Source of the DNA: Ditylenchus dipsaci
Lineage: Eukaryota > Nematoda > Chromadorea > Rhabditida > Anguinidae
DNA length: 64,000 nucleotides
NCBI GenBank assembly: GCA_004194705.1
Contig: SADC01000433.1
Location: 1 to 64,000, forward strand
Direction of reading: 5' to 3'
Shown here: piece by piece, positions 1 through 64,000 of the stretch
How the letters are laid out: every line of letters begins with the position of its first letter
How positions within the stretch are numbered: position 1 is the first letter of the stretch
Program-made: the position numbers and the translations under genes
Notes under the pieces: generated by a model
Seen by the model: only the letters and a program-made list of their open reading frames with translations
Databases searched by the model: none
Told to the model about the DNA's origin: nothing

Positions 1-940
1 CTTTCACTCACTGCCCGAAAATCAGAGTGAAAACAAACACTGGTCTATACTAGGTTGGTCGAGGAACCTTCCTCAAAAATTTGTTCTAAAAAGTTTGTGA
101 ATTTAGCGAAATAGTGAATGCCACAAGATTTAAAACAGAATTTCCAATATCGTGTCAGAAAACAAAAAGATATGGACTCTTTTGATCCGTGAAATTTGTT
201 GCCGCGTTGTCCACACTTAAAGAGACCCTGTCTCTTCCTTGTCATGGCAAATCAAAGGTTTGAATGCGCGCGTGATCACAAGAATTTGTCAATATATGTT
301 TTTGAATTTTTTTGTTCGCATTTCAAAAATTCTAAACGTTATGTTGTTCATGTAAATCACACAGACAGTGGCTGTTATGGAGCAGTAAAAGTCGGATAAG
401 TTACCCGATCCTGCTCACTAGTGAATGGTTCTAAATTTTGAAGAAATTTACAAATTTATTTTCAAACGATTTGCGCAAACAAAAATAATTCGAAATTATT
501 ATTGACAAAATGTGTGTGATCCCACGTCTCATTCAAAATTTTGAAAAAAAGCTATGATAAGAAAGGACAGGGTCCTTTAACACTTGAGAAAACCGATTTG
601 TGCTAATGGGAGCGTTCGTTCAGATTTTGCGCTAAACAAGATAGGCGTAAGAAACTTCCGGAAAAAGTTCTTTTTTGCAACTTCTTTTTAGAAATCCATT
701 GATGGACATTCTCAATTTGAGTTGTTTTAGTTATTTGATCGTATCTTTTTTTATTTGGAAACAATTTTGTGCAACTAAAGCTCTCATCATGTGCAGAATT
801 CGACAGGCTTTCAAATAAATACAAACTTAGTCAAGTAAGTTGCCGTATTACATGCAAAATATTCGCACTTTTCAAAATCTCATGAAATACAGAATTTAGT
901 TCCTTCCTATAAACACTAAAAATCATTCATATCACCGTTT
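1..940. other. AT-rich intergenic sequence, nothing recognised
   Basis: No open frame here has a recognisable domain or splice support, and I see no element ends. Short open stretches exist on both strands but look like chance. Confidence 0.5.
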
Positions 941-948
941 ATATTTCA

Positions 949-1155
949 GTACTTTCACTGCAACAGAAAGCGCAGATACTGCGCATAATTGATACCAAAA
1001 GAAGACAGCGAATCATAGAACAAGCAGTACCAGGATCATCAAATTGGTTGATGACAGGCTTTTTTCGGGTTAATTCAAAATCGCGCCTTTTTTTGGCGTC
1101 CTGTACTTTTAGGCTTTTTACAGTTGCCAACGCACGTTCGAGCTCTTCTCAACAT
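949..1155 (+). pseudogene. Possible pogo/CENP-B-type HTH fragment
   Basis: An open frame directly follows a good acceptor (atatttcag). Its start, LSLQQKAQILRIID, resembles the N-terminal helix-turn-helix opening of pogo/Tigger/CENP-B transposases (pattern LT/SL..K..IL). The rest (RRQRIIEQAVPGSSNW) fits less well, and no DDE region follows. A related snippet (LLQKAQIL) sits near 3795. It may be a transposase relic or a chance match. Confidence 0.3.
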
Positions 1156-1274
1156 TAATTGCCCCAAATTTCGAAAAATTTTATGAAACTCTTTTTTGCC
1201 TTGGTCCCTAAGCTGATTCATTCTCAATTTTTTCCTATAAAATAGCACGGGCTATTGAGCATAGTTTAAGTGTC

Positions 1275-1455
1275 TTGCCCGGAATCATGTCTAAGGTAAG
1301 TGAGTTGCGACATCTCTAACTCATCGAGCCACAGGGGCGCAGGGGCTTGGTGACTTGGGGTTGATATGAGCACACCCACATACCTTAGACACAAATCGCT
1401 GGAAAATGACTCTGGATGCATAATATAATTTATGCATACCAGAGCTTTTTTATGC
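1275..1455. repeat. CTCTGG family repeat, copy 1
   Basis: Imperfect palindrome with the landmarks TCTAAGGTAAGTGAG, an AGCCCC-rich centre, ACACCCACATACCTTAGACAC and ACTCTGGATGCAT. The same landmarks recur near 11030, 13940, 30880, 34850, 42405, 46460 and 50655, so this is a dispersed family that forms the middle of larger fold-back elements. Confidence 0.75.
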
Positions 1456-1456
1456 G

Positions 1457-1962
1457 GTATTTCGCAGTTAACAGAACTATGTCAAAACTATCTGTTATAG
1501 AAGAAAAAATTGAGAAAAAATCACCTTGGGGAACAATAAAAAATTTTCACAAAAAAAAATTCTGTCTGAAAATGCTTTAAAAGTGTGAACAAACACTTTT
1601 TAGACTTTCAACAATAAAAAAGCACTTTTAAGAAATCATGTTCTGTTGTTTATCAAACGACATTTAAAATTAACGGAATATACATTTATTCATACATTTA
1701 TTCATTATAGCTTTGCCATCTTTCTTACAATGCTTTTATTGTAAAATATTCCCAATATAGATTCTCTAAGTTTGGAAGTCAGATATAAAGAGGTCGAAAT
1801 ATTCTAAAATGATCGATAATTTAAATATTTTCAAATATTTTGACTTCTTTTTAGATCTGACTGCCAAACGGATACTAAATCTATGTTGTTATTATTCAGA
1901 ACTTTTGCCCTATATTAGCAATGCTCATCTACTTATACGATTTGTAATAAATGGCTAGGTCG
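1457..1962. other. AT-rich spacer, no gene seen
   Basis: Runs of A and T, one partial inverted pair around 1755-1895, and no coding signal. Confidence 0.5.
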
Positions 1963-1971
1963 CTTAGTTAT

Positions 1972-3466
1972 GGACAAAGCTTTTTTTTTGCAGCTAAAAG
2001 ACTTTTTTTTTGCATCTTAAAGACTTTTTTGCAGCTAATCGACTTTTTCTGCAGCTAAAAGACTTTTTTTCGCAGCTAATTGCCTTTGCAGCTAAAAGAC
2101 TTTTTCTTGCATCTAAAGACTTTTTTTTGCATCTAATCGACTTTTATTTGCAGCTAAAGGAATTTTTTCTGCAGCTATTTTTTTTAAATAAAAATTTGCT
2201 TTTTTATGCTTGTTTGTTATTTTTAGCAGGATTATTACACAGTTAAAGAGAGGAGGGATACCAATCATATTTTGAGCTCTCAGGTTCAAATCCCCCTGGG
2301 TGCACGTCCTATTTTTTACTTTATTTTTGATGTTTTTCGCACATTTTGTTATTAAAAGGTTGCTCAGGCTCTTGTCTATCCAGGTAACCATCAGCAAAGA
2401 GTTCATAAACTGCTGGAGCTCACTAACAAGCCATGACTTTGCTTACGCCTTCTTTTTATCCGAAAATACATCATCTTTGGGTTCTTCTCACAGCTTTGAA
2501 TGTTATATATTCCACTGTTATTTGTCACTGCTTCTTTTCTATACGCTTAAAAGGTAGTGCTGCGTGCGATGCGATATATCGCATCGCAAACATCGCAACA
2601 TCGCACGAAATTTTGCCTTAAACATCGCATCGCAAAGTTTTGAAACATCGCAACATCGCATCGCAAATCTGAAACGACATCGCAACGACATCCATCTGAT
2701 GTAATGATTAGTGCTGCGTGCGATGCGATATATCGCATCGCAAACATCGCAACATCGCACGAAATTTTGCCTTAAACATCGCATCGCAAATCGCATCGCA
2801 AAGTTTTGAAACATCGCAAAATCGCATCGCAAGTCCTCGGACCCAAAAACATCGCATCGCAACATCGCAAAAACACAAATGCGCAGCACTATTAAAAGGC
2901 ATCTAAGTGTCGGACTCGAGTTCATCAAGGGCAACAATTATAAACTGGGAATGGCGCTGCAGTCGTAGGCTTCCGGTACTAGCTTATTAAGAAGTTAATA
3001 TCACATTTTGAGAAGTCACAAAATCAGTAGCAAAGGAGGTGATGAAAACAAAAGTAATGACTTCTAGCTGGTTGCCTCTATTTTGATGGTCATTTGCACA
3101 AAATCAAGGTACTTGCCGACAGCAAAGCAGTGCTGGAAATGACATCAATCGATTGCTGGATACTTTTGGCCCTGGAGGTGGGTTAAACTCACTAAAATGG
3201 AGTAAAAAATAGGGTGTGCACCGAGGGGAATTTAAACCTGAGAGTTCAAAAATGATTCATACCCCTCCCCTCTTCAACTCTATAATAATCCTCGCTAAAA
3301 ACAACAATACAAGCATAAAATAAGCTGATTTCATTTAAAAAAATAGCTGCAAAAAAGCCTTTTAGCTGCAGAAAAAAGTCGATTAGCTGCAAAAAAAATT
3401 AGATGCAAAAAAAAAAGTCTTTTAGATGCAAAAAAAGTCTTTTAGCTGCAAAAAAAAGCTTTGTCC
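1972..3466. mobile_element. Mutator-like non-autonomous element with long TIRs
   Basis: The ends GGACAAAGC and GCTTTGTCC are flanked by a perfect 9-bp duplication, CTTAGTTAT (1963-1971 and 3467-3475). Both arms carry a tandem, slightly varied GCAGCTAAAAGACTTTTT unit and continue inward as an inverted repeat of several hundred bases, including a tRNA B-box-like stretch (GGTTCAAATCC) near 2284. No transposase is seen. Long TIRs plus 9-bp duplications are typical of Mutator-like elements. A hAT element (2555-2891) is inserted inside. Confidence 0.8.
2555..2891. mobile_element. hAT-type MITE (TAGTGCTGCG ends)
   Basis: Flanked by the perfect 8-bp duplication TTAAAAGG (2547-2554 and 2892-2899). 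TIR is TAGTGCTGCG / CGCAGCACTA. The body is a string of CATCGCA units. A second copy of the left end starts at 2709, so the element is a partial tandem or self-nested insertion. Confidence 0.85.
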
Positions 3467-3854
3467 CTTAGTTATGGTCATTGTAAAGTATAGTCTGAGA
3501 AGTTATACGTTATTGTGGACTTTATTGAGATGTATTTGTGCGAGTGACCATTTCCCGGCACCGCGGCACCATGACCCACCTGTAAGAAGAAAAGCCTTGA
3601 TAAAATATGGTAGAGCTATAATAAAAAGTTATTGAGGTTCTGTAAGTTTTAATTGTCGCCCGGATGCATACACTTTCAGCAATTTCGAGATTCGTCTATT
3701 TTGACGACATTTTGTTATATACTCAGGTGTCTAATTAGAGAAAATAAGGTATATGCAATAACATAGCATACCATGAAATCACTATCAATCACTTTTACTT
3801 TTACAGAAAGCTCAGATTTTATGCTTTTTGGCGGTATATCGCTGAGGACGAATA

Positions 3855-4257
3855 CAGTTGAACCTCGCGGCACCCCCAAAAGTTCGTTCCCGCCTAGGGT
3901 CCGACACTTTTTTTAACCCAATTTTCGAAATATTTGTTATGACAGTCTGATCGCAATATCGTAAGGATTCCGATTTTGCCGATCGTTTTTGAAAATAAAA
4001 CAAAATTTAGGTTGAAAAAGTGAAACTCGATATAGTGGCACCCTTTTTTTGAAAACAGGTGCCACTATATCGAGGTTTTACTTTTTAAACCCAAATTTGG
4101 TTTATTTTCAAAAAACGATCGGCAAAATCGGAATCCTTACGATATTTGCGATCAGACTGTCATAACAGAATCGATAAAATATTTCGAAAATTGGGTTAAA
4201 AAAAGTGTCGAGGTGGGGAACGAACTTTGGGGGTGCCACTATAGCGAGGTTCAACTG
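3855..4257. mobile_element. pogo/Tigger-type fold-back MITE
   Basis: Starts CAGTTGAACCTCG and ends CGAGGTTCAACTG with TA on both sides (3853-3854, 4258-4259). The two halves are inverted copies of about 200 bp. CAG...CTG ends with TA target sites and 'CTCGCTATA' subtermini are the signature of pogo-like MITEs, the commonest family in this window. Confidence 0.85.
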
Positions 4258-4303
4258 TAGTAATCACATGTAAAATTTTTGATCCAAAGAAACAATTGTA
4301 ACA

Positions 4304-5167
4304 CACGGCGTGTCAAATCGGTCAAAACACCAAATCGACATTTTTCTAGTCAAGACAAAAAATTTGAACACGGTTAAATTTGTAGTAACTTTCTCATATT
4401 TCTCAGCTTTGTATTCTTATTTGTAACTCATGCTTATATGTGTCCTATATGAGCTATTTTAAATCAGTGGATTGCCCAGGAATCGCTCTATCGATTGGTG
4501 AAAAAATTTACCTAATTTTATCAGAAATTCAAAGATTTTGAACAAATAGAAGTTTGAATTGGCGGTTGACAGAGTCAGCTCGCCAACTTTAAATAGCTCG
4601 TTCTCAGTGATTTCTCCCGGAAAAATAATCTGTTCTACAGTTTTGTAGTATTTTCACCAGCTTTCTGCTGGTATCTTTGGTTTTTTCATATGAACACTTT
4701 ATGCGGAGATCGAACAAGTTTTAGTAAATTTACACTTTTTAGGTATAATTAATGGACAACGATCAGAAAAAATCTCCAACTCAGTCCTGATTATTCTTAA
4801 ACCTTGTGCTGATGGTCTTGTTGGATAGCCAAGAGACCAAAGATCATTTTGACACCAAACTTGTAAATAAAACATGAAAAAATGGGGTAAAAAATAGGGT
4901 ATGCACCCAAGCGGATTTGAACCTATGACCTAGACAATGCGTATATAAAAGTACGTCCTCCCTTTAAATAGGGGAAATTGAATTTGAAACAGACTTTTTA
5001 GACGAGAGTATCTATAGAAATTAAAAAAAAACAGTATATGAATATTTAGTGCATAAAATTGAACATATTTTTGTCAATGGTATTTAAAAATGAGAAACTA
5101 TTTTGAATTTTCATTAAAACAGAACGCCAAGCCCGATTTGGTCATTTGACGTGTTTGACACGCCGTG
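4304..5167. repeat. R1 repeat, copy 1 (CACGGCGTGTCAAA ends)
   Basis: Left end CACGGCGTGTCAAA, right end TTTGACACGCCGTG. Inside is a tRNA-like B-box stretch (rc GGTTCAAATCCGC near 4915). Copy 2 is at 53320-54425 and a truncated copy 3 at 62913-63420. Superfamily not assigned. Confidence 0.75.
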
Positions 5168-6313
5168 AACACTTTTAAAAAGTAGTTACTTGAATAGGCA
5201 GCATAACGCGTCTTTTGTGAACAGTAGACACCATTTAATAAAGCAGAAAAACTGCACCAGATATTGCTTCAAAGTATAACAAAAGAACTTTGGAGTGGTT
5301 GGCAAACTCGCAAAAATGACTTTTGCGTAAAGCTTGAATTTTTTTGGAAAAACCTGAACTTTTGACATCGCAACCATGTTAAGCATGGTCGATTTACTTC
5401 AAAAACTACTCTTTGATTCTCAAAGTTATTGTCAAATTTCAAATTTCTTTCAAGACAGCAATCATTCAAATACCAAATTTAAAGACGAGGTCTGCGAAAC
5501 ATATTGTTTAAAGATTTGAAATTCATTTAGGACATAAATTTTTTAAAATATTCAACATTGGCCCTTAAATTATTTTCTTTCATTCGTTCCTCAAAACTCA
5601 TAAGCATGGTATAAAATGGTTTTTTTTTCTCAAGTGACGAAATCTAATTAAAGTTATTTTTGGTGCTTTTTATCATCAAAATTATATGTATTTTGGCTCC
5701 ATAAGAAAAACGGGTGCCCGCAAAATGGAACATTTAAAAATGAGCTTATGTGCGTGCACATGCCCTTTATGTATTCATAGCGCTTCACTTTGAGTACATT
5801 CGAACCTCGATATAACGAACCCAGCGGACCGCCTAGGATGTTCATTATATCGAGGCTTCGTTGTATCGAGTGTATACTATTAGTCATTTAACGTAATCAC
5901 TGGCCAACAGGAGTCAAGATTTTTAAGACTTTTCGATATTTTATTTATCGATTACTTTTTTCTAACAATTTGTGATAAGGCTGTGAAAGAGAGTATAAAA
6001 AATGTTAAAGATTTGCTGAGAAACCTCTTTTTAAAATTTCGTCACAAACTAACATCACGGTTTATTGTTTGGGGATTATCGGAATAATGCACGAAAAGAT
6101 TTTTGAAGCTGAAACACAAGAAAAAAAATTTCCCCCTGGGTGGACATGCAGATTCACCACTTTAATTCACATATGGATTCATTGAACCAAAACATTTAAC
6201 TTCCCTATTTTAATCTACCAGCCGGGGTATCCATTGATCAGAAGTATACATTCATATCCAGATATCTCCATTGTCTTAAAACACCTGAGCATTGGGTACC
6301 AATACCTTGGGTA
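5168..6313. other. Intergenic, one short pogo-like fragment
   Basis: A short pogo-type piece at about 5796-5878 (TTCGAACCTCGATATAACGAAC with TATATCGAGG facing it) is the only structure recognised. The remainder is AT-rich with no supported gene. Confidence 0.5.
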
Positions 6314-6660
6314 CTATTGCCCAGGCACTTTCTTAAAACTCACATCCAAAATTGCTCGATGCTTTTGATTCGCACCACCAACTGCAATCTCTCAAACCAT
6401 GATTTGGTCGTATTTTCCTCCGACATGTACCAAAGTGCCCATTTTCTGTTGAAGAGACTCTAAAAGGAAGAGATCTGTAGCTGAACAACCTCCTTTCTTG
6501 GCACGGACCATAAAGTCTAATAATAATAATTGAGTGATAGGAAATTCCAGAGCTATATGCTAACCGAATCTTCATGTAGATAGTCAAGGACAACAATACT
6601 GGAATTCTTCGGAGTAATTTGCTCTGATTTTTTCACGCAATCGAAAGGAGAGGAAGCCAT
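6314..6660 (-). CDS. Unrecognised small soluble protein, two exons
   Basis: Not recognised. The start ATG (6660, context AAAACATGG) opens MASSPFDCVKKSEQITPK, reading to ...YLHEDS. A 48-nt GT..AG intron (6517-6564) follows in phase 0. Exon 2 reads TLWSVPRKEVVQLQISSF, then ESLQQKMGTLVHVGGKYDQ, then EIAVGGANQKHRAILDVSF and ends KVPGQ-stop. Keeping this reading needs one extra T in a T4 run before ESLQQ and one indel near IMV/EIAV. Both sit at or beside homopolymers, so sequence error is likely. About 115 residues, no signal peptide or TM segment. Confidence 0.55.
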
Positions 6661-6699
6661 GTTTTCGATAGCCATCTGCGAGGTTTGCTGTAACTGAAA

Positions 6700-8200
6700 A
6701 TATTTTCATTTTGCATGGGGCAGGAAGCGCGAAAAACCAGAGAAGAGCAGCAAGTTAAAATTGTTTTACACTCCAAAGGCTGAGCGGCACTTTTGCTTAG
6801 CTAGACTCAGAATTCCACGCTGAATATGATGGTGTTTTTGGTTTTTGAAATTTTCGTCAAAATTTTTTTGCTAGAGACTTTTGAAAAGTGGAAGCTTTTT
6901 AGAATTTTGTCTTGGCACAAAAGTACGAAAAATGATTATAAGTTATTATATACTGATAATTTTTTCCAGATGTAAATTACATCTTGTAGAAAAGATCTAG
7001 GCTATCTTTTAACCAGTTATTTGCTTACGTGTCATGAAAGTTTACTGCTGAAAAATCCCAAAGATTATAGTGTCAGCCATTTGATAAGGACTCATCTTTA
7101 AGAGATTATAACTTTTGCACATTGGACTAATCAGATGTGAAGAGTTATTTGTTTTGTAGAAAATTTCATGGAGATTTTGAATCTGCAAAAAAAGTCATCA
7201 AAATAATTTTCTCGCACAGTTATGGCTTCTGTAAGTGAGGTCACTATAATTTGTCTCCACTGCAATGCAAACTGTTAATTTTTTAATTCAAACAACGGAT
7301 TCGTGTTTAACGTGATTGATTTGCTTTAAAACTGCTAATTTAAAAAAATATCAGTGTCAAATATTGAGTTCCTATCAAGACAAATTTTATTCAAACTTAT
7401 AAAAAATTGAATATTTAAAAAACTTTTGTTGGATGCCATAATGCGGCTAAAAGGCGGCACGTTTTTCACTAAAAAGCGGAATTTTCTCTAAATAAACTTT
7501 TTATAGCATTTTTTGAAGGAATAGAGCTTTACTTGGGTTGGGTGGCCATCCTTCTGCATATTTTTTAACGGCGAATTTTTTTGTTACAACAGAACTGCCG
7601 CATTTTTTCTGATAGCAACCCATGCTTTAATAGTAACCCTAGCCTGACTTCGAGTCGTCTGAATTTTATTTCTAAGCTTGAAATTCTATTCTTAAAACCT
7701 CGTTGAAAAGCAGTAGGGAGGATGGCGACGCGCAGGGCTGTCTTGCTTCAAAAAACACTGGTATAGACACATCAAACTAGAAATCAGCAAAAGAAAGTCA
7801 CATTCAATTTTCTGATTTTCAAAATATTTGTAAACGGACTGCAAGAGTTTTTTTTTTTAATCTTCGCGAGGTCCTTAAATACTTTAATGTATTTTGCAAA
7901 ATTTTGACCTATGCATCCATACCGAGACTTTTTTTGTTCAACTGTATATTCTGCATTAAAGTTTGAAAAATTTTTAACTGTGATTTTCGAAAAATAGTGA
8001 ATATCTTTTTTTTAAAGAAAATATGCAAGTCAGAATTGGAATATTTTGCATCGTAAACAATTCTTACTATGATTCCAAGGTTCTGAACGAGCTATAATAT
8101 TATTATTGCTGGCGATGGCAATAATCTTTGAAGTAAACCGAAGTATTTGATATTTTTATTCAAACTGGCAATAGCAATAGAAATATACAGCACCAAATAC
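6700..8200. other. Gene-poor stretch
   Basis: AT-rich, no supported gene. A short fold-back lies at about 7430-7625 (ATAATGCGGC and GCCGCATTTT in opposite orientation). Confidence 0.45.
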
Positions 8201-8232
8201 AAATTCACAATATATATAGAGGGTTATGTTTA

Positions 8233-10027
8233 TCACACGAACATGTTTCCTTGCCCATCTTGATCCAATTCATTCTGGGCATCGCGGATAAGACTGCGCA
8301 CACAGTAGAGATGAAAGACGCAAAAGGGTAAGAAGTAATTATCCACAAAAGAGCCCAAAATGTCAATATTGAAGAGTAGTTGCCAGATGGAACCCCAGAA
8401 CATGTAAATATCTGTGAATCCGAACGTATTGAATATAAACGAATTACGTATGCCCAGGAACATAAGGAATATGGCACAGTGAAGGATGCTCCAGAAGTAC
8501 TGTAAATAATGAATGGTTTAGGCTTATAACAGAAGAGACCGAACTTTAGAGGCTCATCCACAACACATTTTAAAAGTGAGATTTTCGGATTTGAGATTAT
8601 AACTTTTTAAAGCTCACCCCTTCTTGGGTAGTCAAGAATCCGGGCTATCAAAAAAGAGTTAGCTCTGATTTTAAATTCAATAAGAAAAATAATCTTATAG
8701 TCGAAATTCACACACTCTTAAAATCCATTGTAAATGAGCCTAGCCTACAGAAGGTGTCTAAAAACCTGAGCAGTTTTTAAGTTTTTGTGTTTTTTATTTT
8801 TAAATAGTCATAGTAATCAATTTTTTGACACACCAAGGATGTATCAGTTACGGTTCCAAAGTCCGACTCAGAACACGAAAAAATCGAAAACCAGAACTAG
8901 AATGAAATGACAAGGAAAACTTTTTAATCCTGTTCCACATATAAATTTTTTGAAATAAATCTAAAAACCTGATTATAACGGTACCCGTTAAGACCAGCTG
9001 GAAATGATGCTATATGCGGGTTATACCGTATTTTCTCTAATAGAGGCTCTCCCCAATTACAGTATTTTTATTTTCGCATTTTTGATCTTATTTTATGTAG
9101 CGAACCTAATGCATGTTACATAAAATATAGCTCAGTTTTCCAGCTACATTCTGGTCTGTAACATGCCTAGGAGCCGACATCCATTAGGTCACATAGGAGA
9201 AAACAAATAAATAAAATACCGGATTTGGGGAGGGCATTTATTAGAAAAAATACGGTGTATCCAGGTTTGACCGCAGTTCATATTTTCGATAATTCTTCTA
9301 CTTATTTATAAAGTCAAACCTTGATACTGTGGCTTTCACCCCCACACTTTTCACTTCGATTTTCAATATCTTTTACTAATTAATTTCAACAGTCAACTCC
9401 CAAGTATCGCAAAAAACCCGATTTAACCAACCCTCTTTTAAAAGTTAGAGGGCCACTATACCGAGCTTTTGCTTTTTCTATGGCAAAGTTTTAAGTTTTA
9501 AAACCGACCTTCGAAATTGGAATCTTCACGATATTTGATACCGGACTGTTCAAACAAAAGTGGTGAGAGACTTCGAAAATCGGGGTGAAAAATTATCGAA
9601 CCCTAGGCGGGAACGAACTTGAGCTGGGCTCCACTATTTCAAGACTCGACTGTGTGCGTGTGTTAATGGAATCGTAAAAATGCAACTTACAGTGTAAAAG
9701 ATGTAGCCTTGCAGTATTTCCTTGCTCTTCCCAACCAGGCCTAGAAGCAATGTCACAGAAAAGGCACATGAAACAATGAGCAGTAGAGCGAAAATAACAC
9801 CGATGATAAATTCGCTGGTGCTTTCTGTCCCTGGACACAGTCTGAGCAAGAAATAAGTCAAAAGGCCCAAGAAGAACAGCTCCGCCATGGCATATAGAGC
9901 GGCAAGCGTCTGAAAATTCAATAATTGAACAAAGTAAACTATTTTCCTTATTTATTGAAATTACCCGGTTACTCATGTACTTCAAAGCAATCTTTCTGAA
10001 GGAGGTGAACATTATAATAAGGCACAT
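8233..10027 (-). CDS. Four-TM membrane protein, unknown family
   Basis: Three exons, all in phase 0 and with no frame break: 9965-10027, 9691-9909 and 8233-8499; 182 residues. Donors are GTAATT and GTAAGT, acceptors TTTCAG and TTACAG. Start MCLIIMFTSFRKIALKYM gives a basic N-terminus. Four hydrophobic segments follow: about residues 25-45 (AELFFLGLLTYFLL), 53-75 (FIIGVIFALLLIVSCAF), 95-115 (YFWSILHCAIFLMFLG) and 130-160 (FWGSIWQLLFNIDILGSF..FLPFCVFHLYCV). The tail is polar and acidic (DAQNELDQDGQG). Layout resembles small tetraspanning proteins, but no family motif is recognised. The second intron (1.2 kb) holds two MITEs. This is the cleanest complete gene in the window. Confidence 0.8.
9026..9255. 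mobile_element. CCGTATTT-family MITE in an intron
   Basis: Starts CCGTATTTTCTCTAATAGAG after TA and ends AAAAAATACGG. Lies in the second intron of the four-TM gene. Confidence 0.75.
9311..9652. mobile_element. pogo-type fold-back MITE in an intron
   Basis: AGTCAAACCTTGATA at the left and CAAGACTCGACTGT at the right, with inverted internal arms that include the family string CCTAGGCGGGAACGAACTT. Ends are worn. Confidence 0.65.
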
Positions 10028-10234
10028 TTTTTGGTAGAGCACGTGATTCGTTAGAGCAGATAGAGATAACTTTTATGAGTAGGCTTCTGACACTTGTCAT
10101 CGCTTGTCTTATCTTATAATAATCTTTCTGTCAATAATCTTATCCCCTAAATTTCACAAATACTTTACTACAGAAGGCCTACACATCTACATTGAAACCA
10201 AGCGTTTGATTTGGCCTTTTGCGATTGGACAATA

Positions 10235-10412
10235 CAGTCAAACTTCTTTATAAGCTACACTCCATATAAGCTACATCTCCTTATGAGCTACACCTGAGTC
10301 GATCCCAAATGGGGTATGTTCCGTATAATATACCCCTATATAAGCTACACCTCTCTATAAGCTACATCTAGGATCGGTCCCGAGGTGTAGCTTATAGAGA
10401 AGTTTTTTACTA
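10235..10412. mobile_element. pogo-type MITE ('TATAAGCTACA' variant)
   Basis: Begins CAGTCAAACTTCTTTATAAG after TA (10233-10234) and runs through several TATAAGCTACA units to AGCTTATAGAGAAG. The right end is degraded. Confidence 0.65.
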
Positions 10413-11029
10413 AAATTGAAAAAAATTTAACTACAGATCAGAATTAGCACCGGTGCCACGAAAAAACCGGCACCGGTTCTTTTGAACAACTGCAATTGAC
10501 TCACAGACACATGCACGTCTAGTGAGCACAGCTGTCACAAAATTTAATTCTTCTTCTTGTTCCTAAATGTTTTGGATCTTCAGGAAAAATCTTCTTGCTG
10601 CATGGCCAAAATTTTTGGAATTTAAAAAGTAAAAAAAAGGTCTGCTATTAACACACTGTCAGGTGAGAAAGTGGGACTGGAACTCTCTTGTGAACTTTTA
10701 AGTGTCTATGTTAAATAAAAATGACTTTCTATAGATGTGTCTGGCACCACCTCACTAGCTTATAGGAAATAAACATAAGCGACGCTACTGTCATATACCC
10801 CCCCCTCCCCCAAAATCGACTTTTTTGTGAGTGTCTAAAAACCATTTTTTTGCAATAATTTTGCCATAAAAGGACCAAAAAAGCAGTTTAAAGGGATTAT
10901 GGGCTGTATTGGGAGGGGAAGGGAATAATACAGGGGCCACTTTTTTTTAGCTGCTTTACCATGTTTTTCAACCCGGGCCGTGGCAAAAATAGACTCTATA
11001 TGCATTTTATGATCAAGTGTACTATTCGG
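10413..11029. other. Repeat-rich, no gene
   Basis: Contains a short palindromic CACCGGTGCC...GGCACCGGT pair (about 10450-10485), related in style to the hAT MITE at 19691, and a GGGATTATGGGCTGTATTGG repeat (near 10900) that recurs at 46370 and 46830. No coding signal. Confidence 0.5.
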
Positions 11030-11213
11030 AATCATATCTAAGGTAAGTGAGTGCCCGCATCTCTAACTCTCAAGCCCCCTGCGCCCCCTTCGAAGGCGCA
11101 GGGGGCTTGGAGTTGAGATGCGCACACCCACATACCTTAGACACAAATCACTCGAAAGTGACTCTGGATGCATGAAAAAACATGCACACCAGAGTTATTT
11201 GTGCGGTAGGCTT
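11030..11213. repeat. CTCTGG family repeat, copy 2
   Basis: Well-preserved copy with a near-perfect GC-rich palindrome, CCCCTGCGCCCCCTTCGAAG followed by its reverse, then ACACCCACATACCTTAGACAC and ACTCTGGATGCATG. Confidence 0.8.
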
Positions 11214-11815
11214 CAGTATTTTTCGCGAAGAGCATTTCCCTCGTTCTACAAGGCCAGGCCAGAGGCCCAGCACCCAAAAATTTAGCCTAGCACTCAAAAA
11301 GTGCTAGGCCTAGGAGTAAACCCGCGACCTATATGACAGTAGGTCGATTTTGGGGGGGGGGGGGATGGTGGTATATTACAGTAGCGTTTTTTGGGGGGGG
11401 GAGGTATATTACAGTAGCGCCACATAAGCCTTATCCATTTGTGCATGCCTTGTACCTGCACTTCCATTGCATCTCCACGCAAACGCACTAGGGCCTCTGT
11501 TTGCGAGAACACATCTTAGAACAAAACTGCCATTTGTTGAGATCTGAATCTATAGGGTCTTTTGCGATTTAGTTTTAAAGTGAGAAATATGATGATGCTC
11601 ACTGGTTATCAAACATTCATTGTTAATTTTGATCGTACAGTCGTCTCTCTCTCTTTAACGTACACCCTGGAGACTAGGATTAAGGTTATCGCAAGAGGTT
11701 TTTTTTTCAAACAAAAGTCTGCCTGTAAGTTATAGCGAGTTTTTGCAGGAAAATTTTACTTTTTGAAAATAATATTTTACAGTGTGTTTAAGCCTTAGCA
11801 TCCATGATTTACAGC
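11214..11815. other. No gene; homopolymer-rich
   Basis: Has G-runs of 9-13 near 11350-11400 in a repeated GGTATATTACAGTAGCG sequence. No coding support. Confidence 0.45.
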
Positions 11816-11819
11816 TTAA

Positions 11820-12051
11820 AGGGGCATGATCGTGCCCGATGGGGAGAAAAGGCGCGAACCAGCAGTTCTTTTCTTTCTCGATAAATTTTCACATTCGTTC
11901 TCGTCTAGATTTTTAAGTTTTCCGTCTAGTTTTTAAAAGCAGTATAAGGTCATCTATATTAGATTTGACGTAGGACGAGTGAAAAATGGGACCATTCGAA
12001 AAAAAATCGGAAAAAACTGCTGGTTCGCGCCTTAACGCACGGGCATGCCCT
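11820..12051. mobile_element. TTAA-flanked MITE (AGGGGCATG ends)
   Basis: TTAA at 11816-11819 and 12052-12055. Ends AGGGGCATG / CATGCCCT; the arms fold back (GCGCGAACCAGCAGTT and AACTGCTGGTTCGCGC-like). TTAA target duplication is typical of piggyBac-like elements. Confidence 0.8.
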
Positions 12052-12326
12052 TTAATTCAGTAACCCACCTTTTTTCGGAAAGTGTTTATATCTTGTTGAT
12101 AAGAAATTATAAATCAAAACCATTTTGTTCATAATATCAGCCTTTATTTACGCCACCTCCCTGTGATAAAAGTACGAGGGTTCGCTATCGGCTCTGCTTT
12201 GAAACGTCAATTTCGCAAATAGCTTTTCAAATACTCCTCTTTAGCTTTTATATAAGTGATGAAAAACAAAACATTATAAATATCATATCATAAATAACAT
12301 ATCAATTACACACGTTTTCAAAAGCC

Positions 12327-12753
12327 TTAATTTTTTTCAACATAAACATGAGCAATTAGGATCAAGAAATTTGCAGAGTCCACTAGCATATCCTTGTTCT
12401 TCAATGCTCCACTTGTACAATGCAGGTTGCAGAGAACGGTAATTGCTAGTTCACAGCCTTTAAAAAAATTTACGTTCAAAATATTAAATTTTACAAAGAA
12501 ATCTTACCATGTCCTAAACCAAAATTAACAGGAGGATCACCATGTCGACACCTAAAAACTTTTTATAAAATGAAATAAGAAGTAGACGAAAGAACAATTG
12601 CGTTCTGTGAAAATCAAGTGCACCTTTGTAATATCAATGTTTTCAGCTTAAAATGTGGCTCGGGACACTAACATTCAGTAATATTTGCAGAGAAGGAAGG
12701 CATACAGGTTTATCTTCCTCTTCTTTGCCTCATCCTCAAAGTCTACCCTCCCT
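12327..12753 (-). CDS. Three 3' exons of an unrecognised gene
   Basis: Three small exons join with matching phases: 12706-12753, 12508-12551 and 12327-12457. Acceptors are GATCAG, TTTTAG and TAAAG; donors GTATGC and GTAAGA. The spliced reading is GRVDFEDEAKKRKINL, then CRHGDPPVNFGLGHG, then CELAITVLCNLHCTSGALK, and ends LILIAHVYVEKN-stop. The start lies upstream (higher coordinates) and was not found. Cysteine-rich middle with a hydrophobic stretch near the C-terminus; family unknown. Consistent phases over three exons argue that this is real. Confidence 0.55.
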
Positions 12754-13426
12754 CTGATCAAAATTTTCTTTTTTTTTACTTTCAAAAGCCCCCTGTTTTC
12801 TTTTGCGCTTCTTGCTGTCGGCTAAGCTTAATAAAATATGGTAGTAGCTTCCAAACGTCCTTTATTTAAAGATTTGTCTTTTATTTGGGACCTCAAATTT
12901 ATTTGAGATTTTTGAGATCTCACGTCGAAGTCGTTATTTTTGGCACTCAAACCCTAACAAGCACTGGATAAGATGACACTTTTTGACCACACGTCCTTTA
13001 TTTTATGAAAATGTCCTTTACTTTGAAATTTTCATTTGGAAGCCCTGTAGTAGCGCTTGTCAACACCGCTGACAAATTTAAAAATGCCTCTTCCTAAACT
13101 TTTTAAAATATGACAAATTCAAATACCAAACTGTCAATTTCGGTCGAGGAATATCACACTTTGAAATGTGGATGGCTGTTATGATTTTACAAAATTTTCA
13201 AAGATATCGTGAAACGTTTGATGAATGACCTTCTAAAAACAAGATTTCCCTAAAGTTTATTTTCGAATGTGATTTTAATGGCATATTTTGTTGACCACCC
13301 GAATCTGGGGTGCAAAGTTGTCAGTGACAAAAAACTTTTTGAGATGTTCTTAAAGACACGCTCTACAGTAACTCCCTGAAAACTACTTTTTTAGAAGTGC
13401 TCAAAACCTTGTAGAGTAATCGGCTA
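12754..13426. other. No gene recognised
   Basis: AT-rich, possibly including upstream exons of the preceding gene, but none I can defend. Confidence 0.4.
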
Positions 13427-14328
13427 AAGTGCATTACGAGCAGTCATAAGCGTACTCAGGGAACTAGCGGGGTCTATCTGGGCTATAGACCCCCCCCCCC
13501 ATCGGGATTTTTTTAGCCTTTTTTCGTTTTTTTCAGCCTTATTTTGGTTTGTATGCCAGTTTAGCCCCCCCCCCCCGTCAGGATTTTTAGCCTATTTAGC
13601 CCCCTCCCCCCGTCAGAAACCCTGGGTACGCCTATGCGAGCAGTCCACCCAAACTGACCCAAAATGACGTTTTATTGATGATTTTAAAGGGGAGGGGACT
13701 TCTACGGCTACTTAGTAAGTAGCCGTAAAGTACCCGAAAAGTAGCCGTAGAGGTCTCCCCCCCCCCCCTTTAATACTTTTAACGTATACAAAACATATTT
13801 TTAGGTGGAGGAAGGCAATTTACGAAACCTTTCTTTCACTGAAAATCGCATTTTTCCTTGGGGGATCAAAGTAAACCACTCTGAAAAGGTACTTACATAC
13901 CTTAAAAAGATGAGATTTGAACACAGTTTTGTCAACTGGGCCTACCGCATAAAGAAACTCTGGTATGCATACATTTTGTATACATCCAGAGTCACTTTCG
14001 AGTGATTTGTGTTTAAGGTATGTGGGAGTGTGCATCTCAACTCCAAGCCATCAAGCCCCCTGTGCCCCCGAAGGGCAAGACTTATGATCAAAAATGTACA
14101 TAAAATGTACTTAGAGACTTTTTTCGCCAAAACAGGGTAAAAACCACTGAATAAGGTATCCGAGTACTCTACAAAACTGACAAAAAGTCAATTTTGAGTA
14201 ACAAAATTGATTGGAAGTGGTCTTCCTCTACTCAAAAACGTGTTTTCTACACGTTAAAAACGTTAAAACATCAAAAAACACCATTTTGAGTCGATTTGGA
14301 TGGACTGCTTATAGTGCACTCCAGCCGA
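13427..14328. mobile_element. Large fold-back element (GGCTAAAGTGCATTA), copy 1
   Basis: Outer ends CGGCTAAAGTGCATTACGAG and TATAGTGCACTCCAGCCG are inverted copies, as are the inner arms (CCAAACTGACCCAAAATGACG / CATTTTGAGTCGATTTGG). A CTCTGG repeat sits in the centre (13940-14110). Copy 2 is 34323-35407. A smaller element is nested at 13446. Confidence 0.75.
13446..13635. mobile_element. Nested MITE with 9-bp target duplication
   Basis: Ends AT AAGCGTACTCAGGG / CCCTGGGTACGCCTAT with CGAGCAGTC on both sides (13437-13445, 13637-13645), which interrupts and duplicates part of the host fold-back arm. The interior is C-rich (CCCCCCCATCGGGA). Confidence 0.75.
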
Positions 14329-14499
14329 GTAAACATTTCGACATAAAAGAGTCGATATAAAAATTAAAAGAATTTCATTTTCAATAAAGATCATTAAAAA
14401 ACACACGAAAAATTCAAAAACACTATTGAAAGAATCTATGTGGTCCTGCGCACATTCAAACCTTTGAAATTGAGATGATTAGGAAGAGACTAGATCCTT

Positions 14500-14758
14500 C
14501 AATTTTTTAGTTTTTAGCCTCTCGATAACGCCGCCAATTTTTAAAAAAATCGGCGGCGTTGTATCGAGAGGCGCGGGTCTTACCGGCAAAAGTTTAAACT
14601 TTTTCAGAAATGATTGGCAGAATCGGAATCTGTACGATATTTCTGATAAGACTGCCGAATCAGGTTCAGCAAAAGGTTTCAAAAATAGAGTTAAAAAAAG
14701 TGTCGGATCCTAGGCGGGAACGAACTTGAGGGGGTGCCGTTATATTGAGAGTTGACTG
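14500..14758. mobile_element. pogo-type fold-back MITE
   Basis: Left CTCTCGATAACGCCGCC, right TTATATTGAGAGTTGACTG followed by TA (14759-14760). Carries the family string TCCTAGGCGGGAACGAACTT. Confidence 0.7.
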
Positions 14759-14760
14759 TA

Positions 14761-15530
14761 ATAATAAAAATTTACACTTTTTCTTTGGTCTTTTCAGCTT
14801 GACCTGCAGTGTACAACACATTTGTAGAAAGTAAAAATAATATACTAATCATTAGTAGAGCCATTCAAGTGTTTATTACAAATAAGGGTATAATTATGTT
14901 TATTTCGATAAATTTTAAAAACAGTGAACGAACTAATAGTTATTAGAAACAAATAGTCAATACTATTTGAGCAATATCTTGTATCTGATCGCTAAACGTT
15001 TTGTAGGATGAGAATGAGAATATTATAAAGGGCAATATAACAGACAACAAAAATCTATCAATCAAAAATTAAAAGCGATTTTTATCTATAATTTCCATTA
15101 AAATTCTTGCGATTATTTAAAAAATATAAATGTTTTAAAATCTAACTTGAAAAATTATAAAATTTAGAGTTTTATTTTTAAGATTTCATTTTTTATTGCT
15201 ATTGCGGCAATTTTGTGAACAAAAACTGTACGTAGTTTGTGAATATGGTCACATGGGCCCTATTGACCTTGAGAGGCATTATTTTAGCTTGGTCCCCCCT
15301 GTTTTTTTTTGTTAAAAAATTACTTGGTCCCTCCTGTTGTTTTAAAGTGATCATGGTTAAGGTGACTGTCAAAATTCAAATTACGCTCAAGACAAAAATA
15401 TTCAAACGTTGAACTATTTTTTTTGGCTTGTTTGATCATTTCTAGGGGCAATTTGGGTCGCTGATTCAGAATCTGGCGTCAAAAAAGTCTAATTACCTCT
15501 AAACTGGCCAATCAAGCCACAAAATAGTGT
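14761..15530. other. Very AT-rich, nothing seen
   Basis: No coding frame or element end recognised, apart from a repeated TTGGTCCC(C)TCCTGTTG motif near 15290-15345. Confidence 0.5.
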
Positions 15531-15532
15531 GC

Positions 15533-15625
15533 CCCTACATGGGATTGAACCTGCAACACCAAAACAACACCATTTTGGGCCAAAAAACGCAAACGCTTAC
15601 GCACTGCACCATGAAAGCCACTTTT
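15533..15625 (-). repeat. tRNA-like (SINE-type) sequence
   Basis: On the minus strand an A-box-like TCATGGTGCAGTGCGTAAGC is followed about 40 nt later by the B-box GGTTCAATCCC. No full cloverleaf; best read as a tRNA-derived SINE head or a worn tRNA copy. Confidence 0.45.
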
Positions 15626-15974
15626 TCAAACCTAAATGGCTTGACTAATTTGACTAATTTCAATGTTTAGTTTGCTAATTCTCAAAAATCGGCTCAAGAT
15701 GCAATGCTATACAATGTCACAATCGATAGATTACAATTAGCTCCACCGATTGCAATACAAATTAGCGTGACACATTGACTCTAGCTCGAGAAAAGTCAAA
15801 AAGAAACAAAAAAGAGTGTGACTTACTCAGTCCAGATACTATATAAAGATTAGTGAATATTGAGGTGAATTCAAACAATGTTAACATATATAGGAACAAA
15901 AATTTTGGTAAATTTTTAAAAGAAAAGGAAATTTTTTTATCCATCACTAATATTTTTTAAAATTAAAAAAATTT

Positions 15975-16157
15975 GTACGCTATATCGAGGGTCATTTCAT
16001 TTCTCGGAACTGATCAAGGTGTACGTTATATCGAGTGTACGATATATCAAATGTCAAGTGGTTTTCATTTTAATCTGACCTACCAAATGCACGTCAGCTG
16101 TACGTTATATTGGAAGTGTACGCTATATCGGCTCTACGTTATATCGAAGGTTGACTG
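15975..16157. mobile_element. pogo-type element, left end missing
   Basis: Several TACGYTATATCGA units ending in ATCGAAGGTTGACTG. Its terminal TA (16158-16159) is also the left TA of the next element. Confidence 0.7.
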
Positions 16158-16159
16158 TA

Positions 16160-17166
16160 CAGTCAAACCTCGCTATAGTGGCACTCTCTGGGACCGGCCT
16201 TAGGGTGCCACTATAGCGAGGTGCCACTATATTAGGGTGCCATTATAGCGAAGGGTGCTGGACCGAAACAATTTGCAAGTGCCACTATATCGAGGGTCAA
16301 TACTAAAACAGATCAATTGAATGTCAAATACCAAGTTTTTAATATGTAAAACCTTTTTTGACCCAGATTCACTTTTTTGTGATTTTTTAACTAAACAGAA
16401 TCTCGATAAACTGAGTAGTTACCCATTTCAAGGTGAATGATCTTGAACGATTTGTGAAGAGTGAAACCTGGTTAAGACTCATTAACAGCTTCGAAGAAAA
16501 CATGTTACGTTATGCAAGTTTCGAAACTTAAGAGAAAGTCACGTGACTAAAGAACGACACTATTACGAAAAGGACACTTTTTCGATTCACCAGAAGAATT
16601 CGCAAATGCAATTAACAGTCTACGAATGTATACCGGTGACGACTTTGAGGGTTTCCTTTGATGTATTTTGATAGTTTCGACTGGTATGATATTTGAATAA
16701 AGGGCATATTAAAAGTAGTAAAAAAAACCCCCTTTAACAGCTGTAACTGATGCTTCGACATTAATTGTACCCACAGGTAGCTCGCACTCTATAGATAACC
16801 CTAACCCCACAGATAACCCGCACCCATAGATAACCCGCTCCAGCGTATAACCCGTGTGTTATACGCTGAAATTTAGGGTAGTATCAAACAAGAACAAACG
16901 AGACTGAAAAAAAATTTGAAAAAGAAGTGAATAATGAATGCATAAAAATTTTTCTTACAGCTTTTCTTGTTTGACTTTGAAGGTGCCACTATATTGGGAG
17001 TAAATTTATAACTCGGGACTAAATAAAGTGCCACTATAATGGAAGTGCCACTATATCGAGGTGCCACTATAGTGGGATGTCAGTTTGCCTTATTCAAGGC
17101 AAAACCAACCAAATCGGTCCCAGGGTGCCACTATAGTGGGAGTGCCACTATAGCGAGGTTCGACTG
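16160..17166. mobile_element. 1-kb pogo-type element
   Basis: Starts CAGTCAAACCTCGCTATAG and ends CTATAGCGAGGTTCGACTG with TA on each side (16158-16159 and 17167-17168). Subterminal GGTGCCACTATA units recur at both ends. The ~650-bp middle is unrelated to the TIRs and has no open frame I can identify. Confidence 0.8.
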
Positions 17167-17766
17167 TATTGAATAATAATATCGTAAGGTTACAATTAGA
17201 AAAAATACAGAAAGTTACATCTTGAATGGCATTTTTCTTAAACAAAAATAAAGTTTCAGATAAACAAAAAGTACCATTTTAAATTTCTCATTTTTTAAAT
17301 GCGTGTCAAATAGTCGTGATATCTGTACCATAAGGTGAAAACAGTCAATTTAAGACATATATTTTTTCTGATTTTTCTGGGCTTCGTGGTAAGATCTATT
17401 TCTGAACAAAAAATGATACTTGATGCTAAAAAAGTAATATTGATGATATTTCAGAGGACTGCTGACGTGTTGTTCACGTGTTATTTCTGCACTAAAAATG
17501 TGACTTGAGTGTGAAAAAGTGGAAGTTTCAGTGATAGGCAGAGAACCTTGTCAATAACATTTTTTATCTTATTAAGATTAAAACGGATTAGGCAATAACT
17601 TATGCAAAAGTTTAAAACTAACATTTCCGGATATTTGCTTTGTAAACTGTAAACTAGACTATAGAAAAGTAAAAACAAATACATTCTAAAGTAAGACTTA
17701 TTCTAGGCAGGACGTTTACTGGCTTGTGTCTCCTTGTCTTAGCCCCTCACCATAAATTTGTCCAGA

Positions 17767-17836
17767 GGTGGTAGCGTAGTGTAATGGCAGCACGTTGGCC
17801 CGATAATCCAAAAGAGCTGGTTCAATTTCAGCCACC
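17767..17836 (+). tRNA. tRNA-like sequence, probably pseudogene or SINE head
   Basis: 70 nt with an acceptor stem GGTGGT/GCCACC (one wobble), an A-box-like TAGCGTAGTGTAATGGCAG, a short anticodon stem TTGG/CCAA around CCCGATAAT (GAT anticodon, Ile, if functional), and a good T-arm GCTGG-TTCAATT-TCAGC. The oversize anticodon loop and lack of U33 argue against a working gene. Confidence 0.5.
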
Positions 17837-18014
17837 ATTTTTCTCTGGACAATCAATCCGATAAAACCTGACCAATTGAAATAATGAGCTTATGTAGCTC
17901 ACGTATCAGCTGTAAATCTATTTTTGTTGGAACATTTAGAACAAAATTGGTACTTGTTAAGCTGCCCCCTTGTGAAAAAGAGAGTATTGCAAATACTATT
18001 TGAAGTAGGAGTAC

Positions 18015-18187
18015 TAATTACGCATTTTAGGTTTTTAGGCAAGGGTAGGCCAGCATATGTTAAGAGTGTTTAGATTTTAGGAGAGTTAGGACTGACTCAA
18101 AGGTGCAAAAATTACGAAAAACATGATTGAGTCTTTTTTAGCATATGCTGGTCTACCTTTAACTAAGCCTCACCTTAAATGCGTAAT
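18015..18187. repeat. Fold-back repeat (GTAGGCCAGCATATG family)
   Basis: AAGGGTAGGCCAGCATATG on the left and CATATGCTGGTCTACCTTT on the right. Half or worn copies occur near 29875, 49300, 51500 and 61665. Confidence 0.7.
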
Positions 18188-18710
18188 GGAGTGGTTTGAG
18201 CCAAAAATACTCTATGGGTTTTTTTGCAATAGTCTTTCAAATACGACTATTACTTAAAGTAGTACTTGCGATACTACTTTTTTCAAGGATATTGGATGGG
18301 GGAGGTTTAGCTGGCCAGCCGTACAAGTACCTTGAAATATAGTATTAAAGGTGCATGCTTATGTGATCAGAATCGGTGTCAGCTTATTTAAAAAAATTCC
18401 TAATCATTGAGATTTTTTGTACGGATTTTTCAACTTGTTTTCAAAACTATGCCCTTTCAAGGGTAGATATCAGGAGTGCGTCGAAATTCCGAAATCTATT
18501 ACTTTTGAGTTCCGAAATCCGAATTCCAATTCTGAAAGTTCTCTAAATTTATAACTTCAAAAAAATAAAATGATAAAAACAAAAACAAACTTCCTAGTTG
18601 TAAATAAATTTAGAACTGCTCTCCACCAATATAACAGGTTTTTGTACTTTGTTTTCACGGAAGGAGGAATAAATAATCATACTAAATAAATTAAAAATGA
18701 GTATTATATA
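18188..18710. other. Upstream of SLC22 gene; no separate gene
   Basis: AT-rich. Contains a stretch (18395-18450) resembling the interior of the TTAA element at 56862 (ATTTTTTGTACGGATTTTTC). No promoter motif I would defend. Confidence 0.4.
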
Positions 18711-18794
18711 GTGTTTTGTAAACATCCTTATAACTTTGCATACTTCCAGAATTTTTATTGCCAACCTAGGGTGCAGTCAACACTATTTTATACG

Positions 18795-21700
18795 ATGAGC
18801 AATTGGTCGAAATACCTGTCTTCCATCATTGCTTCTACCAATCGTTTTCATTGGATGGTGGGGCTGTGTTGGCAACTCTCATTCTTCTTCAGTGTCCAAC
18901 AAATATTTCCTATATTTAGCTCTTATGTTCCACAGTGGCGTTGTATCCACAATGGCTCCATTGCGCTCTCGCAGTTTAATCGTGACTGCGCTGAGTTTGA
19001 ACTTTGCAAAGGGTCAAGCTTTATTCAGTTTGAGAACAATTTGTTTTACTCAGCTGCCATAGAATACAACTGGGTCTGCGGGCCAACCGCCTATTTAGCC
19101 TCTTTGTTTGCTCAGTTGCAGTTTGTGGGTGTATTAGTTGGTACGCTGTTATTTGGCAGTTTGTCAGATTTTTATGGACGGAAGCCTGTTTCTATTATTG
19201 GATTGATTATTGGAATTTTAAGTTTGATATTATCAGGTGCTACTTTTGATTTATTTTCTAATTACAATTCTTCGATTTTAAATTATCTCATTGCTATGAG
19301 TTTTTGACATACTTTATCAAAAAAATTCCATATTTTACAACGACTCTAAGATGAGCTACTAAACAAACTGTAACCAAGGAAAATCACTTTATATCAGAAA
19401 AGTAACTAAACTAATATTTAGGAAAGGTATTTCAGAAGCCCACACAGTTAAAAGTTGTATTTATTGCTGTTTTTTTAAAAAAGGCGCCAATTTTTTTGAG
19501 ACAAATCCGGTATATGCTGTCCTCTCTAATACCCCCCCTTCTCGATTTTTTACTAGGATTTCAGAGTTAGGGTCATTTTTGATTTACAATTTCAAGATTT
19601 TTAAGGGATTGAAAAATAATTCGCCTGGGGGGATTAATAGAGCATATACGGTATATGGGTTGAATAATGTCTATTTAGTCGCCTCTCGATCAGTGCTGTA
19701 AATCGCACCGGTGCGGCACCGGCAACGGCCGCACCGGACACCGGCCGCACCGCCGGTGCCCGGTGCCAAAAATTTGAAGGCTGGTGCTCGGTGCGGTGCC
19801 CAGTGCCAAAATTTTCCAGGCCGGTGCCCGGTGCGGTGCCGCTGCCGAAATTCCAAAATTTACAGCACTGCTCTCGATATAATGAACACCTGATATAAGG
19901 GAATTTCGCATAATAGACCCCTGAGGCCGGTCCCTAGAAGGTCTGGGTCTGTATAACGGACTCTTGATATAACGGACCCCTGAAGTCGGCTTCTTTGGCG
20001 GTTTGTCGTATGAAGAAAATTATTTTAGTCGGTATTTATGTTTACCTTCAAAAATAAAAAAAAATTGTAAACTAGGCTGTAAAAAATCATAAAATTTTTT
20101 TTAAAGAAATATAAATTTTAATTAATTTTACCCAATCGTTTCAGGTTTTGCAATACAATGGCAGGTGGTTATGATACTTCGATTTTTTGTTGGATTTTCG
20201 ATTGGCTCTATTGTAGTAGTATTCACATACACTTCCGAGCTACTGCTCCCTGAACAAAGGATGCCGATGAGAGCGTTTTTTAACTGGTTGGATAGTAATA
20301 GCTTGAAATAGTTTTCAAAATGTATTTAGGGAGTTGCTAGACTTATGCTTACAATAGTCTGCTTTTTATTTCCGCATTGGAGGACAGCAAGTATCGCATG
20401 TGCAGTATGCAGCCTCCCAGCCTTATTACTTGTAATTTTGGTGTTTCCTGAAAGTCCAACCTTTTTGCATAGTGTGGTAACGAAAAATTTTAAAAGTTAA
20501 ATTTTCAATAGCTTGCATAAAACAGGGGAAATTGGAACAAATGAGAGCAAATGAAAAAAGAATTGCATGGATTGGTGGCGTAAAATATCAAGAAATGGAA
20601 TACGAGTGTGTAGTCGAGCAACAGTCCTTTTTGTAAGTTCAAAAAGTGTAAAAAAATGTTTTTGCTTTGAAATAATTTTTTATTACGTAAGCTTGTTGAT
20701 ATACAATATATATTTAATGGCTACAAAGTGTATTAAAATTGGTTGTAATTCTTTTCGACCACGAAATGGTACTTTTTCTGCCCCAAATTTGAAAAAGCCC
20801 TTTTCTCGGCAAAATTTCATCAATTTTGATTTTTTTTAAATTATCTTGTAGCTCTGGATTTCAGATTTCTAGCAAGCCAATGACTAACTTAGAAAACCTT
20901 GAAAAGTTGTAGAAAAAAGCCTTTAAATAAGGCAAATTTTTTCAAAAATTCAGTCCATTCAACGAACTATCCTTGCAACTTTTTAAAACTTTATTTGGTT
21001 AAGTGAAAACAAGTTAGAAATCTGAGATTCACAGCTACAAGATGGTTGAAAAAATACAAATTGGTTAGAAAATCACCAAAAACAAAGGCTTCTCTATTTT
21101 GGGGCAGGAAAAGAGCCTTTTGAGGCGAAAAAGGGGGTTATTTCGGGGTCGAAAAGTATTTCAAACATTAAAATTACGCTTTAAAACACTCACTTGATTT
21201 GACCGATTTTATTGGAAATGCAAGCAAAGCAAACAACTCAGAATTTCGAAGTGCATTAAAAAAAACTGCTACCAGAGAATTTCCAATATTTTTGGAATTG
21301 ATATTTGTCTGATAGTGGAAAAAAACGAATAGCGCATTCAACAGTATTTTAACAGGATCTGTCCTGTTAAAATACTGTTGACAGATCATGTTAAAATACT
21401 GTTGAATGTGCTATTCGTTTTTTCCACTATCAGACAAATATCAATTCCAAAAATATTGGAAATTGTCTGGTAGCAGTTTTTTTAATGCACTTCGAAATTC
21501 TATATTTTGTGGAACAGCATTTTTAATAAGGTCTAAATGTTTATTCTTTGCTGCATATTTATTATTCGAAATTTTCCAATAAAATAGGTCAAAATTACAT
21601 TTTTATGAACCCAAAATTTTAATTGTATGTCAATATTTTTTGTTTCAAATTTATGCTCCTTAGCTGCAAGATGACATATAACATTTTTGTAAGTCACAAA

Positions 21701-23250
21701 AACTCATTTAAAATGACAATGTTAACTCTGATTTTTTTTCTGAATCACCCTGTAATTATAGCAATTTATAGCACGCTTTTAAAAAACAAGTCACTTTGCC
21801 AGCGCGTTTTGGTTCTTTGGACAATGTGGTAAGTATTAAAAAAAACAAGTGTTAGATATTCTTTTTAGCATTCTTTTTAAAGGTTCACTGCAGCTATTTG
21901 CGCCTATGCAACTGATTTAAATAGTTCAACTATTAGCGGGAATTTGTTCTTAAACCAGGCTTTTTTCGCAATTATCCTTATTATTTCTAAATTTGTAAGT
22001 CATAGTTATTTATACGTATACAAAAAATAAAATATTTAGTTTCTAATACCCTTTGATGCCTTTAGTTTTAGTCGTAGAAATTTGCATCAATATTCTCAAT
22101 TAGCAGCCATAATCTGTTTTGTACTTCTTACTTGTCTTTTGCTCATCGACAAACAGGTAAGTGCGAAACAGGTAGGGTCACATTTCATATCGCTAAATTT
22201 CATTTCGCGATATTTCATTCATTTTCTATGACTTTTTTAGACAGTTCAAAAAAAAATCACCGTCTGATAGCTTAGATTTCGGGTTACAAAGTAGTATTTT
22301 TTGAGGTAAAGTTTGACAAAATCTTGGCTTACGGGCTGCCTTTTGGTGAAAAGCTTGTTTCAGTGGGGGCGTTTAAAAAAAAGTGTTTTTGACCAAAAAG
22401 CCAGCCGGCAGGCCAATATTTATGCCAATATATTCAAACCACGGCTCGAAAAGTAGCATTTTGTAGTCTGAAGTTTTAGCTATCAGATGGTAAAAACTTT
22501 TTTTGAAATGTCTGAAAAAAGTCAGAGAAAATAAATGAAATATCTCGAAATGTAATGTCGCGATATGAAATGTGACCCTACCGCAAAATATATTTATCAT
22601 AAAAAAATAAAGCAAGTACATTTGTTATATAGGGATTAGTCATTTTAATTGTCAACACACTAGGAATGGTGTTTATTCAATATACATGGGATGCGTGTTT
22701 TCTATGTGCTATTGAAGGAATTCCCACAGGCTTAAGATCTACCTCCATTGCTACATGTAACTTAGTGGAAGGAATCGGGGAGTGCTAGCTCCAACTGTAC
22801 GTTAAAGTTAGAATTTAAAATTTATTAGTCCTTATAAGTTACCAGCACAGTATAGCTCAGTGAATTTTTTTTTAAGTAAAATTTTTCTACTAATTTTTCT
22901 TAGTGCGTGAGTAATATAAGTTTCGAGCCAAAATCAATCTACTTTTGACATATTTTTAAAAGTTCTGAAGTCGAATAAAGAGACAGACTTAGAAAAATTC
23001 GTAACTATCAGAAAAACTTAAATTTCTGTTGCTTATAAACAAGACTATTTAGTTAGCCTTTCTGAATACATTTTGGGCTCCAAGTGTGTATTTAACTGTT
23101 ACTATTGTTGGATCTATTTGTCTATTTATTTCTTATCAATGGCTGGTTGAGACAAGAGGGATCGACCTTAACAATGTTAAATTAAACGAGGAAGCTGTTG
23201 TCAATAAATCACACTTAAAACCAAGAGAAAGCTGCAGTGAAAGAAAATAA
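18795..23250 (+). CDS. SLC22-type organic ion transporter (MFS)
   Basis: Predicted plasma-membrane solute carrier of the organic cation/anion transporter (SLC22) family. Nine exons: 18795-19299, 20145-20286, 20330-20476, 20526-20632, 21772-21828, 21883-21994, 22040-22156, 22633-22796, 23053-23250; about 515 aa, normal for SLC22. After TM1 comes the family's long Cys-containing outer loop ending EYNWVCGP; then MFS motif A, GSLSDFYGRKP; then RFFVGFSIGSIVV and YTSELLLPEQRMP (TM4-5); VFPESPTFL before the cytoplasmic loop; and WLVETRGIDL at the usual 'PETKG' site. Most phases match. Two exon joins need one extra base each, at 20330 (GGG) and near 22777 (GGGG, for GIG.VLAPT). An in-frame upstream Met exists at 18711. 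Exact substrate cannot be inferred. Confidence 0.9.
19507..19651. mobile_element. CCGTATTT-family MITE, degenerate
   Basis: CCGGTATATGCTGTCCTCTC at left, AATAGAGCATATACGG at right. In SLC22 intron 1. Confidence 0.55.
19691..19870. mobile_element. hAT-type MITE (CAGTGCTGTAAAT)
   Basis: 13-bp TIR CAGTGCTGTAAAT / ATTTACAGCACTG and perfect 8-bp duplication CTCTCGAT (19683-19690, 19871-19878). The GC-rich interior repeats CCGGTGCC. It split a pogo-like sequence (CTCTCGAT|ATAATGAACACC) in SLC22 intron 1. Confidence 0.9.
20747..21160. repeat. Fold-back repeat in SLC22 intron 4
   Basis: CTTTTCGACCACGAAATGG..TTTCTGCCCCAAA on the left is mirrored by TTTTGGGGCAGGAAAAG..TTCGGGGTCGAAAAG on the right, and the inner arms (CTTGTAGCTCTGGATTTCAG / CTGAGATTCACAGCTACAAG) also pair. 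Confidence 0.7.
21241..21503. repeat. Near-perfect fold-back in SLC22 intron 4
   Basis: About 120-bp arms, from AGAATTTCGAAGTGCATTAA to TTAATGCACTTCGAAATTCT, with AGTATTTTAACAGGATCTG at the turn. High arm identity suggests a recent element or recent inverted duplication. Confidence 0.8.
22171..22582. repeat. Fold-back MITE in SLC22 intron 7
   Basis: Ends GGTAGGGTCACATTTCATAT / ATATGAAATGTGACCCTACC. Target duplication not clear. Confidence 0.75.
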
Positions 23251-23480
23251 ATGTTTTTGTAAATATGAACGATTTTTTGATTTATAATGTAATAAAAGTT
23301 TTTATAGCCTTAAATAAGAATTCTTCTTATTTTTTCGTCTTAGTCCTTCCTGTTGCGGGGAGACTAGCTTACATTACGAGTGAGTCTTATTTAATAGCTC
23401 AGAACCCATTTTGGAGTCAATCTTTAGCTTTTAAACTCTAAAAAAACTTTGTACGTGCTTTGATACAATTCTTCAAGTTA

Positions 23481-23727
23481 CCGTATTTCCTTTAATAAGC
23501 GCCCCCGCTCTAAGCGCCCCCCCCTCGACTTCGAGGGTCTGGATCTCAGTGTAGAAGCGATATTTTGCAAAGCTGTTTCATACGTTTTCTTAACTCCCGC
23601 GAGCTCTACCGATTCCACTTTTAAGATTTTGGTTGAGCACCCAAAAATCTCGAAATCGAATTCCAAATTTTTCGATTTTCGGGGTTTGAAAAAAAAGCGC
23701 CCCGGGGGCTTATTAGAGGAAATACGG
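23481..23727. mobile_element. CCGTATTT-family MITE
   Basis: CCGTATTTCCTTTAATAAGC to AATACGG with TA on both sides (23479-23480, 23728-23729). Subterminal GCGCCCC and a long inverted match between halves. Confidence 0.85.
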
Positions 23728-23818
23728 TATACATAGAAAATATATAAATAAGTAATATAAATAAGTAATGTTGCCATAATTATTTGCTCTATAATAAAAA
23801 GGTGAAGCAAAGGCAGCG

Positions 23819-25585
23819 ATGACAGTGCACTATCAATTGATCTCTATTTGCTTAAGAGCTCTTTTCCAGCAACTATGTTTGCTCTATCATCTTTGGAATG
23901 ATTTTCCTTGGCACTACACTTACAATTGATGTGCATGTCATAATTTCAAAACTTCAGTGTTTGTTTTTTATTTGTCTAATGTGAAAAATAGTTGTGATAT
24001 AACATTGTTACACCGTATTTCCTCTAATTGCCGCTCCTCTAATAAGTGCCCTCTCGACTTTGGGCTATTCTACCTCAGGAAAGAATTTTTTTCGAACAGG
24101 CTTTTTAAAATTTTCTTAGTTCCTGGGAGCCCTAACGATTCCATTTCTAAATTTTGGATTGTTACCCAAAAGTTATAAAATGACTCTAATAATTGCCCCT
24201 CCTCCCTAGAGGTAGCTTGAAAAATAAGCGCCCCGGCGCGGCAATTAGAGAAAATACGGTATTTTAAAATTTTGTAGCATACTTTGCAAATGTCAGTCGA
24301 TAAAGAAATATTGGAGATACAAAATGTTATTAAAAGTGTGCAGAAAACCATTGTTAAACTATCAAAAGAGGTCAGCAACATTAGTGGCAGAATAGACACA
24401 CCGTTAGATGAGTTCAATGAGGCAGTTCACAATGTCAGCATGGATGTGAATCAAATTTCTAAAGCAGTATCACATGTTATTAACAAAGTGAGTCTACTTT
24501 TTCGCGATAGGTTAAAAAAATTAAATATAAAAAAATAGGGATACAGCGTTTGCCAATTGGCAACTTATGGATATTTGGAGGTTTTTCATCATGTATGTTT
24601 TGAATGAGTCATATTTAAAATTTTATGACTTCGTCAGTCTCTATGCTAGCTAAATTTTGACTACTTCTTTGAGTTTGCAATACAGTCGACGCTCGGTATA
24701 ACGGACAGCTCTTTATAACGGACAATAAATTTGGTTTGGTTGGTATTTATTAAAATTGACTGAAGAGGACGTCTATATAACGAACAATGGCTAAAAATCT
24801 TAAAATTTGTATATTAAAATGGCCTCAGAAACGCAAAATTCAAATATAGCAGCGGCAAAGCGAGTCGCGGTACTAAAAGTCGTCATTTTCAAGTAAAAAA
24901 GTAAGAATTGCGGTTCAAACACATATTGACCAGCAATTTCATCACTTTATCACTTGCAATTTCATCACTAAGTAATCGTAAGCTAAGTTTAGGGATCAGT
25001 GCTGGAATAAAGTCTTACCACTAGAGCTAACAAACTCGTTTTACAGAATAATCTTTGAAAATCTGATTGTTGAGATATGGCATTTTAAAAACAAACGAAA
25101 AATAGGTTTCGTTGCTCTTGATCTGCACTACAACAAGGTGTTGAGATGTTTCCAAGCACTAATCCCTGAATTTCAATTATGATCACTTAACTTCAAGTTT
25201 TGAAAATTACCTATAAAGTGTTTGGAGCCAATGATTACTTTTCTAGAATAATCCAGCTGTGTTTCACACAAAGACAAAAATAGCCGTCCAGAAAAAGCGA
25301 AGGAAAAACCTCCAGCTCGAAATTCGCCGTTAGAAAGGAGTTATGGCCGTTTCAAAACCAGGATATTTATTGGACCAACCTGTACATTATCGCAATGCTC
25401 TTGCTTAAAATAATAATTTTCAGTTTCCCCAGCAATACACTTACATTGGTGCTCTGTTAGCAGTAAATATTCTAATGTGGATATTAATTATTTTTTTGAT
25501 ATACAAAATAGTTGGTACAGTAAAGAGGTATTACACCCGTTCTCCAGGCAATTATTACCATGCGGTTAAGACAACATCAAGTTGA
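23819..25585 (+). CDS. Coiled-coil protein with two TM segments, unknown
   Basis: Exon 2 (24278-24487, 70 codons) and exon 3 (25424-25585, ends HAVKTTSS-stop) join in phase 0 with GTGAGT / TTTCAG. Exon 2 is helical and heptad-like (VDKEILEIQNVIKSVQ, VKLSKEVSNI). Exon 3 has a strong TM (YIGALLAVNILMWILIIFLI) and a basic juxtamembrane KIVGTVKRYY. An upstream exon from ATG 23819 reads MTVHYQLISICLRAL and, if the T4 run near 23866 is one base too long, continues to a second TM (CSIIFGMIFLGTTLTIDVH). The first intron is largely a CCGTATTT MITE. Family not recognised; exon 1 and the start are tentative. Confidence 0.55.
24013..24259. mobile_element. CCGTATTT-family MITE in an intron
   Basis: CCGTATTTCCTCTAATTGC to AAAATACGG, TA at the right side. 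Same internal layout as 23481-23727, about 300 bp away and in the same orientation. Confidence 0.8.
24683..24870. mobile_element. pogo-type 5' end, solo
   Basis: TA then CAGTCGACGCTCGGTATAAC, followed by repeated TATAACGGAC. Its sequence is close to the 5' end at 63621, the probable autonomous copy. No matching right end found. Confidence 0.6.
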
Positions 25586-26640
25586 AATGAGTATGTATTT
25601 TTAAATAAAAAGTTTTTTTGTAAATATTTATGTTATTATTATAAATGTTATTACATTATATATTGTTTTATATCTTAAAGCAAACATATATACAAAAAGC
25701 AAATCTAGTTTGAAGCATGAAAAGAAAACAGCATAAGTAGGCTAATTCACTGATTATCTTAGTGATACAGTGGAGTATCATATCAAGAGCGACTTTCAGA
25801 ACTGAGACGTAGCTAGAAAAAAATTCTACATTGGTTTTGACTTTCACAGTGTTTTCATCCTACAATGTTTTTAAGAAAAAAGTTGGAGGTGGCTAAAGCC
25901 CGGTTACCATCACAGTCACCGATTACCACAACCACCCCTACCCCCCCCCCAAACAAAAAAATTTACGATTTGAAAAAATTCGAATTTAAATATAATTTTT
26001 GTGTCGAGAAGAATTTGAAAATTCGCATGGTCTGCCTCTTTAAAGTTGCATAGATAAAAATCGTGACTTCACAAGGGCAGCGAACACCATATAGTATATA
26101 GTAACTTTTTGTCAATTTTTTTTATCCGCCATCGTGTTCAGCGTGAAATTCTGCACAAGAATGTACCTTCAGAACGTTCGGCCTTTCCCGTGTTAAAAAA
26201 CGTTTCTTGGAATGTGTCTTCTCAGTTTTTTTTACCTTTTGCTTCCGTTAATCCGTTAAAGTGGTCAAAATGCACAAAAAGAGATCTAAACTGATTTTGG
26301 AGGCACGAAGGAGGATTGTGTTTTGACTGCTCTCTAGAAGGACAGTTTAGTAAGCTTCGGTTAATCCTCTTCTGAATTACGATGTTCTAAATAAGGACAG
26401 CTCCTAATAAGTACAGCTTTATGCCGGTCCCTTGAGTGTCTTTTTTTTAAATTTTGAAATGATCTATTAAGTGCATCATTATTATTAAGTGCACTATTAA
26501 GGCATTATTGAGGCATTAATCAGGGATAATATATAGGTTGATTAATCAGAAGAAGGCTGATGATAAAAGGTCAAAACGGATGATTTTCCGAAAAGGTTGA
26601 TTAGCACGAGAAAGGCGCGCTGCTATTTTTGTTGCTTCCA
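25586..26640. other. No gene recognised
   Basis: AT-rich, with one C-run and worn pogo-like text near 26370-26430. No supported exon. Confidence 0.45.
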
Positions 26641-26653
26641 GCGCAAATTTCGG

Positions 26654-27035
26654 TGCATAGACGTTTGGCGAATATGAAACTTTTTTCAAATTCGAGAAAC
26701 GTTTCTCGAATTTGAAACTCAAAAGAGTAAAATATCTCTAAGGGTATATATGGAGATACTTATTTAGACATATTAAGGGTATTTGGCCGCTTCGCGGCCA
26801 AAGACCAGCACACTCCACATTGCAAGGGATAGGGGTACATACATGTGTTAACCCCTGACCCTTGCAATGTGGAATATGCTAGACTTTGGCCATCACATTC
26901 AGCCAAATACCCTTGATATGTCTAAATAAGTATCTCCATATATACCCTTAGAGATATTTTACTCTTTTGAGTTTCAAATTCGCCAAACGTTTCGCGAATT
27001 TGAAAAAAGTTTCATATTCGCCAAACGTCTATACC
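26654..27035. repeat. Large fold-back repeat
   Basis: Arms of about 165 bp from ATAGACGTTTGGCGAATATG to CATATTCGCCAAACGTCTAT. The centre has a second stem (CACATTGCAAGGGATAGGGG / CCCCTGACCCTTGCAATGTG). Confidence 0.75.
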
Positions 27036-27525
27036 CCAAAATTTCATGCTCAACACAATGGTGTGCGTCCCTTTTACTTCAATTATTGACGAAGAAGGTG
27101 TATATTGGAATAATATATATTGGAATGACCGCTAGAAAAATTAGCTTTCAAACAATGATAAGCATAGGCTTTTTTATTTGTAAAATTGTGATAAATAACT
27201 ACTTGTTCATTCAGGTACGAATTTTAAAAAGTCCAACACTGAATTTCCACAAGTCATAACTTCGGGTAGAAATGATATATAGCTAGGGTTGTCAAATCGT
27301 TTTTAATTTTTTTAAATTTTCAAACAGTAAACGCTCTATTTAACATAACGCTGTTTAGCATAAATCTGTATTTAACATACATCCAAACCTCTATACTGCA
27401 TCCCGCAAGGAACCGGTCCTGCCCGGATGCAATATAGAGGGTTGAGGGTGACATATTAAATAGGGCCAATTGCTCAAAATACATGTTTATTGTTTAGAAC
27501 AAATTTATGATACAATCATACATTC

Positions 27526-29104
27526 CAGGGCTGGAACGGAAGACAAAAAAAGTCGGAACAAAAATCGGAACCGGAAGTAGAAAATTCTCAAAACCGGAAG
27601 TCGGAAATCGGAAGGAAATAACTGCCGGAAATCGGAAATCGGAAGACGGAAATCGGAAGAAATTCAGAAAATTTCCTAGTGCCAAAATTTAATGTTGTAC
27701 ACATGCATCGGTTCGTACTCATTTGGGCGCCCTCATTTGGGCGCCATTATTATATAGTGATTTTCAACCTCAACAGTGATATTTAACTCCAGCCTCAGTG
27801 TTCCAGATCCCATTCAATGGTCCACTTTCAATCACAAATCTAGGTTGAGTACCACCTGGACAGGTTGATATCCAGGTAACTTCAGAGTAGGGGTTTATTT
27901 TGAGTAGGGTTTTTCACCCAAATGTCCTGAACGGTCAAACGTTCGTCTTTTTATATTTAAAATCACGGTAAAAAATGAAGTGTGCACCCAGGTGGATTCG
28001 AACCAGCAACCTCGGCGGTGGATGTCCAAGTGGTCGTCTACTTGGATCAAAAAATTTTCACGTTTGTGGATTCCAAGATTATTTTTCTGCACTAATTCGA
28101 GCATGCTGAAGATGGTTTGACAGTGGTAAAATCACGTTTTATCGAGAAATTTATGAGTTTTTGCTAATTCTTGATTTATCAAAATCAATCGTTAGCAATA
28201 ACTCGAAAATTTCTCGATAAAAGCGTGATTTTACCATTGTCAAACCATCTTCAGCATGCTCGAATTAGTGCAGAAAAATTGTTTCGAAACCCGAAAAAGC
28301 ATTTAAAAAAATTTGATCCGAGTGGACGACCACTTGGTCTAAATTGGGGTGGTTGCTGCGGAGCTTCATATACACGTCAGCGAGGTTGCTGGTTCGAGTC
28401 AATCTGAGTGTAAACTTTATTTTTCATCTCCATTTTAACTAGCTAAATGAGTTCTAAGTATATGGTCGCAAGTTAAGTCGTTTATCGTTCATGATTTAAG
28501 TAATAAAGTAACACTTCACACCGAGGATCGGGGAGAGGGAGATAATTTTGACACCGTGTCAAAATTATTCAAATAGATACTTTTTTAAGTCACGTACCTA
28601 CCTCGGCACGAGCTTTTTTTAGCAAAGTTGCTGTTTGGGTATCATTAAACCATGTTAAACGCTTGGTTTTGGGTACAATACAATGGTTTTAAATTTTTTT
28701 GACAAAATCTAAAATTTTTGGATTGTGGAGCTGGATACTCTTTTTAGGCAGGTACCCGATGGTTCACATGCTACCTCGGAAGTTAACATAGCCTTTTCAG
28801 ACTATTTAAATAATTTTAAAATCACTGTATAGTAATGGCGCCCAAATGAGGGCGCCCAAACAAGGGCGCCCAAATGAGTTTCGCCCAAATGAGTGTGTAT
28901 GCTCCGCAAAGCTGTAACTTCCATTTCCTTGCAAGACATTTCTGCAAAAAATACTTCGAAAATATTTTTCAAGTGAACTATTCTCTTCCGAAATTTCCGA
29001 AATTCGCCCTATTTTTTCGGAAATCGGAAATCGGAAAACGGAAGAGAAAAAGTGCCGGAAATCGGAAATCGGAAGACGGAAATCGGAATTCCGTTCCACC
29101 CCTG
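27526..29104. mobile_element. 1.6-kb hAT-type derivative
   Basis: Perfect 8-bp duplication ATACATTC (27518-27525, 29105-29112). Ends CAGGGCTGGAACGGAA and TTCCGTTCCACCCCTG. Subterminal tandem GGAAATCGGAA units occur on both sides. A second internal pair of GGGCGCCCAAATGAG-type repeats (27718-27755 and 28835-28890) encloses another fold-back element. No transposase frame seen. Confidence 0.85.
28029..28342. repeat. P-family fold-back, copy 1 (CCAAGTGGTCG ends)
   Basis: Ends are themselves palindromes (CCAAGTGGTCGTCTACTTGG / GAGTGGACGACCACTTGG). Inner arms GCATGCTGAAGATGGTTTGA and TCAAACCATCTTCAGCATGC. Outside lie tRNA-like pieces, also inverted (GGATTCGAACCAGCAACCTC at 27990 and GAGGTTGCTGGTTCGAGTC at 28382). 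Confidence 0.75.
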
Positions 29105-29157
29105 ATACATTCCCACTGAAAATATATTTTTAAATGTTTAAAGTCTTGTATTTATGA

Positions 29158-29762
29158 CTATTGGTCTGTTTTGAATGAAAAGCTACCCAAACTTCCAAAT
29201 CTCTTTTTTTTACTACTATTTTTAATTGGACCAGAAAAAGCAGTTCTGTCTTTACTTTTTTCTACTTCCTTTAAATTTTTTCCTTTGCTTGTAGTAGCTC
29301 CCAGGTGGCCAGAAATTTCGTTATCTTCAAAATGCGTTTCCAAATCTGAAAATCGACTGCTTCCTATGTCGGAAAATCGAAAGCTTTCTTCTGGTGTGTG
29401 TGCGACCGAAGCTTTAACTGGAGGTTCCTTTTGTTGTTTTATTTTCACTATAGAGTCTTTTGTTTCTGTGCCTTTTCCTCGTTTTCCAGAAACCAACTTT
29501 CGCTTGACCAAAACTTTTGCTTTTTTGGTTTTTCTGGAACAGTAGAGCTTAATTTCTTATTTTTATTTTCTTATTAAATCCTGGTAGCGGGCCAGAAAGT
29601 CCTGATAGTGGCCCGGAAAATGCTGATAGTGGCCCAGATAATGCGTTTCTGAAACTTTGAGACAAGCTTTGAGTTTGTTTATGCCTGCTTATATGCGCTT
29701 CAGTAATCTCACTGATTTCAGCAGAGATGTTTAGCTCCTTCTTTAGAAAATTTGTCATAAAT
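29158..29762 (-). CDS. Basic, Ser-rich unrecognised protein (3' exon)
   Basis: An exon-like stretch follows an acceptor (AAAATTCAG). It reads MTNFLKKELNISAEISEITE, a three-fold SGPLS.F/L repeat, and then a lysine-rich tail (KRKLVSGKRGKGTETKDS ... KNSSKKKRFGSLGSFSFK) ending TDQ-stop at 29158. The two halves are in different frames. Adding one A to each of two A-runs (near 29562 and 29527) makes one frame. Low complexity and basic, plausibly nuclear; no family identified. Starts right beside the hAT derivative. Confidence 0.4.
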
Positions 29763-29818
29763 TCTGAATTTTTTAAATTAAAATAAAAAATATGAAAAAA
29801 TACGGCTCTATTCCACAA

Positions 29819-30371
29819 TGGGGGGGGGGGGAGGCTGGTTTGCCTTGTTACCCTCTGTTTTAAAGAATTTCTAAGCTTAGGCTTCGGGCAAAGTCAAGCC
29901 AGCGTATTTTAGGTTAGACTCAAACAAGTCTTAGACTCATGTTTAAGTCCATTCTGACATACGCTTACTTACCCTGCCTAATTTCAAAAAAATCAAAATA
30001 AAAAAACAGGCGAGACCAAAGTAAAAACCATTATTGTGGAATAGGCCAAATGTTTGATAAGTCTTCTTAATAAAAGTACAGTACTCTAGATTTTACGCCA
30101 CACAGCGTAACTCCCTCCCGCGTGGACCTATTTTTGGTGGCGTAAAATCGAGAGAGGAGTAAAACCAAATGACGTAAAACCGAAGGTATGGATCTTTGTG
30201 CTCAGTTGCTAGCCAACCATAAAAGTTCTAGGGTTGGTTGAAACTTAGAGTTGCGTTATATCAAAGTGGCATGAACTTAAGAGTCAACGATATAACATAC
30301 AAGAGTTGTTCAAAATGGTTTTTCGATTAAATTCCTTCTGAATTGGCTTAGGATTATAAACCTTCTCTAAT
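29819..30371. other. Repeat fragments, no gene
   Basis: A G12 run at 29821, a worn GTAGGCCAGCGTAT-type fold-back (29875-30010) and pogo-like text (GTACTCTAGATTTTACGCC / GGCGTAAAATCGAGAG, 30080-30165). Confidence 0.5.
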
Positions 30372-30830
30372 GGATCTGATGAAGAAAAGGCTATTTTATG
30401 TGTTTTCATTGATGGTAGCTATGGCTATGTTAGTCGTTAGTCATCAGGAACACAAACGACATATCTAACCGACATGCCTAAAAAGCTCGCAAATAATCTA
30501 ATGAATAAGGACGACAATTTGAGACAAAGAGAGGAGAAAAGTGACCGAGAAAAGCGAGTTTTTGTCAATTTTTCGGTAAGCAGATATTGTCGATAATTTT
30601 TAAGTTTCCGCGTTTTTTAAATAGCCCACAAATTAAATTTCAGGACAAGTTAAAATATCCAAAAGGTCTTGAAAAAAAAACAACTAGATCCGTCGTCAAA
30701 AAGTTTATTAAATTCGGAAATTTCAAAACATGGGAATTCGAAAATTATCGAAAATGTCTGGTTGTCAATTTTGTTCCTCGGTCATTCTGGATACCCTTTT
30801 ATTGACTTTTTACCTCATTTTATCACTGGA
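30372..30830 (+). CDS. Putative secreted or membrane protein, two exons
   Basis: ATG at 30372 gives MDLMKKRLFYVFSLMVAMAM, a classic signal peptide or anchor. One A added to the AAA near 30450 keeps the frame into KKLANNLMNKDDNLRQREEK and EKRVFVNFS, then GTAAGC. Exon 2 (from 30643, after ATTTCAG) joins in phase 0: DKLKYPKGLEKK, then, if the A9 run is one base off, QLDPSSKSLLNSEISKHG and NVWLSILFLGHSGYPFIDFL. The 3' end runs into a CTCTGG repeat and is undefined. The dibasic EKR before VFVNF invites a peptide-precursor reading, but that is speculative. Confidence 0.35.
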
Positions 30831-30877
30831 ACGGGGCAAAAAGAGTCTCTAAATGCATTTATTGTCAAGATTCTTTT

Positions 30878-31049
30878 CGGATTCATCTCTAAGGTAAGTG
30901 AGTGCGCGCATCTCTAAGTCTCAAGCCCCATACACCCCCTCCGCGGGCGTAGGGGGCTTTGGGGCTTGGAGTTGAGATGCGCGCACACCCATACATTAGA
31001 GAACAAACACTCAAAAAGACTCTAGATGCAAAATAATATGCAAACCAGA
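30878..31049. repeat. CTCTGG family repeat, split by insertion
   Basis: TCTAAGGTAAGTGAGTGCGC to CAAACCAGAG. The rest of the copy resumes at 32650 (TGCGGCAGGCCCAGTT), after the 1.6-kb element at 31059-32640. Confidence 0.8.
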
Positions 31050-31066
31050 GTTTATTTAGGGACACG

Positions 31067-31297
31067 GACAATTCGCCTCCAGGACAATTCGCCTCCGGGA
31101 CAATTCGCCTCCCGGGACAATTCGCCTCCCGGGACAATTCGCCTCCGGGACAATTCGCCTCCCGGGACAATTCGCCTCCCGGGACAATTCGCCTCCCGGG
31201 ACAATTCGCCTCCGGGACAATTCGCCTCCCGGGACAATTCGCCTCCAGGACAATTCGCCTCCGGACAATTTGCCTCCCGGGACAATTCGCCTCCAAT
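31067..31297 (+). repeat. 17-bp tandem array, left
   Basis: About 14 units of GGGACAATTCGCCTCCC; most length variation is one or two C/G at the unit junction. It forms the left TIR of the enclosing element. Confidence 0.9.
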
Positions 31298-31788
31298 TAC
31301 ATTTTTTATCTCCTGTTCAGTCTGTCCATTCACTCCATGAACAATAAGCTTATCCTTAGTTTGTATTTTTGCAGAAAGGGTAATATTGTAGTTGTATTGC
31401 ATTAATTTTTATAACATTTTTGTCAATTTATCACCTAATCGCCCTTATTTTCTCATGTTGTTGTCCACCTGGTTTATTTAGGTGGTCCAACCTGTACAGG
31501 TATACAGGTTGGACCTGTATAAAATGGACAATTGCTCCCTGTTCATAAAAGTATTATTACCCTGCTCAGATAATAGAGACAACAATTATTTGACTTCAAA
31601 ATTTATCAGGCTATAACCAACTTTAGCTGCCTTTCTTTTGATCCAAGTGGACGACCACATGGTTTAGTTAGTGCATGGATTGTCCAGTAGAATTAAAGTT
31701 GGATCATAAATTTTAAAAGTTCTTTACAAGACGAAAATATTACTATCCGGGTACCACTACACTACCTGAGTACAACAAAATCAAGTGG

Positions 31789-32075
31789 TCGTCAATTTGG
31801 TGCAAATTTTTTTTTTACGTTTTTCATATTCCGAAACCTGTTTTCGGGACCAATTTGGGCATGCTGAAGATGGTTCGATAATAGTAAAAGAAGGTTTTGT
31901 ATGGTATTTTTAAATTATTGGGAAATGATTGAATTTGCCAAAACTAGAAAATAGCTTACAAAACGGCATTTCACCACTATCAAACCATCTTCAGCATTCC
32001 CGAGTTAGTCCAGAAAATAGGTTTTGGAACCCAAAAAAGTAAAAAAAAATCTCCAAGTGGACGACCACTTGATTT
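31789..32075. repeat. P-family fold-back, copy 2
   Basis: TCAAGTGGTCGTCAATTTGG left, CCAAGTGGACGACCACTTGA right, inner GCTGAAGATGGTTCGAT / ATCAAACCATCTTCAGC. Confidence 0.75.
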
Positions 32076-32535
32076 GGTCGGTTCAGACTACAAAATTTTT
32101 CAAAATGTACGAATTTGAAAAGTATGGACCATTTTGTGTGTGGACCAATTCGGTATGGATCAGTTTGGTGCGGATCGATTCGCTTAACGCCCGTAAATGA
32201 ATTTACACCTGGACGAGGGATACCTACCTCTTATTGTGGGATCGGTTCAGTGAACTCAAAATTTTGATATTATCAAACCTGATTCACCACATGATTTTAC
32301 ATTTGATAGCATGGTTGGTTTTCGATTTAATTTTTTTTCAAATTTTCAGGCCATCCACATGAACATACACCTGACCAGAAGGTACCTACCCTGGGTTTTG
32401 GGGTTCGGATGGGTGAAATCGCGGTTTCGGTCCTATCAAACAGGATTTACCACACAATTTCACGTTGAAAATAAGGGTTTGAATGTGGTATAATGACTGT
32501 GACTTTTCAAAGATTACTTCTACTACTTTTTTGTA

Positions 32536-32634
32536 CCGGAGGCGAATTGTCCCGGAGGCGAATTGTCCCGGGAGGCGAATCGGCCGGAGGCGAATTGTCC
32601 CGGGAGGCGAATTGTCCCGGAGGCGAATTGTCGC
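32536..32634 (-). repeat. 17-bp tandem array, right
   Basis: About 6 units of GGAGGCGAATTGTCCCG, the reverse complement of the left array; one unit has CGGCC in place of TGTCC. Confidence 0.9.
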
Positions 32635-32659
32635 GGACCCGTTTATTTATGCGGCAGGC

Positions 32660-33372
32660 CCAGTTATCAAAACTATGTTCAAACCCATTTTTGGTTTACG
32701 AGAAATACATAAGTAAATGTACTTACTAACATTACTTTTTAGATAAATATATATAAATACATAATAAACTAGAAAAAAATAAATATGGGCATCCAAGTAC
32801 CCTTCAAATACCCTTTACCTTCGTCCCCCAAGGCAAAAAAAAATGAAAATTTGGTCAAAAAAATTTTTTCCAAAAATGGTCGGCCGCGCTCTAAAAACAT
32901 GTTCTCTACACGTTTCAGCAGCTAAAGCACACAAAGAAATTGTTTAAACCGATTTTTGGGTGACCCATATAAGGCAGTTTAGCCGGCGATTTCATTAACA
33001 ATTATGAGAACGGCATCAGAATTTTTTTTCAACAAATTTTGAAGACTGCGACCATTTTTATTTTCATCACACCCAATCCAATTACATTTACAGCACATGA
33101 TTCGGATGCAGCAATCCAATGATCATACCTGTCAAATCTTACACTATCGGTAACGCGCTTGGAAATCTTCGGTCGACTCCTCTCATAAATTTATTGTATG
33201 CATGCACTGTGTTTGCATGCATGTACTGCATGTACTAAAAATCATTTTTGAGCTAAATCTCGAATTTTTTTTTAATAAAACGTATCTTTTGACCACATTT
33301 GCACAACAAACCCAACTATTTTACCTTTAGAAATGACATGGATTTAATAAAGTGCCTTATGATTTGCTGTTA
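32660..33372. other. No gene recognised
   Basis: AT-rich. Carries the tail of a CTCTGG/GGCTAAAGTGCATTA-type repeat, and no coding signal. Confidence 0.4.
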
Positions 33373-33475
33373 CACTCGATATAATATACATATGCATGGA
33401 ATTTGGTTTTTTGCTCTCGCTATAATATACACATACACCGATCACGAGGGTGTATATTGTAGCGAGAGTTGACTG
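33373..33475. mobile_element. Short pogo-type MITE
   Basis: CACTCGATATAATATACA to TGTAGCGAGAGTTGACTG, then TA. Beside it (33480-33620) lie 'AAAGCGGCA' repeats of a related element. Confidence 0.65.
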
Positions 33476-33807
33476 TACTTCCATAAAGCGGCAAAGTTAA
33501 GTTTAATATATTTCTTCTGAAAGAATCACAACAAAATAATCCCTCCGTAAAATTGGCATTGACCGCCCGGTCGAGTAAAGCTTCCTTGATAAAGCGGCAC
33601 GTTTCTTTTCGAACGTGAAAAATAAAATTATGGTAGAAAAGGCCAAAGTTTATAATGCTTTGGTTCGGCAGCTCTTTCTTTGAATGAAATAATGGCGTGG
33701 ATAAAGACAGTATGCTGGAAAAGGCACTCAAAAAATTTTTTTTATAAAATTAAAGTTTTTTGTCGGTGATCTTTAAAAAAAAAGTACTTTTTTCAAAAAT
33801 AACATAC

Positions 33808-36800
33808 CTTTATCTGGTGATTCAAAAAACTTTCTAAAAGTTTCATTTCCCTTTTTAAGCCAATCTGACTGTAAAATTTCGTTATACACGTGAACAACTT
33901 CTCCGTATCCAAGTCGATTGTTCAAATCTTTGTTCAGTAAACGTGATAGCAAATCTTTAGCGTCAGGAGAAATCACTTTGTCAGGAAATTTTAGCTAAAT
34001 GTTTTTGTTGTCATATTAATAAAAAAAGCACAAAATAAAAATGAAGTTATTACTTTATAAATTTTTGTCAGCTCTTTATGTTCATTTTCTATCTTCTCCT
34101 GTTCAAGACTTGGTTTTTGTTGAAAGGAAAAATTTTCTTTGCTATATTCTAAATCTTCGTCGCCATACAACATTTTGTACATAAGTATTCCAAAGGCCCA
34201 CCAGTCTACGAAAAATGAATATTTCTAAAAAATTATTTAAATATTTTTGATATTTTCTGGCATTGTTTGTATGAATTTTAGCATAGTGTTATATGCCATT
34301 TGAAAACTTAGGCAATAGGCATTTGGCTAAAGTGCATTATCAGTAGTCCACCTAAAATGACCCAAATGATGTTTTTTCAATGTTTTGAAGCTTTTAACGT
34401 GTACAAAACAAGTTTTAAGGTGGGGGAAGAGCATTTGCGAAAAAAATTGAAATATCGACTTTTTGAATAGGGGGGGGGCAAGGTAAACTAACCTTAATGA
34501 GTCCCTGGGGCCGTATGCATTGGCAGCTAGGATTGAGGATAGGATTAATCCTATCCTCAAGCCGATCCGTATGCATTAGGACGGATTGGATTCTAGATCG
34601 GATAATTTCAGAAACGTGAAATAATCTCGACATTAGAAATTATCCGATCTAGAATCCAAGCCGATCCGTATGCATTAGGACGGATAGGATTAAGGATAGG
34701 ATTAATCCTATCTCCAATCCGATCCGTATGCATTGGAACACGGATTGAGGATAGGATTAATCCTATCCTCAATCCTAGCTGCCAATGCATACGGCCCCTG
34801 GATACCCTAAAAAGAAAAATTTGAATATATTTTTGTTAGCTGGGGCCTACCGCATGAAGAAACTCTGGTATGCATACACTTTTTATACATCCAGAGTTCC
34901 TTTCGAGTGATTTGCGTCTAAGGTATGTGGGTGTGCGCATCTCAACCCCAAGCCCCCCATCATACATCCGGAGTAACTTTCGAGTGATTTGTGTCTATGT
35001 TATGTGTGTGCGCGCGTATCTCAACCCTAAGCAACCAAGCTTCCAAAAGCCCCAACTAAGCCGTCTGCGCCCCCTTCGTGGTTTCTTGTGGTTGAGATGC
35101 GCACACCCACATACTTTAGACATGATTCCGAGCAAGGCTCCTGTTCAAAAATGCATAAAAGAGCTCGTTTTGCCCAGCTCCAGTCAAAAAGCGGAGTAGA
35201 ATACCGTACTATAATTCTCTTTTTAGGTTATCTGGATACCCTTTCAGTTTGGTTCACCTTGGTCCCCAAGGCAAATAGTCGATTTTTGCGATTTTCGATT
35301 AAGTGCTCTTCCTCCACCTAAAAACGTGTTTTCCACGTTAAAAGCTGCACAACATTGAAAAAACATTTTTTGGGTCATTTTGGGCAGCTGATAATCCACT
35401 CCGGCCGGACATTTTTGGAGATTACACATTTTGACGGGAGATTCACACATTTTGACGGGTGTTTTCAATTTCTGGCTTTTTGAAAACGAGATTGGCGAAG
35501 TTTTCTTCGACTTTGAATTGCTTCTCAAGCAGCTTTCTTTTATTAGAAGACAACGAGATTCAGAGAAGCTCTTCACCGCTTGGCAGTCCGTACGTCGAAT
35601 GTGTGCCAGTGGAAGTGAGCTCAAGTTTATGGCAAGTCACAATTTCTAAAGATTGATGCTGGAGTCGCGGACTAGTTGAACTCACCCGGATTGGAAGGGA
35701 ATATGATCTTGAATGAACCGACCCAGACCTAACCGTTCGCGGCGATATCCGAAAGTATCGATATGGAGGCCGAAGGACGAGTCACCGGAGTTGCTGATCT
35801 TGGAGACAAAGGCCAGGACCGCCCGAAAATAGGAAGATCACTGTCTACGGGCAGTTGGACGAAGACCGCTATGGAGTGAAAGTTAGCGGACCAGGTATAT
35901 TCAGCTACCAGCTCAGAAGGAAGTCAGCAGATGGATCTCAGCCAACTGATCGCCCTAGTGGATGCCTGACACTGATCATCGCAAGAAGTCCTCAAGTGCC
36001 TGCTCAGTCGTCTCAATCCGTGGAGTAGACGACCGTCTCTGTTACAGTATGGATCTTAAACCAACTGCTCTACCGAATAAAGGACCGAACACCAGTGAAG
36101 GAAGGATGCCAGCCGAAGCAAGGAACCAATCTCGCTCGTGGACCGTGGATCGAAGCAGCCCGGCGCGACACCGTTGGCACTGAAACTGTTCCTGGACCAG
36201 TCAGCCGAAATAGATCTGAAAAAGAAGAAGCCAAGCAAGAATCGACTCCACAGAATTACTTCAATATATCATTCTTATGTTTTTTGTGCTTGTGACGAAA
36301 GTACCTAATGAAATCCCTGTTTCGTGTCCTGTCCTCAGTCTGGTGCCAGCACATGTTGAAAACTTTACTAACTTGATTTGTTGTTGTTTATACCCGCCAA
36401 TTCAAATTTCGCACATATCGTTACTACCGAAAACTATGGTCTTTCAAGGCCGGTCAAATGAGTTATTTTCAAATAACAATTTAAAAAAGTTTCATCGAAA
36501 TAATTCATTTACAAAGTAAATATGCTAACCCAACCATTTGAAAATTCAAGTTTTTGATTAAAACAAAATTCAAAACATGCGCAAGCTTTCACAATTCACC
36601 GTGTATTTCATTCATATTTGAACACATTTAAATTACCTGGTTTGCATTGATTTCTGGGCTAATATACTTTTTTTGTCCCTTGCTTGATATCAGACTCGCT
36701 GCCAAGTGTTGAAAGTCCAAAATCAATAATCTGAATAATTTTATAATAAAGATTTTATGTCAGTTTGATATTTCGAAAATCTAAAATTTCAAAAGCAATA

Positions 36801-38157
36801 TAAAATCTCTTAAAAGTTAGAATTTAATTTTTTTCGCAAATAAATATTAATTCATTCAGACCAGGGTGTCAATCAACAAGCAATTTCGGTTGACCGCACT
36901 GAAAAAACCAGTACAAAACCAAAATTTTCTGTCTGTTTGTACGCTTGCAGCGCTGGCGCAGGAATTTTGAAAATGAATTTCCGAAACATGCAAGTATGAT
37001 TATAAGCCAGTAGGGTCAAAATACCTTTATTTTTCCAGTGAGTTTTAAAAATTGAAAGTTTTCATTCTTCTCCACTATGACATTAGATGGTTTCAAATCT
37101 CCATATATGATGTTATGTTTATGCAGCCAGTGCAGACCTTCCGCGATTTGGCGTAGAAATAAACAAGCCAAGTTTTCAGTTAATGGTTTTTTTTCTTTTA
37201 AGAAGTCATCTAGGGTGTCTCCATTAACAAATTCCATCACGGATCGGTAGACGTTTTCTTCTGTGTAAGGCATTGTAAAAGGCTCTTCTACCTTTAATTT
37301 GTGATTAATAATTTTTAATTGAAAGCAATTTTTTTGTAATTTGGAACCACATCTTGCTACTTCGATTTCGAACCCCTATTTCGGCCTATCATGTAGAGGA
37401 ATTTATTTTAGGCAGGGCCTTACGGATCAGGTGTAAGAAAAAAATGCAATTTTCAGGTATCACTGCTAGAGTGGCTAATTCTACATTTTTTGTTTTGTTT
37501 TTTATATTAATTTTGGAAAGTATATTCACAGCGTGATATAACGCGATAAAAAGATCTCAAAAAAAGATTTATAAAAAGACTTAAGAAGATTTTATCAGTA
37601 ACGCAAACCCAAAGTTAGAAATACAATCACTTTCCACTTTTCACAGAAAAAAAATTATATTGGCTTCCTTTTTTGCTTTAGTACTCTGGAATGCTGATAT
37701 CTTTTTGAAGTTACCTTATCTGTAGCAATAAGCTCTGCAAGAAAGGGACATTTTGGCAATTGTTGCGCTGCGTCTGCATCATAAATTTCTAACATTTTCG
37801 AAATGACTTGTACTTCAATTTTGCTTGCGTCTTGTGTAGCGTCCATTAATTTCATAGCAAAAAAGTGTTTAGCACTATTTTGTCTGTCACTACCTTTAAA
37901 CTGCACTTTCCAAACTTTCCCAAAGGCACCTTCTCCTAACATTTCTGTGCCTGCGACGTCTTCGAAATCATCTGGAGTAGTTTTCGTGATGATTTTTTCT
38001 CTACTTTTTTCTTTAGCTTCTTTGCTTGCCTTAGTTTCGCCACTCGTGATTTTTTTAATTTTTCTGTTAAATAATATGTTCCTTTGCTAATATGTGGCGA
38101 TAATTTGCGCCAATACGAGCCTTTGTCTATTTTCCTCTGCTGTACTATTTCCTTCAT
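33808..38157 (-). CDS. AGC-like Ser/Thr protein kinase A
   Basis: Exons found: 37715-38157, 37025-37291, 36637-36730, 34054-34205, 33808-33994; C-terminus not located. Kinase elements in order: glycine loop MLGEGAFGKVWKV; VAIK-type FFAMKLMD; alpha-C Glu in KIEVQVISKM; hinge VMEFVNGDTL; catalytic loop IIYGDLKPSNV (HRD reads YGD, but D, K and N are present); DFG in IIDFGLS; GTKKYISPEI; DWWAFGILMYKML; then an acidic insert and FPDKVISPDAKDLLSRLL. DWW and the C-lobe suggest the AGC group. Residues normally between SPEI.. and DWW are missing, so a small exon was missed in the 2.4-kb intron. One-base errors are needed in A-runs near 38055 and 36680. Likely active as an enzyme; pathway unknown. Confidence 0.85.
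34323..35407. mobile_element. Large fold-back element (GGCTAAAGTGCATTA), copy 2
   Basis: GGCTAAAGTGCATTATCAG..CACCTAAAATGACCC at left is mirrored by GGGTCATTTTGGGCAGCTG..CACTCCGGCC at right. CTCTGG repeat inside (34850-35110), and a Harbinger-like MITE nested at 34508. Lies in a kinase A intron. Confidence 0.7.
34508..34797. mobile_element. PIF/Harbinger-like MITE
   Basis: Ends GGGCCGTATGCATTGGCAGC / GCTGCCAATGCATACGGCCC, flanked by CTG (34505-34507, 34798-34800). The body is a palindrome of GGATAGGATTAATCCTATCC units. A 3-bp duplication and GGGCC termini fit Harbinger, though the usual TWA target is not seen. Confidence 0.7.
35409..35468. mobile_element. GACGGG-family element, right end only
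   Basis: GATTACACATTTTGACGGG twice, then GTGTTTTC. The same end occurs at 46296 in the full copy. Confidence 0.65.
35480..36260 (+). pseudogene. GC-rich coding-like island with many frame breaks
   Basis: Distinctly richer in G+C than its surroundings, with coding-like runs in successive frames: SSPLGSPYVECVPVEVSSSL, ELTRIGREYDLE, TDPDLTVRGDIRKY, ITVYGQLDEDRYGVKVSGPG, FSYQLRRKSADGSQPTDRPS, KLFLDQSAEIDLKKKKP. Frame shifts occur every 60-150 bp. It sits in a kinase A intron beside a GACGGG-element end. I do not recognise the protein; it could be a captured gene fragment or an unpolished exon cluster. Confidence 0.35.
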
Positions 38158-38159
38158 CA

Positions 38160-38556
38160 CATAAGTTTTTGTTGCTTCTATAAATCATAAATTTTTTGTA
38201 AATGAAATTTGTTTGTAGATATTTAAAGTTTTCAAAAATGCGTTCGTCTTAGGGTTGTGAAACGAGCGGATTCTCCAACACGTGGTTTTGGCACATGAAG
38301 TTGACATGTGAATTTCACTTTTAAATCTTACTTATTAGAGCTACCCTGCCTTTAAAAAATTAATAAAGAACTTTAATCTCGAAAAAAGTATTTATCTATC
38401 TGTTTTTTGTATTGAAAAGCTAAGAACTTAGTAATATTTCTGATGTCGTGAAAAAGGGATACAGGTGATGATACCCCAGTGGCATACATTTGGTGGGTAA
38501 GTAACCGGAGCCCTCGAGGTATGTCTATTTACTACACCTTATAATATTGGGTTAAG
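38160..38556. other. Spacer 5' of kinase A, nothing seen
   Basis: AT-rich, no gene. Likely includes the kinase A promoter, but no motif is clear. Confidence 0.4.
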
Positions 38557-38557
38557 T

Positions 38558-39556
38558 CAGGGCTCCCGATCGTACTTATTAATAAGATTTGTACTTTTTT
38601 TTTGACCCCAAATCTTATATTTTTTTAAATGTACTTATTAATAAGATTTGTACTTATTATGTAATTTTGTACTTATTTGTACTTATTTTCTGAATCGACG
38701 TCTTAAATGTAAGAAAACACGTCGAACTTTCAAAATTTCGCCTGCGGCGCGTTTTTCATTTTCTCGAAAAGGACGAATCCCATGCTGACTGCATTCCGTG
38801 CACAGATTAAATCAATTTGGCTTCGATGGGAAAAGATGGCTAACCCTGGGAAAGGTGATTGAAAGAATTGTGAAGCTATGATATTTGCTGACTGTGCTCT
38901 TCTCGTCTGCTGAAACATCAACTGCACCGAAGCTGAGGAGCTGGCAAAACAAGTCGCGCCTAGAATCGCACAAATAAATGAGCTCTTTAACGAAGTGTGC
39001 AAAAGTCAATCGAATGCTGCGCCGAATTCCTGATGAAGTTTTTAATGTGGATCAAGCAAAGAGCAAGTGGCAGAAGATCTTCAACCAAAGTCACAACAAT
39101 TATATGAAAATTTTAGATTTCATCTTTAGAATAACGAGTAATGACTATACAGTCAACCCTCGATTTAACGGCACCCAAAAATAGACCAATTTGGTCGGCA
39201 TTGACTAAGATTAAGTCAAAGTGAACCCTCGATTTAACGGCGGGCCCGGTCCCTAGGGTGCCATTAAATCGAGGGTTGACTATACAAACTTGTCAGCATC
39301 GTACTCTTCATTCAGCTGGCTAATGCGTTTGTGGAGCAAGTCTTTCTTTGTGCAAGTGTGGGGGTTGACGAGGGTTGACTGTAAATGGGAGTGCAAACTG
39401 TTTGCTTTGTTTTATTTCTTTAAATGTGGTATCTTCATTAAGAAAAAAGTTTTTAAAGCCGATTTTCGCGTGTTTTAGAAAATGTACTTATTTTCGGTGT
39501 CAAATTTATTTTTTTAGAAAATGTACTTATTTTCGAGAATTTTCACCGGGAGCTCT
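38558..39556. mobile_element. 1-kb hAT-type element
   Basis: Perfect 8-bp duplication GGTTAAGT (38550-38557, 39557-39564). Ends CAGGGCTCCCG / CGGGAGCTCTG, with GTACTTATT repeats next to both. The middle (38745-39145 and 39290-39400) is GC-richer and coding-like in pieces (plus strand LAKQVAPRIAQINELFNEVC; minus strand KKDLLHKRISQLNEEYDADK), perhaps a transposase or captured-exon remnant. It is itself split by a pogo MITE. Confidence 0.85.
39147..39283. mobile_element. pogo-type MITE inside the hAT element
   Basis: TA, CAGTCAACCCTCGATTTAAC ... TTAAATCGAGGGTTGACTA, TA. Minimal two-arm copy. Confidence 0.8.
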
Positions 39557-39654
39557 GGGTTAAGTACTTGTGGAGTAAAGGTAAGTAGTAAAAAATTTAA
39601 ATTTTTGAAATAAATTAGAAGAAAGACCTATGATGTAACTTTGCCAAGAATAAG

Positions 39655-39815
39655 TAAATTCGCGCCAAAAAAGTAAATTTGAGCCAAAATAAGTGTATTT
39701 GCGCCAAAAAAATATTTTGCGCCAAAAAGAAGTTTATTTGCGCCGATTTTTATTTTGCGCCACAAAAAAGTGTATTTGCGCCACAATAAAGTTAATTTGC
39801 GCCATAAAAAATTAT
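39655..39815. repeat. About 20-bp tandem repeat (TTTGCGCCAAAAA)
   Basis: About eight diverged units of TTTGCGCCA(A/C)AAAAAGT, followed by a G18 run at 39821-39839. Confidence 0.8.
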
Positions 39816-39928
39816 TATCCGGGGGGGGGGGGGGGGGGGTGGGGGTGCACTTGGCCTGCTGTCGATAGGAACATATAGAAAGTCGGGCACCAGGCATAGT
39901 GTCATTATAGTGTCGTTTTATAAGCAGG

Positions 39929-40387
39929 GATGAGCTTTGTAACTATTTGCGGGAAATAGATACAAATTTTCGAATTTGAAAAATAGTTACAGCCTGTAAC
40001 TATTTTGACCTTTGTAACTATTCTTGTAACTATTTCTCGCCACGAAAGTAATAATTTTAAAAAAGTACTTACAGCGTGTAACTATTTTTGTCTTCGCTGT
40101 AATTTCTCGGCACGAAATCAGCAATTAAAATTTTTTAAAATTAAATTTGGTCAATTTTGTAAAACAATTAAAACAAAAAACAATTATTTTTGGATTTTGG
40201 ACATGCCAAGAAACCACAGCAAAGACAAAATAGTTACACACTGTAAATATTTTTAAATTATTACTTCGTGGCGAGAAATAGTTACAAGAATAGTTACAAA
40301 GGTCAAAATAGTTACAGGCTGTAACTATTTTTCAAATGCAAAATTTTTAACTATTTTCCGAAAATAGTTACAAAAGCTCATCACTGG
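39929..40387. repeat. Fold-back repeat (CAGGGATGAGC)
   Basis: CAGGGATGAGCTTTGTAAC at left, GTTACAAAAGCTCATCACTG at right; arms repeat ATAGTTAC. CAGNG ends suggest hAT, but the flanks do not match. A left-half copy at 63552 has the same outer flank (GTGTCGTTTTATAAG), so both sit at the same site in a pogo-like repeat. Confidence 0.7.
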
Positions 40388-40447
40388 TACCAGGTCAATT
40401 CAACGCGAATAAAAATGTCGTGTCTCAGTAAAAGTCAGGAAAATACA

Positions 40448-40520
40448 TTGCTCCAGGACGGAATCGAACCGACAACCGACTTACACAGTCCGACGCTGCT
40501 TTACCACTGAACAACCCATA
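40448..40520 (-). repeat. tRNA-like (SINE-type) sequence
   Basis: Minus strand: A-box GTTCAGTGGTAAAGCAG, possible GTG anticodon (CTGTGTA loop), B-box GGTTCGATTCC and a 3' acceptor half TGGAGCA with no matching 5' half. tRNA-derived rather than a working tRNA. Confidence 0.5.
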
Positions 40521-40658
40521 CCGTTACATTTTACAAGTGTTTTCATTACTTCTAGTCGAGCGAATACTCAACAAAAATTGTATTTCAAAATACCTCTTTT
40601 TCGAATTGACCTGGTACCCTCCTTTCAAAATATCCCCATCAGCGGCGAGCATGCCTAT

Positions 40659-43600
40659 TTAAACCAATAATTCATTTTTAATATTTTCAGAATCATTTTC
40701 TAAAATATTTAAAGTTAGAAAACCTGTTTCTTCTCGTTTAATAGCTATTGGATCGACTTCTGTTTTCTGTTTTTGAAACCATTTATTTTGTGTGATATTT
40801 TTGTCATAATCGCTCTGTATTTCCCTGTTGGAAAACACAGCAAAGATTTTAATAACTTTTCTGCTTCAGAAGAAATTTTTCGCTTAGCTGGGTATACAGT
40901 CTAAATTTTGATGTCAATTTATTACGTAAAGATATTAAAAAAAACTTTGCAGTAAAATTCAGAATTTTTTAGCATCGCTGTTCCACGCTTTCTTTAGTGT
41001 AATTTTGAAGTTTTTTTCTGATTCAAAAGGCTCCTCTCCTACCAATAAAATAAACATTAATTTTCCGAATGACCACCAGTCGTAAAAGTAAATCTAAGTT
41101 AAATGAATAGTTAATTTCAAATTTTTTTAATAAATTAATTATTTTACTGATTCCTCAGGCTTTTCGAAATAGTTTGATAATCCAAAGTCGATTAGCTGCA
41201 ATAAAAAAAAGTCAATATAATAAATTTTAAACTTTGGGAAACAAAGTGAATGCACCCCCTCTAATTACGCACTCCTCTTATGAAAGCACCCCTGAAGGCA
41301 GGTTGTAAAATAAATGCACCCGTACACTAACTAGAAAGAATACGGTATGTAAACTACATAACTATGTAACCGTAAATAGTTCTGTAACCATGATTAGCAT
41401 GAAAATGGCTCTCATAGTGCTTTAAAGCCAAATAAATAGCTTTCGGCGTGTTATGTCTCAAAAAATCAAAACATTCTTACGTAAAAGATTTGCAAACTCG
41501 AAATTCTAAAACCCAATTCCGTTGAGATGAGATTGCTCTGTGTGTAAAACTGCTTTCCTGCCTAATTTTGAACTTCGTTCGAGATGAAAAAGATTCAAGT
41601 ACAGCCAACTCCCGCTGTGGTGACACCCCTCGGGACCGGCCTTGGAGTGTCACTATAGTGAGGGTGTCACCATAGCGGGGTGTTCTATGGCGGGTTTTTC
41701 GCCAAAATTCCGACAAGTATCACTATATCGAGGGTTTTGCAATTATACTTAATACATTCAACTACTCGTTATTGTACACCCCAAAAATTCGTTCCGGCTA
41801 GGTCCAACTTTTTCACCTTTTTCGAAGTATTCGGACAGCTTCAAATTTTCAGCCTAGCCCCAAATATCAAACTGATTCCATCATTTGTGAGGACTATATT
41901 TGCAATTTATAATCGCAACTCTCGATAAAAAATATAGTAGATGTGTGGGTTGCATTTTTTCTGTATACTTGCCAGAAATTACGCTTTTTGAGGAAATTAC
42001 CAATGTCTCAGAGCACTTTTAAATGTAAGTGATTTAACCAATCCGATTTTTGAAAATTCTATTTTTGACTAATTTATTTTCTGACGAAGCCTGATTTTGG
42101 CGAAACATGTTCTTTATGAATCAATCTTTGCGACCCTGAATAGCAAAACTACAGTGGTTAGTGAAAAATGACTAAAACTAACCAATTTCGTTAGACAGTG
42201 ACTACAAAACAGCGTTATTAATATCTCAAAATTTTACGGACAGCTGTCACCAATTGTTTTTTAAAGAAATTTGGTACTGATTCTGTTTAGGGGGCACCCT
42301 AAATAGGCGCACCCGAATAGGTACGGAAATTCTCATTAAAAAAATTAGGCTAAAGTACATTATTTGGCCAGAGCCAAAGTGAGTTTGGCCCAAAGCGAGC
42401 GCAGGGGGCTTGAGAGTCAGAGATTCGCGCACAGACTTACCTTACACATGATTCCGACTCATGATTAAAAATGCATCAAGAAGCTCTTTTTGCAAAGCTC
42501 CAGTGACCAAAACGGGGTAAAATACCAAAAAATGACCAAACCATAGGGGAGACCAAGGCAAAAATTGACCAAAGACCACACGCGACTTTAATTGATTAAG
42601 GTTGACATGCGTCACTAGGGCAGGATCTTTTTTGGCAATATTTTTTTTTTTTCAAAAACTTGAACGGCAGTCCTTTTTTGAACAGTAGTTTACAATAGAG
42701 TGGTAAGTGTCCCTGCCGATCCATAAACAAATACGGTACCCTCGATAAAAAAATATTTTGAATATATTTGTTTTTTGGATGAACGGAAAAAATTCCGGCG
42801 TTATATGGTATTTGCCATGTGTCCGTCTTACCATTTCTATAAATTTGATTTTTCATGCAATTTTTTAAAGGAGCATGCCGTGCGTTACACGGTGAAGTTT
42901 GAATTTCCAAAAGGCGTGGACCACTTTAATGCGTGAGATCAAAAAAATTCAAATTCAAAATTCAGTTTCGTTGTAATTGCTGTAAGGTATCTTATATGGA
43001 ACATGCTTCCCGCTTCGGACGGTATCCAGGTGTAGCTTTTAGAGATTTTCAGCTTATGGAGAAGTTTAACTGTATCTAAATGGATGGTAAGGAATTTGCA
43101 AAATGTAAGTCGGTTAAATACGTTTGCACCAAAAATCACTCTTTGAACTCTGTCACACAGCCTATTTTTTCGACATAAATATACACTTTATCAAGGTACC
43201 TACAGTCAGTTCAGTCCCTGAATAAAAAAACTACACTATATTAGGTGTTACACCGTATCGAGAGTGAACAATATCAAATTTAACTGTAACCATACTAAGC
43301 ATACCATAACCGACCGCTGTCAAATTTGTGGAGTAAGTTAAAATGAGTTTAGGGGTTATCAGGGCGCTATCTCGTCTAAGCAAAACTCCGGCGCATGTGT
43401 ACAAAATTAATTGACAGGCATTTACAGACCGATAAAATCAATAACTACATTTGCTGGCTAGTTATTACTAGAAAAACTTGGTTTCATAAGTTGACTACAA
43501 ACGCATGGGTCAACTAAAAATTAGCCATATACCGAGATCTAACTTTGAAGCTTTAGATATATAAAAAGCTCTCTCAAAATAATTGACAAGTTAACACTAC

Positions 43601-45388
43601 AAGACCACCAATTTATATACTACAACAAGAAGACAGAGTGAATAGACAAAGTAAACGTTTTCCTACTTCTTGGCAACTTCCATCTTGGTCTTGTAATCTT
43701 GGTGGCAATCTTTCGGCTCTCAACCAGAACGGCACGAATTATTCGCTGGCGGATAGCAGCTCCGCTCAAACATCCACCATAGGCACGCGAACCTGTCTTC
43801 TTCCGCTTCGTAGCTAGCTCCGACAATTGTCGGGGGCGAAATGCTGAATCTGTAATGCAAAAATAAATAAAAGAGACTAACTAAAATAAAGCGTCACTGA
43901 CCCGTGAAGGCGAAACCAGTATTCTCACACTTAGGCACTTGCCGATCTTCTTGCGATAGAGCAACACATTTTTTCCTCACCGGCGTCTTCGAAATCTTGG
44001 TCCTTATTCGACTTGGTGTTGTAGCACAGTCGGCGGCGATAAGTCACGCGTTGCACCATTTTTTTTAGCTAAAATTGATCACCGTGAAAAGGAGCCAAGG
44101 TTGGCACTGAAGTATCCATAAGCTATGCAAGCAGGAAAATGAAGTTCGCATAACAATTGCGCAGCACACGTCTGATACACTACAGCGATTACAACGAAAC
44201 TGAATTTTGAATTTCGGGCTAGGACACTTGGAGCTGGACACTTGGAGCTGGGGACACTTGGAGCTGGACAGTTGGAGCTGGCTTTTTTCAAACTGGTTTT
44301 TCATACAGACAATTGTTTTTCAAAAATTTAACTAAATTTGAAAAAACCAGCTTCAACTGTCCAGTTCCAAGTGTCCCCAGCTCCAAGTGTCGTTTTATTG
44401 AATTTCTTGGTCTCACGCCTTAAAGTGGTCCCGCCTTTTGGAAAATCAAATTTCACCGTGTAACGCCCGGCATGCTCCTTTAGGTGATAATTAATTTTGT
44501 CCGCAAATTGCTGAAAAATGTCCACAAATTGATGGAAAAATGTCCGCAAATTGCTGAAATGTGTCCGCAAATAGGATTATTAACTCAGAGTCTAATTTTG
44601 TGTGCTAAGCATGATTTTTGAAACTTTGGTGTGAAAGTTTTGGTATTTCTATGCAACTAGAGGTAAAAATCATGCCTTGCCTGCAAAACCTCACTCTGAG
44701 CTATAAAAAAACAAATTTTGGGACACATTTCAGAATATTTGCGGACATTTTTAAGCAATTTGCGGTCAAAATTAATTACCACCCGCTCCTTTAAACAAAT
44801 GTAGAAAACTTTCTGTTACGTTGTATGCTATCTTTAAAAAATGGTTTAAGATTGTGCTTTGTTGTGGCTGTTTTTCGATTTTCAGCTAAAAATTTTGGAA
44901 AAAGCCGAGGGTAGTTAGGAGGCTGGTACCAGGAAAGGGTAGGCGGAAGGAGGGTGGCCAGGAAGGGCACTCAGATATGAGATGGATTACTATTCACTTA
45001 AATTTTTCTGCTAACTTAAAAGTAAATTCTATAAAAAAAATTTTACAGTTTTGTAAATGACCTGGTTTTTAACATACCTTTAAAATGCCATTTATTTCGT
45101 TTATGGTTGGCGTTTATAATACACATAGCTTTTTCTTTAAGCATTATGTTTTCTGGTAACACATTCTCCATAAACAATATCATTTGAATGCAAGTAATCA
45201 AGCGCATTGGCTAATTTGGCTCAAAAAAACACGAGCTAAATTTTCTGTAACTACTTTTTCTCTTCTCAAAAAATCGCTTAGCAGCTCATCACCAAAAAAA
45301 TCCATTACAACTGCGTAATGTGGTTCTTTGCACAAAGAAGATCTTGATAGCTGAAAAGGCATTACGATATTTGAAAAATATCTAATAA
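40659..45388 (-). CDS. AGC-like kinase B, probable pseudokinase
   Basis: Paralogue of kinase A, upstream in the same orientation. Exons: 45078 to about 45388 (HYAVVMDFFGDELLSDFL; REKVVTENLARVFL; ALDYLHSNDIVYGD.LPENIML); 41148-41195 (LIDFGLSNYFEKPEES); about 40933-41093 (FYDWWSFGKLMFILLVGEEP); 40659-40887 (ISSEAEKLLKSLLCF ... EETGFLTLNI, stop). N-lobe exons not found. The catalytic loop lacks the usual Lys (VLPEN instead of LKPEN), and DFG is followed after about 14 residues by DWW, with no GT..Y.SPE segment. One-base fixes are needed near 45225, 45185, 40945 and 40823. The 3.9-kb intron contains the RPL34 element. Degeneracy could partly be assembly damage. Confidence 0.7.
41255..41345. mobile_element. 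CCGTATTT-family remnant
   Basis: CACCCCCTCTAATTACGCAC to AAGAATACGG, then TA; left end lost. Confidence 0.5.
41602..41925. mobile_element. pogo-type MITE
   Basis: TA at 41600-41601, then CAGCCAACTCCCGCTGTGG and GGTGTCAC/GTGTCACTATA units; the right arm carries AAATTCGTTCCGGCTAGG and ends at a worn CAACTCTCGATA. Confidence 0.6.
43620..44059 (-). CDS. RPL34: 60S ribosomal protein L34 (eL34)
   Basis: Large-subunit ribosomal protein. Exon 1 (43902-44059) opens MVQRVTYRRRLCYNTKSNK, the eL34 start, and contains ISKTP and YRKKIGK.PKCENTG. The intron (43850-43901) is GT..AG, phase 1. Exon 2 (from 43849) reads DSAFRPRQLSELATKRKKTG, the diagnostic SRAYGG, and IRQRIIRAVLVESRKIATKI. Three one-base changes in exon 1 (GG, A6, CC runs) restore the family reading. 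A fourth in exon 2 would end the protein KMEVAKK-stop at 43663 instead of 43620. Of the usual two CxxC pairs the first is present and the second reads CLSG. The retained intron excludes a processed pseudogene. It lies inside a TIR element within a kinase B intron. Confidence 0.9.
44217..44396. repeat. Fold-back nested in the RPL34 element's right TIR
   Basis: GGACACTTGGAGCTGG units (four, slightly varied) on the left, CCAGCTCCAAGTGTC on the right. It interrupts the right arm, whose sequence resumes on both sides. Confidence 0.75.
44483..44784. mobile_element. Mutator-like MITE (GGTGATAATTAATTTTG)
   Basis: TIR GGTGATAATTAATTTTG / CAAAATTAATTACCACC and 9-bp duplication GCTCCTTTA (44474-44482, 44785-44793). 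It landed exactly on the right TTAA boundary of the RPL34 element. Subterminal TGTCCGCAAATTGCTGAAA repeats. Confidence 0.8.
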
Positions 45389-45407
45389 CTAGTGTTTTAC
45401 GGTGGTC

Positions 45408-45610
45408 GTTTTTCAAGGATGATATAGGGCTCGGGCTTGAGTATAGAATCCACCCCCCCTCCCCCACGCGCAGAGTGCTGGATGGAGGAGATAACTTCAT
45501 ATTCGTGTTTCTCGGCCCCAATTTCATAAGAAAGCCGGCTGTTTTTTGGATTCTGAGAAAAAAAAATTTTTCGAAAAACAGGGGGGGGGGGGTTATCATG
45601 GTTTTTATAG
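45408..45610 (+). repeat. Inverted repeat Q, left copy
   Basis: GGGCTCGGGCTTGAGTATAG, AGAGTGCTGGATGGAGGAG, AAGAAAGCCGGCT and TTATCATGG in order. The reverse copy at 49060-49235 flanks the OTU-carrying element on its other side. Confidence 0.75.
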
Positions 45611-45621
45611 GCTATAAGTGA

Positions 45622-46296
45622 AAACACCCGTCAAAATATGTAAATTATCCCGTCAAATTTATTTTTACCCCGTCAAAATTCAATTCAAACAAATATGTAA
45701 TCTCCGTCAAATTATGTAAATCTCCCGTCAGATTTAAATTTTTGCGTTGTTTTGCGTCGTTTTTAGTCAAAAATTTACCGGGAATTCAATTTTCTAGTAA
45801 GAAAATAACTTGGATTGGTCAGAATCCACCCCGGAATGCCACGAGCCCTGAAAGTTGGTTTGTTTGGGGTTTACTAAAGGGGGTGTAAACTTTTTGCTAA
45901 AAATCGATTGAGCGGATCAGATTTCGGGTCAGATGGGCTAAATCGCCAAGAATTCCAGGTTTATGGTGGTTTTGGAGTGGTTCGGGTGGAAGTTGTTGGC
46001 GATTAAGCCATCTGACCCGAAATCTGATCCGCTCAAATCGATTTTTCGCAAAAAGTTACCCCCCTTTAGTAAACCCCAAAAACCAACTTTTCAGGGGGCT
46101 TGTGGCCATTCTGGGGAGGGATTCTGACCAAATCCAAGCTATTTTCTTACTAGAAAATTTGAATTCCCGCAAAATTTTTGACTAAAAAACGACGCAAAAC
46201 AACGCAAAATTTAAATTTGACGGGAGATTTTACATAATTTGACGGAGATTTACATAATTTGACGGGAGATTTACATATTTTGACGGGTGTTTTCAA
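45622..46296. mobile_element. GACGGG-family fold-back element
   Basis: Ends GAAAACACCCGTCAAAATAT / ATATTTTGACGGGTGTTTTC. Arms of about 300 bp mirror each other through several GACGGGAGATTTACAT units to a centre near 45960. Target duplication unclear. Confidence 0.8.
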
Positions 46297-46312
46297 TTTG
46301 AGCCGTTTTTAA

Positions 46313-46885
46313 TAGTCAAATTTGAAAAAATTTAAATTGGCGCCTTTTGAATTTTAAAGGGATTAAGGGCTATATAGAGAGGGGAAAGGAATAAAGGGGG
46401 CCACTAATCACAAAGAAGCCACTAACAAGAAGATGTTGAACATAGTTTTTGAATACTGGCCTACCGCATAAATAAACTCTGGTATGCATGCTTTTTCATG
46501 CATCAGAGTCACTTTCGAGTGGTTTGTGTCTAAGGTTATGTGGGTGCGCGCATCTCAACTCAAGTCCCAAGCCCCCGCGCCCCCGAAGGGGGCGGGGCTT
46601 GAGAGTTAGAGATGCGCGCACACACTTACTTAGACATTGATTCCGTAGAAGTACTCTTGACATAAAATGCATATAGAATTCTGTTTTTTGTCACGGCCCA
46701 GTTGAAAAAAACATGGTGAGGGCGTCGAAGAATAGATATACAGTCGAGTCCGCTAACCCGGCACCCCAAAAACTTTAACGTTTATCGCCATAAAAAGTGG
46801 CCTCTTTTTCCTCCCTCCCAATACAGCCTTATTCCCTGTAAAATTCAAAGGCGCCAATTTAAAATTTTTCAAATTTTGGCTAAAA
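46313..46885. repeat. Fold-back with CTCTGG core
   Basis: Outer arms AAATTGGCGCCTTTTGAATT (46337) and AATTCAAAGGCGCCAATTT (46845) face each other; the CTCTGG repeat (46457-46695) and a pogo 5' end (CAGTCGAGTCCGCTAACC, 46742) lie between. Confidence 0.65.
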
Positions 46886-46889
46886 AACC

Positions 46890-49052
46890 GGTGGATGACG
46901 TTTTATACTATCCCCAATGTATCATTTGATACATTGGGGGTATAACGCCACAGTGACGTTATACCCCCATGTATCATTTTTTAAATTCACTTTTTTAGGC
47001 GCCAATTCAACCAAACATCATTTTTGCCTTTCAACTCCACTATTTTGATATTTTGACGTCAGCATATATTTCACCGTTGACCAATTCTTGATAGTCAAAC
47101 GTACTGTACCCGAAATTGAGTGACTTATGTCATAGCAATCACGCCATAGCAATTAACTTATGTCATAGCATTTATTTTTACGGATATTCATCATATTTAA
47201 TTTAGATGATCTTACAAAAGTGTGTCGGAAAAAGCGCCGTGACACTACTATCGAACGTCAAATTGAAGGCTTTAGGCTTTTTAATTCGACAAAATAAGAC
47301 AAACATAAAGATTTTTCAAACAAAATAACAATTCACGACATATACTTGGATAAGTATTGAGCGGTTTATACTGCAGACATCAAGGACGACTTCGAAGTGG
47401 CCCGGAGAAATATTTGATCGGTTAGAGAAGGAAGATTCCTATCTTGTTCATGTGGCCAGCCTGTAAACAAAAACTCCATCAAATAATACCACCAAAGTTT
47501 TATTCTTACTGAGTCATCCATAGACGGAGTGTAGAGTGAACATCCGAGCCGCCCAGACCAGCACGTTAACATTGAAAACCTTGGCTGCTGCGCCAGATCA
47601 TAGTTCTCTGCCCATTTTTCCACTTCGCTTGGGTCTTTTGCGGATGGGTCATGTCTTCGATGTGACGCTCCTGATCTGCCAGTCCGGGATAAAAATCCCG
47701 CACGCATGCCTCGCCCTTGTGTTTCTGCAGATAATCGGCGAATTGTTGAGCGAACAAAGGCGTGGTATTCCTCCGAACCAAACAAGCAGAAGCTCAGTGC
47801 CCTGAAATTCAAGAAATAGACAAATAACCATTTTTAAATTTTACCGAAAGCCACAGTTCCCATCTCCCAGAATTGACTGGACCTTTGTTGGAACATCTCC
47901 TGGCGATTTGAACGTCTTCTGGGGCGCAAAGGCAGTGTTCTCATTCTCGTCCTCATTGAAATCCATTATACCTAAAATCAAAATTGTACAAACTTTCCAA
48001 AATAAAAAGGCTTACTGTAATGTCTTCGCAAAAATTGCTGCTCATCAGTTGTAGGAGGGTTGAACAGGAGATTTCCATTTCATTGACCGCAAAACCAGCC
48101 TTTCGCCTCCTCCGAAAATATTGCGCACGGCATTTGGTCCAATCCGGAAACTTGATTCGAGCTGATGACAACCTTTTGCCGCATTCTCCACGCTTCTTCG
48201 ATAGCTCCATTGCTTCTTTTCTTCCATGCTCAAAGGCTTGTTGTGGATTCATCAGCGGGTCGGATGCAGCATTTTCACGCCATTTTCTGTCCACATTCTG
48301 CGCCATCAAAGTGTTGTAGTAAAAGCACCTGCATTTCTCGTGATGAATTCCGTCGTTCTGCATGAATTGGCCTTTTGACTTTGAGACGAGTGGCATTGGA
48401 AAAGCGAGATTCAGTTTGCGGCGAAGACTAAACAGACAGTAATCAGAAACCACATCCAAAACCCATAAAAAAAATATTACACAAAACAGTCCATGCATCT
48501 GTATGTTGATGAGTTCTTATCTCTTTGTATGTAGACGCGATAATTTTCTCCGTTTCGAGTAGCCAGCATGCTTCCACCGAACTTTGTCTTTAGCTCACTA
48601 AAAAAAAGGGTAAAGAAACCACAAAGACACATGCAAAATCTTACATCACTTCTGCGTTTGAATCCACGGTTTTCGCAACCGGCAGGTGGCGGGAGATCGT
48701 AACGCGCTTAACATCTTTGTTGTACTTGCTTGAAAGAAAGCTCTGAACGTCTGCATCCGTTAGTTTCCCGTCTTTCCGCTGCTGCAGCTTCTCCATCACG
48801 TCGGCATTTTCCCAGCTGAATTTCTCCATCTGGAAGAAAATACCACATTGTTTCATCAATGTAAAAGGACATAGACACATAGAAAACTAAATAAGGTGTA
48901 GAAAGTGTGGAGTGAAGCAAAAAGGAATGTTTTGGTTTGAATTAGCGCCTAAAAAAGTGAATTTGAAAAATGATACATTGGGGGTATAACGTCACAGTGA
49001 CGTTATACCCCAATGTATCAAATGATACATTGGGGTATAACGTCCATACACC
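46890..49052. mobile_element. Mutator-like element carrying an OTU-type gene
   Basis: TIRs of about 125 bp: GGTGGATGACGTT... (left) and ...AACGTCCATACACC (right) share the sequence CAATGTATCATTTGATACAT, GACGTTATACCCCC and TTCACTTTTTTAGGCGC in the same order and inverted. Flanks are TAAAAAACC (46881-46889) and TAAAAAAGCC (49053-49062), a 9-10-bp duplication with one indel. The interior is filled by a single minus-strand spliced gene; no DDE transposase is visible. Confidence 0.85.
47366..48829 (-). CDS. OTU-protease-like protein encoded in a transposon
   Basis: Exons: 48645-48829, 48481-48597, 48016-48427, 47845-47971, 47366-47801. The N-terminal exon (MEKFSWENADVMEKLQQRKD...) leads to a TYRCMDC .. 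GIHHEKCRC stretch, a possible Cys/His (FLYWCH- or MULE-type) zinc motif. A long basic helix-rich region follows. The last two exons read VQSILGDGNCGFRALSFCLF, the OTU catalytic Asp..Cys signature, then F-V-R, ADYLQKHKGEACVRDFYPGL and NVNVLVWAARMFTL, all OTU-like. A C-terminal His (TGWPHEQ) could complete the triad. The OTU part crosses three frames, and the join at 48016/47971 is off by one, so either sequence errors or decay. A DDE catalytic domain is absent. Confidence 0.7.
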
Positions 49053-49059
49053 TAAAAAA

Positions 49060-49235
49060 GCCATGATAGCCCTGTGGTTCGAGGATTTTTTTTTTGTCAG
49101 AATCAAAAAAAAAAAAGCCGGCTTTCTCATGAAATCGTGTCGAGAAACTCGAATATGAAGTTACCTCCTCCATCCGAGCACTCTGCGTGGGGGGGGGGGA
49201 TTCTATACTGCAACCGGGCTCGGAACGGGGTTCGA
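49060..49235 (-). repeat. Inverted repeat Q, right copy
   Basis: Reverse of the left copy (45408-45610): CCATGATAGCCCTGT, AGCCGGCTTTCTCATG, CTCCTCCATCCGAGCACTCT. It ends at the OTU element's right target duplication. Confidence 0.75.
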
Positions 49236-49269
49236 GGTTATGTAACCTTTGTCCCATTCTGGAGCTACC

Positions 49270-51090
49270 TTTTGTTCTAACTATTTGGTCCTTGGGCTTA
49301 GGGGTAGGCCAGCGTATATTAAGGATGGACTTAATGCTTACGCACTTTTGCGGGTAATCTGGGAATGGACTAATATTTGGTGCTTTTTATGAAGTTTTAT
49401 AAAGAAAGGGATTTGGGACAAAACGGGACAAAAGGCACATAACGTCAACGCATCCGCGATACTCAAAATTTTTAATAAACAATTTTTCTAAATAAAAGAC
49501 ATTTGGTCAAAAAGTGTTTATTGATTTCGAGCACCAAAAGCAAAGTTCTTGACGTAAAAATCTGAGAAGTTCTAAAACATTTCGAGTCTTAAATAAAGGG
49601 ACAAAATCTTCAAATAAAGCTCATTTCGAGCCTTGATAGTTTGATGTGGTACCGATAAGTAGGATAAGGCTCTAGGTAAATTCGCCCACGGTAAATTCGC
49701 GCACAAAAATTTGTCCGACATGAAATGTTTTGCTACTGCTTTGTCCACACTTTAAAGCTCATGCATTTGAAAAAAATTTTGCGGGAATTTTAATTTTTAG
49801 TCTGAATCAACCAAACCAAGTGGACGACCACTTGTTAGTTGGTACATGGTACCCAGTAAACTTAGGTGTATTATAGAAAAAAATTAAAAACTACAGGAAC
49901 CATATTTTTGAGTAGTTTCTTATCCCGTAGGTATCCAGGTTATGGAGGTGGTTAGTAACAGAAAGTGGTCTCAGGTGTAGTACCAAGAAAATGGTACCAG
50001 GTTGGCTATACCTTGGCAAGTCATTGACGAGCTATCCGGTACTCAGGATTGGTAGTGCTTAGGAAGTGGTACTTGGTGGTGGTGGAATACAGTTTCTAGG
50101 CAGTGGTATTTCAGTGTAGTACTCAGTTGGCAGTACCGAAGTTGTAATTTAGACCATTAAAACCAAGTGGTCGTCCACCTGGTGCGAATTTTTCTTTTAC
50201 GTTTTTCAAATTCTAAAACCAGTTTTCTGGACAGAATTCGGCACTGCTGAAGACGGTTTGGAGTAATAGTAAAAATGTCGTTTTCTCGGTATTTTTCGAG
50301 TATTGGAAATAATTGATTTGGTGAAATCAATTATTGCCCAAAACGCCAAAATACTTAGAGCGAAACTGCATTTTAGCACTGTCAGACCATCTTTAGCAGA
50401 ACTTGTTTACTTGGGGCCCCTTTTTGGTCAACTATGAATAGTGTTTAGACGTCTCTCAGTAATTTTTGTTACGCAAAACCGACAAAAATAGTTCCAAGAA
50501 GAATAGGTTTTTGCAAAAAAATTTTGGTTACCATAAGTTGACGATCGCCCTTGGTCCCCCAAGCTAAAATATCGGATATTAAGGTATCTACCGCGTTTTG
50601 GTCACTGGAGCTAGGCAAAAAGGTCTCTATATGTATTTTTATCAAGAGCTTGCTCGGAATTTATGTTTAAGGTAAGTGAGTGCGCCGCATCTCTAACAAC
50701 CAGCGAAGGCGGCTTGGTTGGTTAGTAAAAAAAAAGTAAAATTTTCGCTTCAAGTGGACGACCACTTGGTTGCTCGATTCAGACTGAAAATTTAAATTCC
50801 CGCAAAATTTTTTCAAATGCATGAGCTTTAAAAGTTGGACCAAGCAGATAGCAAAAACATTTCATTCGGGACAAATTTTGTGGCGATTTACGTCGCCCGT
50901 AGGATAATGATTGTGATAGTGTCAAAATCCTTATGATAGGATAGTACCTATTGCCTTAAATGCTTAAAATATTTCTCATTGAAGATATTTCAGTGCCATA
51001 TAACTACTATATTCATTTCAACAAATAAAAAATGATATCATGAAAGCACTACTAATAACCACTTACTTTTGTCAACAGACAAACTTCAGC
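49270..51090. repeat. Repeat mosaic, no gene
   Basis: Contains a GTAGGCCAGCGTATA piece (49300), P-family palindromes (49820 and 50755), a P-family fold-back half (50158-50405: CCAAGTGGTCGTCCACCTGG, GCTGAAGACGGTTTG), 'GGTACTTGGTGG'-like repeats (49940-50130) and a CTCTGG fragment (50655-50715). Confidence 0.6.
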
Positions 51091-51091
51091 T

Positions 51092-52181
51092 ATGCAAGAG
51101 TTGTCAGGCGAGTTAGATAACTTCACTAAAACTTTTTCCTCTCTGTCAGCTTGTGGCTGGTTTTAAGGAAATAATTTTCACTGACATTTTTTTACTCCTG
51201 TACAGCCTGGTGCTGATTCTTTTTTTGAGTCCAAAAACACCTGCTTTCTGCATTTTTGAGTCATCATCAGAATGTATCAACAAATGCTGTACCCTTAATA
51301 TACAGTTATCTTGAAATTATTGTTTTTGCTATAATTAAATCAAATTAGAAAATCTTTGCAGGCATTTTTTAATCAATTACTGTCTTTCTATAAGCTTTTT
51401 CGGCGCTATTAGAAAATGTCACCCCCCCCCTCCCCACACCAATCTGACCTTTTAAAAAATCGCTTGTAACTACCCTTGGAACAATAAGTTAGGCTTAGCC
51501 CTTAGGCTTGGGTAAGCCAGCGTATGGAAGTTAGGACTAATAGATGTCTTACGTACCTTTTTCTGGGTCCGGACATATTTGGGTACTTTCCACTTAAGTA
51601 CTATGCTTCACGCTGGTTTAGTGGTTCCCCGCCGATTCGAATTTTTTACTAATCGTTTGATTTCTGTACGGATTTTTTAAAAGGCAATTTTGTGAAAATG
51701 GACCACTTCTTTCTTCAATTCTTCGAAATTTCTAGTTTTGGTCTTATTCGAAAAAGGAGACAATCCTGAGTAATGTTTACTTTTTACAGAACGCCAACTT
51801 CATATTTGGGTCTCCAGATATAGCAATTCAAAGTTCGACCCATGAGTAATACCTTATTTGTCAGGAGACAATTAATACTATATGTGGGTGAGAAAAAAGT
51901 TAGTCAATGAGACAAAAACGCATACACACTGAAATTTTAATGTTTCTTTTTTTGACATTATTTCTTTAGGACGTTTTCGGCGCAATTTCTTTTCGTTCGA
52001 ATGAAACCTATGTACATTGAAGCAGAATTAAGCGGGCTTACTTTGGTTATAATGGTTCCGGCTTGGCTTTATACTTTTGTGGAAAAGTTAGTTTAGAACT
52101 GCAGTTGAGCTTTTTAAAAGAGCAATTTAAGATAAAAACCTATTTTTCAGTATATTATTAAGAAAGCGGGACGAATTCTGA
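51092..52181 (+). CDS. 71-residue single-TM protein, three exons
   Basis: Three exons whose phases all match: 51092-51159, 51970-52086, 52151-52181. Donors GTTTTA and GTTAGT; acceptors TTTAG and TTTCAG. The reading starts MQELSGELDNFTKTFSSLSA, continues CGWTFSAQFLFVRMKPM, has one hydrophobic segment (LSGLTLVIMVPAWLYTFV) and ends NILLRKRDEF-stop. No frame break. The basic tail after the TM suggests a cytosolic C-terminus. Family not recognised. The first intron holds a GTAGGCCAGCGTAT repeat. The donors are weak, but three consistent joins and a stop are unlikely by chance. Confidence 0.5.
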
Positions 52182-52229
52182 GTAACAGAGCCGAAAAAAA
52201 ATTACAAAAAGCAGGGAGATAAAGAACTG

Positions 52230-52579
52230 GCAACCGACATTTACGATTTTAAAAACATTTTGTCCGCGGACATTTTACGATTTTTTAATTTTTTCATCTT
52301 TCAAGTTAGCTCACAATTTGTCTCACACATGTCAGACACATCATTTTATTTTCATAACATAAACTTACAATCAAACAATTTCCATAACATTTATATCATC
52401 CATAAGGTATATAATGCGCCTTGACAAAAATAAACGGACAAATCCGATTAAAATCGTAAATGTCCGCGGACAAAATGTTTTAAAATCGTAAATGTCCGCG
52501 ACAAATACGAGCGGACAAATCCGATTAAAATCGTAAATGTCCGCGGACAAATGTTTTAAAATCTTAAATGTCCGGTCGC
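52230..52579. repeat. Fold-back repeat (CGACATTTACGATTTT)
   Basis: GGCAACCGACATTTACGATT at left, AATCTTAAATGTCCGGTCGC at right, with ATGTCCGCGGACAAA repeated four times inside. Confidence 0.7.
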
Positions 52580-52945
52580 CAAAGAACTTCCCTTTGATAC
52601 AAAAAAGCGAAGTTTACAATGACTTTTTGGTATCCTTTTTTCCTTCGGGAATTTTTTAGGAAAAATTTGTTAAATACCTAAACTAAAAATATTTTATTTT
52701 TTGGCGCAAAATTAAGTTTGCTTTCCTATAGTGCTATTGGCTTTTGCATGTAGATTAATTTTGCTGACAAAAATCAGCAAGAAAACGGCATGAAATATGT
52801 CCATAACATTTATATCAAAAAATTTGTAAAAGGCTTCTTTTAAAGATTTTTTAACGCTTTGGACCTTACTATATCAAAGACAAACCATGTAACTTCTAGA
52901 GCTTTCAGATCTTGGAACTGAAACAAACTGTTTTGATTAATGATA
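52580..52945. other. No gene recognised
   Basis: AT-rich spacer. Confidence 0.4.
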
Positions 52946-52953
52946 GTTTAAAC

Positions 52954-53177
52954 TAGAGTTGTGAAATGCTTGAGCAGATTGTTTTGGAGCATATGCTCCA
53001 GCATTTGCGTTTTTGTCGAGCATATTCAAGCATATTCTCGACATATTTTAAACGTTAACTGTGCCGTACAGTTAACTGTACAGTTAAACTGGGTTCTATT
53101 TCGAGGGTTGACTGTAGGCTGAGCATATTCTCGAAATTCATCAATCTGCTCGAGCATATGCTCGTTTCACAACTCTA
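52954..53177. mobile_element. hAT-type MITE (TAGAGTTGTGAAA)
   Basis: TIR TAGAGTTGTGAAA / TTTCACAACTCTA with 8-bp duplication GTTTAAAC (52946-52953, 53178-53185). Subterminal GAGCATATGCTC palindromes. A pogo remnant (GAGGGTTGACTGTA) is nested at about 53070-53116. Confidence 0.9.
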
Positions 53178-53319
53178 GTTTAAACCTATCTTAAATTTTT
53201 TTTGAAACTATTTTATTTTAGAAGTGCTCTCTCAAGACATTTTCCTCAAGACACACTGTTTTTCGAGGACCGTGGAAATGCTCATGGGTTATGATAATAG
53301 GTAAAGATAGCAGCCATGC

Positions 53320-54425
53320 CAAGGCGTGTCAACACGTCAAAAACCGAATCGAGATCTTCATATAGAGACAAATTCGTTTTTAAAAACATTTTGAATTCAA
53401 ATTTTTTGTTTTTTAGCATTTTATGTTTTTGGTTATAACTTTGCTTAGGTAAGCTGTGTTCGATGTTTTTTATACCACAGGAAAAATCTGAGTTTGCTGT
53501 TTCGATTTGAAAAAAATGAAGCTCTTTTATAAATGTAAAAAAAGTTAAAAAAATTAAAAGTTCGAATTTATCGGTTGGCAGAGTCAAATTGCTAACTTAA
53601 AAAAGTTATTCTGAATAATTCTCTGCTAGAAAAATTTTCTGTCTGGCACGATCGTAGTACGTTCACTCATCTTTCTTATACACATCACAGTTATTCCAAA
53701 TGTGCAGTTCTCATCGAGAAAGTGGACGAAATAGCAAAAAAATCCATATATTTCAAGTGGGTTTTGGCCTGCAACTCAGTCATGATTATTCTTAAACCCT
53801 GTGATGATGGTCTTGTTGGATAGCCAAGAGACCAAAGATCATTTTGACACCAAACTTGTAAATAAAACATGAAAAAATGGGGTAAAAATAGGGTATGAAC
53901 CCAAGCGGATTTGAACCTATGACTTAGACAATGCGTACCGTATTTCCTCTAATGAGCGCCCTGCTCTAATAAGCGCCCCCCCCCCCCCTCGACTTTGAGG
54001 GTCTGGATCTCAGTGTAGAAGCAATATTTTGCAAAGCTGTTTGATACATTTTCTTAACTCCCACGAGCTCTACCGATTCCACTTTTTAGATTTTGGTTGA
54101 GCACCCAAAATCTCGAATCGAATTTCAAATTTTTCGATTTTCGGGGGTTTGAAAAAAAAGCGCCCCGGGGCGCTTATTAGAGGGAATACGGTATATAGAA
54201 GTACGTCCTCCCTTCAAATAGGGGAAATTGAATTTGAAACAGACTTTTTAGACGAGAAGTATCTATAGAAAATTGAAAAAACCAGTTTTATGAATATTTT
54301 GTCATATTTTTGAGCATATTTTTGTCAATGGTATTTAAAAATTAAAAACTATTTTGAATTTTTAAAACAGTTTAAAACAGAACGCTAAGCCCGATTTGGT
54401 CATTTGACGTGTTTGACACGCCGTG
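53320..54425. repeat. R1 repeat, copy 2
   Basis: From AAGGCGTGTCAACACGTC to GTTTGACACGCCGTG. Same order of landmarks as copy 1 (GATGGTCTTGTTGGATAGCC, CCCAAGCGGATTTGAACC, AAGTACGTCCTCCCTT) but with a MITE inserted. Confidence 0.75.
53938..54191. mobile_element. CCGTATTT-family MITE inserted in R1 copy 2
   Basis: CCGTATTTCCTCTAATGAGC to GGGAATACGG. R1 copy 1 reads CAATGCG-TA-TATAAAAGTACG without interruption; here the element sits between two TA dinucleotides at that point, which proves the TA duplication and the element limits. Confidence 0.9.
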
Positions 54426-54515
54426 ATGTGTTCTTGCTGCTAAGAAAAAGAATTTCAATAATACGAGCATTTTATCAAACATGGGTCTTTTCTATGAGGA
54501 GGGTACTCTCTTATA

Positions 54516-55077
54516 CAGGGCGGCCCAAAAAACCTGAAATTTTTTAAAATTAACACTGTTTTGTGTGAGACTTTGAATTTATATATTTCTTGCATTATTC
54601 AGCAGTGTTTGTAGCTTGTTTAAAAAGCCAAGATCAAGGCTACGTGCTAGTGCAAAAACATTACGAAAATCACAGCAAAATTTCAAAGAAATATGTCAGA
54701 TTTAAATTAGACAGTTCAGTCAATGAAATTTTGCGTGTCGCATTTATTTATTGTTTTTTTTCATCGTGTCTCTATTTTTTATAATGAAATTGGTTTAACA
54801 AGGATGGACGGTTGCAGTCTTAGGTCATAAGGTCAGCTTCGAGGCAAGCAACATATGGGAAGCAACCACTTAGTGAGTTAGCCCTGTGGAGCGAGCCGCG
54901 TTAATCTCATGCTAGGAGAGCTAGACCTAAGACTATGGCAGAATGAGAGGACTCGGTACCGGCCTCACAAACGTTATTCAAACATCCTTGCTTATGCAAA
55001 AAATCTGTATATCAGACAGTGCGCGGAAGCCCTTGACAAAAATTTTCGAATTTTTTCGGTTTTTTTGGGCCACCCTG
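54516..55077. mobile_element. mariner-type deletion derivative
   Basis: Ends CAGGGCGGCCCAAAAAACC / GGTTTTTTTGGGCCACCCTG with TA each side (54514-54515, 55078-55079). An early frame (GYVLVQKHYENHSKIS) resembles the N-terminal start of mariner transposases, and a late one (IRQCAEALDKNFR) the C-terminal helix; the catalytic centre is gone. The 54790-54960 interior is unrelated and GC-richer. Confidence 0.75.
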
Positions 55078-55447
55078 TAGACGAGTGCGCTACGAGGGAA
55101 GTTCAAAAATGTACTGCTCGACCCGTCTGTCAGTCAGGATACGTATTTTGTAATTAGCGTAGGCGAAGGTATTGCAGTGCACTGAAATAAGTTAAATTTG
55201 TACTTTGTAAATATTTTAGTACATTTTTTCGAAAATCACAAGCGAAAACTCAATCTTTTTTAATTTTTTGTTTATAAAAAAATCCTCTTGCTTGTCCTTG
55301 GATGTTGTAATTGGGAAAAATAAAAAAATTAGAGCTCTTTTAAGAAAAGGGTTTTTGCAATAAAACTGTATATTAAACACAACTTTTTAATAAAAAAAAT
55401 TAAAGCTTTAACAAGCATACAGTGAAGAAAAAACAAATCTGGTTATT
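55078..55447. other. No gene recognised
   Basis: AT-rich, no supported exon. Confidence 0.4.
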
Positions 55448-55576
55448 TTAAAATTGACCTGATCCAGTTTCCAAAATCTTCGCAACTTCTATTTCTTTGA
55501 TTTCTCCACTAGATGTAGTAGCTTTGAGAGTTACTAAGAAATATAAGAACACTGTTGCTACAAACATTGCAGCTGG
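55448..55576 (-). CDS. C-terminal exon of an unknown membrane protein
   Basis: 43 codons after a good acceptor (AACTTTCAG): PAAMFVATVFLYFLVTLKAT forms a TM segment; then SSGEIKEIEVAKILETGSGQ and a stop. Upstream exons expected at higher coordinates. A candidate (THGNIGSNGLNKLSE, near 55770) has mismatched phase. Family unknown. Confidence 0.4.
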   Translation of the reverse strand, partial: PAAMFVATVFLYFLVTLKATTSSGEIKEIEVAKILETGSGQF

Positions 55577-55589
55577 CTGAAAGTTTTTT

Positions 55590-56855
55590 GATTCTAATAA
55601 AATAACAAAATCTAGTTGTTTTTAGCCGGATAATAAAGATAATAATAGACTCTACAAGAAAGATTTTTAACATGTTTTATATTTGATTAAACACCTTTTA
55701 ATATTGGTTTCTACTTTTATTTGCTACCTTAACTAACTAGCTGTTTCCGACAGTTTGTTTAGACCATTACTGCCAATATTCCCGTGTGTCTGAAAGGCAA
55801 TTAAAACTCTTTGCGGGTGGAAGAAAAAGTAGAACCATGATAGAAATTAATCAATCAAAAGTAGCCGTACGTGTCTGTTGTCCCTGAATTGCATACAGAG
55901 CAGGTTACGATCTGTCCTTATTTAAAAAATTTTCCTTAAATCGTGACTCTGTATATTATAATTTTTTTAAGTTTTACGCTAAAATCTTATTTTGAAAAAA
56001 AAAAAAACAATAAGTACTCAATATGATTTCGTATTTTTGCTAAAATGCCCTTGAATGTCCTTAAAGTGCGGTGCATAATTATACGACCACCCCTATTTTG
56101 CGAATTTCGGGACTTTTCGAAATAATTCCTAAAATCTACTACCACCATTCGAAAAAGCGCGCTGAAAAACGGTGGTTTGCTACAGTATCGATAAGTAGCC
56201 GATATTTTTGTAAGAAATTTTTTCAAAAATGTGAAATTTCGGCGGTGCATATTTATACGACCACTTAGAACAAAGCACTATTTTGCACTAAACAGAGCAC
56301 TATAGCAAAGCACTACCATCATTAACAGCTTAGAATGTAAGCCCTGAATCTTAGCTACAATTTGATAGGTCAATCTTTTATTTTTCATCATTCCGGAAAA
56401 AGTTATGACCATCAACAAAAAAGTGTCGATTTCTAGTCAAAATCAAAGTAAATCTAAGGAAAATGGTTGTTTGACCGCATAAATACTGATTTTCTTAAAA
56501 TTTTTGATATCATAATTTACCAGTTAATGCACTTTTTGGAAGCTTAATATTTTTTCTACAAAATGACATGTCAGCTTTTTCATAAGATTGTACAGGGCTG
56601 AGAAACGGACGGTTAAAATTGTAAGAAGTGGAAAACCTCTACTTTTGCTTTATTTTGAGACATTTTCACTTCTTTCAATTCAAACCGTCCGTAAACCTAC
56701 ACGGCGCTGTCTTAAAAGGCACCGGAGGCAAATTTTAAAATAGCTGCATCGGCATCGCATCGGGCACCGACCCACAAATTTTCGGCTCCTGGCACCGGAA
56801 ATTTTTTCATATGTTTTCATATTTCATATTGCTGTTTTAAAGAGAGTGTGAAAGC
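55590..56855. other. Mostly repeat-like, no gene
   Basis: Two same-strand copies of CGGTGCATAATTATACGACC (56070, 56242) look like Tc1-type ends. A GCACCGG-rich patch (56715-56805) recalls the hAT MITE at 19691. No coding support. Confidence 0.45.
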
Positions 56856-56861
56856 TGTTAA

Positions 56862-57091
56862 AGGGGCATACCCACGCTAATAAGAGGTGGTGCCCGGGAA
56901 TTCAAAATTTTTCCTAATCACTGAACTTGTGTACGGATTTTTCAACTTGGTTTCTAACAATACCATACCTAGAATTTAATTCTAGGCCTTGTTTTGTTAG
57001 AAACCAAGTTAAAAAATATGTACGGAAGTTCAATAATTAGGAAAAAATTTGAATTCCGGGCACCACCTCTTATTAGCGTGGGCATGCCCCT
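56862..57091. mobile_element. TTAA-flanked MITE (AGGGGCATACCC)
   Basis: TTAA at 56858-56861 and 57092-57095; ends AGGGGCATACCCACGCTAAT / ATTAGCGTGGGCATGCCCCT; near-complete fold-back. Confidence 0.85.
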
Positions 57092-57095
57092 TTAA

Positions 57096-57492
57096 GGAGA
57101 TAGTCTCGACACGAAAAGATTTATCCAAGTTTTTTATTTTTCAAATGTGGTCATTGATCCGTATTTTGTCGACAACCCGATTTCATAGTCTCAGTTAAGT
57201 TAGCATCATCCATATCAGAATTTCTAAATTAATTCAAAAAATGCCCTGAAACCGAAATGGAAAAGAGAAAAAACTATCGAAAAAAAATAATTAGTCTTCT
57301 ATTGCATTTAAATTTTCGGGCATTTTTAGAAGGAATTTAGAAATTCTGATATTGATGATGCTAACCCAACTTTGCATTATGCACAAGTTTATCTGAGACC
57401 ACAAAATCGGGTTGGTGATAAAATATGGCTCAATAACCACGTTAAAAAAAATAAAAATCTTGGATAAATCCTTTCGTGTCGAGAATATCTCC
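57096..57492. mobile_element. Second TTAA-flanked MITE (GGAGATAGTCTCG)
   Basis: Begins GGAGATAGTCTCGACACG directly after the TTAA that ends the previous element, and ends CGTGTCGAGAATATCTCC before TTAA (57493-57496). Arms of about 190 bp. Confidence 0.85.
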
Positions 57493-57499
57493 TTAACGT

Positions 57500-58050
57500 C
57501 TTTCCCCCTCCCTTTAAGGCAAATGATACCTTAGACAGGTTCCCATATATGACACATGCCACTTGGCGGTGCTAAAACCCCTAAAAATTCGTTGAGATGC
57601 AAAAAACAAATATATAGGGCAAAAAATAAGAAAAAGCCAATTCAAAGTTGAGCTAGAAAGCTCGTAGATCACCCCGCTTCAACCCACTAGACTACGGATC
57701 ACACGTTGTGATCAACTATTATAGGTTAGATATTGTTTCAGCTCAACTTTCCAACGCATTCTTCTCCCTAAAGACTGTAAGTGAAAAAAATTTCGATGGT
57801 CTATCGAATGATATATAGGGTTTTTCAATGTCACGTGGTCACTACGATATCTTATCTTGTGAGTTGCTTTTTTGACTTTTTAGAATCTAACGAAATTTGC
57901 TTGCGGGACTAAGCGTCTAAACAAAATTTGTAATTAAGTTCAGGAATTGCTGTACGCCTGTTGAAAAAACTCGGAAATATGTTAAGCTTAAACAAAAAGT
58001 GTGAAACGCTAGAGATCGAGGAAAGCAAGGTCCCTTTTTTGCTATGCGTA
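57500..58050. other. No gene; possible tRNA-like piece
   Basis: A minus-strand stretch near 57690 (GTAGTCTAGTGGGTTGAAGC) resembles an A box, with no B box. Otherwise nothing. Confidence 0.35.
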
Positions 58051-58052
58051 TA

Positions 58053-58802
58053 CAGTCAACCTCGATTTAACGGCACCCCTAGGTACCGGGCTCAGGTGCC
58101 GTTAAATCGAGGGTGCCGTTGAATCGAGGTGCCGTTGAATCGAGGTATCTGGAACAAAAATATTGTAGAGTGCCGTTAAATCGAGGGTCTAACATATAAT
58201 AGTCTGCAGCTAGGGTTGTCGAGGCCTGGATATTTTCGAGGCCTCGACTCGAGGACTCGAACCGACTCGAAATTTTTCGAGGCCTCGACTCGAGGACTCG
58301 AACCGACTCGAAAATTTTCGAGGCCTCGACTCGAACCGAAACTCGAAAATTTTCGAGTTTTCGAGTCTAAAACTCGAAATTGAGGCCTCAAAACTCGAAA
58401 AAATGACTAGATTTTTTTTAGAGGCCTCGAACTCGAAAGGAGGACTCGAATTTTTTTTTCGACGCCTCGAGACTCGAAAAAAGGACTTCTTTGACATCCA
58501 TATCTTTGTTGTCACTTTTGCAGGCCTTCCACATCGGTTAACGAAGCCTCTTCAAAAATTTCACTGAGCGTGAGAGCGGTGACTTCTTGATCCCGGACAT
58601 ATTAGCCCAAACGAGAACAGTGACTGCGATCACGTGATTTGCTCCTCGCGTGATTCGCGCCAAACAGACAATTTTTCACAAAGTTCAAATTTTGGCGACA
58701 TTTTTTTGAATTTTCTTTTTTCTAACTTATGTGCCGTTAAATCGAGGGTCTTTATATTTGAGGCGACCGGACCAGGGGTGCCGTTAAATCGAGGGTTGAC
58801 TG
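58053..58802. mobile_element. 750-bp pogo-type element with transposase tail
   Basis: CAGTCAACCTCGATTTAACG to GTTAAATCGAGGGTTGACTG, TA at both sides (58051-58052, 58803-58804). GAGGCCTCGACTCGAAACC-like repeats fill 58220-58480. A minus-strand piece near 58545-58600 reads VTALTLSEIFEEASLTDVEG, like an acidic C-terminal tail of a pogo/Tigger transposase; a deletion derivative. Confidence 0.75.
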
Positions 58803-58804
58803 TA

Positions 58805-58947
58805 CCGTATTTTCTCTAAAAATCCACCACCCCCTCCCCATTTTTTGACTAGGATTTCAGAGTTAAAGTCATTTTCGATTAACAATTTCTGGTTTTTTTC
58901 GAGGGTTGACAGAAAATCCCCATGGGGGTTTAATAGAGAAAATACGG
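58805..58947. mobile_element. CCGTATTT-family MITE sharing TA with pogo element
   Basis: CCGTATTTTCTCTAAAAATC to AGAGAAAATACGG, then TA. Its left TA is the pogo element's right TA (58803-58804). Confidence 0.8.
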
Positions 58948-58949
58948 TA

Positions 58950-59384
58950 TGGGTGCGTGTTTCAAACACAAGTTTTCAAGCCTGCTACGCCTGTGGAAGT
59001 GGGGTCAAATCGCTAAAAGGTTAAACACAGTCTTAACAATGAGATACATATGACAAAAACCGGAAATGCACAAAAGAGTTTCGTTGGATTTGTTTCTGTA
59101 AGGAAAACTTGGTAAATCACCTAAAAACCTCAAGATACTCTAAAAAACATGGACCCATAAAGAGTGTTTAGCAAAATTTTTTGAAACAAAAAATTTAGAT
59201 TTTTAGAGAAGAAAGTATCAATAGATTATTATTACTGTGTTAAGCAAAATAAAGAAAGGAATTAAAAAGCAAAAAGATAAAGGTATTTGAGAGATAATTG
59301 TTGTGAAATTTAAAAATATAAAAAATTATGGGCACTTGTTGCGCTGCCCCACCGCTCCTGTGAAAAAATAGTACTGCAAAAAAG
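58950..59384. other. No gene recognised
   Basis: AT-rich spacer. Confidence 0.45.
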
Positions 59385-59386
59385 TA

Positions 59387-59809
59387 CAGTCGAGTCTCTA
59401 TATAGCATCCACCCAAAAGTTCGTTCCCACCTCGGGTCCGACACTTTTTTAGCTCAATTTCTAAAGTATTTGACAAAACTGATTCGTCAGTCTAGTCGGA
59501 AATATCGTAGGGATTCCGATTTTGCCGATCGTTTCTCAGAAACATGGTAATTTTGCCATTTAGACCCGCAAACCTCTATATAGCATCGCCTTAAATCTCA
59601 AAAAGGCGATGCTATATAGAGGTTTGCGGGTCTAAATGGCAAAATTACCATGTTTATGAGAAACGATCGGCAAAACCGGAATCCCTACGATATTTCCGAC
59701 TAGACTGACGAATCAGTTTTGGCAAAATACTTTAGAAATTGAGCTAAAAAAGTGTCGGACCCGAGGTGGGAACGAACTTTTGGGTAAATGCTATATAGAG
59801 ACTCGACTG
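59387..59809. mobile_element. pogo-type fold-back MITE, near-perfect arms
   Basis: CAGTCGAGTCTCTATATAGC to GCTATATAGAGACTCGACTG with TA at 59385-59386 and 59810-59811. Arms of about 200 bp almost identical, so recently active or gene-converted. Confidence 0.9.
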
Positions 59810-59814
59810 TATCT

Positions 59815-60480
59815 TCTTAAAAGCATAAGAGAAAACCTCAACTGTTCATAGAGCAAAGTAAAAAAAATAGAGAGAAGAAAAGGGCAAACAAGAAGTAGGC
59901 GTTTCTTAGCTTTTCTCAAAATTTCAAAAAGAAAATCAATATATAATTGTAAAAGACTTATTCAAGACAAAAAATCATTTCTTAAAAATAAATAAATAAG
60001 GTTTTCAGGTCTTTTCAAGTTCTTTCAATTGACCAATAAGTTGATCAACCAAAGACCGGTCAATTGTTAAAAATTGGTCGACGGTAGGTGTGGCGGTTGA
60101 TTGCGGAAAAATCCCAAGCCACCAATTGATCAACCGGAAAATGTTCAACCGGTGGATGGTACATGTTGATAAAATTGGAGTGGTCAATACTAAACGCGTG
60201 TCATTTAACTACTTGAGAATTTTTCGACGTTAGTTTAGGAAGACTTTTAAAAATAATATCCAATATCCTAGTGATTGGCTGTGTATATGCAAGTCAATAA
60301 GTTAATTAAGAGTCAATTTTTGAGATTTTGTTTTTAATATAAAGCTAGAACTGTTTAAGAAGGACAGAAAATACATAGGAAGTTAGGAAGAAAATAGGAA
60401 TTCTGTGAACACAATAGAGAAGAGTCAAAAGCTTCAACCCTTGAATGCGCACTGTACCACATATGAGACAAATTTTAAAG
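59815..60480. other. No gene recognised
   Basis: 60005-60190 is rich in GATCAACC / GGTTGATC and similar repeats; no protein family seen. Confidence 0.4.
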
Positions 60481-60484
60481 GATG

Positions 60485-60900
60485 TAGCTGAAATGTTGCC
60501 CCTAAAATCTGAATTATTGCCGCTTTTTTTTAAAATTATTTCTTGCCCTTTTTCAAATTTCAAAAAATAACTAAAATCTTGCCCTTTTTAAATCAAAATC
60601 GGGTGAATTGCTCCGATTTGTGGCGTTCGAGCCAAATTAATTGCAAAACAATTCACCGATTTTGACTAAAATAGGCAAGATTTCAGTGATTTTATTTGAA
60701 ATTTGAAAAGGGGTAAGAAATAATAAAAAAAATGGCAATAATTCAGACTTTACGTATTCAATTTGATCCATAAAAAACTGAAATCTTGCCTTTTTTTTCT
60801 GAAATTTATCCGATTTTTATAAAAAAAGGGCAACATTTCAGTTTTTTATTTAAAATTTGAAAAAGGGGCAAGAATTCAGACTTTAGGTGCAACAATTCCA
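60485..60900. repeat. Fold-back repeat (GCAATAATTCAGA)
   Basis: TCTGAATTATTGCC... on the left and ...GGCAATAATTCAGA / GGGGCAAGAATTCAGA on the right, with TTGAAAAAGGG-type arms. Confidence 0.55.
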
Positions 60901-61580
60901 TTCGATCCAATTTTAAAATCCCATTTTCCTCAACAGATTATGCACTTCTAAATTTTTTGACTAAGTTGCAGAAAGTGAACGAAATCAGTTGGTTAAGAAA
61001 ATAACAAAAATTTATGTAAGAATTTCGAAAATCAAATCAGTCCAAAACCACTGGTAAAATCAGAATTCTCCCGATTTTTAGTACGGTTTGATAAGCAGAA
61101 CTAGCAAAAATCTTTTTAAAATCGAAAAAAAAGTGTTTTACGAACTTGAGTGATGTTCTGCGCGCACGATCCCAAATATAGGAAATCCAAATACAGCACT
61201 TTAACTTCAGATTTTGGTGTTTTTGGATGAGTAATTTGTTTTTGGAAAAACGTGCTGCATCATAGTGTGCACACTTAAGGTTAGTTACTTTTATTATAAT
61301 CAAGATGCTTTGAAGCAACAAGAAATAAATAGCTTTTACAGAGCAAAGAAACTGATTTTCCTACTCTCGAAATTGATTTTTAACATACATAAGAAAACTC
61401 AGAAGTGCATGACCCCCTCGCGTGATACAAATCATCGAAAGCAACCAAAAAACTCATAGATGATCGAACCCCACAAATCTATTTCTTTAGTCAGCAAGGC
61501 GTGTTGGCTCTGAACATGCTAAAAATACAATAATAATAGGTTTTCCCTACTAAAAAAGTTTTGACAAAAAAAGTGATTTT
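60901..61580. other. No gene recognised
   Basis: AT-rich, no supported exon or element end. Confidence 0.45.
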
Positions 61581-61584
61581 CGGC

Positions 61585-61760
61585 GCAAGTATAGAATGTC
61601 CCCCCCAAATAACCTGACCTTAAAATTGCTGTAACTACCATTGTAAACAACAAGTTTAGGCTTAGCCCTTAGGCTTGGGGTAGGCCAGCGTACGGAACTT
61701 GTGACTAATAAGAGTTTGCGCACATTTTCCGCGGTCTGGGACATATATTTGGGTGTCCTT
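61585..61760. repeat. GTAGGCCAGCGTA family repeat
   Basis: TTAGGCTTAGCCCTTAGGCT and GGTAGGCCAGCGTACGGAAC match 51490-51530 in order, including the preceding C-run and ACCTGACCTT. Confidence 0.7.
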
Positions 61761-61895
61761 TACTTGAGTTCACATTATACTACCGTCTGATTTTCTTTTA
61801 AAGCAGAATCAATAAGTTTGCTGTATTATAGTGACTATTTTTGATAATTTGATTTTTTCATTTAAACAAACTTTATGACAAAAATGGTAAATAAG

Positions 61896-62077
61896 GATCA
61901 CAGTATTTGTTCTAATAGAGCACCAGTCTCTATTAGAACACCAGTCTCTAATAGAGCACCACCCTCAAGGCCAAAACTAGACGGGTAAACCATGTTTTAT
62001 TGTATTTTTGTACGGAGTCAAAAAAATTTCAGAGGTTGAAAAATAAAACACCATGGTGTTCTATAGAATAAATACGG
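61896..62077. mobile_element. CCGTATTT-family MITE, worn left end
   Basis: Starts CAGTATTTGTTCTAATAGAG and ends AATAAATACGG followed by TA; three tandem TCTAATAGAGCACCA units at left. Confidence 0.65.
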
Positions 62078-62214
62078 TATTTAGATACGACGCAGAGGGA
62101 CAATTAGGTATACTAGGGATATTTAAAAAAAAAACAAAATACAATGTGTGTGGTAAACTTTGAGAAAGCAAAAATTTTTTTATGGCACTTTAATTTTTTT
62201 TTTTAAAAAATTTT

Positions 62215-62310
62215 TTTTTTTGAAAATGACACCCACCCGGATCGAACCCCATCGTGAGGATCCTTGTCCAAAATCTTGTTGGATAACTACTCAATGTACT
62301 AATTTTTTAA
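62215..62310 (-). repeat. tRNA-like (SINE-type) sequence
   Basis: Minus strand: TTGAGTAGTTATCCAACAAG (A-box-like) then the B-box GGTTCGATCCGGGTGGGTGT. Confidence 0.4.
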
Positions 62311-62789
62311 GTTTTATAGCTAGCATGGAACTCCTTGTCACCAATAAAGCACTTTTACTATTCTCTAAAAATACTTAAATTCAATTTGCATTTATATTTA
62401 CATTCGTATTGTGATGGGTAAATGTAAGTGTACATTTACTTACATTTACACTTACGTCGTGAAGGAGCCATTAAAAAATTTTTCTGTAAATTTGCAGAAA
62501 ACCTTGTTACTGTGTTTTTTCGGCGAAAATATTCTTTCCCTTCATCGTGTTTACTGCCTTTTTCTAAAGAATTTCATTTTTGTTTTAAAAAAAAATTTAG
62601 TAGGCACATTCTAATTAGTAGGCGCATTTTTTTATGTTTTGCTGAAAGTTTCTAAAAAGTATTTTTTTTCTTGAATTTTGCCAGTCTTTTATTCTACTGT
62701 ATTTTACAAGTAATATACTATTCAACGTATAATGGACAGCTCTTTCATACTACAGAAAAGTAAGCGTACGCCAGTGGCCACGTGCGGCT

Positions 62790-62876
62790 TTTGTACAGCC
62801 TGGGAAAAAGTGCGATGCCACGATATCTTCCTTGCAAGTCGACGCTCTAACCAGTTGAGCTATCGGGTCGCTTCAT
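62790..62876 (-). repeat. tRNA-like (SINE-type) sequence
   Basis: Minus strand GCGACCCGATAGCTCAACTG then GTTAGAGCGTCGACTTGCAA is a good tRNA 5' half and A box; no B box follows. Confidence 0.5.
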
Positions 62877-62912
62877 GCTGTTTCTTATTTTTGTTCTATC
62901 TGCCTCCCTTAC

Positions 62913-63420
62913 CACGGCGTGTCAAACACGTCGAAAAGCGAAATCGACATTTTTCTTGTCAAGACAAAAAATCGGACACGATTAAATTTCCGGTTTTTTT
63001 CTCATATTTTCTCAACTTTGTATTCTTGTTTGTAACCCATGCTTATGTGTGTCATATATGAGATATTTTTAAATGTCTGGATTGCCGAAGAATCACTTTA
63101 TTGATTGGTAAAAAAAAATTACCCAATTCATCAGAAATTCAAATAGTTTGAGCAAAAGAAGTTTGAATTGCCGTTTGGAGAGTCAGCTCGCCAACTTCTT
63201 TTTGACTATATCTTTGTGAAATTCTATGGAAAAAAATCTGTCTTACAGAAATGAAGCATTTTAATCCAGCTTTCTGATGGTATGTTGGTTTTTTTACAAA
63301 ACACGTATTGAGGGAGAAAAACAAGTTTTTATGAAAATTGACATGTTTTAGTAAGCAAATAGACCTATATCTCCGCTAATATAGGGTAATTTGGAAAAAT
63401 AAATGACAAAACCAAAAATC
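62913..63420. repeat. R1 repeat, copy 3 (truncated)
   Basis: CACGGCGTGTCAAACACG, GACATTTTTCTTGTCAAGAC and TTTGTATTCTTGTTTGTAAC match copy 1 in order; the copy ends in pogo-like text near 63420-63540. Confidence 0.7.
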
Positions 63421-63551
63421 TTGCAACTTTTTGGACTAGATTGATCAAAACAAATCCGACCGAAGACCAAAGAAAAATTTTAGATCTGGAATAAAAAAAG
63501 TGTCTGACCCTAGGCGGAACGAACTTTTATAGTGTCGTTTTATAAGCAGGG

Positions 63552-63618
63552 ATGAGCTTTGTAACTATTTGCGGGAAATAGTTACAAATTTTCGAATTTG
63601 AAAAATAGTTACAGCCTG
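63552..63618. repeat. CAGGGATGAGC repeat, left half
   Basis: Same 5' half and same outer flank as 39929; cut off by the pogo end at 63621. Confidence 0.7.
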
Positions 63619-63620
63619 TA

Positions 63621-64000
63621 CAGTCGACGCTCGATACAACGTACACCCGCTACAACGTACGACTCGATACAACGTACGGCTGAGAATGTTTTGGTTGGTC
63701 TGTACTAATTTAAGGCAAAGTGACACTCGATATAACATACGCTCGATATAACGTACGCTCGATACAACGTACGACTGTGGTCGGTCCCCACAAGGAAAAA
63801 CCCACTCGGTATAACATACGGTCAAAAAACTGCAAACTTTTGTTGCCCCAAAATATTTTTCAGTTTTGTCATTGTTCATTTTTGCTTCTTCTTTTTTTAA
63901 TTTATTATTTTTTGATGGTGCTTTTTTGGTCTGTTTCATATGTATTTTTGTTTGTTTAGGCTAACCATGGAAACTCCAAGCAAGAAGCGCCGCGTCATTA
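63621..64000 (+). mobile_element. 5' end of a probable autonomous pogo/Tigger element
   Basis: TA (63619-63620), then CAGTCGACGCTCGATACAAC and at least seven TACAACGTACG / TATAACATACG units. Unlike the MITEs, a 5' leader and a start codon follow. The element runs off the window. Confidence 0.7.
63967..64000 (+). CDS. Start of a pogo/Tigger-type transposase (partial)
   Basis: ATG in ACCATGG context, a few bases after a TTGTTTAG acceptor; 11 codons visible: METPSKKRRVI. A basic start of this kind precedes the CENP-B-type HTH in Tigger/pogo transposases. The call rests mainly on position behind a pogo 5' end. Confidence 0.5.
   Translation, partial: METPSKKRRVI

What the first reader, a model, noticed from the sequence alone, without database searches (positions are those of the whole stretch)
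42865..44794. Intron-containing RPL34 enclosed by a TTAA-flanked TIR element
The L34 gene, its intron and about 110 bp of 5' flank lie between ~120-bp inverted repeats whose ends (AGGAGCATGC..GCATGCTCCT) abut TTAA on both sides. A ribosomal protein gene moved by a cut-and-paste element would be a striking gene capture. If it is the only L34 copy, an essential gene now travels as transposon cargo.
Basis: partly seen in the sequence, partly recalled or inferred. Interest (0 to 1): 0.88.

Follow-up and report, generated by a model that had tools for sequence, protein, structure and literature searches.

The report
Ribosomal gene multiplied as transposon cargo
In a plant-parasitic nematode, likely Ditylenchus dipsaci, a ribosomal protein gene (L34) with its own intron sits inside a TTAA-inserting transposon and has copies at about 43 places besides the ordinary host gene; the copy in this window is broken, but differences between the copies show that the protein was kept under selection, likely while it travelled in the transposon.

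Summary
The structure is real. At 42865-44794 an L34 gene with its intron lies between inverted repeats ending AGGAGCATGC, with TTAA on both sides; paralogous empty sites show one clean insertion. The right arm carries two nested inserts. The window's L34 is a frameshifted pseudogene and not the only copy: the assembly holds 45 L34 loci. C98 (with probable haplotig C134) is the housekeeping gene; C919 is an intact, TIR-free relative; of 36 non-host loci read, 33 have the TIR nearby (7 loci were not read). Several elements carry the gene in both inverted arms; 6 element-type copies are intact. Between element families L34 differs by 14 synonymous and 1 amino-acid fixed-type changes, whereas changes private to single copies look neutral (35:74; Fisher p = 6.5e-6). 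TTAA target, purine-pyrimidine ends, and an element with similar ends holding a PF20700 transposase point to a Kolobok-like TIR family. Reading: a divergent L34 paralog was likely captured once, amplified, and kept functional in source lineages while most copies decayed. Whether constraint acted inside the element or in a resident gene that refreshed it is not settled. No expression data were available.

The parts
42865..42868 (.). left TTAA target-site copy
42869..42991 (+). left terminal inverted repeat (AGGAGCATGCCG...)
42992..43662 (.). interior, downstream of the L34 3' end; partly shared with clade B copies C28, C1 and C1314
   Evidence: 79-80% identity
43663..43850 (-). L34 exon 2 (pseudogene); 3' UTR follows on the low-coordinate side
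43851..43900 (-). L34 intron (about 50 bp by alignment; same position as in the host gene and in C919)
43901..44059 (-). L34 exon 1 (pseudogene), ATG at 44057-44059
44060..44173 (-). 5' flank shared by element copies (trans-splice-acceptor-like ATTTTAG just before the ATG); beyond about -20 it does not align with C919
   Evidence: the acceptor reading is inferred
44174..44214 (-). right terminal inverted repeat, inner part
44215..44397 (.). nested inverted-repeat insert splitting the right arm (limits approximate)
44398..44482 (-). right terminal inverted repeat, outer part (ends GCATGCTCCT + TTA)
44483..44784 (.). second nested small inverted-repeat element, flanked by GCTCCTTTA at 44474-44482 and 44785-44793
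44791..44794 (.). right TTAA target-site copy

Best explanation
This is an old, broken copy of a TTAA-inserting terminal-inverted-repeat transposon that carries an L34 gene with its intron; the gene was likely captured once from a divergent resident L34 paralog, has copies at about 43 loci besides the host gene, and was likely kept functional in the source elements while most daughter copies decayed. Shown: one insertion at TTAA; 45 L34 loci, with TIRs beside 33 of the 36 non-host loci read; intact genes with splice sites in several elements, in C1044 one in each inverted arm; synonymous changes dominating between families while copy-private changes look neutral; an element with similar ends holding a PF20700 transposase. 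Inferred: that this transposase type moves the L34 elements in trans; that capture was at the DNA level (the intron is kept); that C919 descends from the donor; and that selection acted while the gene was in the element, so that the protein is made and used.
For: Empty sites: of 11 matches elsewhere to the joined flanks, 9 span the junction; 5 of 5 fetched align straight across it with a single target site, which still reads TTAA in 2 of the 5. Copies: PF01199 81 matches, all 90 candidates scored; union = 45 loci. TIR beside L34: 32 of 36 non-host loci in fetched DNA (one of them, C10, by 42 bp only) plus C480. Intact ORFs: 7 of 45 non-host copies (C1044 both arms, C1208, C1255, C1138, C1188, C919). 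Selection: fixed-type differences (75% threshold) A vs B 14 S: 1 N, A1 vs C919 23:2, B vs C919 19:1, A1a vs A1b 5:1; singletons in 29 element copies 35 S: 74 N (5 stops); neutral N:S expectation 2.8-3.1; Fisher p = 6.5e-6. NG86 C1044 vs C919: dS 0.40, dN 0.008. Coding divergence is below intron divergence: A1a-A1b 0.030 vs 0.075, A1a-B 0.115 vs 0.282. Mover: C1154:72037-74950, TTAA + AGGGGCATGC ends, 640-bp arms 99.2% alike, PF20700 match; L091, 2,428 bp, TTAA + AGGAGG ends, PF20700 in one ORF at 4.3e-7.
Against: TIR divergence between families (0.06-0.09, 3 pairs each) and, for A1a-B, 5'-flank divergence (0.18) are lower than intron divergence (0.28), which would fit exchange of the gene piece with a resident gene, or constraint or homogenisation of the ends; A1b-B flanks differ by 0.27, with an insert there. 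One subfamily, A2 (C195, C1285, C376, C618), shows no constraint (6 S: 12 N vs A1, with a lost start and a stop). Within A1a, singletons are 4 S: 14 N, and C1044 vs C1255 is 4:4. 38 of 45 non-host copies are not intact. C919 groups with clade B in the tree (86), although a tree with all elements together is not rejected (AU p = 0.257). The published assembly mentions no short-read polishing, so one-base indels may be errors. No expression data.
Confidence: 0.75

Rival explanations
1. The constraint acted in resident L34 genes (the C919 lineage or lost siblings), and elements captured L34 repeatedly or were refreshed by gene conversion; in the element the gene is only a neutral passenger.
For: Singletons look neutral; TIRs are less diverged than introns between families; C919 is intact, TIR-free and sits near clade B; C1255 is intact with no TIR found, though it has the element's 5' flank.
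Against: Clades A and B share the order TIR, 5' flank, gene (A1b has an insert within the flank). Both stand about equally far from C919 (A 0.39-0.47, B 0.37-0.60 in dS), so neither looks recently refreshed. Among the 38 of 45 loci read, only C98, C919 and C1255 are intact without a TIR.
Confidence: 0.2
2. Ordinary ribosomal-protein pseudogenes: retrocopies or segmental duplicates, with the inverted repeats falling beside them by chance.
For: Most copies are broken.
Against: All 38 copies with both exons (2 host-type included) keep an intron at the same place; TIRs flank 33 of 36 non-host loci read and the window insertion at TTAA is clean.
Confidence: 0.02
3. Copies inflated by haplotigs or assembly duplication; the real number of insertions is small.
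For: Published assembly 227 Mb against 160-170 Mb by flow cytometry (PMC6929663, whole text); C134 is probably a haplotig of C98.
Against: Many element copies differ by substitutions, and for the 12 loci whose flanks I joined the flanks printed look unrelated by eye. Haplotig pairs among the other loci were not tested one by one.
Confidence: 0.03

Closest known systems
Pack-TYPE transposons (Pack-MULE, Pack-PIF and others) of plants
   Same: Non-autonomous TIR elements that carry and multiply host gene DNA (PMC8903248, abstract start and passages; PMC13317346, abstract start and passages).
   Different: In what I saw they are described in plants and carry gene fragments. Here it is a whole intron-containing ribosomal protein gene in an animal, in several elements one copy in each inverted arm, with protein-level constraint between element families.
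Kolobok superfamily
   Same: TTAA duplications and 5'-RR...YY-3' ends; a DxxH motif in the transposase of elements with similar ends (features from passages of PMC9587614).
   Different: The L34 elements read encode no transposase that I recognised; relationship to Kolobok transposases was not tested directly. A survey of plant-parasitic nematodes names Kolobok-T2 as specific to the Bursaphelenchus xylophilus lineage and Kolobok-H to Aphelenchoides besseyi (PMC11118728, passages).
piggyBac
   Same: TTAA target.
   Different: The ends are AGG...CCT, where PMC9587614 contrasts piggyBac with RR...YY ends. PF13843 is common in this genome (117 matches), but by eye none lay near the end motifs listed, which shows only the first contigs.
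Ribosomal-protein processed pseudogenes
   Same: A ribosomal protein gene in many, mostly broken copies (recalled comparison).
   Different: The intron is retained and copies are moved as DNA between TIRs.

Membership tests
Kolobok superfamily | TTAA target-site duplication | tested here: met
   Empty sites, (TTAA itself kept in 2 of 5 sites); TTAA at 34 of 38 left and 31 of 42 right motif matches, (10 of the loci had been picked with TTAA in the pattern)
Kolobok superfamily | 5'-RR ... YY-3' termini | tested here: met
   AGGAGC...GCTCCT; definition from PMC9587614 passages
Kolobok superfamily | Kolobok-type DDD/E transposase with C/DxxH motif encoded by the family | tested here: inconclusive
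   Two elements with similar ends have a PF20700 match and a DxWH peptide; no comparison with Kolobok sequences was made, and the L34 elements read encode none that I recognised
piggyBac | piggyBac-type termini | tested here: not met
   Ends are AGG...CCT; PMC9587614 gives RR...YY ends as unlike piggyBac; piggyBac's own end letters are recalled
piggyBac | piggyBac transposase in elements with these ends | tested here: inconclusive
   117 PF13843 matches (116 of 211 candidates scored); by eye none near the ends listed, a list cut after contig C125
Pack-TYPE element | Non-autonomous TIR element with captured host coding DNA, multiplied in the genome | tested here: met
Pack-TYPE element | Shared TIRs with an identified autonomous family | tested here: inconclusive
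   C1154 and the C1044 element share 13 of the first 16 terminal bases, the window element 9 of 16
Processed (retro)pseudogene | Introns absent | tested here: not met
   Intron at the host position in all 38 copies with both exons

The most novel reading that the evidence does not exclude
L34 is a working part of the transposon: a ribosomal protein gene carried in both inverted arms, kept functional by selection inside the mobile element for a long time (synonymous divergence about 0.4 between families), so that the nematode makes ribosomes partly from transposon-borne L34 and the element gains shelter, because silencing it would threaten a ribosomal protein.
Probability: 0.3. Interest if true: 0.92.

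Novelty: new variant of a known kind. Interest (0 to 1): 0.78.

Why it matters
Capture of gene pieces by DNA transposons is best known from plants and is mostly seen as making debris (my summary). Here a whole ribosomal protein gene, with intron and processing signals, is multi-copy cargo in an animal, and its protein sequence was conserved between the element families. That makes a question testable in one genome: can a transposon keep a host gene of this importance alive as cargo, and does such cargo protect it from silencing? A review says that capturing important sequences could be a way of 'camouflaging' an element (PMC13317346, passage). It also warns that L34 copy number in this crop pest's assembly is shaped by transposons.

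Tried and rejected
The 'only copy' idea was rejected. piggyBac was rejected as the family on end sequence. The pogo/DDE_1-like fragment inside the C1208 element (below Pfam's cut-off) was not taken as the family's transposase: its relatives are very common in the genome (168 matches, 150 of 1,229 candidates scored) and I saw no link to these ends, without testing it systematically. The 5-kb C1200 element contains a nested insert with its own inverted repeats and MULE-like ORFs (my reading; Pfam gave no match for the two sent). Fourteen elements without L34 but with TTAAAGGAGCATGC ends were read; 10 ORFs from 8 of them sent to Pfam gave one weak SWIM match below that family's cut-off. The hairpin-RNA idea (inverted L34 arms silencing the host gene) has little support: the longest exact run between C1044 or C28 L34 and host C98 coding sequence is 20 nt. 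The flanks of C1198 lie in a high-copy inverted repeat and gave no clean junction-spanning match among those listed. Whether L34 was captured exactly from trans-splice site to poly(A) site stays open: C919 and elements align only there, but older flanks may simply have decayed.
Full report
What is there. The element at 42865-44794 is as described: TTAA, a left arm 42869-42991, an L34 gene on the minus strand, a right arm, TTAA. The right arm is split by a nested inverted-repeat insert (about 44215-44397), and a second small element (about 44483-44784) sits in its last bases between two copies of GCTCCTTTA. Three-frame translation shows L34 peptides that jump frame, and alignment to an intact copy gives ten small indels at 87.6% identity. 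The window copy is a pseudogene.

One insertion. I joined the left flank (through its TTAA) to the right flank and searched the assembly. Besides the two flanks themselves there were 11 matches, apparently because the flanks belong to an older dispersed repeat; 9 of the 11 span the junction. I fetched 5 of these 9; all 5 align straight across it with one target site, which reads TTAA in 2 and differs by one or two bases in the other 3. The arms therefore arrived together, which excludes two separate MITEs.

Which organism. L34 relatives place it beside Ditylenchus destructor. Assembly size and shape match the published D. dipsaci draft: 227,234,012 bp, 1,394 scaffolds, largest about 3.6 Mb (PMC6929663, whole text), against 226,978,389 bp, 1,359 contigs and a 3,685,767-bp contig here. 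The name is an inference. That assembly was made from PacBio reads with no short-read polishing mentioned, so single-base indels may be errors and my intact count is probably a lower bound.

How many L34 genes. The PF01199 search gave 81 exon-level matches with all 90 candidates scored; with the DNA search these form 45 loci. I had sequence for 38 of 45; C1105 (two loci), C1264, C1289, C131, C1357 and C958 were not read. C98 is the housekeeping gene: its protein is 90.4% identical to that of D. destructor, against 83.3% for element L34. C134 is nearly identical to C98 with two one-base gaps and is probably its haplotig. Of the 36 other loci read, 32 have a TIR match in the fetched DNA (one, C10, of only 42 bp) and C480 has one just outside it; C919, C1255 and C114 have none. 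C1255 has the element's 5' flank, then runs into a minisatellite-like repeat; C114 was read over 1.2 kb only.

Anatomy of the family. Some elements are palindromes with one L34 gene in each arm: C1044 is 1,803 bp with 780-bp arms 99.5% alike, both genes intact; C287 has arms of about 922 bp; C1208 has about 800-bp arms at 95%. Others (C28, the window) have only about 120-125 bp of inverted repeat and one gene. All 38 copies with both exons keep an intron at the position of the host intron. The ten non-host copies printed have a trans-splice-acceptor-like TTTTAG before the ATG, and 7 of the 10 have AATAAA within 90 bases of the stop. Of 45 non-host copies, 7 have an uninterrupted reading frame with splice sites. 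L34 elements are one part of a larger group: the exact end TTAAAGGAGCATGC occurs 360 + 322 times, control 0.

Selection. A tree of 36 of 47 copies (11 short or rearranged ones dropped) gives clades A and B, the window copy being in B, and C919 beside B. In pairwise counts C1044 and C919 differ by 26 synonymous and 2 amino-acid changes (dS 0.40, dN 0.008). Using 29 element copies in four groups (C530, C1272, C162 and C176 left out), fixed-type differences at a 75% threshold are A vs B 14 S: 1 N, A1 vs C919 23:2, B vs C919 19:1, A1a vs A1b 5:1; singletons are 35 S: 74 N including 5 stops, not different from the neutral ratio. Fixed A-B against singletons: Fisher p = 6.5e-6. So the lineages connecting families were constrained at the protein level, while individual copies decay freely. 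Against this, subfamily A2 differs from A1 by 6 S: 12 N, with a lost start and a stop, so it probably multiplied as a dead passenger; and within A1a singletons are 4 S: 14 N.

Where the constraint acted. Clades A and B share TIR, 5' flank and gene in the same order (A1b with an insert in the flank), and both are about equally far from C919, which favours constraint inside the element after one capture. But TIRs differ by only 0.06-0.09 between families (3 pairs each) where introns differ by 0.28, and C919 groups with B at 86, although a tree keeping all elements together is not rejected (AU p = 0.257). Exchange with a resident gene therefore remains a rival. C919 lies between two kinase-like exons (my reading by eye), is intact, has no TIR match in 3.5 kb, and aligns with elements only from about 20 bases before the ATG to just after the poly(A) signal; beyond that it is at random level. 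It is the best candidate for the donor's descendant.

What moves it. TTAA duplication and 5'-RR...YY-3' ends are the features given for Kolobok, unlike piggyBac (PMC9587614, passages). A Pfam PF20700 (Mutator-like transposase) search gave two matches. One, C1154:72037-74950, is a complete TTAA-flanked element with AGGGGCATGC ends and 640-bp arms 99.2% alike around a transposase match with stops; the other, in L091, is 2,428 bp with AGGAGG ends. Both show a D-x-W-H peptide, fitting the C/DxxH motif named in that paper. The C1044 element shares 13 of its first 16 terminal bases with C1154, the window element 9 of 16. So the L34 elements are probably non-autonomous relatives moved in trans; this is inferred.

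Literature. Searches for gene capture with ribosomal protein genes, Pack-MULE and Pack-TYPE, nematode capture, Ditylenchus with L34, and full-length captured genes under selection (listings, plus passages of PMC11118728, PMC8903248 and PMC13317346) showed no ribosomal protein gene as multi-copy TIR cargo. The library is open-access only and most hits were not opened, so a report elsewhere is possible. Selection on rice Pack-MULE genes is known to me here only from a cited title.

Verdict. Capture and amplification of L34 by a TTAA/TIR element is secure. Protein-level constraint between families is well supported. That the element itself keeps L34 alive is likely but unproven, and expression is untested.

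Noticed in passing
window 18345-18360 and 57078-57095: Further ends of the same type (TTAA|AGGTGCATGCTTAT at 18349; GCATGCCCCT|TTAA ending at 57091), so other members of this TTAA group probably lie in the window.
   Followed up: no
window 44474-44793: Small inverted-repeat element (GGTGATAATTAATTTTG...) with a 9-base repeat GCTCCTTTA on both sides, nested in the last bases of the L34 element.
   Followed up: partly
L045 (C919) 1-110 and 3434-3476: The TIR-free intact L34 gene C919 lies between two kinase-like exons, in an intron with other inverted repeats.
   Followed up: partly
L097 and L090 (G000 C1154:72037-74950): TTAA-flanked element with AGGGGCATGC ends, 640-bp nearly perfect arms and a PF20700 transposase match with stops: a likely relative of the element that moves this group.
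   Followed up: partly
L091 (C1265) locus 111-2547: 2,428-bp TTAA-flanked element with AGGAGGACGAAA ends and a PF20700 match in one ORF.
   Followed up: partly
L076-L089; 682 exact ends of this type in the assembly; the 14 L34-free elements read are mostly palindromes of 2.3-6 kb plus one 240-bp MITE, and 10 ORFs from 8 of them gave no Pfam family over its cut-off.
   Followed up: partly
window 37655-38086 and 45198-45611, minus strand: Kinase-like ORFs on either side of the element whose order does not fit one simple gene.
   Followed up: no
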